A DNA stretch of 64,000 bases from contig VJOU01000006.1 in NCBI GenBank assembly GCA_007050995.1, forward strand, positions 62,001-126,000, read 5' to 3'. Numbering within the stretch: position 1 is the stretch's first letter; the number at the start of each line of letters is the position of its first letter. Shown in pieces: positions 1 through 64,000 of the stretch. A program made the position numbers and the translations under genes. Origin of the DNA: Glycocaulis profundi (GTDB lineage: Bacteria; Pseudomonadota; Alphaproteobacteria; Caulobacterales; Maricaulaceae). The notes below the pieces were generated by a model, which did not search any database, was not told where the DNA came from, and saw only the letters and a list, made by a program, of their open reading frames with translations.

Positions 1-51
1 GCGGAGATCGGGGTCGTCGTCCACGATCAGGACGGTCTTCTTGACGGCCAT
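1..51 (-). CDS. Response regulator receiver protein (N-terminal fragment)
   Basis: Only the first 17 codons lie in the window; the gene runs off the left edge. The minus strand reads MAVKKTVLIVDDDPDLR from an ATG at 51. A hydrophobic strand followed by three aspartates is the usual start of a CheY-like receiver domain: the acidic pocket that binds magnesium next to the phosphorylated Asp. Whether an output domain follows cannot be seen. Confidence 0.75.
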   Translation of the reverse strand, partial: MAVKKTVLIVDDDPDLR

Positions 52-191
52 GAAGCCTCCTCCAGCCGGGACGCCTTGGTGGGAGGGCAGAGCCTCCCCT
101 CCGGCGGCGCAAAAGGCAAGCGCATCCTGCCAACCCCCGCGCGCAGGGCGCGGTTCCTCCGGTATCGCCAGAATCGCCAGCCCGCGCTAGC

Positions 192-704
192 GTGACCCGC
201 ATGGAGATGACCGCCCGCGCCGATGGCTCATTCGTGTACGCAGACAAGACCCTGCGCTGCGCGCTGGGCCGGTCGGGCGTGATCGCCGCCGGCGCGAAGA
301 CCGAGGGCGACGGCGCCAGCCCCATCGGGCGATGGCCCGTGCGACGGGTGCTGTACCGGCCCGACCGGATCGACCCGCCCCGCACCGCCCTGCCCCTTCA
401 GGCCATCACGCCTGACGACGGCTGGTGCGACGACCCCGCCGATCCCGCCTACAACCGCCCCGTCCGCCTGCCCTGGCCCGCCCGCCACGAGACGATGACG
501 CGCGAGGACGGGCTGTATGATCTGGTGGTGGTGCTGGGCCATAACGACGATCCGCCCGCGCCCGGCCGGGGCTCGGCGATCTTCCTTCACTGCGCCCATC
601 CTGAATACAAGCCCACCGAGGGCTGCGTGGCGCTGGCGCGGGACGCGCTGATCGCGCTGGTGGAGATGCTCAAGCCCGGCGACGTGCTGGAGATCGCGCC
701 TTAA
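192..704 (+). CDS. L,D-transpeptidase (YkuD-like) family protein
   Basis: The 170-residue product matches short YkuD-type proteins that act in peptidoglycan cross-linking or trimming. The diagnostic C-terminal motif is present: FLHCAHPEYKPTEGCVAL contains the conserved His and, in the EGCVAL segment, the catalytic Cys. No signal peptide or lipobox is seen, so export is uncertain; this fits the short family members that many alphaproteobacteria carry beside yggS. The start could be GTG 192, ATG 201 or ATG 207, and no strong ribosome binding site decides. The stop lies a few bases from the stop of the convergent yggS gene (the two genes overlap by 4 nt). Confidence 0.75.
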   Translation: MTRMEMTARADGSFVYADKTLRCALGRSGVIAAGAKTEGDGASPIGRWPVRRVLYRPDRIDPPRTALPLQAITPDDGWCDDPADPAYNRPVRLPWPARHETMTREDGLYDLVVVLGHNDDPPAPGRGSAIFLHCAHPEYKPTEGCVALARDALIALVEMLKPGDVLEIAP

Positions 705-1387
705 GCGCGCTCGCCGAACAGGGCCGAACCCACACGCACGGAGGTGGCCCCCAGCCGCACGGCCAGTTCGTAATCGGCGCTCATGCCCATCGACAGTTTC
801 TCGAGCCCGTGGCGCCTCGCGAGCCTGGCCAGCAGGGCGAAATGCAGCGAGGCGGGCTCCTCGACGGGCGGAATGCACATCAGCCCCTCGACCGCGAGGC
901 CGTGGGTCTCGCGCACCATGTCGAGGAAGGCGGGCAGATCGGCGGGCGCGACGCCGGCCTTCTGGGGCTCCTCGCCGGTGTTGACCTGCACGAACAGGCG
1001 CGGCGCCCGCCCGGTCCTGTCGAAGGCCTTCACCAGCGCGGCGGCCAGGCTTTCGCGGTCCAGCGTCTCGATCACGTCGAACAGCGCGCAGGCGTCCGCC
1101 GCCTTGTTCGACTGCAGCGGCCCGACCAGCCGCAGCTCCAGATCGGCGCGGGCCTCCCGCCGTCCGGCCCAGCGCTCGCGCGCCTCCTGCACTCGGTTCT
1201 CGCCGAACACGCGCTGTCCCGCGGCCAGGGCGGCTTCGATGCGGTCGTCGGGCTGCATCTTGGAGACGGCCACCAGCGCGACGCCTGACGGGTCGCGGCC
1301 CGCGGCCTTGGCGGCGTCGGCGATACGCGACAGGATGGCGGAGCGGGCGGCGGCGACGCCGTCCTGTTCGGAGAGATCGGGGTTCAT
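701..1387 (-). CDS. YggS family PLP homeostasis protein
   Basis: Product of 228 residues of the YggS/PROSC (PLPBP) family. These fold as a single alanine-racemase-like barrel, bind pyridoxal phosphate and keep its pool and amino-acid pools balanced, without racemase activity. The PLP lysine lies in AVSKMQ near residue 36. FGENRVQEA, QVNTGEEPQKAG and the late SMGMSADYELAV segment are family signatures. The ATG at 1387 is preferred to an upstream start at 1429 because homology begins near MNPDLSEQ. It is divergent from the ThiE-like gene with only 6 bp between start codons, so each promoter must lie inside the other gene. Confidence 0.92.
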   Translation of the reverse strand: MNPDLSEQDGVAAARSAILSRIADAAKAAGRDPSGVALVAVSKMQPDDRIEAALAAGQRVFGENRVQEARERWAGRREARADLELRLVGPLQSNKAADACALFDVIETLDRESLAAALVKAFDRTGRAPRLFVQVNTGEEPQKAGVAPADLPAFLDMVRETHGLAVEGLMCIPPVEEPASLHFALLARLARRHGLEKLSMGMSADYELAVRLGATSVRVGSALFGERA

Positions 1388-1393
1388 GGCGGC

Positions 1394-2008
1394 ATGACCT
1401 ATGACGGCGCGGCCGCTCTGGCAAGACACGCGCAGACCCTGCGGCAGACGGCCCGGCGGGCGGCGCCCGGCCTGCCCGCCCTGTTCTGGCTGACCGATCC
1501 GGACCGCACGCCCGACCTGCTGGCCGGGGCGCTGGCCCTGCCGCCCGGCTCAGGCGTCATCCTGCGCCATTTCGGGCGGCCGGACCTGAGGGCCGCCGCC
1601 TCTCCCCTCGCCGCCATCGCCCGCGCGCGCGCGCTGGTCCTGCTGATCGCCGCCGACCCGGTTCTGGCCGCGACCAGCGGCGCGCACGGGGTTCACTGGC
1701 CGAACCGGATGCTCGCCCGCGCCCGGCGCTGGCGCGCGCGGCGACCGGACTGGACCGTCACCGCCAGCGCCCATTCCGCGCGCGAGATCGCCCGCGCGGA
1801 GGGTCTGGCCGATGCGGTCTTCCTGTCGCCGATCTTTCCCAGCGCCAGCCCGAGCGCGACCCGGCCTCTGGGGCCGCTGCGGGCGGGACGGATCGCGCAG
1901 GACGCGCCCATGCCGGTGCTCGCGCTGGGCGGGGTGAACACGCGCACGGTCAGGCGACTGCAGGGACTGGGGTTTTCAGGGATTGGCGCGGTGGGCGCGC
2001 TGGCCTGA
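1394..2008 (+). CDS. Thiamine phosphate synthase family protein (ThiE/TenI-like)
   Basis: A 204-residue TIM-barrel protein of the ThiE/TenI family. ThiE joins HMP-pyrophosphate and the thiazole phosphate; TenI relatives isomerise the thiazole. Visible landmarks are the early FWLTDPDR strand, GVHWPN, SAHSAREIARAEGLADAV and the phosphate-binding end PVLALGGVNTRTVRRL. The pyrophosphate-binding loops of true ThiE are poorly preserved, so this may be one of the divergent alphaproteobacterial ThiE-like proteins found next to yggS. No other thiamine gene is nearby. Confidence 0.75.
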   Translation: MTYDGAAALARHAQTLRQTARRAAPGLPALFWLTDPDRTPDLLAGALALPPGSGVILRHFGRPDLRAAASPLAAIARARALVLLIAADPVLAATSGAHGVHWPNRMLARARRWRARRPDWTVTASAHSAREIARAEGLADAVFLSPIFPSASPSATRPLGPLRAGRIAQDAPMPVLALGGVNTRTVRRLQGLGFSGIGAVGALA

Positions 2009-2011
2009 GGC

Positions 2012-2596
2012 CTAGAAGCGGAAGGCGCTCTCGAACTTGATTTCCGGAGAGCGGCGCTCGACCTCCTCGCCGAAGATGTCCTCTTCGGGATTGGTGAAGC
2101 GCACGTCCGCGCCCAGCCGCAGCCGGGGATTGACCTCGAAGAAGGCGCCCGCGCTGAAGTCCTGAGCATCGAACTGGGGTCCGCGGGGCCGTTCGGTCAG
2201 GCCCAGCGTGAAGCCCCAGCGCTCACCGGCGGAGACGCGGAATTCCTCGCCCGTCGCGGTGTGATTATAACCACGGTAGAGGGCGGACGGCGCGCTGGTG
2301 AAGCGCTCGTACCAGGGCAGCGCCGATGCGGTGGTGGTCGCGGGCGCGCTCTGGGGCTGGGAGGACGGACGCAGGTCCGCAGTCCCGGCCTCGTCCGCGG
2401 CGCTGTCTTCGATCCCCATCGCGTTCAGCGACAGGATGTCAGGCGCGGCCCGCAGGGACATGGACTCGGTGATCTGCGCTCCGCGCAGGCTGAAACCGCC
2501 TTCCCGTTCAGACTCCTGCGCGAGCGCGGAGGGCGCGCCGAGAAGCGCGACCGCCGTGACACCGGCGCAGATGAACTGGAAAACCCTCGCGGGCAT
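2012..2596 (-). CDS. ntrZ: NtrZ-like periplasmic protein
   Basis: Secreted protein of 194 residues with a clear signal peptide ending near SALAQ. The middle is low-complexity (QPQSAPATTTASALPW) and the C-terminal half is beta-rich (WGFTLGLTERP, RLRLGADVRFTNPEEDIFG, ending KFESAFRF). This layout and the position near parAB recall Caulobacter NtrZ, a small periplasmic protein that controls the NtrY sensor kinase. The assignment rests on remembered family features and on synteny, not on an alignment. No ntrYX genes are in the window. It is convergent with the ThiE-like gene, with 3 bp between stops. Confidence 0.55.
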   Translation of the reverse strand: MPARVFQFICAGVTAVALLGAPSALAQESEREGGFSLRGAQITESMSLRAAPDILSLNAMGIEDSAADEAGTADLRPSSQPQSAPATTTASALPWYERFTSAPSALYRGYNHTATGEEFRVSAGERWGFTLGLTERPRGPQFDAQDFSAGAFFEVNPRLRLGADVRFTNPEEDIFGEEVERRSPEIKFESAFRF

Positions 2597-2690
2597 GCGG
2601 ATACTCCCTCAGCCACGGCCAAGATAGGCCTGAGTCATACGCCTGAAAACCCATGGATATCCCTTAACCAAGAAAAACGTCCGAAGCGTG

Positions 2691-3920
2691 TCAAAAGCGC
2701 AACCCCGCCTCCACGAAGACGTGAGTCCCGTCAAGGGTTTGCGAGGCTCCCGGCAGGCCCTCACCGGCCCGCTGACGCCGCTCCCCATGCTGGATTCCGG
2801 CTCCGATCAGCGCCCCGTTCGCCAGCGCCCGCGACAGCCCCGCCTGAGCCACGGTTCCGCGCGCGCCGAAATGTCCGCTGCGGGCGCGGGAGAGCTCCGC
2901 GGCGGCCAGCCAGTCGCCGAACTCATAGCTCGCCGACGCCGACAGCGCCTCGTAGCGCCCGCCCGCAAGTCCGTCATTGGAGGCCAGAGCGCCAGCCCCG
3001 ATGCTCAGCGGCCCATCCTGCCAGACCGCCCGGGCCGAGACCGCCCAGGGATCCTCGAAGGACGCCGCGAACGGGCCGGACGCCTCGCCCCGCGCCCCGG
3101 TGACGCTGGCCGTCCAGCGCTGGCCCGACGTGCGGAAACGGTGGTTGAAGGACAGCCCTGCCTCGATCACATGGCGAGCGCCCGCCGAAGCCAGGACATC
3201 AGGGTCGGGCCGCAGGCGGCACGCCTCCACCCCGCAGGCATCCGCGTCCGGCGTGTAGGACAGCGCCGCGCGGAAGCCCACGATCCGCCGCGAGCGGGCG
3301 GTGAGCTTCAGAGCATGACCGGACAGGGTGTTGGCCGTGGACCCGAAGGCCAGTCCCGTTGGATCGACGAGCCCTGCATCAGCCCGCGCCAGCCGGAACG
3401 CGCCCGGCAGCGCATCGGCCTCCAGCCGCGCCGCGCCTTCGCCCAGCCCCGCTCGCAGCTCGCCCCAGCCATGCAGGGCGTAAAGCTCGGCGGTCTCGAC
3501 GCCCGCCCGTGCCCCTGCGGAGCTAATTCCCGGCGCGGCGTGCAGTCCTGTGAACGTGCCGACCGCGGGCAGGCCCGCGACCGAGGCGCAGCTGTCCGCG
3601 CCGACGGGGCAGTCCCCGACCTGCTGGGCGATGCCCCGGCGGCCGCTGTCGCGCTGGATCCGCCCGCCCAGCCTGACGCCATAGCGCGTGCCGTCCTGCG
3701 CGATGCGTTCGGCGGAGGCGCGCAGGTGGATGTCGCCATACGGCGCGGAGACGCCCGCATCAGGGGAAGGCGCGGACACGAGCAGGTCGGCCTCGCCTGC
3801 GATGTCGAACACGATGTCTGAGAAAAATCCGGGAGCGGGGTTCTGGGAATGGGCGGACGGCGTGGCCGCGAGAACTGCGCCCAGGGCGCTGATCAGGATC
3901 GCGCCGGGCGGCAGTGTCAT
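2691..3920 (-). CDS. Outer-membrane porin-like protein
   Basis: The 409-residue product has a signal peptide (hydrophobic stretch ILISALGAVLAATPSAHS) and then alternating beta-strand segments rich in Gly and aromatics, ending in VFVEAGLRF. A terminal Phe is the usual assembly signal for outer-membrane barrels. Segments such as YGVRLGGRIQRDSG and a paired GDCPVGADSC region resemble the general Gram-negative porin families. The ATG at 3920 is chosen over an upstream start at 3974 because it begins the signal peptide. Substrate is unknown. A palindrome at 4032-4053 lies upstream. Confidence 0.7.
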   Translation of the reverse strand: MTLPPGAILISALGAVLAATPSAHSQNPAPGFFSDIVFDIAGEADLLVSAPSPDAGVSAPYGDIHLRASAERIAQDGTRYGVRLGGRIQRDSGRRGIAQQVGDCPVGADSCASVAGLPAVGTFTGLHAAPGISSAGARAGVETAELYALHGWGELRAGLGEGAARLEADALPGAFRLARADAGLVDPTGLAFGSTANTLSGHALKLTARSRRIVGFRAALSYTPDADACGVEACRLRPDPDVLASAGARHVIEAGLSFNHRFRTSGQRWTASVTGARGEASGPFAASFEDPWAVSARAVWQDGPLSIGAGALASNDGLAGGRYEALSASASYEFGDWLAAAELSRARSGHFGARGTVAQAGLSRALANGALIGAGIQHGERRQRAGEGLPGASQTLDGTHVFVEAGLRF

Positions 3921-4031
3921 GGTCTCGCGGCCTCGCCGTCTAGCCCCGTCCCCCCGGACGTGGGCACACAACACCCGCTCGCGATGAATCGGTCAAGCGG
4001 ACGGGGCGGCCCCGTCTGACGCGCGTTCATG

Positions 4032-4053
4032 ATTGTGGCAGCGGCGCCACAAT
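4032..4053. repeat. Palindrome ATTGTGGC-N6-GCCACAAT
   Basis: Perfect 8-bp arms separated by 6 bp lie in the 250-bp divergent region between the porin gene (minus) and the DUF3576 lipoprotein gene (plus). Position and symmetry suit a dimeric repressor or activator site for either gene. The regulator is unknown and no poly-T follows, so it does not look like a terminator. Confidence 0.4.
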
Positions 4054-4172
4054 AGCCCGGGCGCCTTCGACCCTCTGGCCATCGCGCCGGGCCATGCTAT
4101 AGAGGCGGACAGCGCCCCGCGGCCGTGCGCCCGCGCGGGCTTCAGGCCCATGCCCCTTGAAAGGTGTCCTTG

Positions 4173-4661
4173 ATGCGTCTGCGCCCCTTCACTCTCGCCG
4201 CCAGCGTCTGCTGCGCCGCCCTCGTCCTGGCGTCCTGCACCCAGCGGCAGACCGAACGCCCCCACCCGCTGGCCGGGATCGGCGGCGTCTTCGGTGGCGG
4301 ATCGCGTGCCGCGGACCCCAACGCCCAGGTCGCGGGCATCGGCGTGAACAGCCTCCTGTGGCGGGCGAGCCTCGACACGCTGGGCTTCATGCCGCTCGAG
4401 CAGGTCGATCCCTATGGCGGGGTCATCATCACCGACTGGCACGCCAATCCCGAGGTTCCCGGCGAGCGCTTCAAGGCGACCGTCTACATTCTCGACAGCC
4501 GCCTGCGCGGCGACGCCCTGTCCGTCCAGCTCTTCCGTCAGGAGCAGGCCGCGGGCGGGTGGCAGGACGCCGCGGTCGATCCGGCCACCCGGATTCAGGT
4601 CGAGAACGCCATCCTCACCCGGGCGCGCCAGCTGCGCATCGCCCAGACCGACAGCCGCTAA
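4173..4661 (+). CDS. DUF3576 lipoprotein
   Basis: Lipoprotein of 162 residues with a signal peptide and lipobox LASC (Cys at about residue 22), followed by a 110-residue domain typical of DUF3576 proteins (GVNSLLWRASLDTLGF, GGVIITDWHANP, ERFKATVYILD). These sit beside leuS and lptE in many alphaproteobacteria and are of unknown function, probably envelope-related. The ATG at 4173 is preferred to the in-frame GTG at 4164, which is part of the likely Shine-Dalgarno AAAGG. The gene ends 4 bp before lptE. The leuS gene often found between these two is absent here. Confidence 0.85.
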   Translation: MRLRPFTLAASVCCAALVLASCTQRQTERPHPLAGIGGVFGGGSRAADPNAQVAGIGVNSLLWRASLDTLGFMPLEQVDPYGGVIITDWHANPEVPGERFKATVYILDSRLRGDALSVQLFRQEQAAGGWQDAAVDPATRIQVENAILTRARQLRIAQTDSR

Positions 4662-4665
4662 GGCC

Positions 4666-5181
4666 ATGTGGGGCGGCCCCGCCCGGCTCCTGGCCGTCCT
4701 CGCCCTCGCCGCCGCGCTGGCGGGCCTGTCCGCCTGCGGTTTCCGGCCTGTCTATGGCGGCGCGGCCGCTGGCGCGCTGGCCGGCGCGCCGGTGTCAGCA
4801 GGATCGGAAGACCGGCTTGGCTTTCTGGTCGCCAACGCGGTCCGCGAGCAGACCGGAGCGGGCGACAGCCCCTATCGCATCGCGCTCTCCACATCGTCGC
4901 GTGAACGCGGTCTGGGCCGCGCCGGAGACGGGCGGGCCACCCGGTTCGCGCTGCAGGTCACCGTCCGTTACACCCTTACCCGGGCCGACGGGCGCGACGA
5001 GCCGCCCGTCCGGGGCAGCGTGCAGGAGCGCATCCTCTTCGAGGCGCCCAACGATCCCTTCGCCCTCATCTCCGCGCGTTCGCAGGCCGAGCAGCGCGCC
5101 GCCGAGACTTTGGGTCTGGCCGTCATCCGGGACGCTTCGATCGCCGTCGGCCGGGCGCGGGATCCGCGCCTGAACCCGTGA
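4666..5181 (+). CDS. lptE: LPS assembly lipoprotein LptE
   Basis: LptE plugs the LptD barrel and helps insert LPS into the outer leaflet of the outer membrane. The 171-residue product starts with a signal peptide and lipobox LSAC (Cys about residue 24), followed at once by GFRPVYG, the hallmark of alphaproteobacterial LptE. The remainder is a short alpha/beta domain with ALQVTVRYTL and an LISARSQAEQRAAETLG helix. It is 4 bp downstream of the DUF3576 gene and overlaps holA by 4 nt (GTGA), so the three are probably one operon. Confidence 0.88.
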   Translation: MWGGPARLLAVLALAAALAGLSACGFRPVYGGAAAGALAGAPVSAGSEDRLGFLVANAVREQTGAGDSPYRIALSTSSRERGLGRAGDGRATRFALQVTVRYTLTRADGRDEPPVRGSVQERILFEAPNDPFALISARSQAEQRAAETLGLAVIRDASIAVGRARDPRLNP

Positions 5182-6218
5182 AGGCGAACGCCAGAGACAC
5201 CGAACGCTGGCTGACCCGGCCGGACCCCGCCACGCGCGTCTTTCTCGTTTTCGGCCCCGATCAGGGCCTGGTGCGCGAGCGCGCCGGAGCGTTGGCCGCC
5301 GTCCTCATCAAGGGCGAAGATGACGCCTTCGCCGTCTCCCGCCTCACCGACGACGATTTGAAATCCGATCCCGCAAGCCTGGCCGACGCCATGGCCGCCA
5401 TGTCGCTGCTGGGCGGCGCGCGTCTGGTCCGCCTCCGGCTGTCGGGCGAGAACGCCACTGCCGCGAGCTGGCTCGCCGACTTCGAAAAGGGTGTCGCGCC
5501 CGCCGAGGCCAGGCTGGTCATCGAAGCGGGCGACATGAAAAAAACCAGCAAGATCAGGAAGATCGCCGAGGCCAGCAAAACCATGGTCGCGATCGCCTGC
5601 TATGCGGACAATCCCCGTGACCTGATGAAACTGGCCGAGGACAGCCTCGCGGCGGAAGGGCTGTCTCTGGCTCCTGACGCACGCGCGCCGCTCTCCGCCA
5701 TACTCGAAGGCGATCGCCAGCTCGCCCGGTCCGAGATCGAGAAGCTGATCCTGTACAAGGGCCTGAAGGACCAGCGGCAGGGGGACGACACCGTGAGCGG
5801 CGCGGACATCGCCGCGGTCTGCGCCTCTGGCGCGGAAGCCGCCCTTGATCAGGTGATCGACCCGGCCATGCTGGGCGAGGCCGAGGCCGCCGACCGGGGC
5901 TATGCCCGGGCGATGGAATCCGGGATCAGCCCCGTGGGCATACTGCGCGCGCTCCAGCGCAAGATCGACCAGATCGACACCGTCCAGACCGCGGGCGGCG
6001 ATCCCGGCGCGCTGGCCCGGGCGGGCGTGCCCCGCTTCGGACCGCCCGCCGACCGGTTCCAGCGCACCGCCCGGCTGTGGACCGGCCGCAGGCTCGAACA
6101 TGCCCGCGCGCTCGCCTTCGAGGCAGAGCGGGCCGTCAAACGCTCCGGCGCACCTGCCGAAGCCCTCGTCGGGGCGCTTTTGCTGCGGATTGCGAAAGGC
6201 GCGAAAGCGGGCCGCTGA
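5178..6218 (+). CDS. holA: DNA polymerase III subunit delta
   Basis: HolA opens the beta sliding clamp as part of the clamp loader. The 346-residue product has the expected length and family features: an N-terminal RVFLVFGPDQGLVRERAG segment with the degenerate nucleotide-binding loop, LGGARLVRLRLSG, then LARSEIEKLILYKG and a C-terminal helical collar region (GISPVGILRALQRKIDQI). Start is GTG 5178, inside the lptE stop, indicating translational coupling. The gene ends 202 bp from the convergent parB; no clear intrinsic terminator is seen in that gap. Confidence 0.92.
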   Translation: MKANARDTERWLTRPDPATRVFLVFGPDQGLVRERAGALAAVLIKGEDDAFAVSRLTDDDLKSDPASLADAMAAMSLLGGARLVRLRLSGENATAASWLADFEKGVAPAEARLVIEAGDMKKTSKIRKIAEASKTMVAIACYADNPRDLMKLAEDSLAAEGLSLAPDARAPLSAILEGDRQLARSEIEKLILYKGLKDQRQGDDTVSGADIAAVCASGAEAALDQVIDPAMLGEAEAADRGYARAMESGISPVGILRALQRKIDQIDTVQTAGGDPGALARAGVPRFGPPADRFQRTARLWTGRRLEHARALAFEAERAVKRSGAPAEALVGALLLRIAKGAKAGR

Positions 6219-6420
6219 AGCCGCGGCACTACGCATTTACCGTAAAGGTTAGCCCTTTTACTTCAATGGCTTGGACAACAAGTCCGTCATCGGAGTGAAC
6301 CCGGTATGACCGGTTTGGCCGTCCACGGACAGCCCCTGAGATCGCGCAAGACGCCCCACGGTGCGTCCAGAATGATTTCAGGCCGCGAGAGAGCGATGTT
6401 TTGAAGGGTGTTCCGCGGTC

Positions 6421-7341
6421 TCAGCCGCGCGCGGAGAGCCGGCGGCAAAGATCGTCGAGCTGCTCGAGGGTCGAGTAGCGAATTTTCACCTCGCCCCCCT
6501 CGCCCGCATGACGGATGTCGACCTCAAGGCCGAGCCGCTCGGCGAGGTCGGCTTCGAGCGCCCGGGTGTCGGCGTCCTTGTCCGTCCCGCCCGAACCGCG
6601 AACCGGTTTCGCCCCGCCCTTGGTCTCCGGTGCCGCCGCCTTCCGCGCGAGCGCTTCCGCGCCGCGGACGGACAGGCCCTTGGCCACGATCTCGTCGGCC
6701 AGCGCGGCGGGGTCGTCCGCCGAGGCGATGGCCCGGGCGTGGCCGGCGGTCAGCTCCCCGGCCTCGAGCCGGTCGAGCACCGCCTTGGGCAGGGACAGAA
6801 GCCGCAGCGCGTTGGCGACATGGACCCGGGACTTGCCCACCGCGCGGGCGACCTCCTCCTGGGTATGGCCGAAATTCTCGATCAGCTGCTTCAAGGCGCG
6901 GGCCTCTTCAACCGCCGTGAGGTCGGACCGCTGGACGTTCTCGACGATGGCGATCTCGAGCGTCTCGCGATCGGTCAGCTCCCGGATCAGGACCGGAATC
7001 TCGTGCAGGCGCGCCCTCTGAGACGCGCGCCAGCGGCGTTCGCCGGCCACCACCTGATAGCGTCCGCCCTCGACGGGGCGGACCAGAACCGGCTGGAGCA
7101 GCCCTTTGTCGGCGATGGACTCCGCCAGCTCAGCCAGCTCCGCCTCGCCGAACCGGCGGCGCGGCTGGTCCGGATTGGCCTCGATCAGTTCGATGGGCAG
7201 GGTGCGGATACCCGCGCTTCCGGGGCGTGACCCGGCCTCGCCGGTGATCTCCTCGCGGGCGGCCTCGGCCTCCTCGCCTTCGCCGAACAGGGCGCTCAGA
7301 CCCCGGCCCAGCCCCCGCGTGCGCTCGCCCGCTCCGCTCAT
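6421..7341 (-). CDS. parB: Chromosome partitioning protein ParB
   Basis: ParB binds parS and spreads as a CTP-dependent DNA clamp to segregate origins. The 306-residue product shows the N-terminal GLGRGLSALFGE ParA-interacting segment, the CTP-binding motifs GERRWRA and ENVQRSDL, and a helix-turn-helix (HTQEEVARAVGKSRVHVAN) that reads parS. The C-terminal dimerisation segment is KIRYSTLEQLDDLCRRL. It overlaps parA by 4 nt. Three perfect parS sites lie upstream inside rsmG, mnmG and mnmE. Confidence 0.97.
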   Translation of the reverse strand: MSGAGERTRGLGRGLSALFGEGEEAEAAREEITGEAGSRPGSAGIRTLPIELIEANPDQPRRRFGEAELAELAESIADKGLLQPVLVRPVEGGRYQVVAGERRWRASQRARLHEIPVLIRELTDRETLEIAIVENVQRSDLTAVEEARALKQLIENFGHTQEEVARAVGKSRVHVANALRLLSLPKAVLDRLEAGELTAGHARAIASADDPAALADEIVAKGLSVRGAEALARKAAAPETKGGAKPVRGSGGTDKDADTRALEADLAERLGLEVDIRHAGEGGEVKIRYSTLEQLDDLCRRLSARG

Positions 7342-8165
7342 GCCGGGACCTTCTCGCGGACGGCCTTGCGCTCCTGCTTCACCAGCTCTTTCGCAAGGCC
7401 GATATAGGCCTGCGATCCGGTGCAGTTGATGTCATAAAGCAGGACCGGCTTGCCGAAGGACGGCGCCTCGGAGACCCGCACATTGCGCGGGATCATGGTC
7501 TTGTAGACCTTGTCGCCGAAGTGCTCGCGCACGTCGGCGGCGACCTGGGCGGAGAGGTTGTTGCGCCGGTCATACATGGTCAGCACCACGCCCTGGATGG
7601 CCAGATCCCGGTTGAGATTGCCCCGCACCAGCTCGATGGTCCGGAGCAGCTGGGACAGGCCTTCCAGCGCGAAGAACTCGCACTGGAGCGGCACCAGCAC
7701 GGAATCGGACGCGGTCATGGCGTTGACCGTCAGCAGGTTCAGAGAGGGCGGGCAGTCGATCAGGATGTAGTCGCACCGGTCGCCCGCCTCGGCCATGTCG
7801 CGTCGGAACCGGTCCATGGCGTGGCGCAGCCGGTAGGACCGGCGCGGCATGTTCGACAGCTCCAGCTCCGCGCCCGACAGATCCGCGTCCGACGGAATGA
7901 TCGACAGGCCCGGAACCGTGGTGTCGATCCGCGCGTCGCGCATGGGCTTTTCATTGACCAGCACATCATAGCTGGTGAATTTGCGCGCCGAGCGCGGCAC
8001 GCCCAGCCCGGTGGAGGCGTTGCCCTGCGGGTCGATGTCCAGCACCAGCACCTTCTGGCCGATGGCGGCGAGCGCGGTGGCCAGATTGATGGCCGTGGTG
8101 GTCTTGCCCACCCCGCCCTTCTGGTTGGCCACGGCGATGACTTTGGGGGCGTTATCAGCGAGCAC
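7338..8165 (-). CDS. parA: Chromosome partitioning ATPase ParA
   Basis: ParA is the deviant-Walker ATPase that pulls ParB-parS complexes apart. The 275-residue product has the deviant Walker A motif KGGVGKTTTAINLA at about residues 16-29, a Walker B region (YILIDCPPSLNLLTVNA) and the typical EAPSFGKPVLLYD near the C terminus. Translation starts at GTG 8165, inside the end of rsmG (11-nt overlap), and the stop overlaps parB. rsmG-parA-parB is therefore tightly coupled. Confidence 0.97.
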   Translation of the reverse strand: MLADNAPKVIAVANQKGGVGKTTTAINLATALAAIGQKVLVLDIDPQGNASTGLGVPRSARKFTSYDVLVNEKPMRDARIDTTVPGLSIIPSDADLSGAELELSNMPRRSYRLRHAMDRFRRDMAEAGDRCDYILIDCPPSLNLLTVNAMTASDSVLVPLQCEFFALEGLSQLLRTIELVRGNLNRDLAIQGVVLTMYDRRNNLSAQVAADVREHFGDKVYKTMIPRNVRVSEAPSFGKPVLLYDINCTGSQAYIGLAKELVKQERKAVREKVPA

Positions 8166-8796
8166 GGGCGAGCCTCTCGATCTTCAGAATCGCGGCCTCG
8201 TCATGGGTGAGGCTGGGCAGGGTCTCGACTTCAAAGGTCCAGCTTTTGCGCGCGCGGGTCAATTCATCGGGGTGCCGCGCGCCCTTGGGAAACAGCGCGA
8301 TCGCCCCGTTATCCACATATGGATTCGCATAATCCAGCAAACGGTCGAGCTCGGTCATCGCCCGGGCCGTCACCACGTCCTGCCGGACGCCGGTGTCGAG
8401 ATGCTCCGCGCGGACGCCCTTCACGATGGCCGGAGCCTTGGTTTCGCTGACCACTTCTGACAGGAAATCGGCCTTCTTGCCGATGGATTCCACCAGCGTG
8501 ACCAGCGCCCCCTCCACACCCCGGTCGGCCAGAGTCAGGGCGATGGCGATGCCGGGAAAGCCCGCGCCCGCCCCCAGATCGAGCCAGCGCTTCGCGCCCG
8601 GCGCATGGTCCACGAGCTGCCAGGAATCCAGAGCGTGGCGGAACCAGAAATCGCCCAGGGTCGACCGGCCGACGAGATTGGTGAGCGCATTGCGCTCTTC
8701 CAGCCGCGCCCGCCACAGCTCGAACGTCTCCAGTGTTTCACGTGAAACACCCGTGCGCGCCTGAAAGGCCGCCGCATCGAACGGACGTTCGGACAT
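8155..8796 (-). CDS. rsmG: 16S rRNA (guanine527-N7)-methyltransferase RsmG (GidB)
   Basis: RsmG methylates G527 of 16S rRNA with S-adenosylmethionine. The 213-residue product has the family N terminus (TGVSRETLETFELW), the SAM-binding motif LDLGAGAGFPGIAIA and the late VTARAMTELDRLL segment. Codons 17-21 (VSRET) are written by a perfect parS site at 8734-8749. The ATG shares one base with the mnmG stop, so translation is coupled to mnmG; the 3' end runs into parA. Confidence 0.95.
   Translation of the reverse strand: MSERPFDAAAFQARTGVSRETLETFELWRARLEERNALTNLVGRSTLGDFWFRHALDSWQLVDHAPGAKRWLDLGAGAGFPGIAIALTLADRGVEGALVTLVESIGKKADFLSEVVSETKAPAIVKGVRAEHLDTGVRQDVVTARAMTELDRLLDYANPYVDNGAIALFPKGARHPDELTRARKSWTFEVETLPSLTHDEAAILKIERLARAR
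8734..8749. other. parS centromere site (in rsmG)
   Basis: The perfect 16-bp palindrome TGTTTCACGTGAAACA, the universal chromosomal parS sequence bound by ParB. It lies inside rsmG and reads as Val-Ser-Arg-Glu-Thr. It is about 8.4 kb from the proposed oriC. Confidence 0.95.
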
Positions 8797-10697
8797 CAGA
8801 CGGCCTTGCGCCGGTCGAGACGCTTGAGATGGGCCAGAAGCGCCGTCAGCGCACCCGGCGTCACGCCCTCGATCCGCCCAGCCTGCCCCAGCGTGGCCGG
8901 GGCTGCGGCGATCAGCTTTTCGCGCACCTCGTTAGACAGTCCCCCCACCCCGGCATAGTCGAAGCCCGCCGGAATGCGCACGCCCTCATCCTTGCGGAAG
9001 GCGAGGATGTCGGCCTCCTGACGGTCGAGATAGCCGTGATAGACCGCATCGATCTGAATCTGCTCGGCGATGTCCGTCCGCAGGCCCGACAGCTCCGGCC
9101 ATACCCGGCAGGCCGCATCCCACCCGCCCTGCGGATAGGACACGATCTCCAGCGCGGTGCGGCGGCGGCCGTCCTGATTGATCGCGATGCCCGCTTTCTT
9201 CGCCTCGGTGGGCGTGATTGAGAGATCCGCCACGCGGCCGCGCGCAGCCGCCAGAAGCGCGGCCTTTTCAGCCCAGGCTGTTTCACGTGAAACACCCGCC
9301 GCGCCGAGCGCGACCGCCTTGCCGGTGAGACGCTGATCCGCATTGTCCGCGCGCAGGCTGAGCCGGTATTCGGCGCGGGAGGTGAACATGCGATAGGGCT
9401 CGGACACGCCGCGCGTGACCAGATCGTCGATCATCACGCCGATATAGGCTTCCGAGCGGTCGAGGATGAAGGGCGCGGAGCCGCCTGCCGACAGCGCCGC
9501 ATTCAGCCCCGCCATCAAGCCCTGGGCCGCCGCCTCCTCATACCCCGTGGTGCCGTTGATCTGACCAGCCAGCCACAGGCCCGGCGCGGCGCGCACCTCA
9601 AGCGTGGCGCTCAGCTCACGCGGGTCGACGTAATCATACTCGATGGCGTAGCCGTAGCGCTTGACCCGGACCTGCTCCAGACCGGGCAGGGTGCGCAGGA
9701 AATCATCCTGCACCGTGGCGGGCAGCGAGGTGGAGATGCCGTTGGGATAGACGGTGTCGTCGTCCAGCCCCTCGGGCTCGAGGAAGACCTGATGGCTCGT
9801 CCGGTCTGCGAAGCGGACCACCTTGTCCTCGATGGACGGGCAGTAGCGCGGGCCGCGTCCCGAAATCGCCCCGCCATAGACCGCGGACAGGCGGATGTTC
9901 TTTTCGATGATCGCGTGGGTCTTCTCCGTCGTGCGGGTGATGCCGCACGCGATCTGGGGCACGGTGATCCGATCGGTCAGGAAGGAGAACGGAAGAGGCG
10001 TGTCGTCGGCGGGCTGCATGTCCAGCCCGGCCCAGTCGATGGAGTCTTTATAGAGCCGCGCGGGCGTACCGGTTTTCAGCCGCCCCATCTGCAGGCCCAG
10101 CCCGTACAGCGTGTCCGACAGGCCGATGGCGGGGGCCTCCCCGTCCCGGCCCGCCGGGATGCGCTCCTCGCCCCGGTGGATCACGCCCTTCAGGAAGGTG
10201 CCGGTGGTCAGCACCACTGCGCGAGCGCGATACTCCCGCCCCTGCCCGTCGATCACGCCCGCCACCCGGCGCGCGCCAGCTTCGCCTGCGAACACGAGGT
10301 CTTCCGCCGCCGCCTCGACGATGGACAGGTTCGGCGTGGCGGAAAGCTCGGCCTGCATGGCCTCGCGATAGAGCCGTCGGTCGGACTGGGTGCGCGGGCC
10401 GCGCACGGCGGGACCCTTGGAGCGGTTGAGCATGCGGAACTGGATACCCGAGGCATCCGCCATCCGGCCCATCAGCCCGTCCAGCGCATCGACCTCCCGC
10501 ACCAGATGGCCCTTGCCCAGGCCGCCAATGGCCGGATTGCAGCTCATCTCGCCCAGCGTGGCGAAGCGATGCGTCATCAGCAGCGTGGCCGCGCCCAGGC
10601 GCGCGGACGCCGCGGCGGCCTCCGCGCCGGCATGGCCGCCGCCGATCACGATCACGTCCCAGGCGCGGGCCGCGGCGTCTTGTGGTGTCAGGGTCAT
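8796..10697 (-). CDS. mnmG: tRNA uridine-5-carboxymethylaminomethyl synthase MnmG (GidA)
   Basis: MnmG, with MnmE, adds the cmnm5 group to wobble U34 of certain tRNAs using FAD, NADH and methylene-THF. The 633-residue length is standard. The dinucleotide motif [14 protein letters not shown] is at residues 15-28; further signatures are [48 protein letters not shown] and [17 protein letters not shown]. Codons around 468-473 are a perfect parS site. The gene precedes rsmG with a one-base overlap and lies 112 bp downstream of mnmE. Confidence 0.97.
9279..9294. other. parS centromere site (in mnmG)
   Basis: A second perfect TGTTTCACGTGAAACA, inside mnmG and again read in the frame that gives Val-Ser-Arg-Glu-Thr. 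It is 545 bp from the rsmG copy and about 7.8 kb from the proposed oriC. Confidence 0.95.
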
Positions 10698-10809
10698 GGG
10701 GTGTCGCCGTCCGCTGATGGCGCGGGCCGCGCCGTCTGGCGGCTGGATAGGGGATAAACACGGCGGAGTCGAGGCGGAGGGGCCCGGTGCGCGCCTCGAA
10801 GCGACCGTC

Positions 10810-12153
10810 CTATTTGCCGATGCAGAACTGGCTGAACACCCGGTCGAGGACGTCCTCCACGTCGATCCGTCCCGTCAGGCCTTCCAGCGCGCGGATCGCC
10901 AGGTGGATGTCCGCGCCCGCCAGCTCGGGATGATGATCGAGCGCGACACGGGCGCGCTGAAGGCTTTCGAGCGCCTGGCTCACGCCCAGCCGGTGGCGGG
11001 CGCGGGACAGGGCGGGGGCTTCGCGCGCGGACAGGCGTTCGAGAACCACGGCGTCAATCCACGCTTCAAGGGCGGACAGCCCCTCCCCGGTCCGGGCGGA
11101 TACGGGGAAGACAATGGGACCTTGCTCGGCCCCTTGCGGAACATGGTGAGCATGGTCGCCTGCCAGATCGGTCTTGTTCAGGATCAGCGCGTCGCCGGAG
11201 CGGAGCTTGTCGCGGACATCGGTCTCGGATGTTTCACGTGAAACATCGATCAGCCCGATCCGCACGTCCGCCTCTTCGGCGCGGGCCAGCGCGCGGCGGA
11301 TGCCCTCCTGCTCGACCACGTCGGCGGCCTCGCGCAGGCCCGCCGTGTCGGCGAGGATGACCGGGAACCCGGCCCGGACCTGCCGGACCTCGACGATGTC
11401 GCGGGTGGTGCCGGGAATTTCGGTGACGATGGCGGCTTCGCGCCGGGCCAAGGCATTGAGCAGGCTTGATTTTCCGGCATTCGGCGCGCCGATCAGGGCG
11501 ATGGTGAAGCCCTCGCGGACCTTTTCGCCCCGCCGGTCGTCGTCCAGATGGGCCGCCAGAGCGTCGATCAGGGCGTCCAGCGGCGGACCGGCGGTGCGGG
11601 CGAGCTGGTCGGGCACGTCGCCCTCGTCGGGAAAGTCGATCTCGCCCTCGACCGCGGCGAGCACGCCGATCAGCGCCTCGCGCCAGGTCTCGTAGAGCGA
11701 TTTCAGCGCGCCGGTCATCTGGGCGAGCGCCTGGGCGCGCTGGCCCTCGGTCTCCGCGTCGATGAGGTCGGCCAGCCCCTCCGCCTCGGTCAGGTCCATC
11801 TTGCCGTGCTCGAAGGCGCGGCGGGTGAACTCGCCCGGATCGGCGGGGCGCAGGCCCAGCGCGGTCAGGCGCGCGGCCATCGCCTCGACAACCGCGGGGC
11901 CGCCATGGATCTGGAACTCGGCGCAGTCCTCGCCGGTGAAACTGCCCGGCGCGGGAAACCACAGGGCCAGACCCTGATCGATCACCGCGCCCTCATCGTC
12001 GCGGAACCGGCGCAGGGCGGCGGCGCGCGGGGCGGGCCGCGGGGATCCGGCGAGCGCGTCCAGCGCGGGGCCGGCCTCGGGGCCCGACACGCGGATCACG
12101 GCCACGCCCGCCCGGCCCGGCGCGCTGGCGAGGGCGAAGATGGTGTCGGTCAT
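10810..12153 (-). CDS. mnmE: tRNA modification GTPase MnmE (TrmE)
   Basis: Partner of MnmG in wobble-uridine modification. The 447-residue product has the N-terminal THF-binding domain ([30 protein letters not shown]), an inserted G domain (P-loop GAPNAGKSS, switch [18 protein letters not shown]) and the terminal FCIGK motif whose Cys is conserved. A perfect parS site in the G domain writes VSRET near residues 303-308. Its downstream partners mnmG and rsmG lie on the same strand. Confidence 0.97.
11230..11245. other. parS centromere site (in mnmE)
   Basis: A third perfect TGTTTCACGTGAAACA, inside the GTPase domain of mnmE, in the same Val-Ser-Arg-Glu-Thr reading frame. It is the copy closest to the proposed oriC, about 5.9 kb away. 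Confidence 0.95.
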
Positions 12154-12160
12154 GGCGCGG

Positions 12161-12400
12161 CTATTTCCTGGAGGCGGATCCGGCGGCCTGGTTCATCAGG
12201 TCGAGCATCTGCTTCTGCCATTCCCCGCCCATGGTCATCCAGTTCTTCATCAGCGCCTCGGGGTCGAGCGCCTCCATGTTCGCGCCCATCCGGCGGGACA
12301 TTTCCGCGACCATCTGCTCGTTGAGCGGGGTGACGTCGGGCAGGCCGAAAAAGGCGCGCGCCTCGGCGGGGGTGCACTCGATGTCGATCTTGACCTTCAT
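12161..12400 (-). CDS. DUF6489-type small protein
   Basis: A 79-residue protein starting MKVKIDIECTPAEAR, with FFGLPDVTPLNEQMVAEM, a run of Met-rich helix (MSRRMGANMEALDPEALMKNWMTMG) and a basic C terminus. Proteins of this kind sit between mnmE and neighbouring genes in many alphaproteobacteria and carry a DUF6489-type label; the function is not known. The ATG at 12400 starts the conserved region; the open frame extends upstream to 12544 but that part looks non-coding. The stop is 8 bp from the mnmE start, so co-transcription with mnmE is likely. Confidence 0.75.
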   Translation of the reverse strand: MKVKIDIECTPAEARAFFGLPDVTPLNEQMVAEMSRRMGANMEALDPEALMKNWMTMGGEWQKQMLDLMNQAAGSASRK

Positions 12401-12497
12401 CCTCGCCTCGTCTTGGCTTCGAGCCCCCATGAGGGGCCGGGAGCGACACCCTACCGCCCCGGCTCCGTTCCCCCAAGCGTGAAGGAAGCCTCCCCCC

Positions 12498-13181
12498 ATG
12501 TCCGGCAAGCAAGTCACCATCAAGGGCCCCGACGGCGAGTTCATGGCCTATCTCAACGGCACCGGCCCCGCGATCGTGGTCATCCAGGAAATCTTCGGGA
12601 TCAACCACGTGGTCCGCGAAATCGTGGACGACCTCGCCGCGCAGGGCTGGACGGCCATCGCACCCGACCTGTTCTGGCGGCTCGAGCCGGGCGTCGAGCT
12701 GACCGACAAGACGAAAGAGGAATGGGACCGGGCCTTCGACCTGATGAACCGGTTCGACATCGACAAGGGGGTGGAGGACATCGCCGCCACCATCGGCTAT
12801 GCGCGCACCCTGTCGGCGAACGGCAAGGTCGGCGCGGTGGGCTACTGCCTGGGGGGGCTGCTCGCCTATCTGACCGCCGCGCGCACCGACGCGGACGCCA
12901 CGGTGGGCTATTACGGGGTCAACATCCCCAGTTTCCTGGGCGAGAAGGACGGGATCAAAAACCCGCTCACGCTTCATGTCGCGGGGCAGGATCAGTTCGT
13001 GGACTCAGAAGCCCAGAAGGCGATGAAAGAGGGCCTGAAGGACCACCCGAAGGTCACCCTCCATTTTTATCCCGAACGCGACCACGCCTTCGCGCGCGTG
13101 GGCGGGGCGCATTATCACGAGGGCGACGCCCAGACCGCCAACGCCCGCACCCGGGACTTCTTCCGCGATCATCTGGGGTGA
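12498..13181 (+). CDS. Dienelactone hydrolase family protein
   Basis: Alpha/beta hydrolase of 227 residues. The nucleophile elbow is GYCLGG, with Cys in place of Ser as in classic dienelactone hydrolase; the Asp probably lies in VAGQDQFVD and the His in PERDHAFARVGGAHY. The early VVIQEIFGINHVVREIVDDLA segment is typical of the family. The physiological substrate is unknown, since no chlorocatechol pathway genes are nearby. It stands alone on the plus strand; an inverted-repeat element follows. Confidence 0.9.
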   Translation: MSGKQVTIKGPDGEFMAYLNGTGPAIVVIQEIFGINHVVREIVDDLAAQGWTAIAPDLFWRLEPGVELTDKTKEEWDRAFDLMNRFDIDKGVEDIAATIGYARTLSANGKVGAVGYCLGGLLAYLTAARTDADATVGYYGVNIPSFLGEKDGIKNPLTLHVAGQDQFVDSEAQKAMKEGLKDHPKVTLHFYPERDHAFARVGGAHYHEGDAQTANARTRDFFRDHLG

Positions 13182-13194
13182 TGCCGTCCCTTCT

Positions 13195-13304
13195 CCTCCC
13201 CCTTCAAGGGGGAGGCCGGGAGGGGGTCGGGTGGAGTGCTTGAGACGTTTCGAGGAAGGCGAGGTCCGTTGACCCCCTCCTCACCTCCCCCTTGCAAGGG
13301 GAGG
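13195..13304. repeat. Intergenic inverted-repeat element (two G/C-rich hairpins)
   Basis: Two short hairpins of near-identical sequence, CCTCCCCCTT-N-AAGGGGGAGG at 13195-13215 and CCTCCCCCTT-N-AAGGGGAGG at 13284-13304, are joined by outward arms GGGAGGGGGTC (13218-13228) and GACCCCCTCC (13271-13280). The whole unit is thus an inverted repeat of hairpins, resembling a REP/BIME-type element, and lies between the convergent hydrolase and dnaQ genes where it could also end transcription from both sides. Confidence 0.6.
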
Positions 13305-13334
13305 AAAAGGCGAAGGGTGGTCGCTGAGTGCCCC

Positions 13335-14021
13335 CTACCCGCCCAGCTTCGCCCAGACCGATCCGTCGCCCATTTCCGCGATGAAGGCGGCGTGGGCGGC
13401 GCGGTCGGCTTCGGTGGCGCGGGAGCCGAAGGGTTCGGGGCGCGGGGGGCGGGCGGGGTAGACGATCTTTCCGTCCAGCTCCATGCCGGTGCGGAATTCC
13501 AGCCGCCGCTCGCGTCCGCCATTGAGCTCCAGATAGACCTCGGCCAGCAGATAGGCGTCGATCAGGGCGCCGTGCTTGGTCCGGCTTTCAAGGCTGATCT
13601 CGAAGCGTTTGCACAGCGCGTCCAGGCTGGCGGGCGAGCCGGGGAAGCGTTCGCGGGCCTGCACCGCGGTGTCCTTGAAGCGCGAGGGATGGATCGGGGT
13701 CCGCCCCGCCCGCTCGAGCTCCATGTTGATGAAGCCCATGTCGAATTTCGCGTTGTGGGCCACGAGGATGGAGTCCCCGACGAACTCCAGGAAGCTGTCG
13801 GCGATCGCGGCGAATTTGGGCTTGTCGCGCAGCATCTCCCAGGTGTGGCCGGTGATCTGGGTCACCTCCTTGGGCACGTCCCGCTCGGGATTGATCAGCT
13901 CGTGCAGCTCCTTGCCCGTGGGGATCATGTTGATCGCCTCGATGCAGCCGATCTCGGTGATCCGGTCGCCCCCGTCGGGATGGAAGCCGGTGGTCTCGGT
14001 GTCGAAGATGATCTCACGCAT
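13335..14021 (-). CDS. dnaQ: DNA polymerase III subunit epsilon (proofreading exonuclease)
   Basis: DnaQ is the 3'-5' proofreading exonuclease of the replicative polymerase. The 228-residue product has the DEDDh motifs: FDTETTG at residues 6-12 (ExoI), LVAHNAKFDMGFIN (ExoII) and KHGALIDAYLLAEVY (ExoIII, with the His-Asp pair). The C-terminal part would bind the alpha subunit. The ATG overlaps the coaE stop by one base; it is the last gene of the five-gene operon that begins at ppsR next to the origin. Confidence 0.95.
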   Translation of the reverse strand: MREIIFDTETTGFHPDGGDRITEIGCIEAINMIPTGKELHELINPERDVPKEVTQITGHTWEMLRDKPKFAAIADSFLEFVGDSILVAHNAKFDMGFINMELERAGRTPIHPSRFKDTAVQARERFPGSPASLDALCKRFEISLESRTKHGALIDAYLLAEVYLELNGGRERRLEFRTGMELDGKIVYPARPPRPEPFGSRATEADRAAHAAFIAEMGDGSVWAKLGG

Positions 14022-14623
14022 CAGGCCAGTCCCGGGTCGCGGCGCAGGGTGTCGAGCGCCAGTCTGACCTGTTCGCGGGCTTGTTCAATCCCGCCGGACG
14101 TGTCGATGATCAGGTGGGCGCGGGCGCGCTTCTCATGGTCGGGCATCTGGCGCGACAGGATGGCGTCCAGCTTGGCCTCGTCCATGTTCGCGCGGGCCAG
14201 CACCCGCTCGCGCTGGATGTCCTCCGGCGCGGTGACGACCGCGATCACGTCGACCAGATGGGCCAGATCGGCCTCGAACAGCAGCGGCACGTCCAACACG
14301 GCGAACTCCGCGCCTTCATCGCGCGCCTTCGCGAAGAAGTCGTCCCGCGCCCGGCCGACCAGCGGATGCACGATGGCCTCCAGCCGCTCAAAGCCCTTCG
14401 GGTCGCGGCGCAGGGCGTCCGACAGCCGGACCCGGTCCACTCCGCCCTCGTGGATGGCGTCGGGGAAGGCCTCGCCCACCGGGCCGACCGCCGCCCCGCC
14501 GGGCGCGTAGAGCACGGCCACCGCAGCGTCGGCGTCGAACACATGAGCGCCCTCCTCGGCGAACAGGCGCGCGGTGGTGGACTTGCCCATGCCGATGGAG
14601 CCGGTCAGGCCGATGACGATCAT
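14021..14623 (-). CDS. coaE: Dephospho-CoA kinase
   Basis: CoaE catalyses the last step of coenzyme A synthesis, phosphorylating the 3'-OH of dephospho-CoA with ATP. The 200-residue product begins MIVIGLTGSIGMGKSTTA with a complete P-loop, followed by FDADAAV (substrate-binding region), DVPLLFEADL and a LID segment ARANMDEAKLDAILSRQMP. The ATG at 14623 is chosen because the protein begins at the P-loop strand; it overlaps the aroE stop by 4 nt, showing translational coupling. Confidence 0.95.
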   Translation of the reverse strand: MIVIGLTGSIGMGKSTTARLFAEEGAHVFDADAAVAVLYAPGGAAVGPVGEAFPDAIHEGGVDRVRLSDALRRDPKGFERLEAIVHPLVGRARDDFFAKARDEGAEFAVLDVPLLFEADLAHLVDVIAVVTAPEDIQRERVLARANMDEAKLDAILSRQMPDHEKRARAHLIIDTSGGIEQAREQVRLALDTLRRDPGLA

Positions 14624-15453
14624 GCCCGGCCCTCCAGAATCTCGATCAGCAGCGGTTTTGGATCGTCGGGCGGGGGCGGCGCGCCGAACAGGGCCTCGAA
14701 GGCGGGCCGGGCCTGCCCGATCAGCATGGACAGGCCATCGACCGTCTTCAGCCCGTGCGCGCGGGCGGCCTTCAGAAGGCCCGTCTCCAGCGGCGCATAG
14801 ACCATGTCGAACACCACCGCGCCGGGCCGGGCGCGGCCCAGACTCAGATGAGGCGAGGCCCAACCCTTCATCCCCAGACTGGTCGCGTTGACGACCAGCC
14901 CCGCGCCCTCCAGCGCGAAGGCTTCCTCCGACAGGGGCTGGACGACGGCATTCGCGCCCATCTCCTCGGCCAGGGCGGCGGCCTTGTCCGGGCTGCGGTT
15001 GAGGATGCGGATCTCCGCGCCCAGATCAGCCAATAGCGCCAGCGCGGCCCGGGCCGCGCCGCCCGCCCCCACCAGGACCGCCGGGCCGTCCCCAGGCGTC
15101 CAGCCGCCCTCGTCCAGCGCGGCTTTCACCCCGATGATGTCGGTGTTGTCCGCATGCACGCCCCGCTCGGTGACCAGCACCAGATTGGCCGCGCCGATCC
15201 GGCGGGCGGCTTCGCTGGCGCTGTCGGCCAGCTTCAGCGCCGTCTCCTTGTGAGGGATGGTGACGTTCATGCCGGTCATACCGAAATCCTTCATGGATTT
15301 CAGTGCGTTGGGAAATGATTCACCACACGTCGCGACATGGACGTAAGACCCGGCCATACCCGCGCGCTCCAGCCAGAACGCCATCATGGCGGGCGAGACC
15401 GAATGGGCCACCGGCCAGCCGCACACCCCCGCCAGCGGCAGCCCGCCTCTCAT
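14620..15453 (-). CDS. aroE: Shikimate dehydrogenase (NADP+)
   Basis: AroE reduces 3-dehydroshikimate in aromatic amino-acid synthesis. The 277-residue product has substrate-binding PVAHSVSPAM near the N terminus, the catalytic Lys in NVTIPHKE, ADNTDIIG and an NADP fold with LVGAGGAARAAL and LNRS. It is coupled by 4-nt overlaps to maf upstream and coaE downstream. Confidence 0.95.
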   Translation of the reverse strand: MRGGLPLAGVCGWPVAHSVSPAMMAFWLERAGMAGSYVHVATCGESFPNALKSMKDFGMTGMNVTIPHKETALKLADSASEAARRIGAANLVLVTERGVHADNTDIIGVKAALDEGGWTPGDGPAVLVGAGGAARAALALLADLGAEIRILNRSPDKAAALAEEMGANAVVQPLSEEAFALEGAGLVVNATSLGMKGWASPHLSLGRARPGAVVFDMVYAPLETGLLKAARAHGLKTVDGLSMLIGQARPAFEALFGAPPPPDDPKPLLIEILEGRA

Positions 15454-16034
15454 CGCGAAACCGCGCCCTGCTCGCGCAGCATGGTCAGCACGGGCAGGAG
15501 CGGCAGACCCAGCACGGCGTAAAAATCGCCCTCCACGCTGTCGAAGAGCTGAGCGCCCAGACCTTCATAGGCATAGGCCCCCACGCCCTTGGTCAGGATC
15601 TCGCCCGCCGCCAGCATGTAGCCGGCCAGGAAGTCGTCGGAGAAGTCGCGCATGGCCATGCGGCTCTCGCAGGCGTGGCGCCAGACGATGACGCCGTCCC
15701 GGGCCGCGGCGATCCCGCCCTTCAGCCAGTGGACCTGGCCGCGCAGCATTTTCAGCCGCTCCTCGGCCTCCCGCACGCTCTTGGCCTTGTCGAACAGGCG
15801 GCCCTGGAAATCGAGCACCTGATCGGCGCCGATCACCAGCTCGCCGGGGCGGCGGGCGGAGACCGCCAGCGCCTTGGCCTCGGCCAGCCTGAGCGCCAGC
15901 GCGGACAGATCGCCGTCATGGCCGTGCTTGAGCGCGTCCTCGTCCACGTCGGCGGGATCGGTGTCGAACACCAGGCCGGCGTTCTGAAGAATGGCCCGCC
16001 GCGAGGCGGAGCCGGAGGCGAGAACGAAACTCAT
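15450..16034 (-). CDS. Maf family nucleoside triphosphate pyrophosphatase
   Basis: Maf proteins hydrolyse dTTP/UTP, CTP or modified NTPs to monophosphates and limit incorporation of damaged bases. The 194-residue product starts with the phosphate-binding ASGSASRRAIL (a variant of the usual SxSPRR), followed by GADQVLDFQGRLFDKAKS and GVGAYAYEGLGAQLFDSVEGDF. The Gln in GADQVL suggests the YceF-like (m7GTP-type) subgroup over YhdE, though this cannot be settled by eye. It sits between ppsR and aroE with 4-nt overlaps at both ends. Confidence 0.9.
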   Translation of the reverse strand: MSFVLASGSASRRAILQNAGLVFDTDPADVDEDALKHGHDGDLSALALRLAEAKALAVSARRPGELVIGADQVLDFQGRLFDKAKSVREAEERLKMLRGQVHWLKGGIAAARDGVIVWRHACESRMAMRDFSDDFLAGYMLAAGEILTKGVGAYAYEGLGAQLFDSVEGDFYAVLGLPLLPVLTMLREQGAVSR

Positions 16035-16867
16035 ACCGTGTTCCTGTGCTCGTTGAGCATGTTGATGACCTTGGCCGCGGTCTCCTCGATGGAGCGGCGG
16101 GTGACGTCGATGGACGCCCAGCCGTGTTTGGCGAACAGGCGCTTGGCGTAGATGATCTCTTCCTTCACCCGCGCCTCGTCCACGTAATCGGTGGAGCGGT
16201 CTTCCTTCAGGTTCAGAAGCCGGTTGCGCCGGATCTGGATGATGCGCTCAGGGGACGCGGTCAGGCCCACGATCAGCGGCTTGGTCAGCTCGAACAACAC
16301 CTCGGGCAGCGGCGCGCCGGGCACCAGCGGGATGTTGGCCGTGCGGATGCCGCGATGGCCCAGATAGACGCTGGTGGGAGTCTTCGAGGTGCGCGAGATG
16401 CCCAGAAGGATCACCTCGGCGCCCGCCAGATCCTCGCCCTGCCCGTCGTCATGGGCCATGGAATAGTTCATCGCCTCGATGCGCCGGTAATAGTCCGCGT
16501 CCAGCGCCCGCTGCGCCCCCGCCCGTCCGATCATGGGGGCGCCCAGATAGCCCGACAGGGTCGCCTCGACCGGGTCGAGCACCGCGATGGCGGGGATGCC
16601 CAGCGCCGCGCACCGGTCCTCCAGCGTGCGGCGCAGGTCGGGATTGACCATGGTGTACATCACCACGCCGGGATAGGCCGCCACATGGTCCAGCGCGCGC
16701 TCGAGCTGCTTGGGCGAGCGGACCAGGGCGAACAGATGCTCGATGGGCTCGGCGTTCTCGAACTGGGCCACCGAGGCGCGCATCACTCCCATCAGGGTCT
16801 CCCCGGTGGAATCGGAGATCATGTGCAGGTGGAAATAGACTTCGGTGTCGGGCGAGCGGGGCATCAA
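16031..16867 (-). CDS. PpsR-type pyruvate, phosphate dikinase / PEP synthase regulatory protein (RP001 homologue)
   Basis: Bifunctional kinase/phosphorylase family (DUF299) that controls PPDK or PEP synthase by ADP-dependent threonine phosphorylation. The 278-residue product shows HMISDSTGETL at the start, the P-loop-like GISRTSKTPTSVYLGHRG, KVANIPL-like TANIPLVPG and a C-terminal VTRRSIEETAA. The Rickettsia RP001 gene beside that origin belongs to the same family, so its position here marks the left side of oriC. It is the first gene of the ppsR-maf-aroE-coaE-dnaQ operon. Confidence 0.93.
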   Translation of the reverse strand: MMPRSPDTEVYFHLHMISDSTGETLMGVMRASVAQFENAEPIEHLFALVRSPKQLERALDHVAAYPGVVMYTMVNPDLRRTLEDRCAALGIPAIAVLDPVEATLSGYLGAPMIGRAGAQRALDADYYRRIEAMNYSMAHDDGQGEDLAGAEVILLGISRTSKTPTSVYLGHRGIRTANIPLVPGAPLPEVLFELTKPLIVGLTASPERIIQIRRNRLLNLKEDRSTDYVDEARVKEEIIYAKRLFAKHGWASIDVTRRSIEETAAKVINMLNEHRNTV

Positions 16868-17105
16868 GTGGGTCCGGGTCCGCGGCGGGGACCCGAACTG
16901 GTAGCGCGCCGGGGATGATCTGTGAACAACCCGGCGCCCCGGAGCGTTATGGAAGCGGCGATGGCGGATCCTCCCCGCGCGGCGCCCGGCTCTGCACGGC
17001 GGAGCCTTTCGTCTTGCGGAAAACTTTCCCGCCTGTGGACCGCAACGGGACGCGGGGGCCGTGAACGGGCGTTCTCACCGGCTGTTTCAAGGCGGGACTC
17101 GCCCG

Positions 17106-17120
17106 TTAAGACTTCGTAAA
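17106..17120. promoter_or_regulatory. CtrA-like site 1 in oriC (TTAA-N7-TAAA)
   Basis: TTAAGACTTCGTAAA fits the CtrA consensus TTAA-N7-TTAA with one mismatch. CtrA blocks initiation at the Caulobacter origin and controls cell-cycle promoters. Its inner TAAGACTT (17107-17114) is inverted as AAGTCTTA at 17133-17140 in the second site. Confidence 0.6.
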
Positions 17121-17122
17121 TC

Positions 17123-17141
17123 ATGGTTAAGAAAGTCTTAC
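17123..17141. promoter_or_regulatory. CtrA-like site 2 in oriC (ATGGTTAA / TTAA-N7-TTAC)
   Basis: ATGGTTAA at 17123-17130 is the reverse complement of the CtrA half-site TTAACCAT, and TTAAGAAAGTCTTAC (17127-17141) again has TTAA-N7-TTAC spacing. Two sites this close inside the ppsR-hemE gap match the expectation for a CtrA-controlled origin. Confidence 0.6.
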
Positions 17142-17357
17142 CCCCGCTTTCCACATCCGCCCCGGCCACAGCTTGCGGCCCTTTGTCCCCAAGCCGTGGA
17201 AAGCGGGTATCCGGCCCGTCCTGAATGAGTTATCCCCGCTCACCCCGGCCTTATGACTCCGTCCAAACCTTTTTTCTTTCAAAGAAGGGAAGAAGGACGG
17301 GACGGCGCCGGCGGGGAAAACCCTTCTTCGGGACATGACGGCAAGCAGGCAGACCAG

Positions 17358-18389
17358 ATGAGCGACAAACCCTTCCTCCGCGTGCTTTCCGGCGAGGCCG
17401 TCAGCCCGCCGCCCATCTGGCTGATGCGCCAGGCGGGGCGCTATCTGCCGGAATATCTGGCGGTGCGGGCGAAACAGCCCGACTTCATCAGCTTCTGCCT
17501 CAACCCTGACGCGGCCGCGGAGGTCACCCTGCAGCCGATCCGGCGCTACGGCTTCGACGCGTCCATCGTGTTCGCCGACATCCTGCTGATCCCGCACGCG
17601 ATGGGCCAGAAGGTGTGGTTCGTCAAAGGCGAGGGGCCCAAGCTCGAGCCCCTCACCCCGGCGGACGCGCCCTCGCGGCTGTCGCTGGAAAACGTGCGCG
17701 AGATCCTCAGCCCCGTCAGCGAGACCCTGCGCCGGGTCAAGGCGGGCCTGCCTGACACCTGCGCGCTGATCGGCTTCGCGGGCGCGCCGTGGACGGTGGC
17801 GACCTACATGATCGAGGGCGGCGGCTCGAAGGACCGCTGGAACGCGCGCAGCCTCGCCTGGGAACAGCCCGAGGCTTTCGACGCGATGATGGACCAGATC
17901 GCGGATGCCACCGCGCTCTACCTGATCGACCAGGCCGCGGCGGGCGCGGACGCGCTGAAGATTTTCGAAAGCTGGGCGGAGGGCCTGCCCGCGCCGCTGT
18001 TCGACCGGGTGGTGATCCGCCCGACCCGCCGCATCGTGGACGCCGTGCGCGCCACGGGCGTGACCGCGCCGATCATCGGCTTCCCCAAGGGCGCGGGGCC
18101 GCATTACGTGCGCTACGCCGAACAGACCGGCATCGACGCGCTGGCGCTGGATCACGGGCTGGACACGGACTGGGCGCGCGCGGTGCTGCCCAAATCCCTG
18201 CCCGTGCAGGGCCAGCTCGACCCCGCGGTGCTCAAGGCGGGCGGCGCGGCGCTGGATTCAGAGGTCGACCGTCTGCTTTCCGCCTGGGGGGGGCGGCCCT
18301 ATGTGTTCAATCTCGGCCACGGGATAAATCCCGACGTGCCGCCGGAGAACGTCGCACGGCTGGTCGAGCGCATCAGGGCGCAGGGCTGA
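17358..18389 (+). CDS. hemE: Uroporphyrinogen decarboxylase
   Basis: HemE converts uroporphyrinogen III to coproporphyrinogen III in haem synthesis. The 343-residue product has the N-terminal signature PIWLMRQAGRYLPEY with the substrate-binding Arg pair, FADILLIPHAMGQ with the catalytic Asp, GFAGAPWT, and GHGINPDVPPENV near the end. The ATG at 17358 is chosen over the longer frame from 17253, because homology starts at MSDKPFLR; that upstream stretch belongs to the origin. First gene of hemE-hemH-hemJ. Confidence 0.96.
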   Translation: MSDKPFLRVLSGEAVSPPPIWLMRQAGRYLPEYLAVRAKQPDFISFCLNPDAAAEVTLQPIRRYGFDASIVFADILLIPHAMGQKVWFVKGEGPKLEPLTPADAPSRLSLENVREILSPVSETLRRVKAGLPDTCALIGFAGAPWTVATYMIEGGGSKDRWNARSLAWEQPEAFDAMMDQIADATALYLIDQAAAGADALKIFESWAEGLPAPLFDRVVIRPTRRIVDAVRATGVTAPIIGFPKGAGPHYVRYAEQTGIDALALDHGLDTDWARAVLPKSLPVQGQLDPAVLKAGGAALDSEVDRLLSAWGGRPYVFNLGHGINPDVPPENVARLVERIRAQG

Positions 18390-18405
18390 AGGAAAGGGCT
18401 GAGGA

Positions 18406-19470
18406 ATGGGGCGCAGAATCGCCGTGGTGCTGTTCAATCTGGGCGGGCCGGACGACCAGAAGACCATCAAGCCCTTCCTGCGCAACCTGTTCCGCGATCC
18501 GGCCATCATGTACGTGCCCAACCCGGTCCGAGAGGCGCTGGCCTGGCTGATCTCGTCCACGCGCGGGCCGAAGGTGGCCAAGGAATACGCCAAGATGGGC
18601 GGCGGCTCGCCCATCGTGCCCGAAACCCGCGCCCAGGCCGAGGCGCTGACCGCGGCGCTGTCGGCCGCCCTGCCCGGCGACGAGATCCGCTGCTTCCTCG
18701 CCATGCGCTACTGGCATCCCTTCACCCATGAGGCCGCCGCTGAGGTGAAGGCCTGGGGGCCGGACGAGACCGTGCTGCTGCCGCTCTATCCGCAGTTCTC
18801 CACCACCACCACCGGCTCCTCGCTGAAGGCCTGGCGCGACGGCGGCGGGGGCGAGGCGCGCACGATCTGCTGCTTCCCCGCCCAGCCTGATTTCATCGCC
18901 GCCCACGCCCGGCTGATCCGCGAGGCGTGGGAGACGGCGGGCCGGCCCGATCCGGAAAACGTGCGCGTGCTGCATTCGGCCCACGGCCTGCCCGAGGTGA
19001 CGATCAAGCGCGGCGATCCGTATCAGTGGCAGGTCCATCAGACGGTCGATGCGGTCAAGGCCCTGCTGCCCGAGCTCGGCGACCACCTGACCTGCTTCCA
19101 GTCCAAGGTCGGGCCGCTGGAATGGATCAAGCCGGCCACCGAGGACGCGGTGCAGGAGGCGGCCAAAGACGGCAAGCACATCATCCTGTCGCCCATCGCC
19201 TTCGTGTCCGAGCACATCGAGACGCTGGTCGAGCTCGATGAGGAATACGCCGAGGTCGCCCATGAGCACGGGGCCGCGGGCTATGCCCGCGTGCCGACCC
19301 TGAGCGTGGACGCGGGCTTCATCGAGGCGCTGAAAACCTTGACGGTGGACGCCCTGTCCGGTCCTGTCGGCCTGAAACCGCCGAACGGCGCGCCGGTCTG
19401 CCCGGCCAAGTTCGGCCGCTGCCCCTGCCGCGAGGCGGGGCTTGAGAGCGCCGGGAACAGGGCCGCATGA
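18406..19470 (+). CDS. hemH: Ferrochelatase
   Basis: HemH inserts iron into protoporphyrin IX. The 354-residue product opens with VVLFNLGGPD, contains the active-site region LHSAHGLPEVTIKRGDPY with the metal-binding His, FQSKVGPLEWIKP, and ISPIAFVSEHIETLVELDEEY-type sequence with the conserved His and Glu. The C-terminal Cys cluster (VCPAKFGRCPC) resembles the tail that holds a 2Fe-2S cluster in some ferrochelatases, though this is inference. It lies 16 bp after hemE and overlaps hemJ by 4 nt. Confidence 0.96.
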   Translation: MGRRIAVVLFNLGGPDDQKTIKPFLRNLFRDPAIMYVPNPVREALAWLISSTRGPKVAKEYAKMGGGSPIVPETRAQAEALTAALSAALPGDEIRCFLAMRYWHPFTHEAAAEVKAWGPDETVLLPLYPQFSTTTTGSSLKAWRDGGGGEARTICCFPAQPDFIAAHARLIREAWETAGRPDPENVRVLHSAHGLPEVTIKRGDPYQWQVHQTVDAVKALLPELGDHLTCFQSKVGPLEWIKPATEDAVQEAAKDGKHIILSPIAFVSEHIETLVELDEEYAEVAHEHGAAGYARVPTLSVDAGFIEALKTLTVDALSGPVGLKPPNGAPVCPAKFGRCPCREAGLESAGNRAA

Positions 19471-19913
19471 CCGAGCTGATCGACGCCGCCTATCTGTGGA
19501 TCAAGGGCCTGCACATCGCCGCGGTCATCTTCTGGATGGCCGGGATGCTCTACCTGCCGCGCCTGTTCGTGTACCACCACACGGCGACCCCGGGCGGGGA
19601 GCTGGAGGGCGCGCTTCTCAAGCAGGAGCGCGGGCTTCTCAAGATCATCATGAACCCGGCCATGGCCGCGGTCTGGATCTTCGCCATCCTGATGCTGATC
19701 GCCAACCCCGCCCTGTTCACGCAAGGCTGGTTCCACCTCAAGCTCGCCCTGGTGCTCGCCCTGAGCGGCCTGCATGGCTTCTACTCGGCCAGCGCCCGCA
19801 AATTCGCCGCCGGGCAGCGCCCGCGCAGCGAGAAATTCTGGCGCATCATGAACGAAGGCCCCGCCCTCATCGCCCTGGTCGTCGCCGTGGTGGCGGTCGC
19901 CAAGCCGTTCTGA
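19467..19913 (+). CDS. hemJ: Protoporphyrinogen oxidase HemJ
   Basis: HemJ is the membrane-bound, quinone-linked enzyme that oxidises protoporphyrinogen IX. The 148-residue product has four predicted membrane helices, an early KGLHIAAVIFWMAGMLYLPRL with the conserved His, GWFHLKLALVLALSGLHG with the second conserved His, and a C-terminal helix. The last 25 bp including the stop are repeated exactly at 20713-20737, so the present 3' end may have been supplied by an inserted element. Start ATG 19467 overlaps the hemH stop. Confidence 0.93.
   Translation: MTELIDAAYLWIKGLHIAAVIFWMAGMLYLPRLFVYHHTATPGGELEGALLKQERGLLKIIMNPAMAAVWIFAILMLIANPALFTQGWFHLKLALVLALSGLHGFYSASARKFAAGQRPRSEKFWRIMNEGPALIALVVAVVAVAKPF
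19889..19913 (+). repeat. 25-bp direct repeat, left copy (end of hemJ)
   Basis: The last 25 bp of hemJ, beginning GGTGGCGGTCGCCAAGCC and ending at the TGA stop, recur without mismatch at 20713-20737. Identity stops sharply at the end of the repeat. The pair frames an 824-bp AT-richer segment with one orphan gene, as expected when an element integrates at the 3' end of a gene and restores it. Confidence 0.9.
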
Positions 19914-20003
19914 TCCAGCGTACGACGTTGGCGCCATTTTAGATAGAATTAAGGTATAGGTTGCCATCTTGTCCTAGGCAGAGGCTGGGAATGGAAGGTG
20001 GTT

Positions 20004-20711
20004 ATGGACATTTCACCGCAAGCTTCGGGCGCTGGCGCATTGGGGAATGCCGCCATTGGAAAGTATACGAACCGACTGAAAGACATAAGAGATGTCATAA
20101 ATGGAAATGCCAGCGACGCTGTGAAGGTAGAGGCTTTCTCAGAGCTGCAGCAAATGTTCCGTTTCTCGAACGGTCAATTCACTAAAGCGGATTTTGAAAT
20201 TCATCTTGAAATAAGGCACAGCGATTTCGGCAAGAAAATTCAGCAGTTCGCCAACAAAGCGGCCAGTCAGATGAACGCGCGTGTATTTGACATGGATGCT
20301 GACGAACACTGGCAGCTTGGTGTTCTGGACACGTATTCCATGGACGAGCAGCGCATGATCATGGTCGGGATGGGCTGGGATTCCGCCCACGACTCGCTGG
20401 AATCGCTGAGAGCCTTGCTGACCCGTCAGCATGAGGAAGACATGGCCATGCGCGCGGAGGCGAAGGGCGAGGACAGCGTGGAGTTGTCAGAGACTGCCCG
20501 CGCCCTCACCGGAGCACCTGATTCGCTGGACCTCAGCGCTGGCGAGATCGACACGCGTTCCCAGGCGGCGCTGAACATCATGACTGCGATCGTGGAGAAT
20601 GTCCGCGCGTATCAGCGTCTGGGATCGGCGAGCCGTCAGGACACGGAAGCCTCCGCTCTGGAGGCCTTCATCGACAGGCGGAGCGAGGCCCGGCGGGACG
20701 CGTCTGGTTGA
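20004..20711 (+). CDS. Orphan protein of unknown function in the hemJ-rho insertion
   Basis: A 235-residue protein that I do not recognise. It is predicted soluble, without signal peptide or membrane helix, and largely helical: KYTNRLKDIRDVINGN, an AFSELQQMFRF segment, HWQLGVLDTYSMDEQRMIMVGMGWD in the middle, then helices rich in Ala, Arg and Glu (LTRQHEEDMAMRAEAKG; IMTAIVENVRAYQRL). ATG 20004 is preferred to GTG 19998 because GGAAGG lies 5 nt upstream. The first half uses AT-rich codons unlike its neighbours; the second half is closer to the genome. The stop lies 1 nt before the downstream direct repeat. Confidence 0.75.
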   Translation: MDISPQASGAGALGNAAIGKYTNRLKDIRDVINGNASDAVKVEAFSELQQMFRFSNGQFTKADFEIHLEIRHSDFGKKIQQFANKAASQMNARVFDMDADEHWQLGVLDTYSMDEQRMIMVGMGWDSAHDSLESLRALLTRQHEEDMAMRAEAKGEDSVELSETARALTGAPDSLDLSAGEIDTRSQAALNIMTAIVENVRAYQRLGSASRQDTEASALEAFIDRRSEARRDASG

Positions 20712-20712
20712 C

Positions 20713-20737
20713 GGTGGCGGTCGCCAAGCCGTTCTGA
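20713..20737 (+). repeat. 25-bp direct repeat, right copy (upstream of rho)
   Basis: Exact copy of the hemJ 3' end including an idle TGA. It is followed by the rho leader. If an element inserted at the hemJ end, this copy is the original chromosomal 3' end and the one in hemJ came with the element. Confidence 0.9.
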
Positions 20738-20998
20738 GCCCCATCCCGCTTGACGGGCGGGGCGGGCTGTGTCACGCATCGCTGGACTCCTGAAAAGGAC
20801 CTCTCCTTCACGGGCCGCGCGGTCGTCGTCGCGCGCCGGGCCCGGTCCCCGCAAGACAGCCATAGCCGCCCTCGCGAGCCGAACGGCCGGCGGCCCCGCA
20901 GGACCCTCACGGGACCGGTCCGTTTTTCCGCGGACGGCGTTCCCGGCGAATCTTCCCTTCAAAGCCCCCTCTCAAGACCTTTCTCCAGAGACCCTCCC

Positions 20999-22363
<1,365 letters not shown>

Positions 22364-22394
22364 TGCTGGCGCCGGTCCCGCCTGCGGGCGGGAC

Positions 22395-22438
22395 CGGTTC
22401 CGCGCACGAGCGCGGGCGGCCGTTTGGCCTTGCGGGCC
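22395..22438. repeat. Dispersed intergenic repeat, copy A
   Basis: Starts CGGTTCCGCGCACGAGCGCG and ends TTGCGGGCC. The same 44-bp pattern occurs at 29166-29209 with about 37 positions identical by eye and only one difference in the first 24. Both copies lie downstream of a plus-strand gene, here rho, and outside any gene. Confidence 0.65.
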
Positions 22439-22480
22439 TCGCGGCCCGGTCAATCTGCGCTCCTTCCCTCAGCCAAGTCC

Positions 22481-22527
22481 GTCATCCCGGCCGAGCGGAT
22501 CGGCCCTCCGGGGCCGTCCGGGATGAC
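22481..22527 (+). terminator. Hairpin downstream of rho
   Basis: Arms GTCATCCCGG (22481-22490) and CCGGGATGAC (22518-22527) are perfect 10-bp inverted repeats with further G/C pairing inside. No T-run follows, so it may be a REP-type hairpin that protects or pauses transcript ends more than a classic terminator. Confidence 0.45.
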
Positions 22528-22547
22528 ACGCAGTGTGCGGGGCATCT

Positions 22548-22835
22548 CTACAGATGCCGGTCCACGTCCATGCGGGCGTGCAGGATGCGCACGATCTCGA
22601 TCACGCCCTCGCGCTCACGGAACCAGATCATGTGGGCGGAGACACGGGCCTTCCGGTAGCCCTGCCGGATGTCGGAGGTCTGGCTGACGCGGTCGCCTGA
22701 CGCCAGACCGACACAGGCGCCATGAATCTGATCGACATATTCGTCCGCCTGGTCCGGGCTCCAGGTCCGCGCGGTGTAGTCCCAGATCCCGTCCAGATCA
22801 GCGATCGCGGCGGGCGTGAAACGCAGATCCGTCAT
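22548..22835 (-). CDS. ParE/RelE superfamily toxin
   Basis: A 95-residue toxin of the RelE/ParE fold: N-terminal LRFTPAAIADLDGIWDYTARTWSPDQA is a typical ParE opening, followed by SDIRQGYRKARVSAHMIWFRE and a terminal EIVRILHARMD. ParE members poison DNA gyrase. It overlaps the antitoxin gene by 4 nt (start ATG 22835), the usual arrangement of antitoxin first. Open frame further upstream belongs to the antitoxin gene in another frame. Confidence 0.9.
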   Translation of the reverse strand: MTDLRFTPAAIADLDGIWDYTARTWSPDQADEYVDQIHGACVGLASGDRVSQTSDIRQGYRKARVSAHMIWFREREGVIEIVRILHARMDVDRHL

Positions 22836-23068
22836 CCAGCGCGCTTGCGGGCCTTGAAGGCGTCGAGGTCGAAGGCTTCCGCAGGCCCGGATTCCTCGCC
22901 TGCGACCAGCGCGGCTTCCAGCGCGCGGACCTTCGTCTCTCTCTCCTCGAGCAGTCGCAGGCCGGCGCGAAGCACCTCGCTGGCCGAACCGTAGCGGCCC
23001 GAGCTGACCTGATCGTCCACGAAGCGGGCGAAATGGTCGCCCAGGGTCATCGAGGTGTTGCGAGCCAT
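22832..23068 (-). CDS. ParD-type antitoxin
   Basis: A 78-residue ParD/CopG-type ribbon-helix-helix protein: MTLGDHFARFVDDQVSSGRY and SASEVLRAGLRLLEERETK are signatures, and the acidic-to-basic tail (AEAFDLDAFKARKRAG) would wrap the toxin. ATG 23068 has a strong GGAGGT ribosome binding site; longer frames upstream are not needed. The operator palindrome at 23103-23119 lies just upstream. Confidence 0.92.
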   Translation of the reverse strand: MARNTSMTLGDHFARFVDDQVSSGRYGSASEVLRAGLRLLEERETKVRALEAALVAGEESGPAEAFDLDAFKARKRAG

Positions 23069-23102
23069 GAGACCTCCGGTTCCGGCGGCTTGAGACGAGC
23101 AT

Positions 23103-23119
23103 ATACCACAAACTGGTAT
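23103..23119. promoter_or_regulatory. Probable ParD operator
   Basis: Perfect inverted repeat ATACCA-CAAAC-TGGTAT, 35 bp upstream of the parD start in an AT-rich stretch within otherwise GC-rich DNA. Autorepression of parDE by ParD or the ParDE complex is standard, so this is the likely operator overlapping the promoter. Confidence 0.6.
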
Positions 23120-23201
23120 TTCTGAAACCGTGCGGCGACCGTCACGGCTTCCCCCTCGCGCCGAACCGGCTAGTCTGCCGTCTCCAGCGAGGAGATGCGC
23201 C

Positions 23202-23828
23202 ATGACCACCCCTGATCTCGCCCTTTATCACGCCCCGATGACCCGCTCGATCCGGCCCCGCTGGGCGCTGGAGGAGATGGGGCTGCCCTACCGGATGGAG
23301 ATGGTCAGCTTCGACCGGGGCAATGTGGGCGGGGAGGAATACCGAGCGATCAATCCGCTGCAGAAGGTCCCGGCCCTGACCGATGGCGGCGCGGTGATCC
23401 TGGAGTCCGTCGCCATCGTGGAATATCTGGGCAACCGCTACGGCCCCAGCCCGCTCATCGTCCGGCCGGAAGAAGACGATTATCCGCGCTATCTCGAATG
23501 GCTGCACTACGGGGAGGGCTCGATGTCCATGAGCGTGAACCTGCTGCTCGCCCACACCATGCTGCTGCCCGAAAAACACCGGAATCCCCAGCTCGCCCAG
23601 TGGGCGAAGGCGGAGGTGGGCAAGCATCTCGCCCACATCGCCGGGCGGGGACTGGACGGGCGGGAGCATATGGCCGCGGGCCGGTTCACCGCCGCGGACA
23701 TCTCGGTGACCTACATGCTCTACCTGCTCAAGCTGATGGGCCAGCTCGAGGACGCGCCCGAGGCGGTGAAGGCCTACTGGACGCGGCTCACCGCGATGGA
23801 CAGCTGGAAGACCGCCAGCGGGCGCTGA
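23202..23828 (+). CDS. Glutathione S-transferase family protein
   Basis: GST of 208 residues. The thioredoxin-fold N-terminal domain reads LYHAPMTRSIRPRWALEEMG, then INPLQKVPALTDGG with the cis-Pro and ILESVAIVEYLGNRYG with the glutathione-binding Glu-Ser pair. The C-terminal helical domain includes FTAADISVTYMLYLLKLMG. The catalytic residue is probably Ser/Thr near the first helix. ATG 23202 is preceded by GGAG. It is convergent with secB across a strong hairpin. Confidence 0.92.
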   Translation: MTTPDLALYHAPMTRSIRPRWALEEMGLPYRMEMVSFDRGNVGGEEYRAINPLQKVPALTDGGAVILESVAIVEYLGNRYGPSPLIVRPEEDDYPRYLEWLHYGEGSMSMSVNLLLAHTMLLPEKHRNPQLAQWAKAEVGKHLAHIAGRGLDGREHMAAGRFTAADISVTYMLYLLKLMGQLEDAPEAVKAYWTRLTAMDSWKTASGR

Positions 23829-23843
23829 TCGCCGCGCACGAAA

Positions 23844-23865
23844 AAGGGGCCCCGCGGGGCCCCTT
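23844..23865. terminator. Bidirectional terminator between GST gene and secB
   Basis: Perfect palindrome AAGGGGCCCC-GC-GGGGCCCCTT. On the minus strand it is followed by a run of five T, so it ends secB transcription well; on the plus strand the T-run is short. Confidence 0.8.
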
Positions 23866-23888
23866 GATCATTCCGGCGGCAGCCTGGA

Positions 23889-24395
23889 TCAGGCGTTGCC
23901 GGCGGGCGGCTGGCCGCCCGTTTCGCCGTCGCCGCCCTGACGGGCGAGCTGCTGGCGGTAGAGCGCGGCGAAGTCGACCGGCTCGAGCATGAGCGGCGGG
24001 AAGCCGCCGTCGCGGGTGGCGTCCGACAGCACGCGGCGCGCGAACGGGAAGAGCAGACGCGGGCACTCGATCAGCAGGAAGGGCTCGCGGGCGCGATCAT
24101 CCACGCCGCGGATCTGGAACAGGCCCGCATAGGCCAGCTCGACGATGAACAGCGCGTCGCCCTCGCGCTCGGCCTTGGCGGACAGGTTGAGCGTGACCTC
24201 GAAGGTCTCGGGCTCGACCTGGCGGGCCTGCACGTCGATGGACATGTCGATCTGGGGCTGGCCGCCGCCGCGCAGCGAGGCGGGGGCGTTGGGGTTCTCG
24301 AAGGACAGGTCCTTGATGTACTGCCCGAGCACGCGCAGCTGGGGCCCCTGCGGGGCGGCGGCTTGCGGTTCGGGATTGGCGGGCGCGTCGGTCAT
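23889..24395 (-). CDS. secB: Protein-export chaperone SecB
   Basis: SecB holds precursor proteins unfolded and delivers them to SecA. The 168-residue product has the SecB core: QYIKDLSFENPNAP, DVQARQVEPETFEVTLNLSA, LFIVELAYAGLF, LLIECPRLLFPFARRVLSDATRDGGFPPLMLEPVDFAALY. A Pro/Ala/Gln-rich N terminus and a short acidic C terminus flank it. ATG 24395 has AGGA 6 nt upstream. It is divergent from the TimA-like gene, a usual alphaproteobacterial pairing. Confidence 0.96.
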   Translation of the reverse strand: MTDAPANPEPQAAAPQGPQLRVLGQYIKDLSFENPNAPASLRGGGQPQIDMSIDVQARQVEPETFEVTLNLSAKAEREGDALFIVELAYAGLFQIRGVDDRAREPFLLIECPRLLFPFARRVLSDATRDGGFPPLMLEPVDFAALYRQQLARQGGDGETGGQPPAGNA

Positions 24396-24585
24396 GGGCA
24401 TTCCTGATGAATTAAGGGAAAAGCTTGGGTCGGGCGGTATCACGCGGGGGGGCTCAGGGCAAGGCGCGGGCCGGACCGGGGCGCCGCGCCGGGGCTGACG
24501 GATTGCGGCCCGCGCCCTATATCTGGGGACGTGTCAGCAGTATAACGGGTCTGCCGCGCGGCCAGAAAGGGCGTGCGGGGACGTG

Positions 24586-25290
24586 ATGAAAGGCAAGGGC
24601 CGGACACCGATGGACCTCCTCCAGCTTCTGTTCTTCGCGGGACTCGCCGTGTTTCTGGGCGTGCGCCTGTACATGACGCTGGGCAAGCCCACCGGGCGCT
24701 CGCCCGAGGAGCATGCCCGCGAGGAGCGCGAGCGCCAGGCCGCCCGCGAAGCCGCCGCCCCGGCCCGCCCGGTCTCGCTGGGCCGTCAGACCGGCCCCGC
24801 CGAAACCGCCGCCATGGCTCCCGAGCCCGCCTATGACGGCCCGGCCGCCGAGGGTCTGGCCGCCATCAGGCGCATCGACCCCGCCTTCGATCCGGATGAA
24901 TTCCTCAAGGGCGCCAAGGGCGCCTATGAGATGATCGTGACCGCCTTCGCCAAGGCCGATCTCGACACGCTGCGGATGCTGCTCAGCGACCGGGTCTACG
25001 CCAAGTACGCCGAGGCCATCGCCGCAAGGCAGGAGAAGGGCGAGACCCTGATCACCGAGATCGAGCGGCTGAAAGAAGCCGCCATCAAGGAAGCTTCGCT
25101 TAACCATAACCGGGCCAAGCTGAAGATCGCCTTCACAGCGGAGCTCGCCAGCGAGACCCGCGACAGCGATGGGAAGCCCGTCTCCGGGGACCTGACCACG
25201 CTGAAGACCGTGAGCGAGATCTGGAGCTTCGAGCGTGACGTGGACGATCCGAACCCGAACTGGCGCCTGTCCGGGGTCAAACCGGCCTAG
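24586..25290 (+). CDS. Tim44/TimA family putative adaptor protein
   Basis: A 234-residue inner-membrane protein with one N-terminal helix (LLQLLFFAGLAVFLGVRLY), a charged linker (EEHAREERERQAAREAA) and a C-terminal Tim44-like domain (FLKGAKGAYEMIVTAFAKADLDTLRMLLSDRVYAKYAEAI). Tim44 anchors the mitochondrial import motor; bacterial TimA is less understood. The start may be GTG 24583, ATG 24586 or ATG 24610. The last 56 bp overlap the start proposed for mltA. Confidence 0.85.
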   Translation: MKGKGRTPMDLLQLLFFAGLAVFLGVRLYMTLGKPTGRSPEEHAREERERQAAREAAAPARPVSLGRQTGPAETAAMAPEPAYDGPAAEGLAAIRRIDPAFDPDEFLKGAKGAYEMIVTAFAKADLDTLRMLLSDRVYAKYAEAIAARQEKGETLITEIERLKEAAIKEASLNHNRAKLKIAFTAELASETRDSDGKPVSGDLTTLKTVSEIWSFERDVDDPNPNWRLSGVKPA

Positions 25291-26467
25291 CGCCGCCCTC
25301 CTTCTTTCCGCTCTTCTGGCGCTCGCGGTCTCCGCCTGCGCCTCCGTGCCTGAAGGTCCCGACGGCGCGCCTGCGCCCGGCGCGGGGCTGCATCTCACGC
25401 CTGAACGCTTCGCGGCCCTGCCCGGATGGGGCGAGCGCGAGACCCTGCCCGCCCTTTCGGCGCTGGTGCAGAGCTGCCGCCGCATCGCCTCACGGCCCGA
25501 CGACCGGGCGATGAACGAGCGCGCGCCCTATGCGGGCCGGGCGGGCGACTGGCGCGGGGTGTGCGCCGAGGCCGAGACCCTGCACGCGCGCGGTCCCGAC
25601 GAGGCCGAGGCGCGGCGCTTCTTCGAAACCCGCTTCACGCCCATGAAGGTGCCCGGCGAGGGCCGCCTGACGGGCTATTACGAGCCGCTGGTCGATGTCC
25701 GCCGCCAGCCCGACACCGAATACTCCATGGCGATAAGGGCGGTGCCCGGCGGCGCCTTCTCGGGCGATCTGGGCCAGCTCATCGCCGAGATCGACGCGCC
25801 GGCCGCCGCGGCGGGGCCCGCCGACATCCGCCGTCCGCGCCGGGAGATCGAGACGCGCCAGATCGGCGCGCCGCTGGCCTGGGGCCGGCCCATCGACGTG
25901 TTCTTCCTGCAGATCCAGGGCTCGGGGCGGCTGGTGTTCGAGGACGGCCATCAGGTCCGCGCCGCCTTCGCCGCCCACAACGACCACCCTTACGTCTCCA
26001 TCGGCCGGGTGCTGATCGACCGCGGCGAGCTCGACCCCAACCGGGCCTCCAAACAGCATATCGAGGACTGGCTGTGGCGGAACGGGCCGGACAGCTGGCA
26101 GCCCCTGTTCAATGAGAACCCGCGCTATGTCTTCTTCCAGCTTCAGCCCCTGCACGACCATGATCTGGGACCGAACGGCTCGCAGGGCGCGCCGCTGACG
26201 CCCATGGCCTCCATTGCGGTGGACCCGGCCTATCACGCCTGGGGCGTGCCGGTCTTCGTGGAGGCCGACATCGCCGATCATCCGCGCTGGTCGGGCCTCG
26301 TCATCGCCCAGGACGCGGGCGGCGCCATCACCGGGCCGGTGCGCGGCGATCTGTTCTATGGCTGGGGCCATGCGGCGGGCGACCGGGCGGGCCGCCAGAA
26401 CGCCATGGCCCGCTGGCACGTGCTGCTGCCCAATGAGCTGGCCGGGCGCACCCGCCCCCTGTCGTGA
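25235..26467 (+). CDS. mltA: Membrane-bound lytic murein transglycosylase A
   Basis: MltA cleaves peptidoglycan glycan strands, leaving 1,6-anhydro ends. The product of about 410 residues has a lipoprotein signal (lipobox VSAC), then RFFETRFTPMKV, GRLTGYYEPLVDV, the substrate-binding VFFLQIQGSGRLVFEDG with the key Gln and Gly residues, and a C-terminal 3D domain (VDPAYHAWGVPVFVEADI, VIAQDAGGAITGPVRGDLFYG) that holds the catalytic Asp. Only GTG 25235 gives an upstream in-frame start, overlapping timA by 56 nt; GGAG is 8 nt before it. Confidence 0.93.
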   Translation: MTWTIRTRTGACPGSNRPSAALLLSALLALAVSACASVPEGPDGAPAPGAGLHLTPERFAALPGWGERETLPALSALVQSCRRIASRPDDRAMNERAPYAGRAGDWRGVCAEAETLHARGPDEAEARRFFETRFTPMKVPGEGRLTGYYEPLVDVRRQPDTEYSMAIRAVPGGAFSGDLGQLIAEIDAPAAAAGPADIRRPRREIETRQIGAPLAWGRPIDVFFLQIQGSGRLVFEDGHQVRAAFAAHNDHPYVSIGRVLIDRGELDPNRASKQHIEDWLWRNGPDSWQPLFNENPRYVFFQLQPLHDHDLGPNGSQGAPLTPMASIAVDPAYHAWGVPVFVEADIADHPRWSGLVIAQDAGGAITGPVRGDLFYGWGHAAGDRAGRQNAMARWHVLLPNELAGRTRPLS

Positions 26468-27045
26468 CCCGCAGGCCCCCCTCTCGCCCTCTGAGGCCCG
26501 AGGAGCAGGCCGTCTGGCGGCAGGTGGCGAAAACCGCGAAACCCCTCGACCCGAAGAAGGCGCAGGCGCTGGACGCGCCCCTGCCGCCCGTCCCGCCCGA
26601 GGCCGAACGCGGGCGGGCGGGCATGCGCGCCCACGCCTCCCCCGCCGCCATCGAGGCGGGCCGGGCCAGGTCGCCGGTTCCCGCCGACCGGGGGGCGGAG
26701 AAGAAGGTCCGGCGGGGCCGGGTGGAGGTGGAGTCGAAGATCGATCTTCATGGCCTGACGGCCATGCGCGCCCGGGGCGAGTTGCTGAGCTTCCTGCATC
26801 GGTCGCGCAGCAAGGGGATGCGCACGGTTCTGGTGATCACCGGCAAGGGTGCGGGCGCCCGGGCGATGGACGAAAGCCGGTTCGAGCCGTGGAGCCCGGA
26901 CGCGCGGCCCCTGCCGGGCGTGCTGCGCCGCAGTTTCCGCCAGTGGATGGCCGAGGGCGAGTTCGCGGCGCTGGCCTCGGGATACGCCACCGCCCACGCG
27001 CGTCATGGCGGGGCGGGGGCGTTCTACGTCATGCTGCGCGGCTAG
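26464..27045 (+). CDS. Smr domain protein
   Basis: A 193-residue protein with a disordered basic N terminus and a C-terminal Smr (small MutS-related) domain: KIDLHGLTAMRARGELLSFL contains the LDxHG motif and VLVITGKG the second conserved loop, ending ASGYATAHARHGGAGAFYVMLRG. Smr domains nick or process nucleic acids; this stand-alone type follows mltA in many alphaproteobacteria. GTG 26464 overlaps the mltA stop by 4 nt. Confidence 0.92.
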   Translation: MTRRPPSRPLRPEEQAVWRQVAKTAKPLDPKKAQALDAPLPPVPPEAERGRAGMRAHASPAAIEAGRARSPVPADRGAEKKVRRGRVEVESKIDLHGLTAMRARGELLSFLHRSRSKGMRTVLVITGKGAGARAMDESRFEPWSPDARPLPGVLRRSFRQWMAEGEFAALASGYATAHARHGGAGAFYVMLRG

Positions 27046-27269
27046 GCCCGGCCCTTCACGCCCGCGCGCTGGGCGCAGTGGCCGCAGCAATAGACCGCGC
27101 CGTCGCCGCCTTCCAGCCCGTGTCCGACGATGCGCGTGTCGCAGACCGCGCAGCGCGGGGCCATCGCGGTGATCGCGCATTCGAAACTGTCGAACACATG
27201 GGTCTGGCCGCCCTGAGTGATCTCAAGCGGCTTGTGATAGTCGTTTCCGCACTGCTCGCAGCGGGCCAT
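27042..27269 (-). CDS. Small zinc-binding protein (prokaryotic metallothionein-like)
   Basis: A 75-residue protein with four paired cysteine motifs: CEQCG, the FECAI segment, CAVC and CCGHC. The order and HVFDSFECAITAMAP match a widespread family annotated as prokaryotic metallothionein or metal-binding protein. It most likely binds zinc, but its role is unknown. It is convergent with the Smr gene (4-nt overlap). Confidence 0.8.
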   Translation of the reverse strand: MARCEQCGNDYHKPLEITQGGQTHVFDSFECAITAMAPRCAVCDTRIVGHGLEGGDGAVYCCGHCAQRAGVKGRA

Positions 27270-27340
27270 GACGGCGTCCTCCGGCTCGGCCCTCTCCCGT
27301 CAGAGAGTCCAACCGGCGGGCGGGCGCGGTGTTCCGCGGC

Positions 27341-28639
27341 TCAGAGAATGAATTTCGACAGGTCGGCGTTTTTCGCCAGCGCCTTGACCCGGTCGTGGAC
27401 ATAGGCCGCGTCGATCACCACTGTCTCGCCCGAGCGGTCCGAGGCGGTGTAGCTGATCTCCTCGACCAGCCGCTCCATGATGGTCTGCAGCCGACGCGCG
27501 CCGATATTCTCCACGCTGGCGTTCACCTCGGCGGCATAGTCCGCGATGGCGTCGATGGCGTCGTCGTGGAAGTCCAGCGTGACCTCCTCGGTGCCCATCA
27601 GGGCGACATACTGGGTGACCAGGCTGGCTTCGGGCTCGGTCAGGATCGCGCGGAAATCGTCGCGGGTCAGGGCCTTGAGCTCGACCCGGATCGGCAGGCG
27701 GCCCTGCAGCTCGGGCAGCAGGTCGCTGGGCTTGGTGACGTGGAAGGCGCCCGAGGCGATGAACAGCACGTGGTCGGTCTTCATCGGCCCGTACTTGGTG
27801 GCCACCGTCGCGCCCTCGATCAGGGGCAGCAGGTCGCGCTGCACGCCTTCGCGGCTGACATCGGCGCCCCGGCCCTCGGCGCGGGCGGCGATCTTGTCGA
27901 TCTCGTCCAAGAAGACGATGCCCTCGTCCTCGGCCAGCTTGATGGCCTCGGCGTGGATCTGGGCGTCGTCGATCAGCCTGTCCGCCTCCTCGTTGATGAG
28001 GGGCTCATAGGCCTCCTTGACCGTCGTGCGCAGGGTCTTCTGCTTCTTGGGGAAGCCCTTGCCCAGCAGGTCGGAGAGATTGATCATCCCCACCCCGCCC
28101 GGCATGCCCGGCATCTCGATGCCCGGCCCGCCCTCGTCGGTGACCTGGATCTCGATCTCCTTGTCATCGAGATCGCCCGCATTGAGCTTGCGGCGGAAGC
28201 TTTCGCGGGTGGTCTCGCTCGCGCCCGCGCCCACCAGCGCGTCCAGCACCCGGCCCTCGGCGGCGGCGTGGGCCTTGGCGCGGACCTCCTCGCGCTTTTT
28301 CTCGCGCACCAGCCCGATGGCGACCTCGACCAGATCGCGGGCGATGGAATCCACGTCCCGGCCCACATAGCCGACCTCGGTGAACTTGGTGGCCTCCACC
28401 TTGATGAAGGGCGCGCCCGCCAGCTTGGCCAGCCTGCGGGAGATTTCCGTCTTGCCCACCCCGGTCGGGCCGATCATCAGGATGTTCTTCGGCGTGACCT
28501 CCTCGCGCAGCCCCTCGGGCAGGCGCTTGCGCCGCCACCGGTTCCTCAGCGCGATGGCGACCGCCTTCTTGGCCTCGTGCTGGCCGATGATGTGGCGGTC
28601 GAGTTCGGACACGATCTCGCGAGGAGAGAAGTCGCTCAT
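27341..28639 (-). CDS. hslU: ATP-dependent protease ATPase subunit HslU
   Basis: HslU is the AAA+ unfoldase that feeds substrates to the HslV peptidase. The 432-residue product has [31 protein letters not shown], Walker [10 protein letters not shown], the pore motif [14 protein letters not shown], an I-domain, Walker [12 protein letters not shown] and sensor regions, ending [12 protein letters not shown] 28639 begins the conserved region; the frame is open upstream but non-homologous. hslV, often directly upstream, is not adjacent here. Confidence 0.96.
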
Positions 28640-28714
28640 GAAACGGGGCTCCTGACTGGCGGACGGCCTGATGTAGTCTGCCCGCCTGTTCAGAAAAAGC
28701 CCGCAAGGTGAATC

Positions 28715-29134
28715 ATGACCCGCCCCCGCTTCCATCTCGCCTTCCCGGTGAACGATCTGGCCGCCGCCCGCGCCTTCTATGGCGGGGTGATGGGCTGCGC
28801 CGAGGGACGGTCGAGCGAGCAATGGGTGGATTTCGATTTCCGCGGCCACCAGATCGTCGCCCACCTCGCGCCCGATCTGTGCGATCCGGCCCCCACCAGC
28901 GCGGTGGACGGCAAGGCCGTGCCGGTCAGGCATTTCGGCCTGCTGCTGGACTGGGACGATTTCGACCCGCTGGCCGAACGCCTGAAGGCGGCGGACACCG
29001 AATTCGTGATCGAGCCCTATCTGAGATTTGAAGGAAAACCGGGCGAGCAGAAAACCATGTTCGTGCGCGACCCCGCGGGCAATGCGCTGGAGTTCAAGGC
29101 GTTCAAGGACGACGGCATGGTGTTCGCGAAGTAG
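28715..29134 (+). CDS. VOC (glyoxalase/bleomycin resistance) family protein
   Basis: A 139-residue protein with the vicinal-oxygen-chelate fold: [23 protein letters not shown] begins the first module, [20 protein letters not shown] the second, and [16 protein letters not shown] is the usual end with the metal-binding Glu. Likely metal ligands are His 7, His in RHFG and the final Glu. The substrate is unknown; the closest characterised families are dioxygenases and glyoxalases. Confidence 0.88.
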
Positions 29135-29165
29135 GGTTTTCCTGTCCTCTCTCGCTCCGCTCGGT

Positions 29166-29209
29166 CGGTTCCGCGCATGAGCGCGGGCGCGCGTTCGCGC
29201 CTGCGGGCC
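29166..29209. repeat. Dispersed intergenic repeat, copy B
   Basis: Starts CGGTTCCGCGCATGAGCGCG and ends CTGCGGGCC; second copy of the 44-bp pattern seen at 22395-22438. It lies in the gap after the VOC gene and before the convergent queG. Confidence 0.65.
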
Positions 29210-29258
29210 GGTTCACCATGGGTGTCTTCCCGGCGTTCGCCGGGGAAACGGGAGCGGG

Positions 29259-30371
29259 TCAGCCTTCCCACTCAGCCCGGACCTCCGCATCCCTCTCACG
29301 CTCCGCCCGCCTGGCGCGCTCGGCCTCGAACCGTGCCGGGTCGAGCTTCGACAGCGCCCAGACCGCCGCGCCGCGGACCAGCGCGCTGTCGTCGTCCAGC
29401 CGCGGCAGCACGGCGGACACGAGCGCCGGATCGGCTGAATTGCCCAAGGCGATCATCACGTTGCGGAGGAAGCGGTCGCGCCCGATGCGCTTGACCGGCG
29501 ATGCGGTGAACAGCGCGCGGAAGGCGGTGTCGTCCAGTTCCGCCAACTCGGCGAGCTTGGGCCCGGTCAGGGCCTCGCGGGGGTGGAAGGCGGTCTCTTG
29601 AGTGGCCGCGGCGAACTTGTTCCACGGGCAGACCGCCAGACAGTCGTCGCAGCCGTAAATCCGGTTGCCCATGGGCGCGCGGAATTGGGCCGGGATCGGG
29701 CCTTTGAGCTCGATGGTCAGGTAGGAGATGCAGCGCCGGGCGTCGAGCTGATACGGCGCGGGGAAGGCGTCGGTGGGGCAGACGTCCAGGCATTTGCGGC
29801 ACGAGCCGCAGTGATCGGTCTCGGGCGGGTCGGGCTCCAGCTCGGCGGCGGTGAGCATCACGCCCAGAAACAGCCAGCTCCCCCATTCGCGGCTGACCAG
29901 ATTGGTGTGCTTGCCCTGCCAGCCCAGCCCCGAGGTCTGGGCCAGGGGCTTCTCCATCAGCGGCGCGGTGTCCACGAACACCTTCACCGCCTCGCCCGTC
30001 TTCTGATGGAAGGCGCGGGCGAGCCGCTTCAGCCGCTTCTTGATCAGGTCGTGATAGTCCCGGTTCTGCGCATAGACCGAGATGGCGGCCTCGTCGCGGC
30101 GGTCCAGAATCTCCAGCGGGTCGCGGTCGGGGCCGTAATTGAGGCCCACCACCACGGCGGACTTCGCGTCCGGCCACATGGCGGTGGGATGGCTGCGGCG
30201 CGCCAGCGTGTCTTCCATCCAGCCCATCTCGCCATGGCGGCCCGCCTCGACGAAATCGGACAGCCGCCGCCCGGCGGCCCACGGGGCGTCGGCGCGGGCG
30301 ATGCGCGCCGCGTCGAACCCGATCTCGCGGGCGAGCGCCTTCACGGCGCGGGCGTCGAGAGGCTGGGACAT
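29259..30371 (-). CDS. queG: Epoxyqueuosine reductase QueG
   Basis: QueG reduces epoxyqueuosine to queuosine in tRNA with cobalamin and two 4Fe-4S clusters. The 370-residue product has SVYAQNRDYHDLIKKRLKRLA, KVFVDTAPLMEKPLAQTSGLGWQGKHTNL (cobalamin-binding and catalytic Asp region), the cluster motifs CGSCRKCLDVCP and CDDCLAVCPWN, and a C-terminal HEAT-like repeat segment (LVRGAAVWALSKL). Start ATG 30371. It lies 44 bp downstream of the NDUFA9-like gene on the same strand. Confidence 0.95.
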   Translation of the reverse strand: MSQPLDARAVKALAREIGFDAARIARADAPWAAGRRLSDFVEAGRHGEMGWMEDTLARRSHPTAMWPDAKSAVVVGLNYGPDRDPLEILDRRDEAAISVYAQNRDYHDLIKKRLKRLARAFHQKTGEAVKVFVDTAPLMEKPLAQTSGLGWQGKHTNLVSREWGSWLFLGVMLTAAELEPDPPETDHCGSCRKCLDVCPTDAFPAPYQLDARRCISYLTIELKGPIPAQFRAPMGNRIYGCDDCLAVCPWNKFAAATQETAFHPREALTGPKLAELAELDDTAFRALFTASPVKRIGRDRFLRNVMIALGNSADPALVSAVLPRLDDDSALVRGAAVWALSKLDPARFEAERARRAERERDAEVRAEWEG

Positions 30372-30414
30372 GGGTGTCAGTCGCGCGGGACGGGGCCCGG
30401 CGTCAAGCGTGCGC

Positions 30415-31392
30415 TCAGGCGGGCTGGGCGAACTGGCCGCCCTTGCGGTAGCGGTACAGATAGCTCGGCACGATCGATTCCACCGTGGCGGGCGTGATGC
30501 CGAAATCGGCGATCGTGCCCAGCCCCTCGCCGCCCGCGCCGACCACGTTGTCGGATTTCAGCATCTCGACCTGGTCCCGGGTAAGCGGCGCCTGAACGAA
30601 GGGCAGCGCGGCGGCCATTTCCCCGGCCGCCCCGATGGCCCCGGCGACCGGGAAGGGCAGCGGCGCCAGCAGGCGCGGGCGCTGGATGGTCGCTGTGATG
30701 TATTCGAGCACCTCTTTGAAGGAGTAGGTGCGCGGGCCGCCCAGTTCGAACGTCCGGCCCCGGTGGGCGGGGTTTTCCAGCGCGGAGACGGCAGCGGCGG
30801 CGACGTCGGCCACGTGGATCGGCTGGAAGCGGGTCTTCCCGCCCCCGATCAGGGGCAGGGCCGGGGTGAAGCGGGCCATGTCGGCGAACTTGTTGTAAAA
30901 CCCGTCCTCGGTGCCGAACACGATGGAGGGGCGCAGGATCACCGCGCCGGGCAGGGCCTCGCGGACCAGCCGCTCGCCCTCGGCCTTGGTGCGGGCGTAT
31001 TTCGACGGGCTGTCCGCATCCGCGCCAATGGCGGAGATCTGCACGAAGCGCTCGATGCCTGCGTCCCGCGCCGCCTGGGCCACCGCGCCCGCGCCGCGCG
31101 CCTGCAGCGCGGCGAAGGTCTGCCGCCCGCCCTCGGACAGGATGCCGACCAGATTGACCACGCCCCACGCGCCGTCGATGGCGCGCGCCACGGAGTCCGC
31201 GTCGCGCACGTTCGCCTGGACGAGCTGGATCTGGCCCACCGCGCCCATGGGCTTGAGGAAATAGGCCAGATGCGGATTGCGCGTGGCCACCCGCACCCGG
31301 TAGCCGGCCTTGGCCAGCGCCCGCGCGACATAGCGGCCCACGAAGCCCGAGCCGCCGAACAGGGTGATCATCTCGTCGCGCAGAACGGTCAT
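30415..31392 (-). CDS. Complex I NDUFA9-like NAD(P)-binding protein
   Basis: A 325-residue atypical short-chain dehydrogenase: MITLFGGSGFVGRYVARALAKAGYRVRVATR is the dinucleotide fold, ISAIGADADSPSKYARTKAEGERLVRE replaces the usual Tyr-Lys site, and LGGPRTYSFKEVLEYI matches the NDUFA9 subunit of complex I. Bacterial members sit near complex-I or envelope genes and probably assist quinone or assembly steps. ATG 31392 is preferred to the longer frame from 31512. Confidence 0.88.
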   Translation of the reverse strand: MTVLRDEMITLFGGSGFVGRYVARALAKAGYRVRVATRNPHLAYFLKPMGAVGQIQLVQANVRDADSVARAIDGAWGVVNLVGILSEGGRQTFAALQARGAGAVAQAARDAGIERFVQISAIGADADSPSKYARTKAEGERLVREALPGAVILRPSIVFGTEDGFYNKFADMARFTPALPLIGGGKTRFQPIHVADVAAAAVSALENPAHRGRTFELGGPRTYSFKEVLEYITATIQRPRLLAPLPFPVAGAIGAAGEMAAALPFVQAPLTRDQVEMLKSDNVVGAGGEGLGTIADFGITPATVESIVPSYLYRYRKGGQFAQPA

Positions 31393-31541
31393 GGCCGCGT
31401 CCTCACATGCCCCCTCGCCCGCCGTCCGGGCATGGGTCCGCCTCATCACAGGAAGCCGGGTAGACCAAAAATCCCCGCCCTTGTCCATGCGGCCCCGCGC
31501 CGCCTGCTGCAACCGGTCCCCGCCCGCGCCGCGCGGACCCG

Positions 31542-31570
31542 TTGACAGGGCCGCCGCGGAGACATATCAA
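31542..31570 (+). promoter_or_regulatory. Promoter of tRNA-Leu
   Basis: TTGACA at 31542-31547 and TATCAA at 31565-31570 are separated by 17 bp; transcription would start about 10 bp before the mature tRNA 5' end at 31587. Confidence 0.7.
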
Positions 31571-31586
31571 CCCCGCTCCATCGCCT

Positions 31587-31673
<87 letters not shown>

Positions 31674-31732
31674 TGGACCTTTCCTGACATATGGCAGGAC
31701 TGCCCGGCTCTGCAGGGACGTTCTGCGGCGCG

Positions 31733-32380
31733 TCAGCGCAGATCGCCGAGCTCCAGCACGCGGCTCGCGGCGTCCAGGCGCGGGGCTTCGGGATCGAACT
31801 CGCCCAGCACCACGACCCCGTCATACAGGTCCAGCCAGTCCATGCGGCCCTTCCAGAACCGCTCGCGATAGCCCTGTCCGGCGCGGACGTCCACGCGCAG
31901 GCCCGGCCCGGTGGCGAAGCGCGCCGCCTCCCCGCCGTCCGCGTACACGACCAGCCCGTCGGGACCGCTGGCGAAGGTCAGGCGGGTGGTCCGGTCCGGA
32001 TCGCCGACCAGCACGTTGTGCAGGGTCTCGCCCTCCACGTCCTGGACGCGGACCATGTAGCCCTCCTCCATAAGCTGCACGATGATTCCGCCCGCGATCA
32101 GCGGCATGGACGGCGTGGTCGGGCCGAACTCGGTGTCCGCGCGCGGATGGCGGACCTGCGCGGAGTCGGTGCGGAGCCTGAGGTCGAGGGTGAAGCTTTC
32201 CAGCGTCAGGTCCTGACGCGCGCGCAGCATCTCCTCGCCGGAGAAGTCCCGGCCCCCCGAAGCCTGCCCCGCCGCCGCGCCGGTCAGCAGGCCTGCGGCC
32301 AGCACGCATCCGGCGAGGGCGCGCGCGGCGGCCGCCACGGACCTGGCCGCGGATTTGGGCGGGAAATCGAAGAGCGGCAT
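31733..32380 (-). CDS. Exported protein of unknown function
   Basis: A 215-residue protein with a signal sequence (ALAGCVLAAGLLTGAAAG) after a basic N terminus. The mature part is beta-rich (TLDLRLRTD, IIVQLMEEGYMVRVQDVEGETLHNVLVGD, DGLVVYADGG, DGVVVLGEFDPEAP) and has no recognised motif. ATG 32380 starts the signal peptide; the longer frame to 32446 is unlikely. It is divergent from the sulfatase-superfamily gene and may share its regulatory region. Relation to the surface locus is possible but unproven. Confidence 0.6.
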   Translation of the reverse strand: MPLFDFPPKSAARSVAAAARALAGCVLAAGLLTGAAAGQASGGRDFSGEEMLRARQDLTLESFTLDLRLRTDSAQVRHPRADTEFGPTTPSMPLIAGGIIVQLMEEGYMVRVQDVEGETLHNVLVGDPDRTTRLTFASGPDGLVVYADGGEAARFATGPGLRVDVRAGQGYRERFWKGRMDWLDLYDGVVVLGEFDPEAPRLDAASRVLELGDLR

Positions 32381-32439
32381 GTGTCGTCCCCTTCGGCTCC
32401 GACCGGGCAGGACTGGGGCGCCCGGATCGGTGAAACCGA

Positions 32440-32468
32440 CGTTCACAAAACTGTCAAACTCCTATAAT
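32440..32468 (+). promoter_or_regulatory. Candidate promoter of the sulfatase-superfamily gene
   Basis: A perfect TATAAT at 32463-32468 stands out in this GC-rich genome. A weak -35 (TTCACA, 32442-32447, 15-bp spacing) precedes it, with AAACTGTCAAAC between. It is 82 bp before the proposed start codon at 32550. Confidence 0.5.
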
Positions 32469-32549
32469 CGAAGGACTCTTGAGGCGCAAACCGCGCCCCC
32501 ATCCTCTGCCGCCGCACGGCGCTCCCCTCACGAACCGCAAGGTGACCGG

Positions 32550-34817
32550 ATGACCGCTTCGCCCGACCATGCCCCGAGTCCGGGAGCGGACCGTCTGCTG
32601 GCGGCCTTCGCGACGGTCTTCCTCGCGCTGCAGATCGGTCTGTATTTCCCCGCGCAGATCGCGGCGGGCAATCCCGATGACCTGACCGGGGATCATCTGC
32701 TTCCGGCGCTGGCGGCGACGGGCCTGGCCGCGCTGGCGGGGCTGGCGGCATATGGGCTGGCCGCGCTCCTGCCCGCGATCGGCGCGCGATGGACCGCCAT
32801 CGTGCTGAGCGCGCTGGCGATAGCCGCCTTCGTGCTGGGCTCCTTTGTCACCCCCCTGACGGTCGATGCGGGCCTGATCGACGGCGATCAGGCGGCGCTG
32901 GAGATCGGGATGTGGCTGGTGATCGCGGACGTGGCGGCCATCATCGCCCTGATCGCGGTGATCGCGGCGCTGTATGGACGCGCCAGAGGCGTGCTGACCA
33001 ATCTTTTTCCGCTCATGACCGTGATGGCGCTGGTCTATTCGGGCTTCCTGCTGGTGGCCTCGGGGCCTGCGTCCGCGCCTGCGGACGCAGGCGACGGGGA
33101 CGAGGGAGGCGACGGGGCGGGGGAAACGGTGTTCGCCGACGTCTCCGCCGAGGCCGACCCCTCGCTGTTTTACCGCCTGAGCCCGGACGAGAACGTCATC
33201 GTCGTGCTGCTGGACAATTTCGATTCCGAATTCCTGACCGTTCTGCTGGAGGAGAATCCCGCTCTGGCTGACGTCTTCGACGGCTTCACCCAGTTCCGGG
33301 ACGTGGCCGGAGTGTCCACCAACACCGCGCTGGCCATGCCTCCCATCCATGCGGGCCGCTACATCCCGCCCGGGGAATCCATCCGTCAGGCCTATGACCG
33401 GATGGTGCGCGAAGAATCCTTCCTCAGCGCCCTCGTGCGATCAGGCGCCGATGCCGAGCTGGTCCGTCCGATCCGGAATATCTGCCCTGAGGGCGTGAGA
33501 TGCCGCAGCCAGACCTTCATCCAGCCCGAAGAGGGCGGGACCGGCGTCGCGGAATGGCGGACGCTGAGCGAGATCGCCGCTTTCCGCGTCGCTCCGCACG
33601 GGCTCAAACCTGTGCTTTACCGGGGGTCGGCCTGGTTCGCATCGACCCATGCGGCGGGCGACGACAACTATGTCCTGCACGCGTTCACCGAGCGCCTGAG
33701 GGCGGACGCGGAACGCCCTCAGGCGCGCTTCATCCACCTGATGAGCCCTCACTCGCCCTACAATCGGACGCGCGACTGCGCGATCACGCGGCCTGACGGC
33801 TCCATGCGGATGATGGCCAACAACATGCGCTGCGCTCTGGATGGCGTGGCGAGCATGCTGGCGGCCCTCAGGGAGCAGGGCCTGTATGACGGCGCGACAA
33901 TCCTGCTGGTGGCCGACCACGGCACCCGCGGCATCGGCGGGGTGGAGATCGTGCGCGACACCCGGGCCGCGCTGGGACTGGGCGAGGAGGCCGTCATACG
34001 CCATGGCCCGCAGGGCTTTGAGATGGTCTCCGCGTCCATGCTGGCGGATGCGCCCATCGACGACCCGCGGCCCAGGGGCTCCAATCCGCTCTTCCTTTTC
34101 AAGCCTCCCGGCTCGGAAGGGCCGCTGCGCTTCGACACCCGCGGCGCGGTCTCGCTGATCGACGTGCCGGCCACGGTCTGCGCCCATACCGACCTCTGCG
34201 AGGCGAGCGGCGGCGTGAACGCCTACGAAGCGCCGCCCGCCGCCCGCCGCGAGCGGGTGTTCAACCAGTATTCCGTGGCGCAGTGGCGCGATTACGATTC
34301 CAGCGCGCCCATCTCGGAGCTGGGCGAGGTCATCGTGATCGGCCACTCCATGGTCATCGACGTGCCCCGCCCTCTTGCAGACGCCGGGCGGGAGACCGGA
34401 CCGGCCTATCTGTTCAGCCGTCCCGGCGCGTTCTCCGGCTTCAGCGTCAATGAGCGCTGGGGGCGGTGGAGCGAGGACGTGCAGGCGGGTTTCTCGCTGT
34501 GCTTCGACCAGCCTCCGGCCTCGCAGATCGCCGCGGTGCTGGACGGTCGGGTGTGGCTCGACGGCCAGGTGCGCGCCCAGCGCGTGTCCATCGCGCTGAA
34601 CGGGAGGCAGGCGCACGAAGCGGCCTATCGCGCGCAGGACACTGAAGACGGACGGGTGCAATGGCGCCTGCCGGTCTCCCCGGAGGATCTGGACCCGGAC
34701 GGCTGCGTGCAGGTGGGGTTCGATCTGCCCGACGCGGCCCCGCCTCCGCAGACCTGGCGGGACGCTGACCGGCGGCGGCTGGCGATCGGGCTCAGCGCGC
34801 TCAGGATCGAGGGCTGA
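32550..34817 (+). CDS. Membrane-anchored sulfatase/alkaline-phosphatase-superfamily enzyme
   Basis: A 755-residue protein with about five N-terminal membrane helices (residues about 15-170), a short acidic linker and a large periplasmic domain. The domain has NVIVVLLDNFDSEF (metal-binding Asp strand), VSTNTALAMPPIHAGRY around the expected nucleophile Thr, FIHLMSPHSPYN and LLVADHG with the Asp-His metal pair. This is the plan of phosphoglycerol, phosphoethanolamine or LTA-synthase-like transferases of the envelope. No substrate is known; in this locus it could move or trim a phosphorylated group. It overlaps the convergent hydrolase gene by 17 nt. Confidence 0.8.
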   Translation: MTASPDHAPSPGADRLLAAFATVFLALQIGLYFPAQIAAGNPDDLTGDHLLPALAATGLAALAGLAAYGLAALLPAIGARWTAIVLSALAIAAFVLGSFVTPLTVDAGLIDGDQAALEIGMWLVIADVAAIIALIAVIAALYGRARGVLTNLFPLMTVMALVYSGFLLVASGPASAPADAGDGDEGGDGAGETVFADVSAEADPSLFYRLSPDENVIVVLLDNFDSEFLTVLLEENPALADVFDGFTQFRDVAGVSTNTALAMPPIHAGRYIPPGESIRQAYDRMVREESFLSALVRSGADAELVRPIRNICPEGVRCRSQTFIQPEEGGTGVAEWRTLSEIAAFRVAPHGLKPVLYRGSAWFASTHAAGDDNYVLHAFTERLRADAERPQARFIHLMSPHSPYNRTRDCAITRPDGSMRMMANNMRCALDGVASMLAALREQGLYDGATILLVADHGTRGIGGVEIVRDTRAALGLGEEAVIRHGPQGFEMVSASMLADAPIDDPRPRGSNPLFLFKPPGSEGPLRFDTRGAVSLIDVPATVCAHTDLCEASGGVNAYEAPPAARRERVFNQYSVAQWRDYDSSAPISELGEVIVIGHSMVIDVPRPLADAGRETGPAYLFSRPGAFSGFSVNERWGRWSEDVQAGFSLCFDQPPASQIAAVLDGRVWLDGQVRAQRVSIALNGRQAHEAAYRAQDTEDGRVQWRLPVSPEDLDPDGCVQVGFDLPDAAPPPQTWRDADRRRLAIGLSALRIEG

Positions 34818-35481
34818 CCGTGCCCTGATCGATCAGGCTCGACAGCAGAGCCAGATCGGCGGCCCCGAACGGACGTTCGCGTTCAGGATGCCACATCACG
34901 CCCGCGACCGGTTCGCCGGGAACGAACACGGCTTCGATCAGGCCCGCCTCGTCGAAGGCCGCAGGCGCGAGCGCAGGGGCGAGGCCGTCCGGCGCCACCG
35001 CGAAATTGTGGAAGGAGTTGGCCTCGAAACGCTCGGGCAGGCTGGCCAGGCAGTCGGCCAGCCGGCCGGGCGCCCGCGTCAGGACGTGGCGCGTTCCGGC
35101 ATGGCCCTCGACCCGGACCAGAGATCCGCCCAGAACCACGTTCAGGAACTGCATGCCCCGGCAGACGCCCAGCAGGGGCACGCCGCGCCGCCGCGCCCAG
35201 CCGATGGCGGCGCGCTCGAAGGCGTCGCGGCGGGGGCTCGTCTGCGAGCCGGCGGCGTCGCCCAGCCCCGCGATGTCGTTGCCTCCGCTCAGGATCAGCG
35301 CGTCCAGCCCCTGCCGGTCGAGCCAGCCGCAGATCTCCGCCTCCGGCGCCCCGAGATTGGGCAGCGGCGCGAGATCGTGTCCGAGAGCCTCCGCGAGGTC
35401 CGCCCAGGCCTGGTCCAGACAGTCATGAGGCTGTCCGTGAAAACCGTCCGAGACTCTCTGTGTGACCCCGATGCGTTTCAC
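34801..35481 (-). CDS. Class-I glutamine amidotransferase/hydrolase, Cj1417-like
   Basis: A 226-residue peptidase-C26 (PuuD-like) protein. The nucleophile is in GVCRGMQFLN, with the His-Glu pair in GVMWHPERERPFG; LILSGGNDIAGL is the oxyanion region. Family members hydrolyse gamma-glutamyl amides. In Campylobacter jejuni, Cj1417 of this family releases glutamate from CDP-L-glutamine to give cytidine diphosphoramidate. The gene lies 25 bp downstream of a glutamine-kinase-like gene on the same strand, which is the basis for this reading; a general gamma-glutamyl hydrolase role is the alternative. Confidence 0.78.
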   Translation of the reverse strand: MKRIGVTQRVSDGFHGQPHDCLDQAWADLAEALGHDLAPLPNLGAPEAEICGWLDRQGLDALILSGGNDIAGLGDAAGSQTSPRRDAFERAAIGWARRRGVPLLGVCRGMQFLNVVLGGSLVRVEGHAGTRHVLTRAPGRLADCLASLPERFEANSFHNFAVAPDGLAPALAPAAFDEAGLIEAVFVPGEPVAGVMWHPERERPFGAADLALLSSLIDQGTVSPRS

Positions 35482-35506
35482 GCCGCCCTCCGCGCCCAGC
35501 CGGCGT

Positions 35507-38500
35507 TCACCCTAGCACGTCGATGCGCCGGTTGGCGCAGTCGAGCAGGACCAGGCGGGCCTCCCTCAGGCTTTCAAACAGGATCTCTCCCACCCCGATG
35601 GCGGCGGGCGCGCCGAACTCGGCGGCCCGGATCGCCATGTGCGAGTTGGCCCCGCCATACTGGGTGATCAGGCCCGCGATTTCGCAGCCGAACAGCCAGT
35701 CGAACCCCGGGTCCGCCTGGGGGATGACCACGATCCGGCCCTTCAGGGCGGCGGGATCGGCCTGCCCGCCTTCGCCCAGGAAGACCGCCTCGCACTGGAT
35801 CGCCTTGGAGGTGATGAAGTTCGGCTCCGAGGGCGGGAAGAAGAAGGACAGGAACTGGTCGGGATCATGGATCAGGGGGGGCAGCTCGGCATTGCGGGCG
35901 AGCATGCGCCGGGGCTGGTTCATCTCGGCGAGAGATTCCAGCCAGGCCGCGGGATCGCCGAACCCTTCCCCGGCGCGCAGGGCGAGCAGGGCGTCCACCG
36001 GCACGTCCGCGAGGGTGCGCCGCGTCACGCCCGCGCCCTCGCCCCAGGCCGCCAGATCGTCGAGCGCCTGGCTGAGCGAGCGGGTGAACACGAACTTGGC
36101 GTACTCGCGGCCTTCGGTGCAGGCGCGCACGAACCGGTCGAAGGCGTCGAACGAGGTCTCAAGCCCCAGTCCGGCGAGATCCCGGCTCATCGTCTCCCAC
36201 GCGCCTTCGGGCCATTGCACGGCCTCGTGTCCGGCGTCCGCGTGTCCGGCCAGCCCCTTCAGGGACTCTCTGAGCAGGCGGCCCCCCGCGTCCCGGTAGG
36301 CGGGCGACAGGATGTCATAAGTGCCCGGCCGCAGATGTCCGTAGCGGTCCAGGAAGCCCTCCCACGGCATCGTTCCGGCGTTCACCGCCGCGCCGTCGCG
36401 CACGAACTCCTTGGCGACGGTGGAGATGGAATTGAAATACCGCTCGAGGAAGTCCGCGCCGATATGGCCTTTCGCGGCGGCCGAGCGCATCAGCGTGGCC
36501 GCGACGAAGCCGCCCCGCGCCAGATGGGCGAACGGCAGGGTGCCGAACCGGCGGCAGTCCTCCAGAAGCGCGCAGGCGCGATGCAGCAGGTCCATGGGAC
36601 GGGCCATGATCGCGTCGTGGCGGGCGGCCATGGTCTCGACATCGGCGAGATCGCCCTCGAAGCGGTCCATCCCGATCCGGGTGACCCGGGCGAGACCTTC
36701 GCGCAGGGCCTCGATCTCCGCGGCGCTGAACCCGGCGGGCGCGAGCTCGGCGGCGGCCCGGTCGTGGAAGTCGAAGGACAGGCAGGTGAAGGCGATGTCG
36801 AACTCGACCTTGTCGTGCAGGGCGGGCTCCGCGATCAGCCGCGACAGGCAGTGATCGAGCAGCCGGGCGCCCAGCGCGTCGGGGAGCCCGGCGGGCAGGA
36901 AGCTGGCGAAGCTGGCCCGGACGTCGACGTAAGGATGGCCGGCGAAGGACGTCAGCAGCGGCTGGGGCCGGACGTCCCGATAGCCGTATTCGGCGCGCTG
37001 GCGCGCCCAGGTCTCGTCGCAGATCAGATAGCGGTACAGGCTGATGGAGAGCAGCGAGGGGCGGGTGCCGACGATTTCGGCAGGGTTCCAGTCGGGCATG
37101 ACGCCGAACACGGGCCGCGCCGCAGGCAGCCCGCCGGGCGGATGGTCCAGCGCCCTGAAGCGGGCGGCGGCCTGGGTCAGCTCGGTGCGCAGCAGAGCGT
37201 CGTCCACGGCCCATTCGCCATGATCGACCGCGATGGGCCGCAGCTGGAGCAGGCACACCTGCCCCGCCCCCGTCACGGCGAACTCGATGTCCAGCGTGTC
37301 GTACCCGACCAGCCCGATCAGTTCGCGCGCGCCGGCCACCAGACCGGCCGTCCAGCCGGGCGCTCCGGCGGGCGGAGCCTCGGCGTCGTGGTGCATGTAC
37401 AGCACCCGCAGATCGCCCAGCCCGGCCGTGACCCCGTCCGTGCGTCCGCGGGTCTCGTCGTAATTGACCACGAAATACGGCGCGCCATGGCTCAGCGTCC
37501 GGGTGAAGACCACCCCGTTCGCGATCACGTCGGTCAGCATGGGCTGGACCAGGACCTGATCGTCCCCGCGGGCCGCGCCGTAAGAGGCGATCACCGCGTC
37601 CACCGCCCCGCCCAGCGCGCCGTCGTCCCGCGCGTCGACGTGGGCGATGGTGTCATAGGCGCCCGCGTTCGCCGTCGCCCAGCCGTCCTCGGTGCGCGCC
37701 GAGCTGCGCACGATGACCGGCGCGCCGTCGAAGGACTCGCGCACGCGGGCCATCAGGCCCGCGCGATCCGCCGCCCACTGCCCGACGGTGAAGCGCACCT
37801 GATCCTCGACCCGCATCGCGGTCACCAGCGGACGGAGCCGGTCGAGGGTTTCCGCCTTGGTGCCCAGAACGAAGCGCGACAGGTCCTGCGGCGCGTTCAG
37901 CTCGGCCCACTCGCCCATCACGTCATGGAAGGACACGGTCAGGCCGGGCAGCCCGGCGAGGCGCGCGATCAGATCAGGCAGCCCGCCGGTCTCCCGGGTC
38001 TCCTCCGGGATGTCCGCCGAGCGCGCGGCCGCCATCGCGCGGGGCGAGAGCTTCACCAGTCCGGCGAACTCCGCATCGGCGCGGTCGGCGGCGATGGCCC
38101 GCCCGATGCCCGCCAGCCGTCCGTTTTCGAGCCGGACCTTCTCGGCCCGGTCCATGTCCCTGCGGGTGCGGCCCTCGTACCGGCCCGCCCAGGCGGTGTC
38201 GATGGCCAGACAGATGTCGGCGGGGTCGTCCAGCAGGCGCCGGGCCACCGGGGCCCGGAACACGATGTCGGCGTAACAGGTCAGGACCTGCACGCCCGGC
38301 GCGACGGGCGCGGCCAGAAGCGAGGCGACGCTGCCGGTGGACTTCCAGCGCGGATTGATTTCCACCACGAAGCTGCCGGCCAGCTGTCCGGCGTCGTTCC
38401 CGGCGGCGTAGCCGGCCACGAAATGGCAGGTCTGCACATGCCCGTTCACCGCCTCGCGCACCCAGCGCAGATGGCCGCGATCGACCCGCCCCTCGCCCAG

Positions 38501-38572
38501 CTCCGCGGAAAAGCCGAAGCTGGTGGGCCGACCGGCCCCCAGCACGACCAGTTCAGAGGCCGTCCCGGTCAT
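35507..38572 (-). CDS. Glutamine-kinase-like (Cj1418-type) dikinase fused to a nucleotidyltransferase-like domain
   Basis: A 1021-residue protein. Residues 1-245 resemble a sugar-nucleotidyltransferase fold (VVLGAGRPTSFG, CYADIVF, EWAELNAPQDL) that looks like the neighbouring cytidylyltransferase but with an altered nucleotide loop. Residues about 275-480 form a PEP-synthase-type ATP-grasp (VIVRSSARTED, VLVQPMLTDVIANGVVFTR). The C terminus has the phospho-His domain GGANSHMAIRAAEFGAPA with His near 978; the PEP-binding barrel is absent. That plan matches Cj1418, which phosphorylates the glutamine amide with release of AMP and phosphate. ATG 38572 is used; it overlaps the YidC-like gene by 4 nt. 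Confidence 0.82.
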   Translation of the reverse strand: MTGTASELVVLGAGRPTSFGFSAELGEGRVDRGHLRWVREAVNGHVQTCHFVAGYAAGNDAGQLAGSFVVEINPRWKSTGSVASLLAAPVAPGVQVLTCYADIVFRAPVARRLLDDPADICLAIDTAWAGRYEGRTRRDMDRAEKVRLENGRLAGIGRAIAADRADAEFAGLVKLSPRAMAAARSADIPEETRETGGLPDLIARLAGLPGLTVSFHDVMGEWAELNAPQDLSRFVLGTKAETLDRLRPLVTAMRVEDQVRFTVGQWAADRAGLMARVRESFDGAPVIVRSSARTEDGWATANAGAYDTIAHVDARDDGALGGAVDAVIASYGAARGDDQVLVQPMLTDVIANGVVFTRTLSHGAPYFVVNYDETRGRTDGVTAGLGDLRVLYMHHDAEAPPAGAPGWTAGLVAGARELIGLVGYDTLDIEFAVTGAGQVCLLQLRPIAVDHGEWAVDDALLRTELTQAAARFRALDHPPGGLPAARPVFGVMPDWNPAEIVGTRPSLLSISLYRYLICDETWARQRAEYGYRDVRPQPLLTSFAGHPYVDVRASFASFLPAGLPDALGARLLDHCLSRLIAEPALHDKVEFDIAFTCLSFDFHDRAAAELAPAGFSAAEIEALREGLARVTRIGMDRFEGDLADVETMAARHDAIMARPMDLLHRACALLEDCRRFGTLPFAHLARGGFVAATLMRSAAAKGHIGADFLERYFNSISTVAKEFVRDGAAVNAGTMPWEGFLDRYGHLRPGTYDILSPAYRDAGGRLLRESLKGLAGHADAGHEAVQWPEGAWETMSRDLAGLGLETSFDAFDRFVRACTEGREYAKFVFTRSLSQALDDLAAWGEGAGVTRRTLADVPVDALLALRAGEGFGDPAAWLESLAEMNQPRRMLARNAELPPLIHDPDQFLSFFFPPSEPNFITSKAIQCEAVFLGEGGQADPAALKGRIVVIPQADPGFDWLFGCEIAGLITQYGGANSHMAIRAAEFGAPAAIGVGEILFESLREARLVLLDCANRRIDVLG

Positions 38573-39270
38573 GCCGGGGTGTCCTGCCGGGCGCCCCGCG
38601 CGCGGCGGATCAGCGCCGCGGCGAGCGACCAGACATTGTTGCACGTCCAGTAGAGCACCATCGAGGCGGCCAGGGGATAGATCAGGACCAGGATGACGAC
38701 CCCGACGATGTTCGCCTGCACGCGCATGCGGAACGACAGACCCGGCGCCACCGTGCTTTCCGCGATGCTCAGCGCGATCATCGCCAGCGGCAGCAGGTTG
38801 ACCGCCTGAACCGGGAAACCCGCTCCGAAAGGCAGGGGGATGAGCTGGTCGGGCTGGCCCAGATCAGGGATGAACACGAAAGGCTGGCCCTGCATCTGGG
38901 GGTGATCGACCAGCAGCAGCAGCGCGGCCAGAAAGACCGGAATCTGGATCGCCAGTCCCAGCGCGGTGCGCACCGACTTGATCGGGTGATAGTCATGCGC
39001 CTTGTAGATGCGCTCGATCTCGTTGAACTGGGCCTCGCCCTTGTATCTGGCCTTGGCGTCGCGGATCGGCTCGGCCATGCGGGCCTGCAGCTCCATCTCG
39101 TCGCGCTGGATGCGCGTCGCGATCCGGCGCAGCGGGATGAGCGCGATGTAGACCAGGAAACTCAGCACGATGATCGCCACGCCGTGACTGCCCGTGACGG
39201 CATGGGCGCCGGTCAGGACGAGGTCCATCACGGCGATGATCGGAAACAGGATGATTTCGAGAATCTGCAT
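38569..39270 (-). CDS. Short YidC/Oxa1-like membrane protein (divergent)
   Basis: A 233-residue membrane protein without the large periplasmic domain of proteobacterial YidC. The helical hairpin and helix pattern are retained (ELQARMAEPIRDAKARYKG, RIYKAHDYHPIKSVRTALG, IQIPVFLAALLLL, final MVLYWTCNNVWSLAAALI). Aligned by hand with E. coli FIVRGIMYPL, this protein reads FLVYIALIPL: the groove arginine is Tyr 41. The housekeeping YidC must be elsewhere. Location inside a glycan-modification operon suggests a dedicated role, such as placing or gating a membrane partner. Confidence 0.82.
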   Translation of the reverse strand: MQILEIILFPIIAVMDLVLTGAHAVTGSHGVAIIVLSFLVYIALIPLRRIATRIQRDEMELQARMAEPIRDAKARYKGEAQFNEIERIYKAHDYHPIKSVRTALGLAIQIPVFLAALLLLVDHPQMQGQPFVFIPDLGQPDQLIPLPFGAGFPVQAVNLLPLAMIALSIAESTVAPGLSFRMRVQANIVGVVILVLIYPLAASMVLYWTCNNVWSLAAALIRRARGARQDTPA

Positions 39271-39303
39271 GCGGCCCCCGTGCCCGTCGTCCGCGCGGAC
39301 GCG

Positions 39304-40179
39304 TCAGGGCAGGTCGTGGTTTCTGTTGAAGATCGCGCCGAGGGCGCGGCGGCGCGTCCTGGGCTCCATGAAGTGATAGGTCTGCCCGGCGGCCGGGTCC
39401 TGAGGCCGCGCGGCCAGCGTGTCCGGCGCCTCCAGGGCGGGCAGGATCTGGCGCAGGGCGTGCGCCCGGATCACCGGGTCGTAATAACTGAACACCATCC
39501 GGTAGAGGGTCAGGTCGTCGGGCGTCTCGCCCGCGGGAACGTCGAAGCTCAGCGGCTCGGTCTCGAGAGCCGCGGCCAGATCGCCCGTGTCCAGGCCCGG
39601 CTCCATGATGAAGGCGCTCGCGCCGGGCCGCCCCCGGACCAGTGTGGACCACAGGATGCCGTCCGCGCCGCGCACGTGGGGCAGGAAGCCGGGATGCACG
39701 TGCAGCAGCCGAAGATGCTCCGCGCCGAACACCGCGGCGGGCAGGATGCCGCCGCCGGTGAACAGGACCAGTCCGGGCGGCAGGTCGCCGAGCAGGGGCA
39801 GGAAGGCGGGGTCTTTGAAGCCGTCCAGCTCGGCCGGGCGGACGTCCGGGCAGTACCGGTCCAGATCCGCCCCGCTGCGGATCGCGGCCAGGAAACCCGG
39901 CTCCAGCTCGAATGCGGTCTCGATCCGGGCGGTCATCTCGGCGGCGAGGCCGGGATGCTCCGCGGCCAGCGCCCGCGGCCAGTGATTGGCCGCCCTCTCC
40001 CGGCGGCGGGCCAGTCCCGCGGCGCGCGGGCCCCGGGGCAGGATCCGTCCCAGCGGCCCGGCGCGGGGGATCATCCGGACGATGGCGCGCGGCCGGACGC
40101 CGCACTGGCGCATCATCTCCAGATAGGCCCGGCCCATCGGGCCTTCATGGAACAGGACGGTCAGAGGCAGTTCGATCAT
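39304..40179 (-). CDS. Formyltransferase-fold protein
   Basis: A 291-residue protein with the methionyl-tRNA/GAR formyltransferase core: LLHVHPGFLPHVRGADGILW and SAFIMEPGLDTGDL. The catalytic His and the Asp of LDTGD are kept, but the position that is Asn in active enzymes (N-x-H) is His here. The C-terminal RNA-binding domain of Fmt is missing. It could formylate a sugar amine, or use the same fold for another transfer. It is 33 bp upstream of the YidC-like gene and overlaps the TagF-like gene by 4 nt. Confidence 0.75.
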   Translation of the reverse strand: MIELPLTVLFHEGPMGRAYLEMMRQCGVRPRAIVRMIPRAGPLGRILPRGPRAAGLARRRERAANHWPRALAAEHPGLAAEMTARIETAFELEPGFLAAIRSGADLDRYCPDVRPAELDGFKDPAFLPLLGDLPPGLVLFTGGGILPAAVFGAEHLRLLHVHPGFLPHVRGADGILWSTLVRGRPGASAFIMEPGLDTGDLAAALETEPLSFDVPAGETPDDLTLYRMVFSYYDPVIRAHALRQILPALEAPDTLAARPQDPAAGQTYHFMEPRTRRRALGAIFNRNHDLP

Positions 40180-41768
40180 CGGCCCGCCTCCGCCGCGCGG
40201 TCATGGGCCCGGGCCAGAAGGCTTTCGAGGACCGGCGCCCCGGCCCCGCCGCCTGCGGCCAGCCAGGCGTCAAGAGCATTGCCCGCCGCGTTGAGCTGTT
40301 TGAGTGCCCGTCCGGCCTCCGCCTCGTCCGCGGCGGCGTCGATCAGCAGCAGGCACAGGGCGGGATAGGCCGCCAGCGGCGCGGGCGCCTTCGCTCCCGC
40401 AGGTCTGGCCAGCGCGGCGTCATAGCCCGCGTGCAGCGTCTTGAAGACGTCGATCCGGCGGCACAGCGCGTCCAGAAACCCGGCCTGGTCCCCGTCCCCG
40501 CGGGCCATGTCTCTGAGCAGGGGCACGAGGGCAAGCGGGGCGTCCGCGGTGTCCCCCTCGGGGCATGCCGCCAGTTCGGCGAAGGTCCGCTCACGGAACG
40601 CCTTGGCCGGATCGTCACCGTCCTGTCCGTCCATCGCGCGCGAAAACGCGATGCGGGCGAGCTCGGCTGCGGCCGCGCGGGCGGCGCCGCCGAAATTATG
40701 GATGTGCGCGTCCCGGCATTGCGTGATCGCCTGGCGATAGGCTCCGGCCTCACCGGCCATGCGGCGGACCGTATCGGCCAGCGTGTCGAGCGCTGCGGGG
40801 TCGACGACCGCGCCGATGCGTTCGCGGACCGCCGCTTCCATCGGCTCGATGCCCAGATCCTGATAGCGCGGATTGTTCACCTTGCGCGGCGTGTCGATGA
40901 AGACCACCGGGCGCAGGTGCGCGAACGCGAAATCCAGCGCCGCCCCGGACCAGTCGCTGATCATCACGTCGCTTTCATGAAAGCTGCGCTTGTCGGCCAT
41001 GTCGGTTTCAAGGGTGAAGCGCTCATGGGCGCCGAAGGCGTCCTGCAGGGCCTGAATCCGGTCCGCGGCCAGCCGGCTGGTCTGGGGGTGGGGCCGGGCG
41101 ACCACTTTCAGCCCGGCCGCCAGCAGCGGCTCGACCACCGCCGGGCCGAGGGTCTCGAACAGCCCGTCCGGGCCCCAGGACGGCGCCACGAGAACCTGCA
41201 GCGGACCGTCCTGGCGGGGCGCGTCGTCCGCCGTTCCGGCGGCCACGTCGTCCAGCCGTCCGTATCCGTGCGCGAACAGGCGTTTGGGGGGCAGGCCCTC
41301 CATCGCCTCGCGGCGGCGGATCTCCGTTTCATGGTGGGGGCCGGCGCAGAACACGGTGTCATACCGGTCGAACGCGCCCTCGCGGTAGATCATGTGGGTC
41401 GAGACCGGCGAGTGGAACACGTAGACGTATTCCCCGCAGGACGCCGAGCGCTTGAGGGTGAGCTGGCCCAGGTCGGGCATGGTCAGCACCATGACGTCCG
41501 CGTCCAGGCTCTCGAAGAAGTTCACCCGCACCCCGCCCGTGCCGATGTTGAAGGTCCGCGCCAGAGGATGGCTGATCTTCAGGCCGGGATCGCGCGGGGA
41601 CGAGGCGACGTAGGCGAAGGGGCAGCGATGGGTCTCGATCAGCTCGCGGACGATCCCGCGATAGTGCGGCCAGTATTCGGGGCCTTCGGAATAGATCACG
41701 AGATTGCGCCGCGCCCGGGGCAGTCCGGTGAAGGCTTCTAGCGCGCGGATCTCCTCCAGAAAGGCCAA
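40176..41768 (-). CDS. CDP-glycerol glycerophosphotransferase (TagF-like) family protein
   Basis: A 530-residue protein whose middle carries the TagB/TagF signature: VLVAPSWGPDGLFET, VVARPHPQTS and ESDVMISDWSGAALDFAFAHLRPVVFID. Family enzymes use CDP-activated alditol phosphates to build or prime phosphodiester polymers. Here, beside enzymes for cytidine diphosphoramidate, it is the best candidate for the CDP-dependent transferase. The C-terminal 150 residues are helical and unlike TagF. The start ATG 41768 is 2 bp after the cytidylyltransferase stop. Confidence 0.82.
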   Translation of the reverse strand: MAFLEEIRALEAFTGLPRARRNLVIYSEGPEYWPHYRGIVRELIETHRCPFAYVASSPRDPGLKISHPLARTFNIGTGGVRVNFFESLDADVMVLTMPDLGQLTLKRSASCGEYVYVFHSPVSTHMIYREGAFDRYDTVFCAGPHHETEIRRREAMEGLPPKRLFAHGYGRLDDVAAGTADDAPRQDGPLQVLVAPSWGPDGLFETLGPAVVEPLLAAGLKVVARPHPQTSRLAADRIQALQDAFGAHERFTLETDMADKRSFHESDVMISDWSGAALDFAFAHLRPVVFIDTPRKVNNPRYQDLGIEPMEAAVRERIGAVVDPAALDTLADTVRRMAGEAGAYRQAITQCRDAHIHNFGGAARAAAAELARIAFSRAMDGQDGDDPAKAFRERTFAELAACPEGDTADAPLALVPLLRDMARGDGDQAGFLDALCRRIDVFKTLHAGYDAALARPAGAKAPAPLAAYPALCLLLIDAAADEAEAGRALKQLNAAGNALDAWLAAGGGAGAPVLESLLARAHDRAAEAGR

Positions 41769-41770
41769 GG

Positions 41771-42565
41771 TCAGCCCTTCCGCCGGCTTTCGTGCGGCCT
41801 CCAGAACGCGGCGAGCTCGCCGCGCGCGTGCATGGCTTCGTAGAATTCGAGGTCCTGCACGGTGTCCACTTCCAGCCAGCCGCCATCGGTCATGGCCGCC
41901 GTAATGGGCAGGCCGGTCTCGATCAGCCCGGTCAGGAAGCGGGTCATGAACATCTGGCCGAATTCGCGCCCGTCATAGGCCGCGTCCCGGTCCAGCCCGT
42001 CGTAAAAGGCCAGAACCTCGCGCTGGGCGGCGGCGGCGAACCGCGTCAGACCCACGTACTGGCCCTCGATCTCGTCATAGCCGCGGGGTTTGCGGCCGAT
42101 CTCGCGCAGCGTGCCGTCGGAGTTGAGACGCAGGGTCTCGGCGTCCGACAGCGGGTCGTCCATGCGCGCCGACCACAGGGCGCGCCAGTCACGGTCGATG
42201 GCGGTCGCGGCGGGACCGGGCGCGTCGATCAGGGACTGCAGCACCCGCGGCTCGTACACGATGTCCGAATAACCCACGATCAGGTCCTGAGACCCGTCGA
42301 ACAGTTCGCGGGCGCAGAACAGGCTCTCCACCATGTTGGTGGTCGCGAAACGGCTGTTGTGAAGACGGCGCGTGCCCCAGCCCTCGAGCCGGTCCGCCGC
42401 GTAGCCGGTGACGAGGGTGACGTCGTCCAGGCCGCAGGCGCTCAGGGAGTCGAACTGATGGCCCAGAAGCGGCGCGCCCAGAAGCTCGACGAGGCATTTC
42501 GGCCGGTCATCGGTGAACGGCCGCAGGCGCGTGCCCTGGCCCGCGCACAGCAGAACTGCCCTCAT
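41771..42565 (-). CDS. Cytidylyltransferase-like nucleotidyltransferase (Cj1416/LicC-like)
   Basis: A 264-residue NTP transferase: VLLCAGQGTRLRPFTDDRPKCL holds the complete nucleotide-binding signature and catalytic Lys, VGYSDIVYEP the metal-binding Asp, and GGWLEVDTVQDLEFY the second Asp. LicC-type enzymes make CDP-choline; Cj1416 makes CDP-L-glutamine from phosphoglutamine. The Cj1416 reading is chosen because the kinase and hydrolase partners lie in the same operon. Substrate is inferred from context only. Confidence 0.8.
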   Translation of the reverse strand: MRAVLLCAGQGTRLRPFTDDRPKCLVELLGAPLLGHQFDSLSACGLDDVTLVTGYAADRLEGWGTRRLHNSRFATTNMVESLFCARELFDGSQDLIVGYSDIVYEPRVLQSLIDAPGPAATAIDRDWRALWSARMDDPLSDAETLRLNSDGTLREIGRKPRGYDEIEGQYVGLTRFAAAAQREVLAFYDGLDRDAAYDGREFGQMFMTRFLTGLIETGLPITAAMTDGGWLEVDTVQDLEFYEAMHARGELAAFWRPHESRRKG

Positions 42566-42629
42566 GCGTATCGCCTTTCCGGCCAGCGTCCGCGCCCGGT
42601 TTTCAGGGCGGATCCCTTCGCGACGCGCG

Positions 42630-42845
42630 TCAGGAAGGAATGTTTTCCTGATCGGCCGTGCCGCGGCGGAAGACCCGCATGATGCGGTGATAATACTTCT
42701 TCAGCGTGAAATAGATGGCCGCGAAGAAGCCCATGATGGCGGACGTGACCGCCGCTCCGGTGGCCGGGTCCAGATAGGCGTGGGCCGGCGCGGTGACCAG
42801 AAGGGTCGCAGCCGCTCCGAGTGCGATAGCCTCGAGCCTCGTCAT
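42630..42845 (-). CDS. Small YLDPATG membrane protein
   Basis: A 71-residue protein: signal-like N-terminal helix ending APAHA, then YLDPATGAAVTSAIMG leading into a second helix (FFAAIYFTLKKYY) and a basic tail. Small proteins with a YLDPGTGS-type motif are common beside sulfatase-superfamily and glycan genes in several phyla; no function is known. A GGAGGAGG ribosome binding site precedes ATG 42845. It is probably the first gene of the surface operon, with the cytidylyltransferase following after 64 bp. Confidence 0.75.
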   Translation of the reverse strand: MTRLEAIALGAAATLLVTAPAHAYLDPATGAAVTSAIMGFFAAIYFTLKKYYHRIMRVFRRGTADQENIPS

Positions 42846-42897
42846 GGTGGTTCCTCCTCCGCGTGCGCGGCCCGTCGGCGGGCATCGGCGCGGAATC

Positions 42898-42932
42898 GCG
42901 GTTTATGTGTCACGCATTGCGGTTTATGTGTC
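42898..42932 (-). repeat. Two 14-bp direct repeats spaced 21 bp apart
   Basis: GCGGTTTATGTGTC occurs at 42898-42911 and 42919-42932, a spacing of exactly two helical turns, in the leader of the YLDPATG gene. It reads GACACATAAACCGC on the gene strand. Tandem sites on one face of the helix suggest a regulator of the surface operon. Confidence 0.6.
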
Positions 42933-42958
42933 GCGAAACTGTCGCCAGACTGTCATCT

Positions 42959-42964
42959 TGTCAA
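42959..42964 (-). promoter_or_regulatory. Possible -35 element of the surface operon
   Basis: Perfect TTGACA on the minus strand, about 115 bp before ATG 42845, with only a weak -10 at 17 bp (CAGTTT). The direct repeats lie just downstream, so a bound regulator could block or assist this promoter. Confidence 0.35.
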
Positions 42965-43085
42965 GAATCTCAATTTAGCGGCGAGCAGCGGCCCTGCCGT
43001 CGCCTCGGGGGTGCGTCCGCCTTGATCGCAGGACCGTGGGGGGCTATGCGCTGCATCTGAGCGCGCATGCGAAAGGCATCCACCC

Positions 43086-43700
43086 ATGACCATCCATCTT
43101 CACCGAGGCGACCTGCCCGCCGGGCTCGATCTGGGCGCCCGGGTGGCCGTGGACACCGAGACGCTCGGACTGTCGCTGGTGCGCGATCCGCTGTGCGTGG
43201 TCCAGCTTTCGGCGGGCGACGGCGACGCCCACGTGGTCCAGATGGACCGGTCCGGCTATGACTGCCCCAATCTGAAGGCGCTGCTGGCCGACACCGGGGT
43301 GGAGAAGATCTTCCATTTCGCCCGCTTCGACGTGGCGATGATCCGCAGATGGCTGGGCATCGACTGCGCGCCGGTCTTCTGCACCAAGATCGCGTCGAAA
43401 CTGTCGCGCACCTACACCGACCGCCACGGTCTGAAGGACGTGGTGCGCGAGATCGCGGGCGTGGAGATCTCCAAGCAGCAGCAGAGCTCGGACTGGGGCG
43501 CGGAGACGCTGTCCGAAGCCCAGCTGGCCTATGCGGCGTCCGACGTGCTGCACCTTCACGCGGTGGCCGACGGCCTCGCCGTCATGCTCGAGCGCGAGGG
43601 CCGGACGGCGCTGGCGCGGGCCTGTTTCGACTTCCTGCCCCACCGCGCGGCGCTCGATCTTGAAGGCTGGGACGAGGCGGACATCTTCGCGCACAGCTGA
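43086..43700 (+). CDS. Ribonuclease D-like 3'-5' exonuclease
   Basis: A 204-residue DEDDy exonuclease lacking the HRDC domains of full RNase D. Motifs are VAVDTETLGL (DxE), KIFHFARFDVAMIRR with the conserved Asp, and QLAYAASDVLHLHAV with the Tyr and Asp of the DEDDy type. It probably trims structured RNAs. The gene stands just upstream of lptC, the order seen in Caulobacter relatives, and marks the return to conserved DNA after the accessory locus. Confidence 0.93.
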   Translation: MTIHLHRGDLPAGLDLGARVAVDTETLGLSLVRDPLCVVQLSAGDGDAHVVQMDRSGYDCPNLKALLADTGVEKIFHFARFDVAMIRRWLGIDCAPVFCTKIASKLSRTYTDRHGLKDVVREIAGVEISKQQQSSDWGAETLSEAQLAYAASDVLHLHAVADGLAVMLEREGRTALARACFDFLPHRAALDLEGWDEADIFAHS

Positions 43701-43761
43701 TCCGCGCCTTGAAAACGCCCCGCGGCGCGGCCATCACTGATCTGAGAAGCCGGAGCGCGCC

Positions 43762-44445
43762 ATGACCGCCGCCAGCCCCACCGCCGCGATCGCCGCGGGC
43801 GCCTCCCGCGCCCGGTCGCTTCCGCGCGCCATGGCGGCCGCGCGGCGGCGCACCCGCTTCGTGGGCGTGCTGCGCGTCGTCCTGATCGCCGCTCTGATCG
43901 CGGTGGGGGGACAGGCGCTGGTGCGCATCCTGGCGGACACGCGCGAGACCGCGGGCGACGCGCTGTCGCCCGTCGGAGAAAGCGAGCGGATCGTGAACGC
44001 CCGCTTCACCGGCCGCGATCAGGACGGGCAGTCCTTCGTGATCACCTCGGACGCCGCCGAACGGCGCGGCGGGGTGATCGGCGGGCGCGCCGAGCTCGAC
44101 AATCCGCGGCTGGACTACGCGATGCTGCTGGGCGAGGCGCTGGGCGGCTCCGAAGCGCTGGCGAACGCGGGCACTTACGACGAGGCGACCCGGACGCTGC
44201 ACCTGGACAGCTCGGTGCGGCTGAACACCCGCGACGGCTACATGTTCCGCACCGAGAGCGCGAGCGTCGATCTTGTGAACGCGCGCATATTCGGGGACGA
44301 TCCGATCCAGGCCCGCGCGCCCTGGGGGCAGGTGCGCGCCAATGGCTTCTCGATCGAGGATCGGGGCCGCAAGGTGCTCTTCTCCGGCGGCGTGACGATG
44401 CGGCTGGAACGGTCCGGCGCAGGGCGCGGGTCCGTCGATGAATGA
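43762..44445 (+). CDS. lptC: LPS export ABC transporter periplasmic protein LptC
   Basis: LptC links the inner-membrane LptBFG pump to the LptA bridge. The 227-residue product has a basic N terminus, one membrane helix (VGVLRVVLIAALIAVGGQALV) and a beta-jellyroll periplasmic domain (ITSDAAERRGGVIGGRAELDNPRLDYAM, LHLDSSVRLNTRDGYMFRTESASVDL, KVLFSGGVTMRL). It overlaps lptA. Confidence 0.9.
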   Translation: MTAASPTAAIAAGASRARSLPRAMAAARRRTRFVGVLRVVLIAALIAVGGQALVRILADTRETAGDALSPVGESERIVNARFTGRDQDGQSFVITSDAAERRGGVIGGRAELDNPRLDYAMLLGEALGGSEALANAGTYDEATRTLHLDSSVRLNTRDGYMFRTESASVDLVNARIFGDDPIQARAPWGQVRANGFSIEDRGRKVLFSGGVTMRLERSGAGRGSVDE

Positions 44446-44455
44446 GGCGAAAGGA

Positions 44456-45091
44456 ATGACCGCGATCATGAAATGTCTCGCCCCCGCCGCTCTGGCGGCC
44501 CTGCTGCTGGGGTCGGCGGCCGCCGCCCAGCCCGCCGGCTACACCGATGTCAGCGCTCAGGACGCCGAATATGACGAGGAGGCCGGGATCGGCCGGCTCC
44601 GCGGCGACGTGAACGTCATTCAGGACGGCACGCGCCTGCGCGCGGACGAGGCGGACGTGTATTTCTCGACGGCGGAGGGCGGCGCGCGCGAGATCACCCG
44701 CGTGGACGCCCGCGGCGAGGTCTTCTACGTCACCGCCGCGGAGATCGCGCGCGGCGACCGGGGCAGCTATGACGTCGCCACCGAGACCGTCACCCTGATC
44801 GGCGACGTGGTGATCACGCAGGGCTGCAACGTCTCGACCGGCCAGCGGCTGGTCTCGAACATGCAGACCGGCGTCTCCCAGCTTTACGGGTCGGCGGACG
44901 GCTCGGGCGGCGGCCGGGTGCGCTCGCTGTTCGTGTCCGGCGACCAGGCCCGGGCGGAGACCGGCGACTGCCCCCGCCCGGAGATCCCCGGCGACGGCCC
45001 CATCGCCTTCGAGCCGGTCGACATCGACGAGGACGCCGACATCGAGCTGGACGAGGACGGCCTGACCGAGCGTTTCGGCGATCCCGACTGA
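44456..45091 (+). CDS. lptA: LPS transport periplasmic protein LptA
   Basis: LptA forms the beta-jellyroll bridge carrying LPS across the periplasm. The product has a signal peptide (ALAALLLGSAAAAQP), then the OstA-like core (DVSAQDAEYDEEAGIGRLRGDVNVIQDGTRLRADEADVYF, RVDARGEVFYVT, GDVVITQGCNVSTGQRLV) and an acidic C-terminal tail. An ATG at 44438 inside lptC is also possible; 44456 is favoured because GAGG lies 8 nt upstream. Confidence 0.9.
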   Translation: MTAIMKCLAPAALAALLLGSAAAAQPAGYTDVSAQDAEYDEEAGIGRLRGDVNVIQDGTRLRADEADVYFSTAEGGAREITRVDARGEVFYVTAAEIARGDRGSYDVATETVTLIGDVVITQGCNVSTGQRLVSNMQTGVSQLYGSADGSGGGRVRSLFVSGDQARAETGDCPRPEIPGDGPIAFEPVDIDEDADIELDEDGLTERFGDPD

Positions 45092-45173
45092 TCCTGCGCG
45101 ATGCCGACGACCTTAAAGCCGCCGCCCCCCGCCGGGCGGCGCTTCACCAATTCTTAGGCCGGAGCTTCTAACC

Positions 45174-45947
45174 ATGGAACAAACGACGGGGATCATGGTG
45201 AACGAGGCGGAGCGCGCGCGTGCCGGGGCCGGGGGGCTCCAGGTGGAGTCTCTGGGCAAGGCCTATGGCCGGCGCACGGTCGTCAAGGACGTCTCGGTCT
45301 CCCTGCAGCGCGGCGAGGTCGCGGGTCTGCTGGGACCGAACGGCGCGGGCAAGACCACCTGCTTTTACATGATCACCGGCCTGATCGCGGCCGACCACGG
45401 GAAGATCATGCTCGATGGCGAGGACATCACCCGGTTTCCCATGTACCAGCGCGCGCGTCTGGGCATCGGCTACCTGCCGCAGGAAGCCTCGATCTTCCGC
45501 GGCATGACGGTGGCCGAGAACGTGGAGGCCGTCGCCGAGATCGTCGAGCCCAGCCGCAAGGCCCGCAAGGCCATTGTCGAGGAACTGCTGAGCGAGCTGA
45601 ACGTCGACCACCTGCGCGATTCCCCCGCCATGGCCCTGTCGGGCGGCGAGCGCCGCCGGGTGGAGATCGCCCGCGCGCTGGCCACGCGGCCCAGCTTCAT
45701 GCTGCTCGACGAGCCCTTCGCGGGCATCGACCCGCTGGCCATCGCCGACATCCGCCAGCTCATCGTGTTCCTGAAGGAGCGCGGCATCGGCATCCTGATC
45801 ACCGATCACAATGTCCGCGAAACGCTAGAGATCACCGACCGCGCCACGATCATCTCCGATGGAGAGGTCCTGTTCGAGGGGCCGCCCGACGCGGTGCGCT
45901 CCGACCCCAATGTCCGCCGGGTGTATCTCGGCGAGAACTACCAGTAG
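45174..45947 (+). CDS. lptB: LPS export ABC transporter ATPase LptB
   Basis: ATPase of the LptBFG exporter. The 257-residue product has Walker A GPNGAGKTT, the Q-loop GYLPQEASIFRGMTVAENV typical of LptB, ABC signature LSGGERRR, Walker B FMLLDEPFAGIDPLA and H-loop ITDHNVRE. The order lptC-lptA-lptB-rpoN-hpf-ptsN is the common proteobacterial one. ATG 45174 lies 82 bp after lptA. Confidence 0.97.
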   Translation: MEQTTGIMVNEAERARAGAGGLQVESLGKAYGRRTVVKDVSVSLQRGEVAGLLGPNGAGKTTCFYMITGLIAADHGKIMLDGEDITRFPMYQRARLGIGYLPQEASIFRGMTVAENVEAVAEIVEPSRKARKAIVEELLSELNVDHLRDSPAMALSGGERRRVEIARALATRPSFMLLDEPFAGIDPLAIADIRQLIVFLKERGIGILITDHNVRETLEITDRATIISDGEVLFEGPPDAVRSDPNVRRVYLGENYQ

Positions 45948-45955
45948 GGGTCGCG

Positions 45956-47449
45956 ATGGCGGGGCTGGGCCAGAAACTCGAGGCGCGCCAGGGACAGGGT
46001 CTGGTCATGACCCCCCAGCTGCAGCAGGCGATCAAGCTGCTGCAGCTGAACAATATCGAGCTGGCCGAATTCGTCGAAGCCGAGCTCGAGCGCAATCCCC
46101 TGCTCGAACGCGACGACCGCCCCGATCCCGGCGATGAGCCGGACCGCGCCGAGGCGGCGGCCAAGTCTTCCGACGAGCTGAGCTTCGACGCGCCCGGCAA
46201 GGCGGACGAGGCGCTCGATGCCGACAAGGAGGCGATGTATTCCGATTCCGCCTCGGACATGGCGGGCGGCGCGGGCGAGGCCTCCGGCCACTGGACCGGC
46301 GCGGGCTCGGGCGGCTCGTTCGAGGGCGGCGGGGATTACGATGCCGCGGCCAACACCTCGCGGGCCAAGACCCTGCACGAGCATCTGCACGACCAGCTCG
46401 CCGAACTGCCCCTGACCCCGGCCGACCGGATGATCGCCGCCCACCTGATCGATCTGGCCGAGGACGACGGCTACATGCGCGCCGATCTGGGCGAGACCGC
46501 CGAGCGGCTGGGCGTGACCCGCGCCGAGGTCGAGGCCCTGCTCGACCGCCTGCAGCAGTTCGAGCCCGCCGGCGTGATGGCCCGCGACCTGCCTGAATGC
46601 CTCGCCCTGCAGCTGCGCGAGAAGGACCGGCTCGACCCGGCCATGGCCGCGCTGGTGGACAATCTGCTGCTGCTGGCGAAGCACGACTATCCGGCGCTGA
46701 AATCTGTCTGCGGCGTGGACGGCGAGGACCTCGACGACATGATCGCCGAGCTGCGCCGCCTGACCCCCAAGCCGGGCCTGGCCTTCGGCGCGGACAACAC
46801 CCGCGCCGTGGAGCCCGACGTGAGCGTGCGCGAGCGCCCGGACGGCTCGTGGGCGGTGGAGCTGAACACCGAGACCCTGCCCCGCGTGCTGGTCAACAAC
46901 CGCTACGCCGCCCAGATCTCCCGCGGCGCGCGCAGCGAGGCGGACAAGACCTTCATCACCGAGTGCTCGCAGAACGCCTCCTGGCTGGTCAAAAGCCTCG
47001 ACCAGCGCGCGCGCACCATCCTGAAGGTTTCCAGCGAGATCGTGCGCCAGCAGGACGCCTTTCTGGCCAAGGGCGTGGCCTGGCTGCGGCCGCTGAACCT
47101 GAAGACCGTGGCCGACGCGGTGGGCATGCACGAGTCCACCGTCAGCCGGGTGACCTCCAACAAGTATGTCGCCACCCCGCGCGGCCTGTTCGAACTGAAA
47201 TACTTCTTCACCTCCTCGATCGCCTCCGCGGACGGCGGCGAGGCCTACTCGGCCGAGGCCGTGCGCTTCCGCATCAAGGCGATGATCCAGTCGGAGACCG
47301 CCGAGGAGGTGCTCAGCGACGACGCCATCGTCGACCGCCTGCTGTCGGACGGCATCGAGATCGCCCGGCGCACCGTGGCGAAATACCGCGAGGCGATGAA
47401 CATCCCCTCCTCGGTCCAGCGCCGCCGGATGATGAAACGGGCGGGCTGA
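45956..47449 (+). CDS. rpoN: RNA polymerase sigma-54 factor
   Basis: RpoN directs transcription from -24/-12 promoters with enhancer proteins. The 497-residue product has the Gln-rich region I (QGLVMTPQLQQAIKLLQL, LAEFVEAELERNPLLE), a variable acidic region II, the core-binding region III with a helix-turn-helix (VADAVGMHESTVSRVTSNKY) and the RpoN box ARRTVAKYRE near the end. It begins 8 bp after lptB. Confidence 0.97.
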   Translation: MAGLGQKLEARQGQGLVMTPQLQQAIKLLQLNNIELAEFVEAELERNPLLERDDRPDPGDEPDRAEAAAKSSDELSFDAPGKADEALDADKEAMYSDSASDMAGGAGEASGHWTGAGSGGSFEGGGDYDAAANTSRAKTLHEHLHDQLAELPLTPADRMIAAHLIDLAEDDGYMRADLGETAERLGVTRAEVEALLDRLQQFEPAGVMARDLPECLALQLREKDRLDPAMAALVDNLLLLAKHDYPALKSVCGVDGEDLDDMIAELRRLTPKPGLAFGADNTRAVEPDVSVRERPDGSWAVELNTETLPRVLVNNRYAAQISRGARSEADKTFITECSQNASWLVKSLDQRARTILKVSSEIVRQQDAFLAKGVAWLRPLNLKTVADAVGMHESTVSRVTSNKYVATPRGLFELKYFFTSSIASADGGEAYSAEAVRFRIKAMIQSETAEEVLSDDAIVDRLLSDGIEIARRTVAKYREAMNIPSSVQRRRMMKRAG

Positions 47450-47489
47450 GCGGGGCCGGTCAAGCGTGTCTTTCGTGCAATTGTCAAGA

Positions 47490-47518
47490 TTGACGGGTGC
47501 TCTCCCAGACCGATACCG
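47490..47518 (+). promoter_or_regulatory. Candidate promoter of hpf
   Basis: TTGACG at 47490-47495 with an ATACCG/TACCGT -10 region 17-18 bp downstream, in the 168-bp gap between rpoN and hpf. The -10 is a weak match. Confidence 0.3.
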
Positions 47519-47617
47519 TCATGGAGCCTCATGTCCATGAGGTTGGCCGCGCGTTCCGATGCGAGGGCCTGACACAGGCTCTTCGCGCCGGGCGCGCCCG
47601 CGGCAGATGGAGCACCC

Positions 47618-48259
47618 ATGCAAATTCAATTCGTGTCCAAGGGAATCGACGTCTCCCCCGCCCTCCGTGAGCGTATCGAGGGCCGCGTGGAGGACGGCAC
47701 GGCGAAGTATTTCAGCCGTCCCGGCGAGGCTTACGTGGTCGCCTACAAGGAAGGCCATGGCTTCAAGGTGGACTGCTCGGTGCACCTTCCCTCCGGCGCG
47801 TTCCTGCAGGCTTCGGGCGATGGCGGCGACGCCTACGCCGCCGCTGAAGCCGCCGTGCAGCATCTGGAGAAACGGCTGCGGCGCTACAAGCGCCGGCTCA
47901 AGGACCATCAGGCGGACAACAAGTCCGTCCTGCCCGCCGAGGAGACCCCCATCACCGTGCTGCGCGGCGCCCCGCGCGACCATGACTGGGGCGACGAGGA
48001 CGAGGACGTCATTGAGGACGACGGGGGCGCGGAAGGCGGCTCCGAGCCCGTCATCGTGGCCGAGACCGTGGGCGAGCTGAAGACCATGACGGTGGGCGCC
48101 GCGGTGCTGGAGATGGACCTCACGGACTCCCATTTTCTGATGTTCCGCAACGCGTCGACCCAGGCCCTGAACGTGGTCTACCGGCGCCCGGACGGTCATG
48201 TGGGGTGGATTGATCCGTCCCGAAGCGTTAAGGACACCGCCAACGGCGCGGCCCGGTAA
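47618..48259 (+). CDS. hpf: Long-form ribosome hibernation-promoting factor
   Basis: The 213-residue length marks the long HPF that pairs ribosomes into 100S dimers. The N-terminal domain shows VSKGIDVSPALRERIEGRVEDG, KYFSRPGEAYVVAYKEGHGFKVDCSVHL and AAVQHLEKRLRRYKRRL; an acidic linker (DEDEDVIEDDGG) precedes the C-terminal dimerisation domain (MDLTDSHFLMFRNASTQALNVVYRRPDGHVGWIDP). It lies between rpoN and ptsN as usual. Confidence 0.95.
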   Translation: MQIQFVSKGIDVSPALRERIEGRVEDGTAKYFSRPGEAYVVAYKEGHGFKVDCSVHLPSGAFLQASGDGGDAYAAAEAAVQHLEKRLRRYKRRLKDHQADNKSVLPAEETPITVLRGAPRDHDWGDEDEDVIEDDGGAEGGSEPVIVAETVGELKTMTVGAAVLEMDLTDSHFLMFRNASTQALNVVYRRPDGHVGWIDPSRSVKDTANGAAR

Positions 48260-48283
48260 AGGCCGCGATGGGGTCCACCCCCG

Positions 48284-48322
48284 CCGGACGCCGCCTCGCG
48301 CCATGAGGCGCGCGGCGTCCGG
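48284..48322 (+). terminator. Long hairpin downstream of hpf
   Basis: Arms CCGGACGCCGC (48284-48294) and GCGGCGTCCGG (48312-48322) pair perfectly, with CCTC/GAGG pairing inside. No T-run follows, so it could be a transcript-stabilising or attenuating structure between hpf and ptsN. Confidence 0.45.
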
Positions 48323-48395
48323 AAGGGGTGCGGACGGGGGAACCTGCAACGCCCGCGCGCGTTTCGCAGGTCCGCTCACGACACAAGGGCGTATG

Positions 48396-48860
48396 ATGGC
48401 TCTATCCGATCTCCTCGCGCCGGGCGGCGCGGTCGCGGACCTTCCCGGCGGCAGCCGCAAGCAGGTCCTGCAGGCCCTGTCCGAGCTGGCGCACAGGACG
48501 CTGAACGTTCCGGCACGCCCCATCCTGGAGGCGGTGATGGAGCGTGAGCGGCTCGGCTCGACCGGGCTGGGCGACGGGGTGGCGATCCCGCACGCCCGCA
48601 CGCCGCTGGTGGAAAAGACCTGCGGGGTTTTCGCCCGGCTCAAGACCCCGGTGGATTTCGACGCCGTGGACGGCCGTCCGGCCGATCTGGTCTTCATGCT
48701 GCTCGCGCCCGAAGACGCCAGCGCGGACCATCTGAAGGCGCTCGCGCGCATCTCGCGCATGTTCCGCCGGGAGGATTTCCGCAAGGCCGTCCGCGCCGCG
48801 CCGAATTCGGCGGCGGTCTACGCCATCCTCGCGGGCGCGGTCCACACCGACGCGGCCTGA
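48396..48860 (+). CDS. ptsN: PTS IIA-like nitrogen regulatory protein PtsN
   Basis: EIIA-Ntr of the nitrogen phosphotransferase system, which links PEP/nitrogen status to potassium transport and stress. The 154-residue product has RERLGSTGLGDGVAIPHART with the phosphorylatable His, FDAVDGRPADLVFMLLAPEDASADHLKALARISR and LFRRE-like MFRREDFRKAV. ATG 48396 has AAGGG 6 nt upstream; ATG 48393 is also possible. Confidence 0.94.
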   Translation: MALSDLLAPGGAVADLPGGSRKQVLQALSELAHRTLNVPARPILEAVMERERLGSTGLGDGVAIPHARTPLVEKTCGVFARLKTPVDFDAVDGRPADLVFMLLAPEDASADHLKALARISRMFRREDFRKAVRAAPNSAAVYAILAGAVHTDAA

Positions 48861-48863
48861 GGC

Positions 48864-49733
48864 CTATTTCACCATCGCCTCGACGCGGCCGTCGGGATGG
48901 ACCAGCGCGCGCTTCATGCCCATGGAGTTGTAGAGCGCACTGACATTCCCGGCCGCGTCGATGGCGATGATGCCGCCATCCCCGCCCAGACGCCCCACAT
49001 CGTCCAGCGCCCCGCGCACGGCGTCGTCCAGCCGCGCCCCGGCGTATTTCACCCGCGCGGAGACGTCCGCGGCGGCGTTCGCGCGCATGAACATCTCCCC
49101 CTGCCCCGTGCAGGACACCGCCACGCGCTCGTCCGCCCAGGTGCCCGAGCCGATGATGGGCGTGTCGCCCACCCGGCCCCAGCGCTTTCTCAGCGTGCCG
49201 CCCGTGGAGGTCGCCGCCGCCAGACGCCCTTCTGAATCCAGCGCCACCGCGCCCACCGTGCCGGTGGCGATCTCCCGGTCGTCGGCCACCGCGGCGGGGG
49301 TGTAGTAGGCGTCCGGATCCTCCACCCGCTCCAGCCCCTGTTCGCGTGCGAAGGCCGCCGCGCCCGCGCCCGCCAGCAGCACGTGCGGGGTCTTCTCCAT
49401 CACCGCGCGGGCCGCCCCGACCGGCGAAATGAAGCCCTCCAGCGCGCTGACCGCCCCGGCTTTGCGGGTGGAGCCCTCCATGATCGAGGCGTCCAGCTCG
49501 TAACGCCCGGCCGAATTGGGCGAGGTGCCCCGCCCGGCCACGTAGAGCCCGGACGCTTCCATGTCGCGCACCATGGCCTCGACCACGTCCAGCGCCGACG
49601 CGCCGCCCGACAGCATGGCTTTGCCGCGTTCGGCCAGCGTGCGCAGGTGGGTGATCTCGGCCTCATAGCCCTTGTCGGCGAGCACGCCCGCGCCGCCGTG
49701 AAGGACGAGGGCGGTGGGATGGGTCATGGACAT
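48864..49733 (-). CDS. Isoaspartyl peptidase/L-asparaginase
   Basis: N-terminal-nucleophile hydrolase of 289 residues, made as a precursor that cuts itself before the catalytic Thr. The site is IATGTVGAVALDSEGRLAAATSTGG, where the Thr of GTVG becomes the new N terminus. LVLHGGAG and AGRGTSPNSAGRYELDASIMEG are family motifs. It removes beta-aspartyl residues or asparagine amide. ATG 49733 has GGAG upstream; the far longer open frame is spurious. Confidence 0.93.
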   Translation of the reverse strand: MSMTHPTALVLHGGAGVLADKGYEAEITHLRTLAERGKAMLSGGASALDVVEAMVRDMEASGLYVAGRGTSPNSAGRYELDASIMEGSTRKAGAVSALEGFISPVGAARAVMEKTPHVLLAGAGAAAFAREQGLERVEDPDAYYTPAAVADDREIATGTVGAVALDSEGRLAAATSTGGTLRKRWGRVGDTPIIGSGTWADERVAVSCTGQGEMFMRANAAADVSARVKYAGARLDDAVRGALDDVGRLGGDGGIIAIDAAGNVSALYNSMGMKRALVHPDGRVEAMVK

Positions 49734-49815
49734 AAGGAACGCTCCTTGATCGCGGCGGCGGGTCGCGCGAGGCTCTAGCATGAAGCCTGCGGGGCGGAAA
49801 ATCGAAAGGACCGGC

Positions 49816-50355
49816 ATGGTCGACATGGCCGCCGAGGAGCGCAATGTCCGCCGGACCGGCGCGATGGCGCTGGGGGTGATCGCGGCTGCGGGCGCGGTAT
49901 TCTGGTTCGCCTGGCCGCCCCTGTTCGGACTGCCGGAGACGCTGGCCGAAAGGCTCGCCTTCGCGGCGCTGTGCGCCTGGCCGCTCTTCGTCTGCGTGAC
50001 CGTGGCGATCATGATCGTGGGGCTCAAGCGCCGGACCTCGCCCGAGGACATCGCGGGCTCGGCCGCAGCCCCGCCCAGCGACCGCATAAGGCTGGACGTC
50101 GCGGTGCTGCAGAACACGCTCGAGCAGGCGGTGATCGCCGCCTCGGCCTATCTGGCGGTGGCGGTGCTGGCCCAGGGGCGCGTGCTCGCCCTGCTGCCCG
50201 CCGCCGTGCTGTGCTTCGTGATCGGGCGGGTCTTCTTCCGCGCGTGGTATTTCACCCGCCCCACGGGCCGGGGCTTCGGCATGAACCTGACCATGCAGCC
50301 TTCGCTCTATCTGCACGCGCTGGCCGCGGTCCTGCTCGCGGCGCGGCTTTTCTAG
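49816..50355 (+). CDS. MAPEG family membrane protein
   Basis: A 179-residue protein with four predicted helices. AVLQNTLEQAVIAASAYLAV and VIGRVFFRAWYFTRPTGRGFGMNLTMQPSLYL fit the MAPEG family (membrane-associated eicosanoid/glutathione metabolism). Bacterial members often show glutathione transferase-type activity. ATG 49816 follows AAAGGA by 5 nt. It is divergent from the isoaspartyl peptidase gene. Confidence 0.85.
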   Translation: MVDMAAEERNVRRTGAMALGVIAAAGAVFWFAWPPLFGLPETLAERLAFAALCAWPLFVCVTVAIMIVGLKRRTSPEDIAGSAAAPPSDRIRLDVAVLQNTLEQAVIAASAYLAVAVLAQGRVLALLPAAVLCFVIGRVFFRAWYFTRPTGRGFGMNLTMQPSLYLHALAAVLLAARLF

Positions 50356-50431
50356 CCGCGCCAGCCGCGCTATGGCTCAGGGCGAACGCCGTTCACCGGC
50401 GGCAACCGAGCACTCACGGGGAGACCAACAG

Positions 50432-51205
50432 ATGAAGTTTCAGAACACCGCCGCGGTCGTGACGGGCGGCGCCTCGGGCCTGGGCGAGGGCACCGCGCGC
50501 CGTCTGGCCGCCGAAGGCTGCAAGGTCGCGATCTTCGACCTGAACGAGGAGCGCGGCCAGAAGGTCGCCGCCGAGCTGGGCGGGGTGTTCGCCAAGGTCA
50601 ACGTGGCCGATCCCGACAGCGTGCGCGCCGGGTTCGAGACCGCCCGCGCCGCCCACGGGCAGGAGCGCGTGCTGGTCAACTGCGCGGGCATCGGCTGGGC
50701 GGAGAAGACCGCCCGCCGCAGCTCGAAAGGCGACATCGTCGGCCACCAGCTCGACAAGTTCGCGCTGGTCGTCAGCATCAATCTGGTCGGCTCGTTCAAC
50801 TGCGCGGTGATCGCGGCCGAAGGCATGCTGACCCTGGACCCCGACGCCTCGGGCCGGGGCGTGATCGTCAACACCGCCTCGGTCGCCGCTCAGGACGGGC
50901 AGATCGGACAGGTGGCCTATTCGGCCTCCAAGGGCGGCATCTACGGCATGACCCTGCCGATGGCCCGCGATCTGGCGCGCGAGGGCGTGCGGGTGAACAC
51001 CATCCTGCCGGGCTTCTTCGAGACCCCGATCTACGAGCAGATGCCGCCGGAGGTGAAGACCAACCTCGCCAGCCACCTGCAATTCCCCCAGCGCTTCGGC
51101 ACCCCGGCCGAATACGCCGATCTGGTCGCCTTCATGGTGTCCAACGACTACATCAACGCCGAATGCGTCCGCCTGGACGCCGGCGCCCGCATGCCCCCGA
51201 AATAA
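50432..51205 (+). CDS. SDR oxidoreductase, HSD10 (3-hydroxyacyl-CoA dehydrogenase type 2)-like
   Basis: A 257-residue short-chain dehydrogenase. The cofactor motif is TGGASGLGEG, the NAD-selecting Asp is in VAIFDLNEERG, NCAGIGWAEKT and the catalytic Ser/Tyr/Lys run NTASVAAQDGQIGQVAYSASKGG are intact. Overall sequence resembles 17-beta-HSD10/2-methyl-3-hydroxybutyryl-CoA dehydrogenase, suggesting fatty-acid or isoleucine breakdown. A strong terminator follows. Confidence 0.93.
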   Translation: MKFQNTAAVVTGGASGLGEGTARRLAAEGCKVAIFDLNEERGQKVAAELGGVFAKVNVADPDSVRAGFETARAAHGQERVLVNCAGIGWAEKTARRSSKGDIVGHQLDKFALVVSINLVGSFNCAVIAAEGMLTLDPDASGRGVIVNTASVAAQDGQIGQVAYSASKGGIYGMTLPMARDLAREGVRVNTILPGFFETPIYEQMPPEVKTNLASHLQFPQRFGTPAEYADLVAFMVSNDYINAECVRLDAGARMPPK

Positions 51206-51231
51206 GGGGCGGACGAAGGTGTGAATGCGAA

Positions 51232-51260
51232 AGCCCCGGCCTGACAGCCGGGGCTTCTTC
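51232..51260 (+). terminator. Intrinsic terminator after the SDR gene
   Basis: Stem AGCCCCGGC (51232-51240) and GCCGGGGCT (51247-51255), loop CTGACA, followed by TCTTC. Confidence 0.8.
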
Positions 51261-51332
51261 GTGTCCAGCGCCTGAGAATAAAACTGCAAATCAGTCGCAA
51301 TTCCTCTCGACAGGCCCCGCCGCCGTCTGTAA

Positions 51333-51355
51333 ACGCGAGCCATTCTCATTCGCGT
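51333..51355. promoter_or_regulatory. Fur-like palindrome before the TonB receptor
   Basis: Arms ACGCGA and TCGCGT surround GCCATTCTCAT; the reverse strand reads CGCGAATGAGAATGGC, close to the GAATGAGAAT-type Fur boxes of TonB receptors. It is 22 bp before the ATG at 51377, so binding would block translation-proximal transcription. A related GCAAATCAGTCGCAATT stretch lies about 45 bp upstream. Confidence 0.5.
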
Positions 51356-51376
51356 GCCTGAGGGGTTTCTTCCGCA

Positions 51377-53566
51377 ATGCGTGTTCAACTGCTCGCCGGC
51401 GTGTCGCTGGCGGTCGTCTCCGTCTCCGCCGCCCATGCCTCCGACGTCGCTCTGGACGCCGAGCAGCGCAATGTCGAGGTGATCGTGGTCAGCGCGACCG
51501 GCTACGCGCAGGACATCGAGCGCGCGCCCGCCTCCATGACGGTGGTGGACAGGGACTCCCTGGCCCGGCGCGAGGTGCTGAACATCACAGACGCGGTGTC
51601 GGGGATCGAGGGCGTGAACGCCCGGCCCTTCGACGCGCGCAGCGGCAAAACCGGCAACCAGTCGATCTCCCTGCGGGGCCTGCCCAGCGAGTACACGCTG
51701 GTCCTGATCGACGGGGTGCGCCAGAACACGTCCGGGACCGTGGCGCCGAACGCCTTCGGCGACAGCGCCACGGTCTTCTTCCCGCCCGTGGCCGCCATCG
51801 AGCGGGTCGAGGTCATCCGCGGGCCGATGTCCACCCTGTATGGCTCGGACGCGATGGGCGGGGTGGTCAACGTCATCACCCGCGATCCCGGCGCGAGCTG
51901 GACCGGCTCGGCGGCGCTGAGCGGCACTTTCCAGTCGAAATCTGAATTCGGCGGCACGTCCATGGCCGAGGGTTACGTCTCCGGGCCGCTGGCCGAGACC
52001 CTGTCCTTCACCGGCTATGCGCGCCTGTTCCAGCGCGACGATTCCTCGATTCAGATCCCCGGCCTCGACCCGTTCGATCCCCAGCGTCTGGTGGAGAGCG
52101 CGACCATGGGTCAGAACCCGGTGGGCGCGGACGTGGCCACGCTGGGCGGGCGGCTCGACTTCACCCCGATGCAGGGCCAGCGCGTCTCCCTGCGCTATGA
52201 CCGCACCGACCAGACCTACAACAATGACCGCGGTCAGGTGGGCGGGCTTCACAACCTGTCAGGCAGTGAGGGCCCGTGCAGCCAGGGCTCGGTCAACGAT
52301 CCCAATTTCTGCCGCGGCTATCTGCGAGAACTGGAGTTCAATCGCGAGCAGATCCGGCTCAGCCATGAGGGCGAATTCGCCTTCGGCACGGTCAGCACCA
52401 GCCTGACCCGGGACTTCGTGGAGACGGTGGGCCGGACCATCCCCGCGAACAGCGGGCTGGCGCTGGAGGCGGAGGGCCGTCCGCGCACGCTGGAGCTGGA
52501 GACGTGGATCCTCGATTCCCGGCTCGTGAGCGAGCTGGGCGCGCACACCCTGACTGTGGGCGGACAGTATCTCGACCCGGAACTGACCGACGGCCTGTTC
52601 GGCGGCGGCTCGGCGGCGGTCAGCCAGTACTCGCTGTTCATCGAAGACAGCTGGGCCCTCACCGACCGGTTCTCGCTGACCGGCGGGCTGCGTTATGACG
52701 AGAGCGAGGCTTTCTCGGGCCGTCTGACCCCGCGGCTGTACGCGGTGTGGGCGGCGACCGACGAATGGACCTTCAAGGGCGGAGTGGGCCGCGGCTACCG
52801 CACGCCCTTCGTCGAACAGCTCACCGACGGCATCATCGGCTTCGGCAACCGTGGCACCACCTCGATCTTCGGCAACCCGGACCTGAACCCCGAGAGAAGC
52901 ACCAATTACGAAGCCTCCGCCCTGTTCAACAACGGGCGGCTGGCCGCTCAGGCGACGGTGTTCCGCAACGAGCTCACCGATCTGATCGAGGCGGGCACGG
53001 GCGCGAACGCGGGCCGCACGCTCAATATCGGCGAGGCGGTCATCCAGGGCGTGGAGCTGGCCGGATCGTTCCAGTTCACCGGAACCGTGCGCATGGCGGG
53101 CAATTACACCTTCACCGACAGCGAGGTGACCGAAAGCCAGCTCAACCCGTCCAGCGCGGCCAGCCTGGTCGGCGATCCGCTGGTTTCGGTCCCCGACCAC
53201 ATGGCCAACGCCACCGTGTTCTGGGACGCCACCGAGCGGCTGACCGCCTTCCTGGGCGCGGAATACCGCTCCAGCGCCTACCGTCCGCGCAATTATCACG
53301 AGCCGCAGGACGGCGGCAGCGCCCAGGGCGCGTTCGAGGCGCTGGGCGCGTTCCGCGGCTACACCCAGCTCAATCTGGGCGCGGCCTTCCAGATCTCGGA
53401 CACGGTCCGTCTCAACGCGGTGGTCTACAATCTGCTGGACCGGAACTTCATCGACTACCGGGAGTATGCGCGGCGGGGGAATCCCGACCAGATCCTGACC
53501 AGCAATGTCTACAACACCATCCTCGAACCCCGGCGGCTCTATGTGAGTCTGGGCGTGGATTTCTGA
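51377..53566 (+). CDS. TonB-dependent outer-membrane receptor
   Basis: A 729-residue receptor with a signal peptide (LAGVSLAVVSVSAAHA), a TonB-box region (EVIVVSATG), a plug domain (SISLRGLPSEYTLVLIDGVRQN, IERVEVIRGPMSTLYGSDAMGGVVNVIT) and a 22-strand barrel ending in VSLGVDF. The plug is closest to catecholate siderophore or vitamin B12 receptors (FepA/CirA/BtuB type). A Fur-like palindrome upstream favours iron. No TonB system or siderophore genes lie nearby. Confidence 0.93.
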   Translation: MRVQLLAGVSLAVVSVSAAHASDVALDAEQRNVEVIVVSATGYAQDIERAPASMTVVDRDSLARREVLNITDAVSGIEGVNARPFDARSGKTGNQSISLRGLPSEYTLVLIDGVRQNTSGTVAPNAFGDSATVFFPPVAAIERVEVIRGPMSTLYGSDAMGGVVNVITRDPGASWTGSAALSGTFQSKSEFGGTSMAEGYVSGPLAETLSFTGYARLFQRDDSSIQIPGLDPFDPQRLVESATMGQNPVGADVATLGGRLDFTPMQGQRVSLRYDRTDQTYNNDRGQVGGLHNLSGSEGPCSQGSVNDPNFCRGYLRELEFNREQIRLSHEGEFAFGTVSTSLTRDFVETVGRTIPANSGLALEAEGRPRTLELETWILDSRLVSELGAHTLTVGGQYLDPELTDGLFGGGSAAVSQYSLFIEDSWALTDRFSLTGGLRYDESEAFSGRLTPRLYAVWAATDEWTFKGGVGRGYRTPFVEQLTDGIIGFGNRGTTSIFGNPDLNPERSTNYEASALFNNGRLAAQATVFRNELTDLIEAGTGANAGRTLNIGEAVIQGVELAGSFQFTGTVRMAGNYTFTDSEVTESQLNPSSAASLVGDPLVSVPDHMANATVFWDATERLTAFLGAEYRSSAYRPRNYHEPQDGGSAQGAFEALGAFRGYTQLNLGAAFQISDTVRLNAVVYNLLDRNFIDYREYARRGNPDQILTSNVYNTILEPRRLYVSLGVDF

Positions 53567-53586
53567 GCCTCCGGCTCAGGGCATGA

Positions 53587-53620
53587 AAAAGGGCGGAGCG
53601 CGATGGCGCTCCGCCCTTTT
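53587..53620. terminator. Bidirectional terminator after the TonB receptor
   Basis: Fifteen-bp stem: AAAAGGGCGGAGCGC (53587-53601) pairs with GCGCTCCGCCCTTTT (53606-53620), loop GATG, with A- and T-runs on both sides. It serves the receptor gene and the convergent lipoprotein gene. Confidence 0.88.
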
Positions 53621-53645
53621 CGTTTCTGCCTTCAGGCCTTTCGTC

Positions 53646-54170
53646 TCAGGCGGGCTGACGCACGTTCGGGCCCAGATTGCGGACCACTTCGCCCGCGTTG
53701 AAGGTGTTGGGATCGCCCTCGCGCCCGCCGCGGCCCATCTGGATCTCGGCCATGGCGTGATACTGGGTGATCTCGCGCACGTTCACGTCGTCCCAGAACG
53801 GGTCCCGCCAGCCATACCAGCCGAAGCGGGGGTGGTAGTACCTGTAATTGAACCCGTAATGGCTGCGGAAGGGCGACCCGACCGTGCCGGTCACGCGGCG
53901 GTCGGCGTCGGTGTCGCGCCGCACGATGGTGAAGTGGTCATACCCCTGTTCCAGGGTCAGCTCGGCGGCCCGGTAGAGGAGGAAGGTCTCCACCGCCTGC
54001 CGGTCCGTCAGCGAGTTGCCGGCGAACTGGACCATGTAGCGGTTGGATTCGATCTGCTGCTCGGAGAAGCCATAGCGGCTGTCGGCTCCGGCGCGCTGGT
54101 AGGGGGTGGACTCGGCGCACGCGCCCAGGATCACCGCCGCTGCCAGCATGCTCATCATAACGCGCATCAT
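53646..54170 (-). CDS. CC0125/CC1285-type lipoprotein
   Basis: A 174-residue lipoprotein: signal peptide and lipobox LGAC, then TPYQRAG, YGFSEQQIESNRYMVQFAGNSLTDRQAVETFLLYRAAELTLEQGYDHF, a run rich in Tyr/Phe/Trp/Arg (YNYRYYHPRF-like) and an EIQMGRG strand. Caulobacter proteins CC0125 and CC1285 typify the family; function is unknown. ATG 54170 has GGAG 6 nt upstream. It is convergent with the TonB receptor gene. Confidence 0.85.
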   Translation of the reverse strand: MMRVMMSMLAAAVILGACAESTPYQRAGADSRYGFSEQQIESNRYMVQFAGNSLTDRQAVETFLLYRAAELTLEQGYDHFTIVRRDTDADRRVTGTVGSPFRSHYGFNYRYYHPRFGWYGWRDPFWDDVNVREITQYHAMAEIQMGRGGREGDPNTFNAGEVVRNLGPNVRQPA

Positions 54171-54308
54171 GTCTGGCTCCTTGATGCTCAGGTGTCTCGC
54201 GCCCTTATGCTCCTTAAGATGGGCCTGAAAGCCCGTCATGGAAAGAGCGCGTCTCGTGTGAACCTACGCACGAAACCGTCAGCGGGATGCGCGCGGCAGG
54301 CGAAACGC

Positions 54309-54578
54309 TCAGTGAAGCCTGACCATCATGTCCGCGCCGCGCCATTCAGCCGGCCTGACGAGCCCGGCATGGGCGACCGTGACCGAGTGGATCACCGCCT
54401 CGATCTCGCGCCGCCAGTGATCGAGGAAGCGGTTCAGCCGCGGAAAGTCCGGCGCGGTGTCGGTGGTCTGCCAGATGAAGCTCTGAAGCAGGGCGGGAAA
54501 GTCGGGCCGGTAATAGAGCACCTCGGCCGTGGTCAGCCGCGCGCCGCCTAGCTGGGCCAGAAAATCGCTGTCGGACAT
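54309..54578 (-). CDS. usg: Usg-family protein
   Basis: An 89-residue protein of the alphaproteobacterial Usg family: RLTTAEVLYYRPDFPALLQSFIWQTTDTAPDFPRLNRFLDHWRREIEAVIHSV and RPAEWRGAD are signatures. Usg genes sit beside tryptophan genes in some genomes; the biochemical role is unclear. ATG 54578 follows GGAGG. No trp genes are nearby here. Confidence 0.88.
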   Translation of the reverse strand: MSDSDFLAQLGGARLTTAEVLYYRPDFPALLQSFIWQTTDTAPDFPRLNRFLDHWRREIEAVIHSVTVAHAGLVRPAEWRGADMMVRLH

Positions 54579-54705
54579 GATCGCCTCCATGACAGAAGGG
54601 CGGGCCCGGACGGGCCGGACCCGCACGGTGACGATCATGCGCCATGATTCGTGAATGATTTCTGACACTTGCTGGCACTCGGCAGGCCCGAGTGCCAGAG
54701 CGGGG

Positions 54706-55377
54706 CTACTCGATGGGGGCGGCGCCCCGGCGGGCCTCGTTGATCCGGCCGCGCAGCAGCAGGGCCTCGATGTCGTCGGGGTCGAGGCGGCGCGCCTCTT
54801 CCATGTCGGCCTCGGCCGCGTCCAGATCGCCCGCTTCGAGCCGGGCCTCGGAGCGGTGGCGCCAGGCCCTCGCCTCGCCCGCGTTCAGCTCGATGGCGGC
54901 GGAGGCGGCGTCCTCGACCACGTCCCAGCGGCCCGCGGCCTGGGCGGCGTCCGCCGCGCCCAGCGCGAGACCGGCGTCCAGAGGCGCGAAGTCCCGCCCG
55001 CGCTGGAAGGCGGTCAGCGCGCGGTCGGGCAGGCTGGCCATCAGAAAGGCGTCCCCGGCCTGCCCGTACATGATCGCGCGGGTGGCGTCGCTGGCGGTGA
55101 CGGCGAATTCGGCGTTGGTCAGCATGCGCCGGGCGCCCAGCTCGGTCTCGCCCATGGCGATCAGGCCCAGCGCCGCGCAGTGCTGGGCCGGCCAGCCCCC
55201 GCCCTGGGCGCGCCAGGCGAGCCCTTCCTCGTAGCCGGCTTCGGGATTCTCACCCACCTGTGCCAGGCACGCTTCATAGCGCTCCTGGGTGGGGTTGACC
55301 GCCAGCGCCGGAGCGCTGAACACGAAGGCTGCGGCGAGCGCGAGCCCGGCGCGTCCGGCAAAAGAGAGACCGCCCAT
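54706..55377 (-). CDS. Exported TPR protein
   Basis: A 223-residue protein with a signal peptide (RAGLALAAAFVFSAPALA), a Cys-containing first helix pair (YEACLAQVGENPEAGYEEGLAWR) and three to four tetratricopeptide repeats (GQAGDAFLMASLPDRALTAFQRGRDFAP; EARAWRHRSEARLEAGDLDAAEADMEEARRLDPDDIEALLLRG). TPRs mediate protein contacts in the periplasm; the partner is unknown. ATG 55377 begins the signal peptide. It is divergent from the epimerase-like gene. Confidence 0.85.
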   Translation of the reverse strand: MGGLSFAGRAGLALAAAFVFSAPALAVNPTQERYEACLAQVGENPEAGYEEGLAWRAQGGGWPAQHCAALGLIAMGETELGARRMLTNAEFAVTASDATRAIMYGQAGDAFLMASLPDRALTAFQRGRDFAPLDAGLALGAADAAQAAGRWDVVEDAASAAIELNAGEARAWRHRSEARLEAGDLDAAEADMEEARRLDPDDIEALLLRGRINEARRGAAPIE

Positions 55378-55465
55378 GGATGACATCCCCGTCGAGGCTG
55401 GCGAGAAGGCTGGAACCGGCCCGCAATCTAGCGGGGATGGGGGGCGTCCGTCCACGCGCCAGCCC

Positions 55466-56341
55466 ATGCGCGTGCTTCTGATTGGATACGGCTTCACCGC
55501 GCGGGCGCTGGCGCGCGCCCTGATCGCGCGCGGCGACGCGGTCTCGGCGACGGCGCGCGGGGCCGATGCGCTGGCCGGGATCGCAGCGGACGGGGCGGCG
55601 CCGGTGCTCGCCGATCCCGCCAGCGAAGAAGAGCGCAAGGCGCTGGCCGAGGCGGCGCGGGCGGCCACGCATCTGGTCAGCTCCGTGCCGCCCGGCGAGG
55701 ATGGCGATCCGATCCTGCCGGTGATCGAGGCCATGAGAGCCGGGGAGCGGCCCTGGGCGGGCTATCTGTCCACCACCGGGGTCTATGGCGACCGGAAGGG
55801 CGGCTGGGCCTTTGAATGGGAGCCGCCGACGCCGGGGCAGGCGCGCTCGGTCCTCCGGGCCGGGGCCGAGGCGGGATGGCGCGCGATGGACGCGCGGGTC
55901 TTCCGCCTGTCGGGCATCTACGGTCCGGGCCGCTCGGCGCTGGACCGGCTGAGGGACGGCACGGCGCGGATCATCGACCATCCGGGGCAGGTCTTCGCGC
56001 GCATTCATGTCGAGGACATCGCCGCCGCCGTGATCGCGGCCATGGACCGGCCCGAAGCGGCGGGCGTGTTCAACCTCGCCGACGACCGTCCGTGCCCCCA
56101 GCGCGAGGTGATGGAGGGCGCGGCGGCGATGCTGGGCGTGGCGCCGCCCGAGCCCGAGCCGTTCGACCCGGATCGCATGAGCCCGATGCTGGCCAGCTTT
56201 CACGCCGAGTGCCGCCGGGTGTCGAACGCGCGGGCCAAAGCGGTGCTGGGCTGGCGCCCCGCATATCCGACGTGGCGCGAGGGGCTGGCTGCGGTTCTGG
56301 ACGCTGAGAAGGGGTTTGCCGCGCGCGGTGGCGGCGGGTAA
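55466..56341 (+). CDS. NAD(P)-binding epimerase/reductase-like protein (YeeZ-like)
   Basis: A 291-residue atypical SDR: RVLLIGYGFTARALARALIARG, YLSTTGVYGDRKGGW with the Tyr of the active site, RLSGIYGPGRSALDRL and FARIHVEDIAAAVIAAMDRP. This matches the YeeZ/SDR_a5 group of unknown substrate. ATG 55466 is used; the frame runs further up to 55376 over a non-homologous stretch. Next downstream gene is a glycosyltransferase. Confidence 0.85.
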   Translation: MRVLLIGYGFTARALARALIARGDAVSATARGADALAGIAADGAAPVLADPASEEERKALAEAARAATHLVSSVPPGEDGDPILPVIEAMRAGERPWAGYLSTTGVYGDRKGGWAFEWEPPTPGQARSVLRAGAEAGWRAMDARVFRLSGIYGPGRSALDRLRDGTARIIDHPGQVFARIHVEDIAAAVIAAMDRPEAAGVFNLADDRPCPQREVMEGAAAMLGVAPPEPEPFDPDRMSPMLASFHAECRRVSNARAKAVLGWRPAYPTWREGLAAVLDAEKGFAARGGGG

Positions 56342-56392
56342 GACCGGAACGGCCCATCCTGGCGCAGCCTCCCCCGTGAAAGCTCACCTGTC

Positions 56393-57532
56393 TTGAACGT
56401 GCTTCAGGTCATCCCCGAACTGGACGCCGGCGGCGCCGAGCGGACCGTGATCGAGATCGCCGAGGCGGTCGCGACGTCGGGCGGACGGGCGCTGGTCGCC
56501 AGCCGCGGCGGGCGGCTGGAGGCCGAACTGGCCGCCGTCGGGGGCGAGCTGATCCGGCTGGACATGAAGACCAAGAACCCGGTCAAGGTCTGGAGCAACG
56601 CCGACAGGCTGGCCGAAATCATCGCGGCGAACGGCATCGACATCGTGCATGCCCGCTCGCGCGCTCCGGCCTGGAGCGCGCTGTGGGCCGCGCGCCGCAC
56701 CGAAACCTGCGTCGTGACCACCTATCACGGCATCTACACCGCCAAGTCAGGCCTCAAGCGCTGGTACAATTCGGTGATGGCCCGCGGCGACGCGGTGATC
56801 GCCAATTCCGAATACACCGCCGAGCGGGTCAGGACCGAGCATGGCGATCTGCTGGCGCGGCGGGACCCCGCCCTGTCCCAGCTCCACGTCATCCCGCGCG
56901 GTGTGGACACCATCCGCTTCGACCCGGCCGCCGTCAGCGCGGAGCGGGTCGCGGAAGCGAAAGCGGGCTGGGACGTGCCCGAGGGCGCGGCGGTCCTGCT
57001 GCTGCCCGCCCGGCTGACACGCTGGAAGGGCCAGGCGCTGGCCATCGAGGCGGTCGCGAAGTTGAACACCGAACGACCGATCGTGCTGGTCTGCGCTGGC
57101 GACCCCCAGGGGCGCGAAGCCTATGCGCGGGAGCTGCGGGAGCTGGCGAAGGCGAAGGGAGTGGCCCTGCGCCTGCCTGGCCACGCCGCGGACATGCCCG
57201 CCGCCTTCCTCGCCGCAGACGCGGTGCTGAACCCCTCGCTCGAGCCTGAAGCCTTCGGGCGCACCGCCGCCGAGGCGCAGGCCATGGGCGCGCCGGTGGT
57301 GGCCGCCGACCATGGCGGCGCGCGCGAGGCGGTGGCGCCGGGGGAGACCGGCTGGCTGGCCGCGCCGGGGGACGCGGACGCGCTGGCCGCCGCCCTGTCC
57401 GAAGCCCTGTCGCTGGACGCTGAAGCGCGCGCCGCGCTGGCCGCCAGAGCCCGCGCCCGGATCGTGGCGCGGTTCTCCAAGACGGCGCTGCAGGACGCCA
57501 CCTTGCGGGTCTATCGCGAGCTTCTACAGTGA
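56393..57532 (+). CDS. Family 4 glycosyltransferase
   Basis: A 379-residue GT-B enzyme starting with TTG 56393. The N-terminal domain has LQVIPELDAGGAERTV; the C-terminal donor site has LLLPARLTRWKGQALAIEAVA, VPAAFLAADAVLNPSLEPEAFGRTAAEAQAMGAPVVAADHGGAREAV, with the EX7E pattern and PSLEPEAFGR as in LPS-core transferases. It probably adds a sugar to LPS core or another envelope glycan. Its stop overlaps the next gene's start. Confidence 0.92.
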   Translation: MNVLQVIPELDAGGAERTVIEIAEAVATSGGRALVASRGGRLEAELAAVGGELIRLDMKTKNPVKVWSNADRLAEIIAANGIDIVHARSRAPAWSALWAARRTETCVVTTYHGIYTAKSGLKRWYNSVMARGDAVIANSEYTAERVRTEHGDLLARRDPALSQLHVIPRGVDTIRFDPAAVSAERVAEAKAGWDVPEGAAVLLLPARLTRWKGQALAIEAVAKLNTERPIVLVCAGDPQGREAYARELRELAKAKGVALRLPGHAADMPAAFLAADAVLNPSLEPEAFGRTAAEAQAMGAPVVAADHGGAREAVAPGETGWLAAPGDADALAAALSEALSLDAEARAALAARARARIVARFSKTALQDATLRVYRELLQ

Positions 57533-58533
57533 TGGCCATGACGCCCGCCGATTCCTCCGCCGCCGTCAAGGAGCAGGTGCTGGTCATCCATGAGGGTGAC
57601 CTGGCCTCGGCCGTGCGCATGCTGGCCGCGGCGAAGATCCTGCGCGAGCGCCACCGCAAGGCGCGCATCACCCTTCTGACCGACGACGCGCACGTCACCC
57701 TGCTCAAGCACTGCCCGTATTTCGACGCGGTGGAGCCCGGGCTGGGCGAGGCGGCCAAGAAAGGCTTCTTCGAGCGGATCAAGCTGGCGCGCGCCTCGAA
57801 ATTCGACCGGGTCTACGATCTCGGCTCGGGCGAGGCGGGGCGCAAGCTGCGCCGGACGATCAGCCTGTCAGGCGGCAAATGGATCGACGCCGCCCCCAAT
57901 CCGAAAAAGCCCGGCCATCCGTTGGACCAGCAGGCCGCCGCGCTGGGCCGGGCCGGGCTGGGCCCCGACCAGATCACGCCCGGCGCGGCCGCGCCCGCCG
58001 AGGCGGACTGGATCGATTTTCTCGCCAAGCGCTCGCGCCAGCTCGATCCCGCCTATTTCGGCATTCACCGCCGCTACGCGCTGTTCGCGCCCGCAGGCGA
58101 GGACGTGCCCGCCAAGGACCGCTGGCCGGCCGAGCGCTGGGCGGAGCTGGCGCGCCTGCTGCTGGCCGAGGACATCGAGCCGGTGGTGGTGGGCGGCCCG
58201 GCGACCCGCGAGACCGGCAAGGCCGTGATCCGGGGCGCGGAGGGCGCGCGTGACGTGACGGGCCGGGCCAATCTGGTCCAGCTCGCCGGTCTGGGCCGCC
58301 AGGCCTCGTGCGTGTTCGGCGAGGACACCGGCCTGTTCCACCTGATCGTGGCGGCGGGCTCGCCCGGCGTCATGCTGCGCGCCGGACAGGGGCTGGACCC
58401 CGACAGCGCCCCCAGGGGCGTGGAGACCACGCTGGTCCTGCATGCCGCGACCCTGCCCGACATCGCCGCGGAGGCCGCGGTTCAGGCCATGCGCGCCGCC
58501 GGCGGCTTCACCCGAAGCTTCGCCGCAGCGTGA
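57532..58533 (+). CDS. Glycosyltransferase family 9 (heptosyltransferase-like)
   Basis: A 333-residue GT9 protein: EQVLVIHEGDLASAVRMLAAAKILR, DRVYDLGSG, AGEDVPAKDRWPAERWAELARLL and the heptose-nucleotide site VFGEDTGLFHLIVAAGSPGVML. GT9 enzymes add heptose to LPS inner core. Start is ATG 57532 (or GTG 57529), overlapping the stop of the GT4 gene, so the pair is coupled. Confidence 0.88.
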   Translation: MAMTPADSSAAVKEQVLVIHEGDLASAVRMLAAAKILRERHRKARITLLTDDAHVTLLKHCPYFDAVEPGLGEAAKKGFFERIKLARASKFDRVYDLGSGEAGRKLRRTISLSGGKWIDAAPNPKKPGHPLDQQAAALGRAGLGPDQITPGAAAPAEADWIDFLAKRSRQLDPAYFGIHRRYALFAPAGEDVPAKDRWPAERWAELARLLLAEDIEPVVVGGPATRETGKAVIRGAEGARDVTGRANLVQLAGLGRQASCVFGEDTGLFHLIVAAGSPGVMLRAGQGLDPDSAPRGVETTLVLHAATLPDIAAEAAVQAMRAAGGFTRSFAAA

Positions 58534-58674
58534 GAAGCCTTGATTTCATGCCCCTGATCGCGATATGCGCATGAGCCGGAGAGCGCGCGTCGCAACGCGA
58601 TCGCGCGAACCCGCGTTTTTCAGACGGACACCCCCTAGAGCGTTCCACGAACGCCGCCATGATGGAGAAGACGC

Positions 58675-59214
58675 ATAGCCCGACGTCCCCACGCCGCGCC
58701 GCCGCCTAAGAAGGAAGGCCCGCGCATCAACAAAGACATCCGCGTCCCGCGGGTCCTGCTCATCGACGAAAACGGCGAGAAGCAGGGCGAGATGCCGGTC
58801 GAGGCCGCGCTCGAGGCCGCCGTCGAGGCGGGCCTCGATCTCGTCGAGGTGTCGCCCAACACCAATCCGCCGGTGTGCAAGATTCTTGACTACGGCAAGC
58901 TGAAATACGCCGAGCAGAAGAAGAAGGCCGAGGCCAAGAAGAAGCAGAAGACGCAGGATATCAAAGAGATAAAGATGCGTCCGAACATCGACACCCATGA
59001 CTATGACGTCAAGACGCGGTCGATGCGGCGCTTCTTCGAGGATGGCGACAAGGTCAAGATCACCCTGCGCTTCCGGGGCCGCGAGATGGCCCACCAGGAT
59101 CGTGGCATGGTCATCTTCGACCGGGTGAAGGCCGATTTCGGCGACATCGCCAAGGTGGAGTTCGAGCCCAAGCTCGAAGGCCGCCAGATGATCATGGTGA
59201 TGGCGCCACGCTGA
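58675..59214 (+). CDS. infC: Translation initiation factor IF-3, ATA start codon
   Basis: IF-3 blocks premature subunit joining and checks start codons. In frame with the body, the only start between the upstream TGA (58660) and the family N terminus is ATA at 58675, preceded by GGAG with a 7-nt spacer. From it the product is 179 residues, the normal length, opening [17 protein letters not shown] (initiator read as Met), then [21 protein letters not shown] and the C-domain [22 protein letters not shown] and [17 protein letters not shown] 58792 would remove 39 conserved residues. A rare start lets IF-3 repress its own synthesis. Confidence 0.9.
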
Positions 59215-59237
59215 TCGCGGCGACTGCCTGAGACGGG

Positions 59238-59266
59238 AAAGGCCGGTCCTGAAGGACCGGCCTTTT
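59238..59266 (+). terminator. Intrinsic terminator after infC
   Basis: Twelve-bp stem AAAGGCCGGTCC (59238-59249) / GGACCGGCCTTT (59254-59265), loop TGAA, with T after it. It separates infC from the next genes. Confidence 0.88.
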
Positions 59267-59410
59267 GCTTGAACAGTTCCGCGACCTCAGGTTAAGCGAC
59301 CGCCCTGGGATCGCTTCAAGAGCGATATTGAAATCAAAAACAAATGATGCTCCCTCTTTCTTCTTGTGAGGGGTGCGGTTTGCTCTCATTCTTCCCAAGG
59401 GCGAAAAACG

Positions 59411-60418
59411 ATGGGGGCATCAATGTCGCGCATTCCCGTGGCCGCGCTGGCGGCCGGACTGGTTTCCATTTCCGCCGGGGTCGCGCAGGCGCAGCAGCCT
59501 GACGCCTCGCTGGCCCCGCACTATGGCGAGATCGGCCTGAACGCGGGCTTCACCCCCGACCCGGCCGTGACCGACATCCGGATCGGCGGGGAGCTGTCGG
59601 TTTCCGAGGCCATGTCTGGCCGGGATGGGGGAAACGCGGGGGACGGGCGGTGCCGGGGTTATGTGGATGCCGCGCCTGACCTGGTCCTTGATTACGGCGC
59701 AGGGTCGGTCTTCGATCTTTACATCCGCGCCGTCTCGGACGTGGACAACACCCTGCTGGTGCGCGATCCGCGCGGGGCTTGGCACTGCGACGACGACAGC
59801 GGCAGCGGGGTGAACGCCGAACTCCACTTCGAGTCCCCGGCCACGGGCCGCTACACGATCTGGGCGGGCGCCTACAGCTCGGGCAACGCCTATGAGCCGG
59901 GGCGGATCGAGATTTCCGAACTGTCCGCGGGCGGCTCCGGCTGGGACGCGGACTGGGGCGACGGCTGGACGGACGGCCTGAACTGGGGCGCGGAGCCCAT
60001 CTATGGCTCGGTGGCCCTGCGCGGCGGGTTCACGCCCGACCCCCACGTGGTCGAGCTTGCCATCGGCGGCACGGTGGACGTGGCCGCGGCGCTGTCGGGT
60101 GAAAGCATCGGCAATGCGGGCGACGGTCGGTGCCGGGGCCATGCGGCCTCCGCGCCCGACTACCGGCTGAACTTCACGCCCGGCTCCCTGCCGCTGATCA
60201 TCAGCGCCGTCTCGGACGCCGACAACACGCTGGTGGTCAACGCGCCGGACGGAAGCTGGCACTGCGACGACGACAGCGGCAGCGGGGTGAACGCGCAGAT
60301 CCGCTTCGACAGCCCCCGCTCGGGCCAGTACGACATCTGGGTCGGCGCCTATTCCAGCGGCCGCAGCTACGAGGACGGACGGCTGGAAATCTCCGAGCTG
60401 GGCGCCCGGCGCAAATAG
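59411..60418 (+). CDS. Secreted protein with two tandem PPC-like domains
   Basis: A 335-residue protein with a signal peptide ([20 protein letters not shown]) and two repeats of about 110 residues (about 38-175 and 195-332). Each holds [40 protein letters not shown] and GAYSSG-YE-GR-EISEL. Two cysteines per repeat (RCRG and WHCDD) could form disulfides. The repeat halves resemble pre-peptidase C-terminal (PPC) beta-sandwich domains, but without a protease. ATG 59423 is an alternative start. It lies between infC and rpmI, behind an AT-rich leader. Confidence 0.75.
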
Positions 60419-60431
60419 GCCGTCCGCTGGC

Positions 60432-60456
60432 GGCGGGCCTTGCAATCAGGCCCGCC
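60432..60456 (+). terminator. Weak hairpin between the PPC-protein gene and rpmI
   Basis: Nine-bp stem GGCGGGCCT (60432-60440) / AGGCCCGCC (60448-60456), loop TGCAATC, without a T-run. It could end the PPC gene transcript or act in the rpmI leader. Confidence 0.35.
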
Positions 60457-60567
60457 CGCGCGTATGACCCCCGCTTCAATCACGACCGGTCCGGGCCCAC
60501 GACATGCCTGGCGGGTCGAAACGCGACCCGGCCCCGCCCCGGCGAGGCCGCGACAAGGAGAGCGAAA

Positions 60568-60771
60568 ATGTCGAAGATGAAGACCAAGAGCGGCGCGAAG
60601 AAGCGCTTCAAGGTCACCGGCACCGGCAAGGTGCTGGCGGCCCAGTCCGGCAAGCGGCACGGCATGATCAAGCGGACGCCCAAGCAGATCCGCCAGAAGC
60701 GCGGGACCGACACACTGGCGGCCCCCGACGCGAAGATCGTGAAGACCCACTACCTGCCCTACAGCCGCTGA
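60568..60771 (+). CDS. rpmI: 50S ribosomal protein L35
   Basis: A 67-residue, strongly basic protein: [20 protein letters not shown] and [21 protein letters not shown] are L35 signatures; the end is HYLPYSR. ATG 60568 has AAGGAG in front. rplT follows after 36 bp. Confidence 0.97.
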
Positions 60772-60807
60772 GGCTGACGGCGCACCGCTGTTTGAAGGAC
60801 TGAGATC

Positions 60808-61164
60808 ATGGCCCGAGTTTCCGCCGGACCCGCCTCCCACGCCCGCCACCGCAAGGTCATCAAGGCTGCCAAAGGCTATTACGGCCGCCGCAAGAACACC
60901 TTCCGCGTCGCCAATCAGGCGGTGGAGAAGGCCGGTCAGTACGCCTATCGCGACCGCCGCGCGAAGAAGCGCAATTTCCGCTCCCTGTGGATCCAGCGCA
61001 TCAACGCCGCCGCGCGTCTCAACGAGATGACCTACTCGTCGTTTATGAACGGGCTGGCGAAAGCCGGCATCGAGCTGGACCGCAAGGTTCTGGCCGATCT
61101 GGCCGTTCGCGAGCCCGAAGCCTTCTCCGCCCTGGCCAAGCAGGCCCAGGACGCTCTGGCGTAA
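60808..61164 (+). CDS. rplT: 50S ribosomal protein L20
   Basis: A 118-residue protein of normal length: [60 protein letters not shown] and [23 protein letters not shown]20 binds 23S rRNA early in assembly and in many bacteria represses rpmI-rplT. A strong terminator follows. Confidence 0.98.
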
Positions 61165-61212
61165 GCCAGCCGCAGGCTTCAAGCGCGGGAGTTTCATCCC
61201 GCCGCGAGATCG

Positions 61213-61247
61213 ACGCCCGCCTGCGGACCCCGCAGGCGGGCGTTTTT
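61213..61247 (+). terminator. Intrinsic terminator after rplT
   Basis: Fourteen-bp stem ACGCCCGCCTGCGG (61213-61226) / CCGCAGGCGGGCGT (61230-61243), loop ACC, then TTTT. Confidence 0.92.
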
Positions 61248-61337
61248 CTTTCCCCGCCCGCATCACCGTTTGAGCCGCGCGGCAGGCGCGGCTAAGACAG
61301 CCCCGCCGCCGGACCGGACGGGGCGAGAGGGACGAGC

Positions 61338-62420
61338 ATGACCGACACCACCGAGCTGAACGCGCTGGAAGGCCGCCTGACCGAGCAGGTCGAGGCCGCC
61401 GCCGATCTCAAGGCGCTGGACGACATCCGCGTCTCCGCCCTGGGCAAGAAGGGCGAGGTCTCGCTGATGATGCGCGAGCTGGGACGCATGACGCCCGAGC
61501 AGCGTCAGGTGATGGGCCCGGCGCTGAACGGCCTGAAGGACCGGCTGGGCGCGCTGATCGACGCGCGCAGGGACGCGCTGGAAAACGCCGCGCTGGACGC
61601 CGCGCTGGCCAGCGAGCGGGTGGACGTCACCCTGCCCGCGCCGCGCGAGCCGAAGGGCTCGCTCCACCCGGTCAGCCAGGTGATGGAAGAGCTCGCCGTG
61701 ATCTTCGCGGACATGGGCTTCGCGGTGGCCGAGGGGCCGGACGTGGAGGACGACTTCCATAACTTCACCGCCCTGAACTTCCCCCCCGACCACCCCGCGC
61801 GCGACACCCACGACACCTTCTTCATGCAGGCCCCCGAGGGCCAGCTTCCCAAGGTGCTGCGCACCCACACCTCGCCGGTGCAGATCCGCACCATGATGAG
61901 CGGGAAACCGCCCATCCGCATCATCGCGCCCGGCCGGGTCTACCGGAACGACTGGGACCAGACCCACACCCCGATGTTCCATCAGGTCGAGGGGCTGGTG
62001 ATCGACCGCGAGACCCATATGGGTCATCTGAAGGGCTGCCTGATCGACTTCATCGCCGCCTTCTTCGAGACCGATCAGGTCGAGGCGCGCTTCCGCCCCC
62101 ACCACTTCCCCTTCACCGAGCCCAGCGCGGAGATGGACGTGCGTTATGAGCGCGTGGGCGACGCGGTGAAGGTGGGCTCGGGCGACAGGTGGATGGAGAT
62201 TCTGGGCTGCGGCATGGTCCATCCCAACGTGATCCGCGCCTGCGGGCTGGACCCCGACGAGTATCAGGGCTTCGCCTTCGGCATGGGGGTGGATCGTCTG
62301 GCCATGCTCAAATACGGCATGAGCGACCTGCGCCCCTTCTTCGAGCCCGACCCGCGCTGGCTGGCCCATTACGGCTTCAGCCCGCTCCTGCAGGCGAACC
62401 TCGCGACCGGCCTGAGCTGA
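61338..62420 (+). CDS. pheS: Phenylalanyl-tRNA synthetase alpha subunit
   Basis: Class II synthetase catalytic subunit, 360 residues. An N-terminal coiled coil (about residues 1-90) binds tRNA; motif 1 is [21 protein letters not shown], motif 2 includes [28 protein letters not shown], and motif 3 is [17 protein letters not shown]. It is 10 bp upstream of pheT. Confidence 0.97.
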
Positions 62421-62430
62421 GGACCCCGAG

Positions 62431-64000
62431 ATGAAATTCACGCTTTCCTGGCTCAAGGATCATCTTGAGACCGACAAGACGCTCGACGAGATCGCCGAGG
62501 CCATGACCATGGCGGGCCTCGAGATCGAGGAGATCGAGAACCCGGCGGCGAAGCTCGCCGCCTTCACGGTCGCCCACGTCACCGACGCCCGGCCGCACCC
62601 GGACGCGGACAAGCTGCGCGTATGCACCGTGGAGACGGTGGACGGCACGAAACAGATCGTGTGCGGCGCGCCGAACGCGCGCGCGGGCATGACCGCGATC
62701 TACGCGCCGCTGGGCGCGTACATCCCCGGTCTGGATTTCGCCCTCGACCCCAAGCCGCGCAAGATCCGCGGCGTGGAGAGCCACGGCATGCTGTGCTCGA
62801 CCAAGGAACTCGAAGCGGGCGAGGACCATGACGGCATCGCGGATCTCGCCGGCGACTGGCCGGTGGGCACGCCCGCGGCCAAGGCGCTGGGCTTCGATGA
62901 TCCGGTGATCGATTTCGAGGTCACGCCGAACCGCCCCGACTGGCTGGGCGTGCACGGCATCGCGCGCGATCTCGCCGCGGCGGGGGTGGGCGCGCTGAAG
63001 ACCGCGCCTGTGGAACCGATCAAGGGCGCTTTCCCGTGCCCGGTGCGGATCGAGACGGACTGGCCCGAGGCCTGCCCGGTCTTCGCGGGCCGGGTGATCC
63101 GCGGCGTGAAGAACGGGCCGTCGCCCGACTGGCTGAAAGCCCGCCTGAAGGCCATCGGCCTGCGCCCCATCAACGCGCTGGTGGACGTCACCAACCTGAT
63201 CTCCTACGACCGCGCGCGGCCGCTGCACGTCTATGATCTGGCGAAGATCGGCCCGGTCGTCCGTGCACGGAAGGGTGCAGGCGACGCCGACCGGTTCGAG
63301 GCTCTGGACGAGCGCGAATACACGCCCGCCGCCCACCACTGCGTGATCGCGGACGACGAGCGCTGTCTGGGCCTGGGCGGCGTGATGGGCGGCGAGCATT
63401 CGGGCTGCACGGACGCCACGACGGACATGTTCATCGAGAGCGCCTGGTTCGATCCGGCCATCACCCGCGTCACGGGCCGGGAGACCGGCATCAACTCGGA
63501 CGCCAAGTACCGCTTCGAGCGCGGCGTGGACCCCGAGACCGTCCTGCCGGGGCTCGAGCTGGCCACCCGCCTGATCCTCGATCTGTGCGGCGGCGAGCCG
63601 TCAGAGGTCTTTGTCGCGGGCGAGGTTCCGGGCCGTCCCGCGCCGATCCGCTTCGATCCCGCCCGGGTGGAGAAAATCACCGGGCTGGCGCTGTCCGATG
63701 ACCGCATCGCTCACATCCTGACCGCGCTGGGCTTCGATGCGGACCGGTCGCAGACGCCGTGGAGCGTCGCCGTGCCGAGCTGGCGGCGGGACGCGAGCCA
63801 GGCGGCGGACCTGATCGAGGAGATCGCTCGGATCGAGGGCTATGACCGCTTGCCGACCGTCTCCCTGACCCGGCCCGCCGGGCGGCTGGAGGCGCCCGCC
63901 ACCGAGCTTCAGAACCGGGTGCGCGCCGCGCGCCGGGCGACCGCCGTGCGCGGCTATCAGGAGGCGGTGACCTGGTCGTTCTGCCACACCGATCAGGCCG
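62431..64000 (+). CDS. pheT: Phenylalanyl-tRNA synthetase beta subunit (3' end cut by the window)
   Basis: The first 523 codons of about 800; the frame is still open at the edge. [13 protein letters not shown] and the tRNA-binding domain ([33 protein letters not shown]) come first, then the B3/B4 editing domain ([93 protein letters not shown]) and the B5 region ([15 protein letters not shown]). Confidence 0.97.

Follow-up and report, generated by a model that had tools for sequence, protein, structure and literature searches.

Several classes of integrative element are known. In passages of PMC5704250, cis-mobilizable elements (CIMEs) are products of the decay of ICEs or of integrative and mobilizable elements (IMEs); they keep attL and attR, have no integration or transfer genes and accrete in tandem at a gene end. 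The same source, in the passages concerned, describes IMEs as mostly 5-15 kb long, the smallest one named there being 1.7 kb, and as encoding a recombinase. Islands at ssrA without an integration module are described for Dehalococcoides in part of PMC3146451. The strand-biased Vibrio elements SE-6945 and SE-6283 are integrative and have preferred target sites; their core genes are intA-CDS2-intB-CDS4, and SE-6283 and its kin measure 13.8-41.3 kb (passages of PMC9345347).

Here we analyzed an 824-bp segment at the 3' end of hemJ in a stretch of 64,000 nucleotides from Glycocaulis profundi (the window), together with two ~0.8-kb units that follow prs in the same genome. The hemJ unit fits the description of CIMEs: it keeps 25-bp repeats at a gene end as putative attL and attR, and no integration or transfer genes were found in it with Pfam, PHROG, NCBIfam and PF00589. 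It differs from CIMEs in that the units are ~0.8 kb long, hold one gene each and agree in size, with no sign of decay here. No larger relative of the 235-codon gene in the hemJ unit was found, and the like sizes of the three units speak against an origin by decay. The searches made yielded no element with a matching core as a candidate mobilizing partner. Like IMEs, the units would represent site-specific insertions that rebuild the end of the target gene; unlike IMEs, they show no recombinase of their own. Integron gene cassettes are single genes that occur as tandem units. The units studied here resemble them in both respects and differ in duplicating the end of the target gene. Like the SE elements, the ~0.8-kb units would be integrative with preferred target sites, and unlike them they lack the core genes intA-CDS2-intB-CDS4. 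The ssrA islands are a precedent, and the limited set of literature searched contained no description of ~0.8-kb gene-end units, a statement that extends to this set only.

The layout of the hemJ unit is given in Table 1. The original prediction, made from the letters of the window, had described an orphan segment, AT-richer than its flanks, between perfect 25-bp direct repeats, and this description holds in each of its parts. The two repeats are exact copies; the first ends with the stop codon of hemJ, the second starts 1 nt after the stop codon of the 235-codon ORF, and when extended the repeat measures 28 bp with one mismatch. The body of the unit has a GC content of 0.56, and in 500-bp windows GC ranges from 0.53 to 0.64 over the insert and from 0.62 to 0.76 outside it (15000-27000). 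A repeat of this length exceeds chance in the window: two such 25-bp matches occurred in none of 100 dinucleotide shuffles, and ten third-order Markov replicas contained no direct repeat longer than 19 bp. No third copy with up to three mismatches was present in the 3.63-Mb genome. The 235-codon ORF is the only frame of more than 100 codons that lies wholly within the unit. In the 90 bp ahead of it, GGAAGG at 19993-19998 could serve as its ribosome-binding site, and a consensus scan of this part found no sigma-70 site. Within the left repeat, CCAAGCCGTTC occupies positions 19900-19910.

Table 1. Features of the hemJ-rho region (positions in the window)
Feature	Position	Strand	Remark
hemJ (UPF0093), target gene, intact	19467..19913	+	Pfam PF03653, E 5e-52
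Left repeat, attL-like	19889..19913	+	Final 25 bp of hemJ including the stop codon
GCGTACG	19918..19924	+	Shortly after the left repeat; shared with the left prs junction
Left part of the unit, ahead of the ORF	19914..20003	+	90 bp
Putative cargo gene	20004..20711	+	235 codons, without known relatives
Right repeat, attR-like	20713..20737	+	Second copy of the hemJ end
Native hemJ-rho spacer	20738..20998	+	261 bp, contains TGTGTCACGC
rho	20999..22363	+	

The 235-codon ORF looks like a foreign gene. GC3 in four successive windows along it was 0.54, 0.58, 0.80 and 0.78, compared with 0.91-0.94 in its neighbours hemH, rho and hemJ. A search of 98 other related genomes with the encoded 235-amino acid protein gave nothing at E ≤ 0.001, and ten weak matches (E 0.012-0.097) in 384 other genomes of the class were read as noise. 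There was no match at E ≤ 0.1 in plasmids or phages, none at E ≤ 10 among PDB sequences, and no relative in genome_contigs or IMG/VR, where the searches were seeded by exact short peptides and thus detect close relatives only. Family scans gave no Pfam match above cut-off, no PHROG match and no NCBIfam match. FlgM (Pfam, E 0.1, below its cut-off) and PDC-M47B (PADLOC, E 0.02) were both taken as chance matches, and an AlphaFold2 model built without an alignment was set aside as poor (mean pLDDT 45.8).

To compare the insertion site, 123 hemJ loci were used, including that of the window itself; 117 were from the family, taken from 117 of the 121 genomes with a match (G488, G497, G522 and G553 were left out), and six were from the order. 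hemJ and rho had been predicted to be neighbours in relatives, and rho was indeed found 28-281 bp after hemJ in 96 of the 123 loci. The other 27 comprised the window, three loci with gaps of 559-667 bp, four with an additional gene (1191-1227 bp) and 19 in which rho was not found in the stretch, it being noted that some of these 27 rest on matches of 29-39% identity and that one (L131) stops at a contig end. All five genus mates lack an insert at the junction, as expected of an empty site, with hemJ-rho gaps of 234, 238, 239, 241 and 270 bp. TGTGTCACGC occurs shortly 3' of the hemJ stop codon in four of these five, and in the window solely after the second repeat copy, from which the distance to the rho ATG is 261 bp. 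This position of TGTGTCACGC and the similarity of the spacer to the gaps of the genus mates indicate that the insertion sits between the two copies. The hemJ end did not recur downstream (at least 19 of 25 letters) in any of the 121 testable loci among the 122 others, the stretch covered being mostly 1.5-2.5 kb and less at contig ends. Two findings named beforehand as speaking against the predicted element were not made: no fetched relative carries the gene with both repeats at this place, and a tandem duplication of hemJ is ruled out because only 25-28 bp recur.

The additional gene between hemJ and rho in the four genomes of another genus (L044, L049, L050 and L052), which we take to be esterase-like, was considered and rejected as a different event, as no gene end is repeated there; this gene converges on hemJ. 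As a separate observation, the hemJ of the window is closest to that of another genus (79%) and hemH and rho are closest to those of its own genus; a tree of hemJ does not settle this likeness.

Two tandem units of ~0.8 kb, A and B, were found outside the window at the end of prs (G000:C104:156644-158276; L204 16644-18276). By its sequence we take prs to be the PRPP synthetase gene, with rplY and pth as presumed neighbours. The prs end recurs after 828 bp; the two copies are identical over 27 bp and differ at one position over 41 bp. Unit A is 828 bp and unit B, which lies behind it, about 803 bp long, next to 824 bp for the hemJ unit. The body GC contents of A and B are 0.53 and 0.51, respectively. 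The right end of B consists of 21 bp of the right end of A in an exact copy, and the ~110 bp preceding the right ends are alike in A and B (a score reached by 1 of 500 shuffles). The left parts of A and B after the 41 bp are not alike (96 of 300 shuffles reach the score), nor, outside the junction, does the hemJ unit resemble A or B (scores reached by 93 to 292 of 300 shuffles). A third core copy is absent in B, perhaps due to a small deletion.

Units A and B each contain one small gene on the minus strand with a lipoprotein-like start (167 and 137 codons, counted from an ATG of our choice), and the likeness between the two proteins is confined to the signal peptide. Both proteins were searched in Pfam, plasmids and phages, that of A also in the 137 family genomes and that of B also in IMG/VR. 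Pfam gave nothing above cut-off (the start of B matched LptM_cons at E 0.0098), plasmids and phages gave no relative, and for A the 136 other family genomes gave none at E ≤ 0.001 and six weak matches (0.012-0.07). The distance between prs and rplY is 1738 bp here. For comparison, prs loci were taken from 30 of the 131 genomes with a match: the gap is 148-193 bp in 13 of the 29 other loci (four genus mates have 154 bp) and 569-1125 bp in 7, and 9 have no rplY (L25) in the stretch. In none of the 29 did the prs end recur with more than 16 of 25 letters in the stretch examined. At both hemJ and prs, an empty site with a single copy of the core is present in relatives.

A scan for direct repeats at gene ends was run on 2,055,902 of the 3,626,598 bases of the genome, and the other ~1.57 Mb was scanned for the junction pattern described below. 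Among 1463 gene ends passing a codon-composition filter, an exact second copy of the last 18 nt lay less than 5 kb away in three cases: hemJ (824), prs (828) and C2:241946 (829). The last was discarded, being a pair of adjacent paralogous genes with 70% identity over 598 bases, so that hemJ and prs are the sole gene ends with such a repeat unexplained by paralogues. Their left junctions share CCAAGCYGTTC before the stop codon and GCGTACG after it, and no other of the 1463 ends has GCGTACG within 35 nt 3' of its stop codon. A search of 137 family genomes for the pattern CCAAGCNGTTY...GCGTACG returned just the two junctions, and a reversed control pattern had three matches, all in other genomes; in IMG/VR the pattern had eight matches, with no gene end nearby. 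An earlier pattern allowing three mismatches was dropped (37 matches against 20 for its control, with the two junctions not listed).

Since the pattern was derived post hoc from the same two sites, blind scores carry more weight. In local alignments of the whole 60-nt junction, 100 of the 1463 ends matched hemJ as well as prs does, and with prs as the query 161 scored as high as hemJ, indicating that the likeness of the whole junctions is not special. With the parts taken apart and hemJ as the query, the prs score was reached by 21 ends for the core and by 93 for the part after the stop codon (of 1463, hemJ itself counted); prs was the only one of the 1462 other ends to reach both its part scores, and six reached the sum. 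The corresponding numbers for the prs query were 8 (core), 247 (after the stop codon), 3 (both) and 7 (sum). We regard the sharing of junction words by hemJ and prs as suggestive but unproven. Neither the agreement in unit size nor the repeats at the gene ends depend on it.

A recombinase was predicted to be absent from the hemJ unit, which agrees with its single ORF of more than 100 codons; none was seen in the other two units either. A six-frame search of the genome yielded 11 tyrosine recombinase matches (PF00589), of which none lies on the hemJ contig or on the prs contig, and serine recombinases were covered by the family scans of the 235-codon ORF alone. No recombinase with a core matching that of the hemJ unit was found among the 11. 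The expectation that the 25-bp repeat might be met beside an integrase gene was not borne out in the genome itself, genome_contigs or IMG/VR: genome_contigs contained no match to a degenerate 24-mer of the core, and the one IMG/VR match of a 19-mer was discarded as the end of an unrelated gene. The one element around these matches that could be bounded, a 6.4-kb stretch between 30-bp direct repeats (G000:C351:73727-80171; L196, L310) with a tyrosine recombinase on the minus strand (78736-80097), uses another core than the hemJ unit; it also contains genes that we take to resemble a serine resolvase and RNase H. Three of the 11 tyrosine recombinase matches lie in a row on one strand at G000:C66:6387-8787 (L172), an arrangement like that of recombinase-in-trio elements.

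Site-specific integration, for which tyrosine recombinases are often responsible, is recognized by long identical cores at a gene end, a target gene that stays whole and sites that are empty in relatives. We propose, with a probability of about 0.53, that the 824-bp segment and the prs units are integrated non-autonomous elements of ~0.8 kb served by a recombinase in trans. Recombination between a circular form, holding the core once, and the core in the hemJ end would have kept hemJ intact on the left and created a second copy of the core on the right, with the 235-codon gene as cargo between the repeats. The length of the core and its place at a gene end make a recombinase of the tyrosine type most likely. 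As no recombinase is tied to the hemJ core, we infer that the enzyme would act in trans and belong to another element or replicon. Two further units of like size with one other gene each, possibly of common origin with the hemJ unit, would have been placed likewise in succession at the prs end. A small cargo element moved in trans was also the original prediction, which gains its strongest support from the second locus of the same design, outside the window, although movement would have to be read from structure. A tentative and rather doubtful extension is that these units form a distinct class of minimal elements of ~0.8 kb, each with one lineage-specific gene and no enzyme, served by one recombinase in trans at gene ends with CCAAGCYGTTC, and stackable. 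No such unit was found in any other genome searched.

The main rival, which we consider unlikely on balance, is that the units are remnants of larger integrase-bearing islands that lost the recombinase by deletion and kept both attachment sites. This is the origin given for CIMEs, which are also described as accreting in tandem at one site (passages of PMC5704250); the genome does contain an integrase-bearing stretch between direct repeats, that of 6.4 kb, and B has lost one repeat. Independent decay should, however, vary the sizes, and the units measure 824, 828 and about 803 bp with one complete ORF each; nor is there a PF00589 match on either of the two contigs. The like sizes of the three units speak for a defined small element over three decayed islands, with the reservation that the units are few and two share a site.

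Homologous or illegitimate recombination, for example a single crossover within 25-27 bp that brought in a fragment bearing the gene end, would need no special enzyme and would presumably leave exact repeats likewise, and it accords with the unremarkable blind alignment of the two junctions. We regard it as improbable: 25 bp is short for a RecA-dependent crossover, and two loci have the same unit size, one gene per unit and cores sharing CCAAGCYGTTC. Capture of integron-like gene cassettes at secondary sites would explain the single gene per unit and the tandem units at prs. Integron cassettes carry their own attC and do not duplicate the target end, whereas these units duplicate 25-41 bp of it, which makes such capture very improbable. 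Finally, an assembly in 356 contigs invites the suspicion of error, yet both loci are internal to their contigs (167,618 bases for hemJ, 178,048 for prs) and have intact neighbours, and an assembly error is hardly credible.

Some further features of the window were observed. Two TGTTTCACGTGAAACA sites, 16-mers at 8734 and 9279 and thus 545 bp apart, are presumably parS-like sites. Two small genes just 3' of rho on the minus strand (22548-23069) resemble, as we take it, a ParDE-type toxin-antitoxin pair. A GC-rich 38-bp exact direct repeat occurs at 59780 and 60257, 477 bp apart.

Units with a single orphan gene between copies of a gene end, present in one genome while its relatives lack them at that place, would offer a testable vehicle by which such genes may enter bacterial chromosomes, and island searches that start from an integrase would miss them. 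If the units do form a distinct class, they would represent a route for the delivery of orphan genes next to essential genes.
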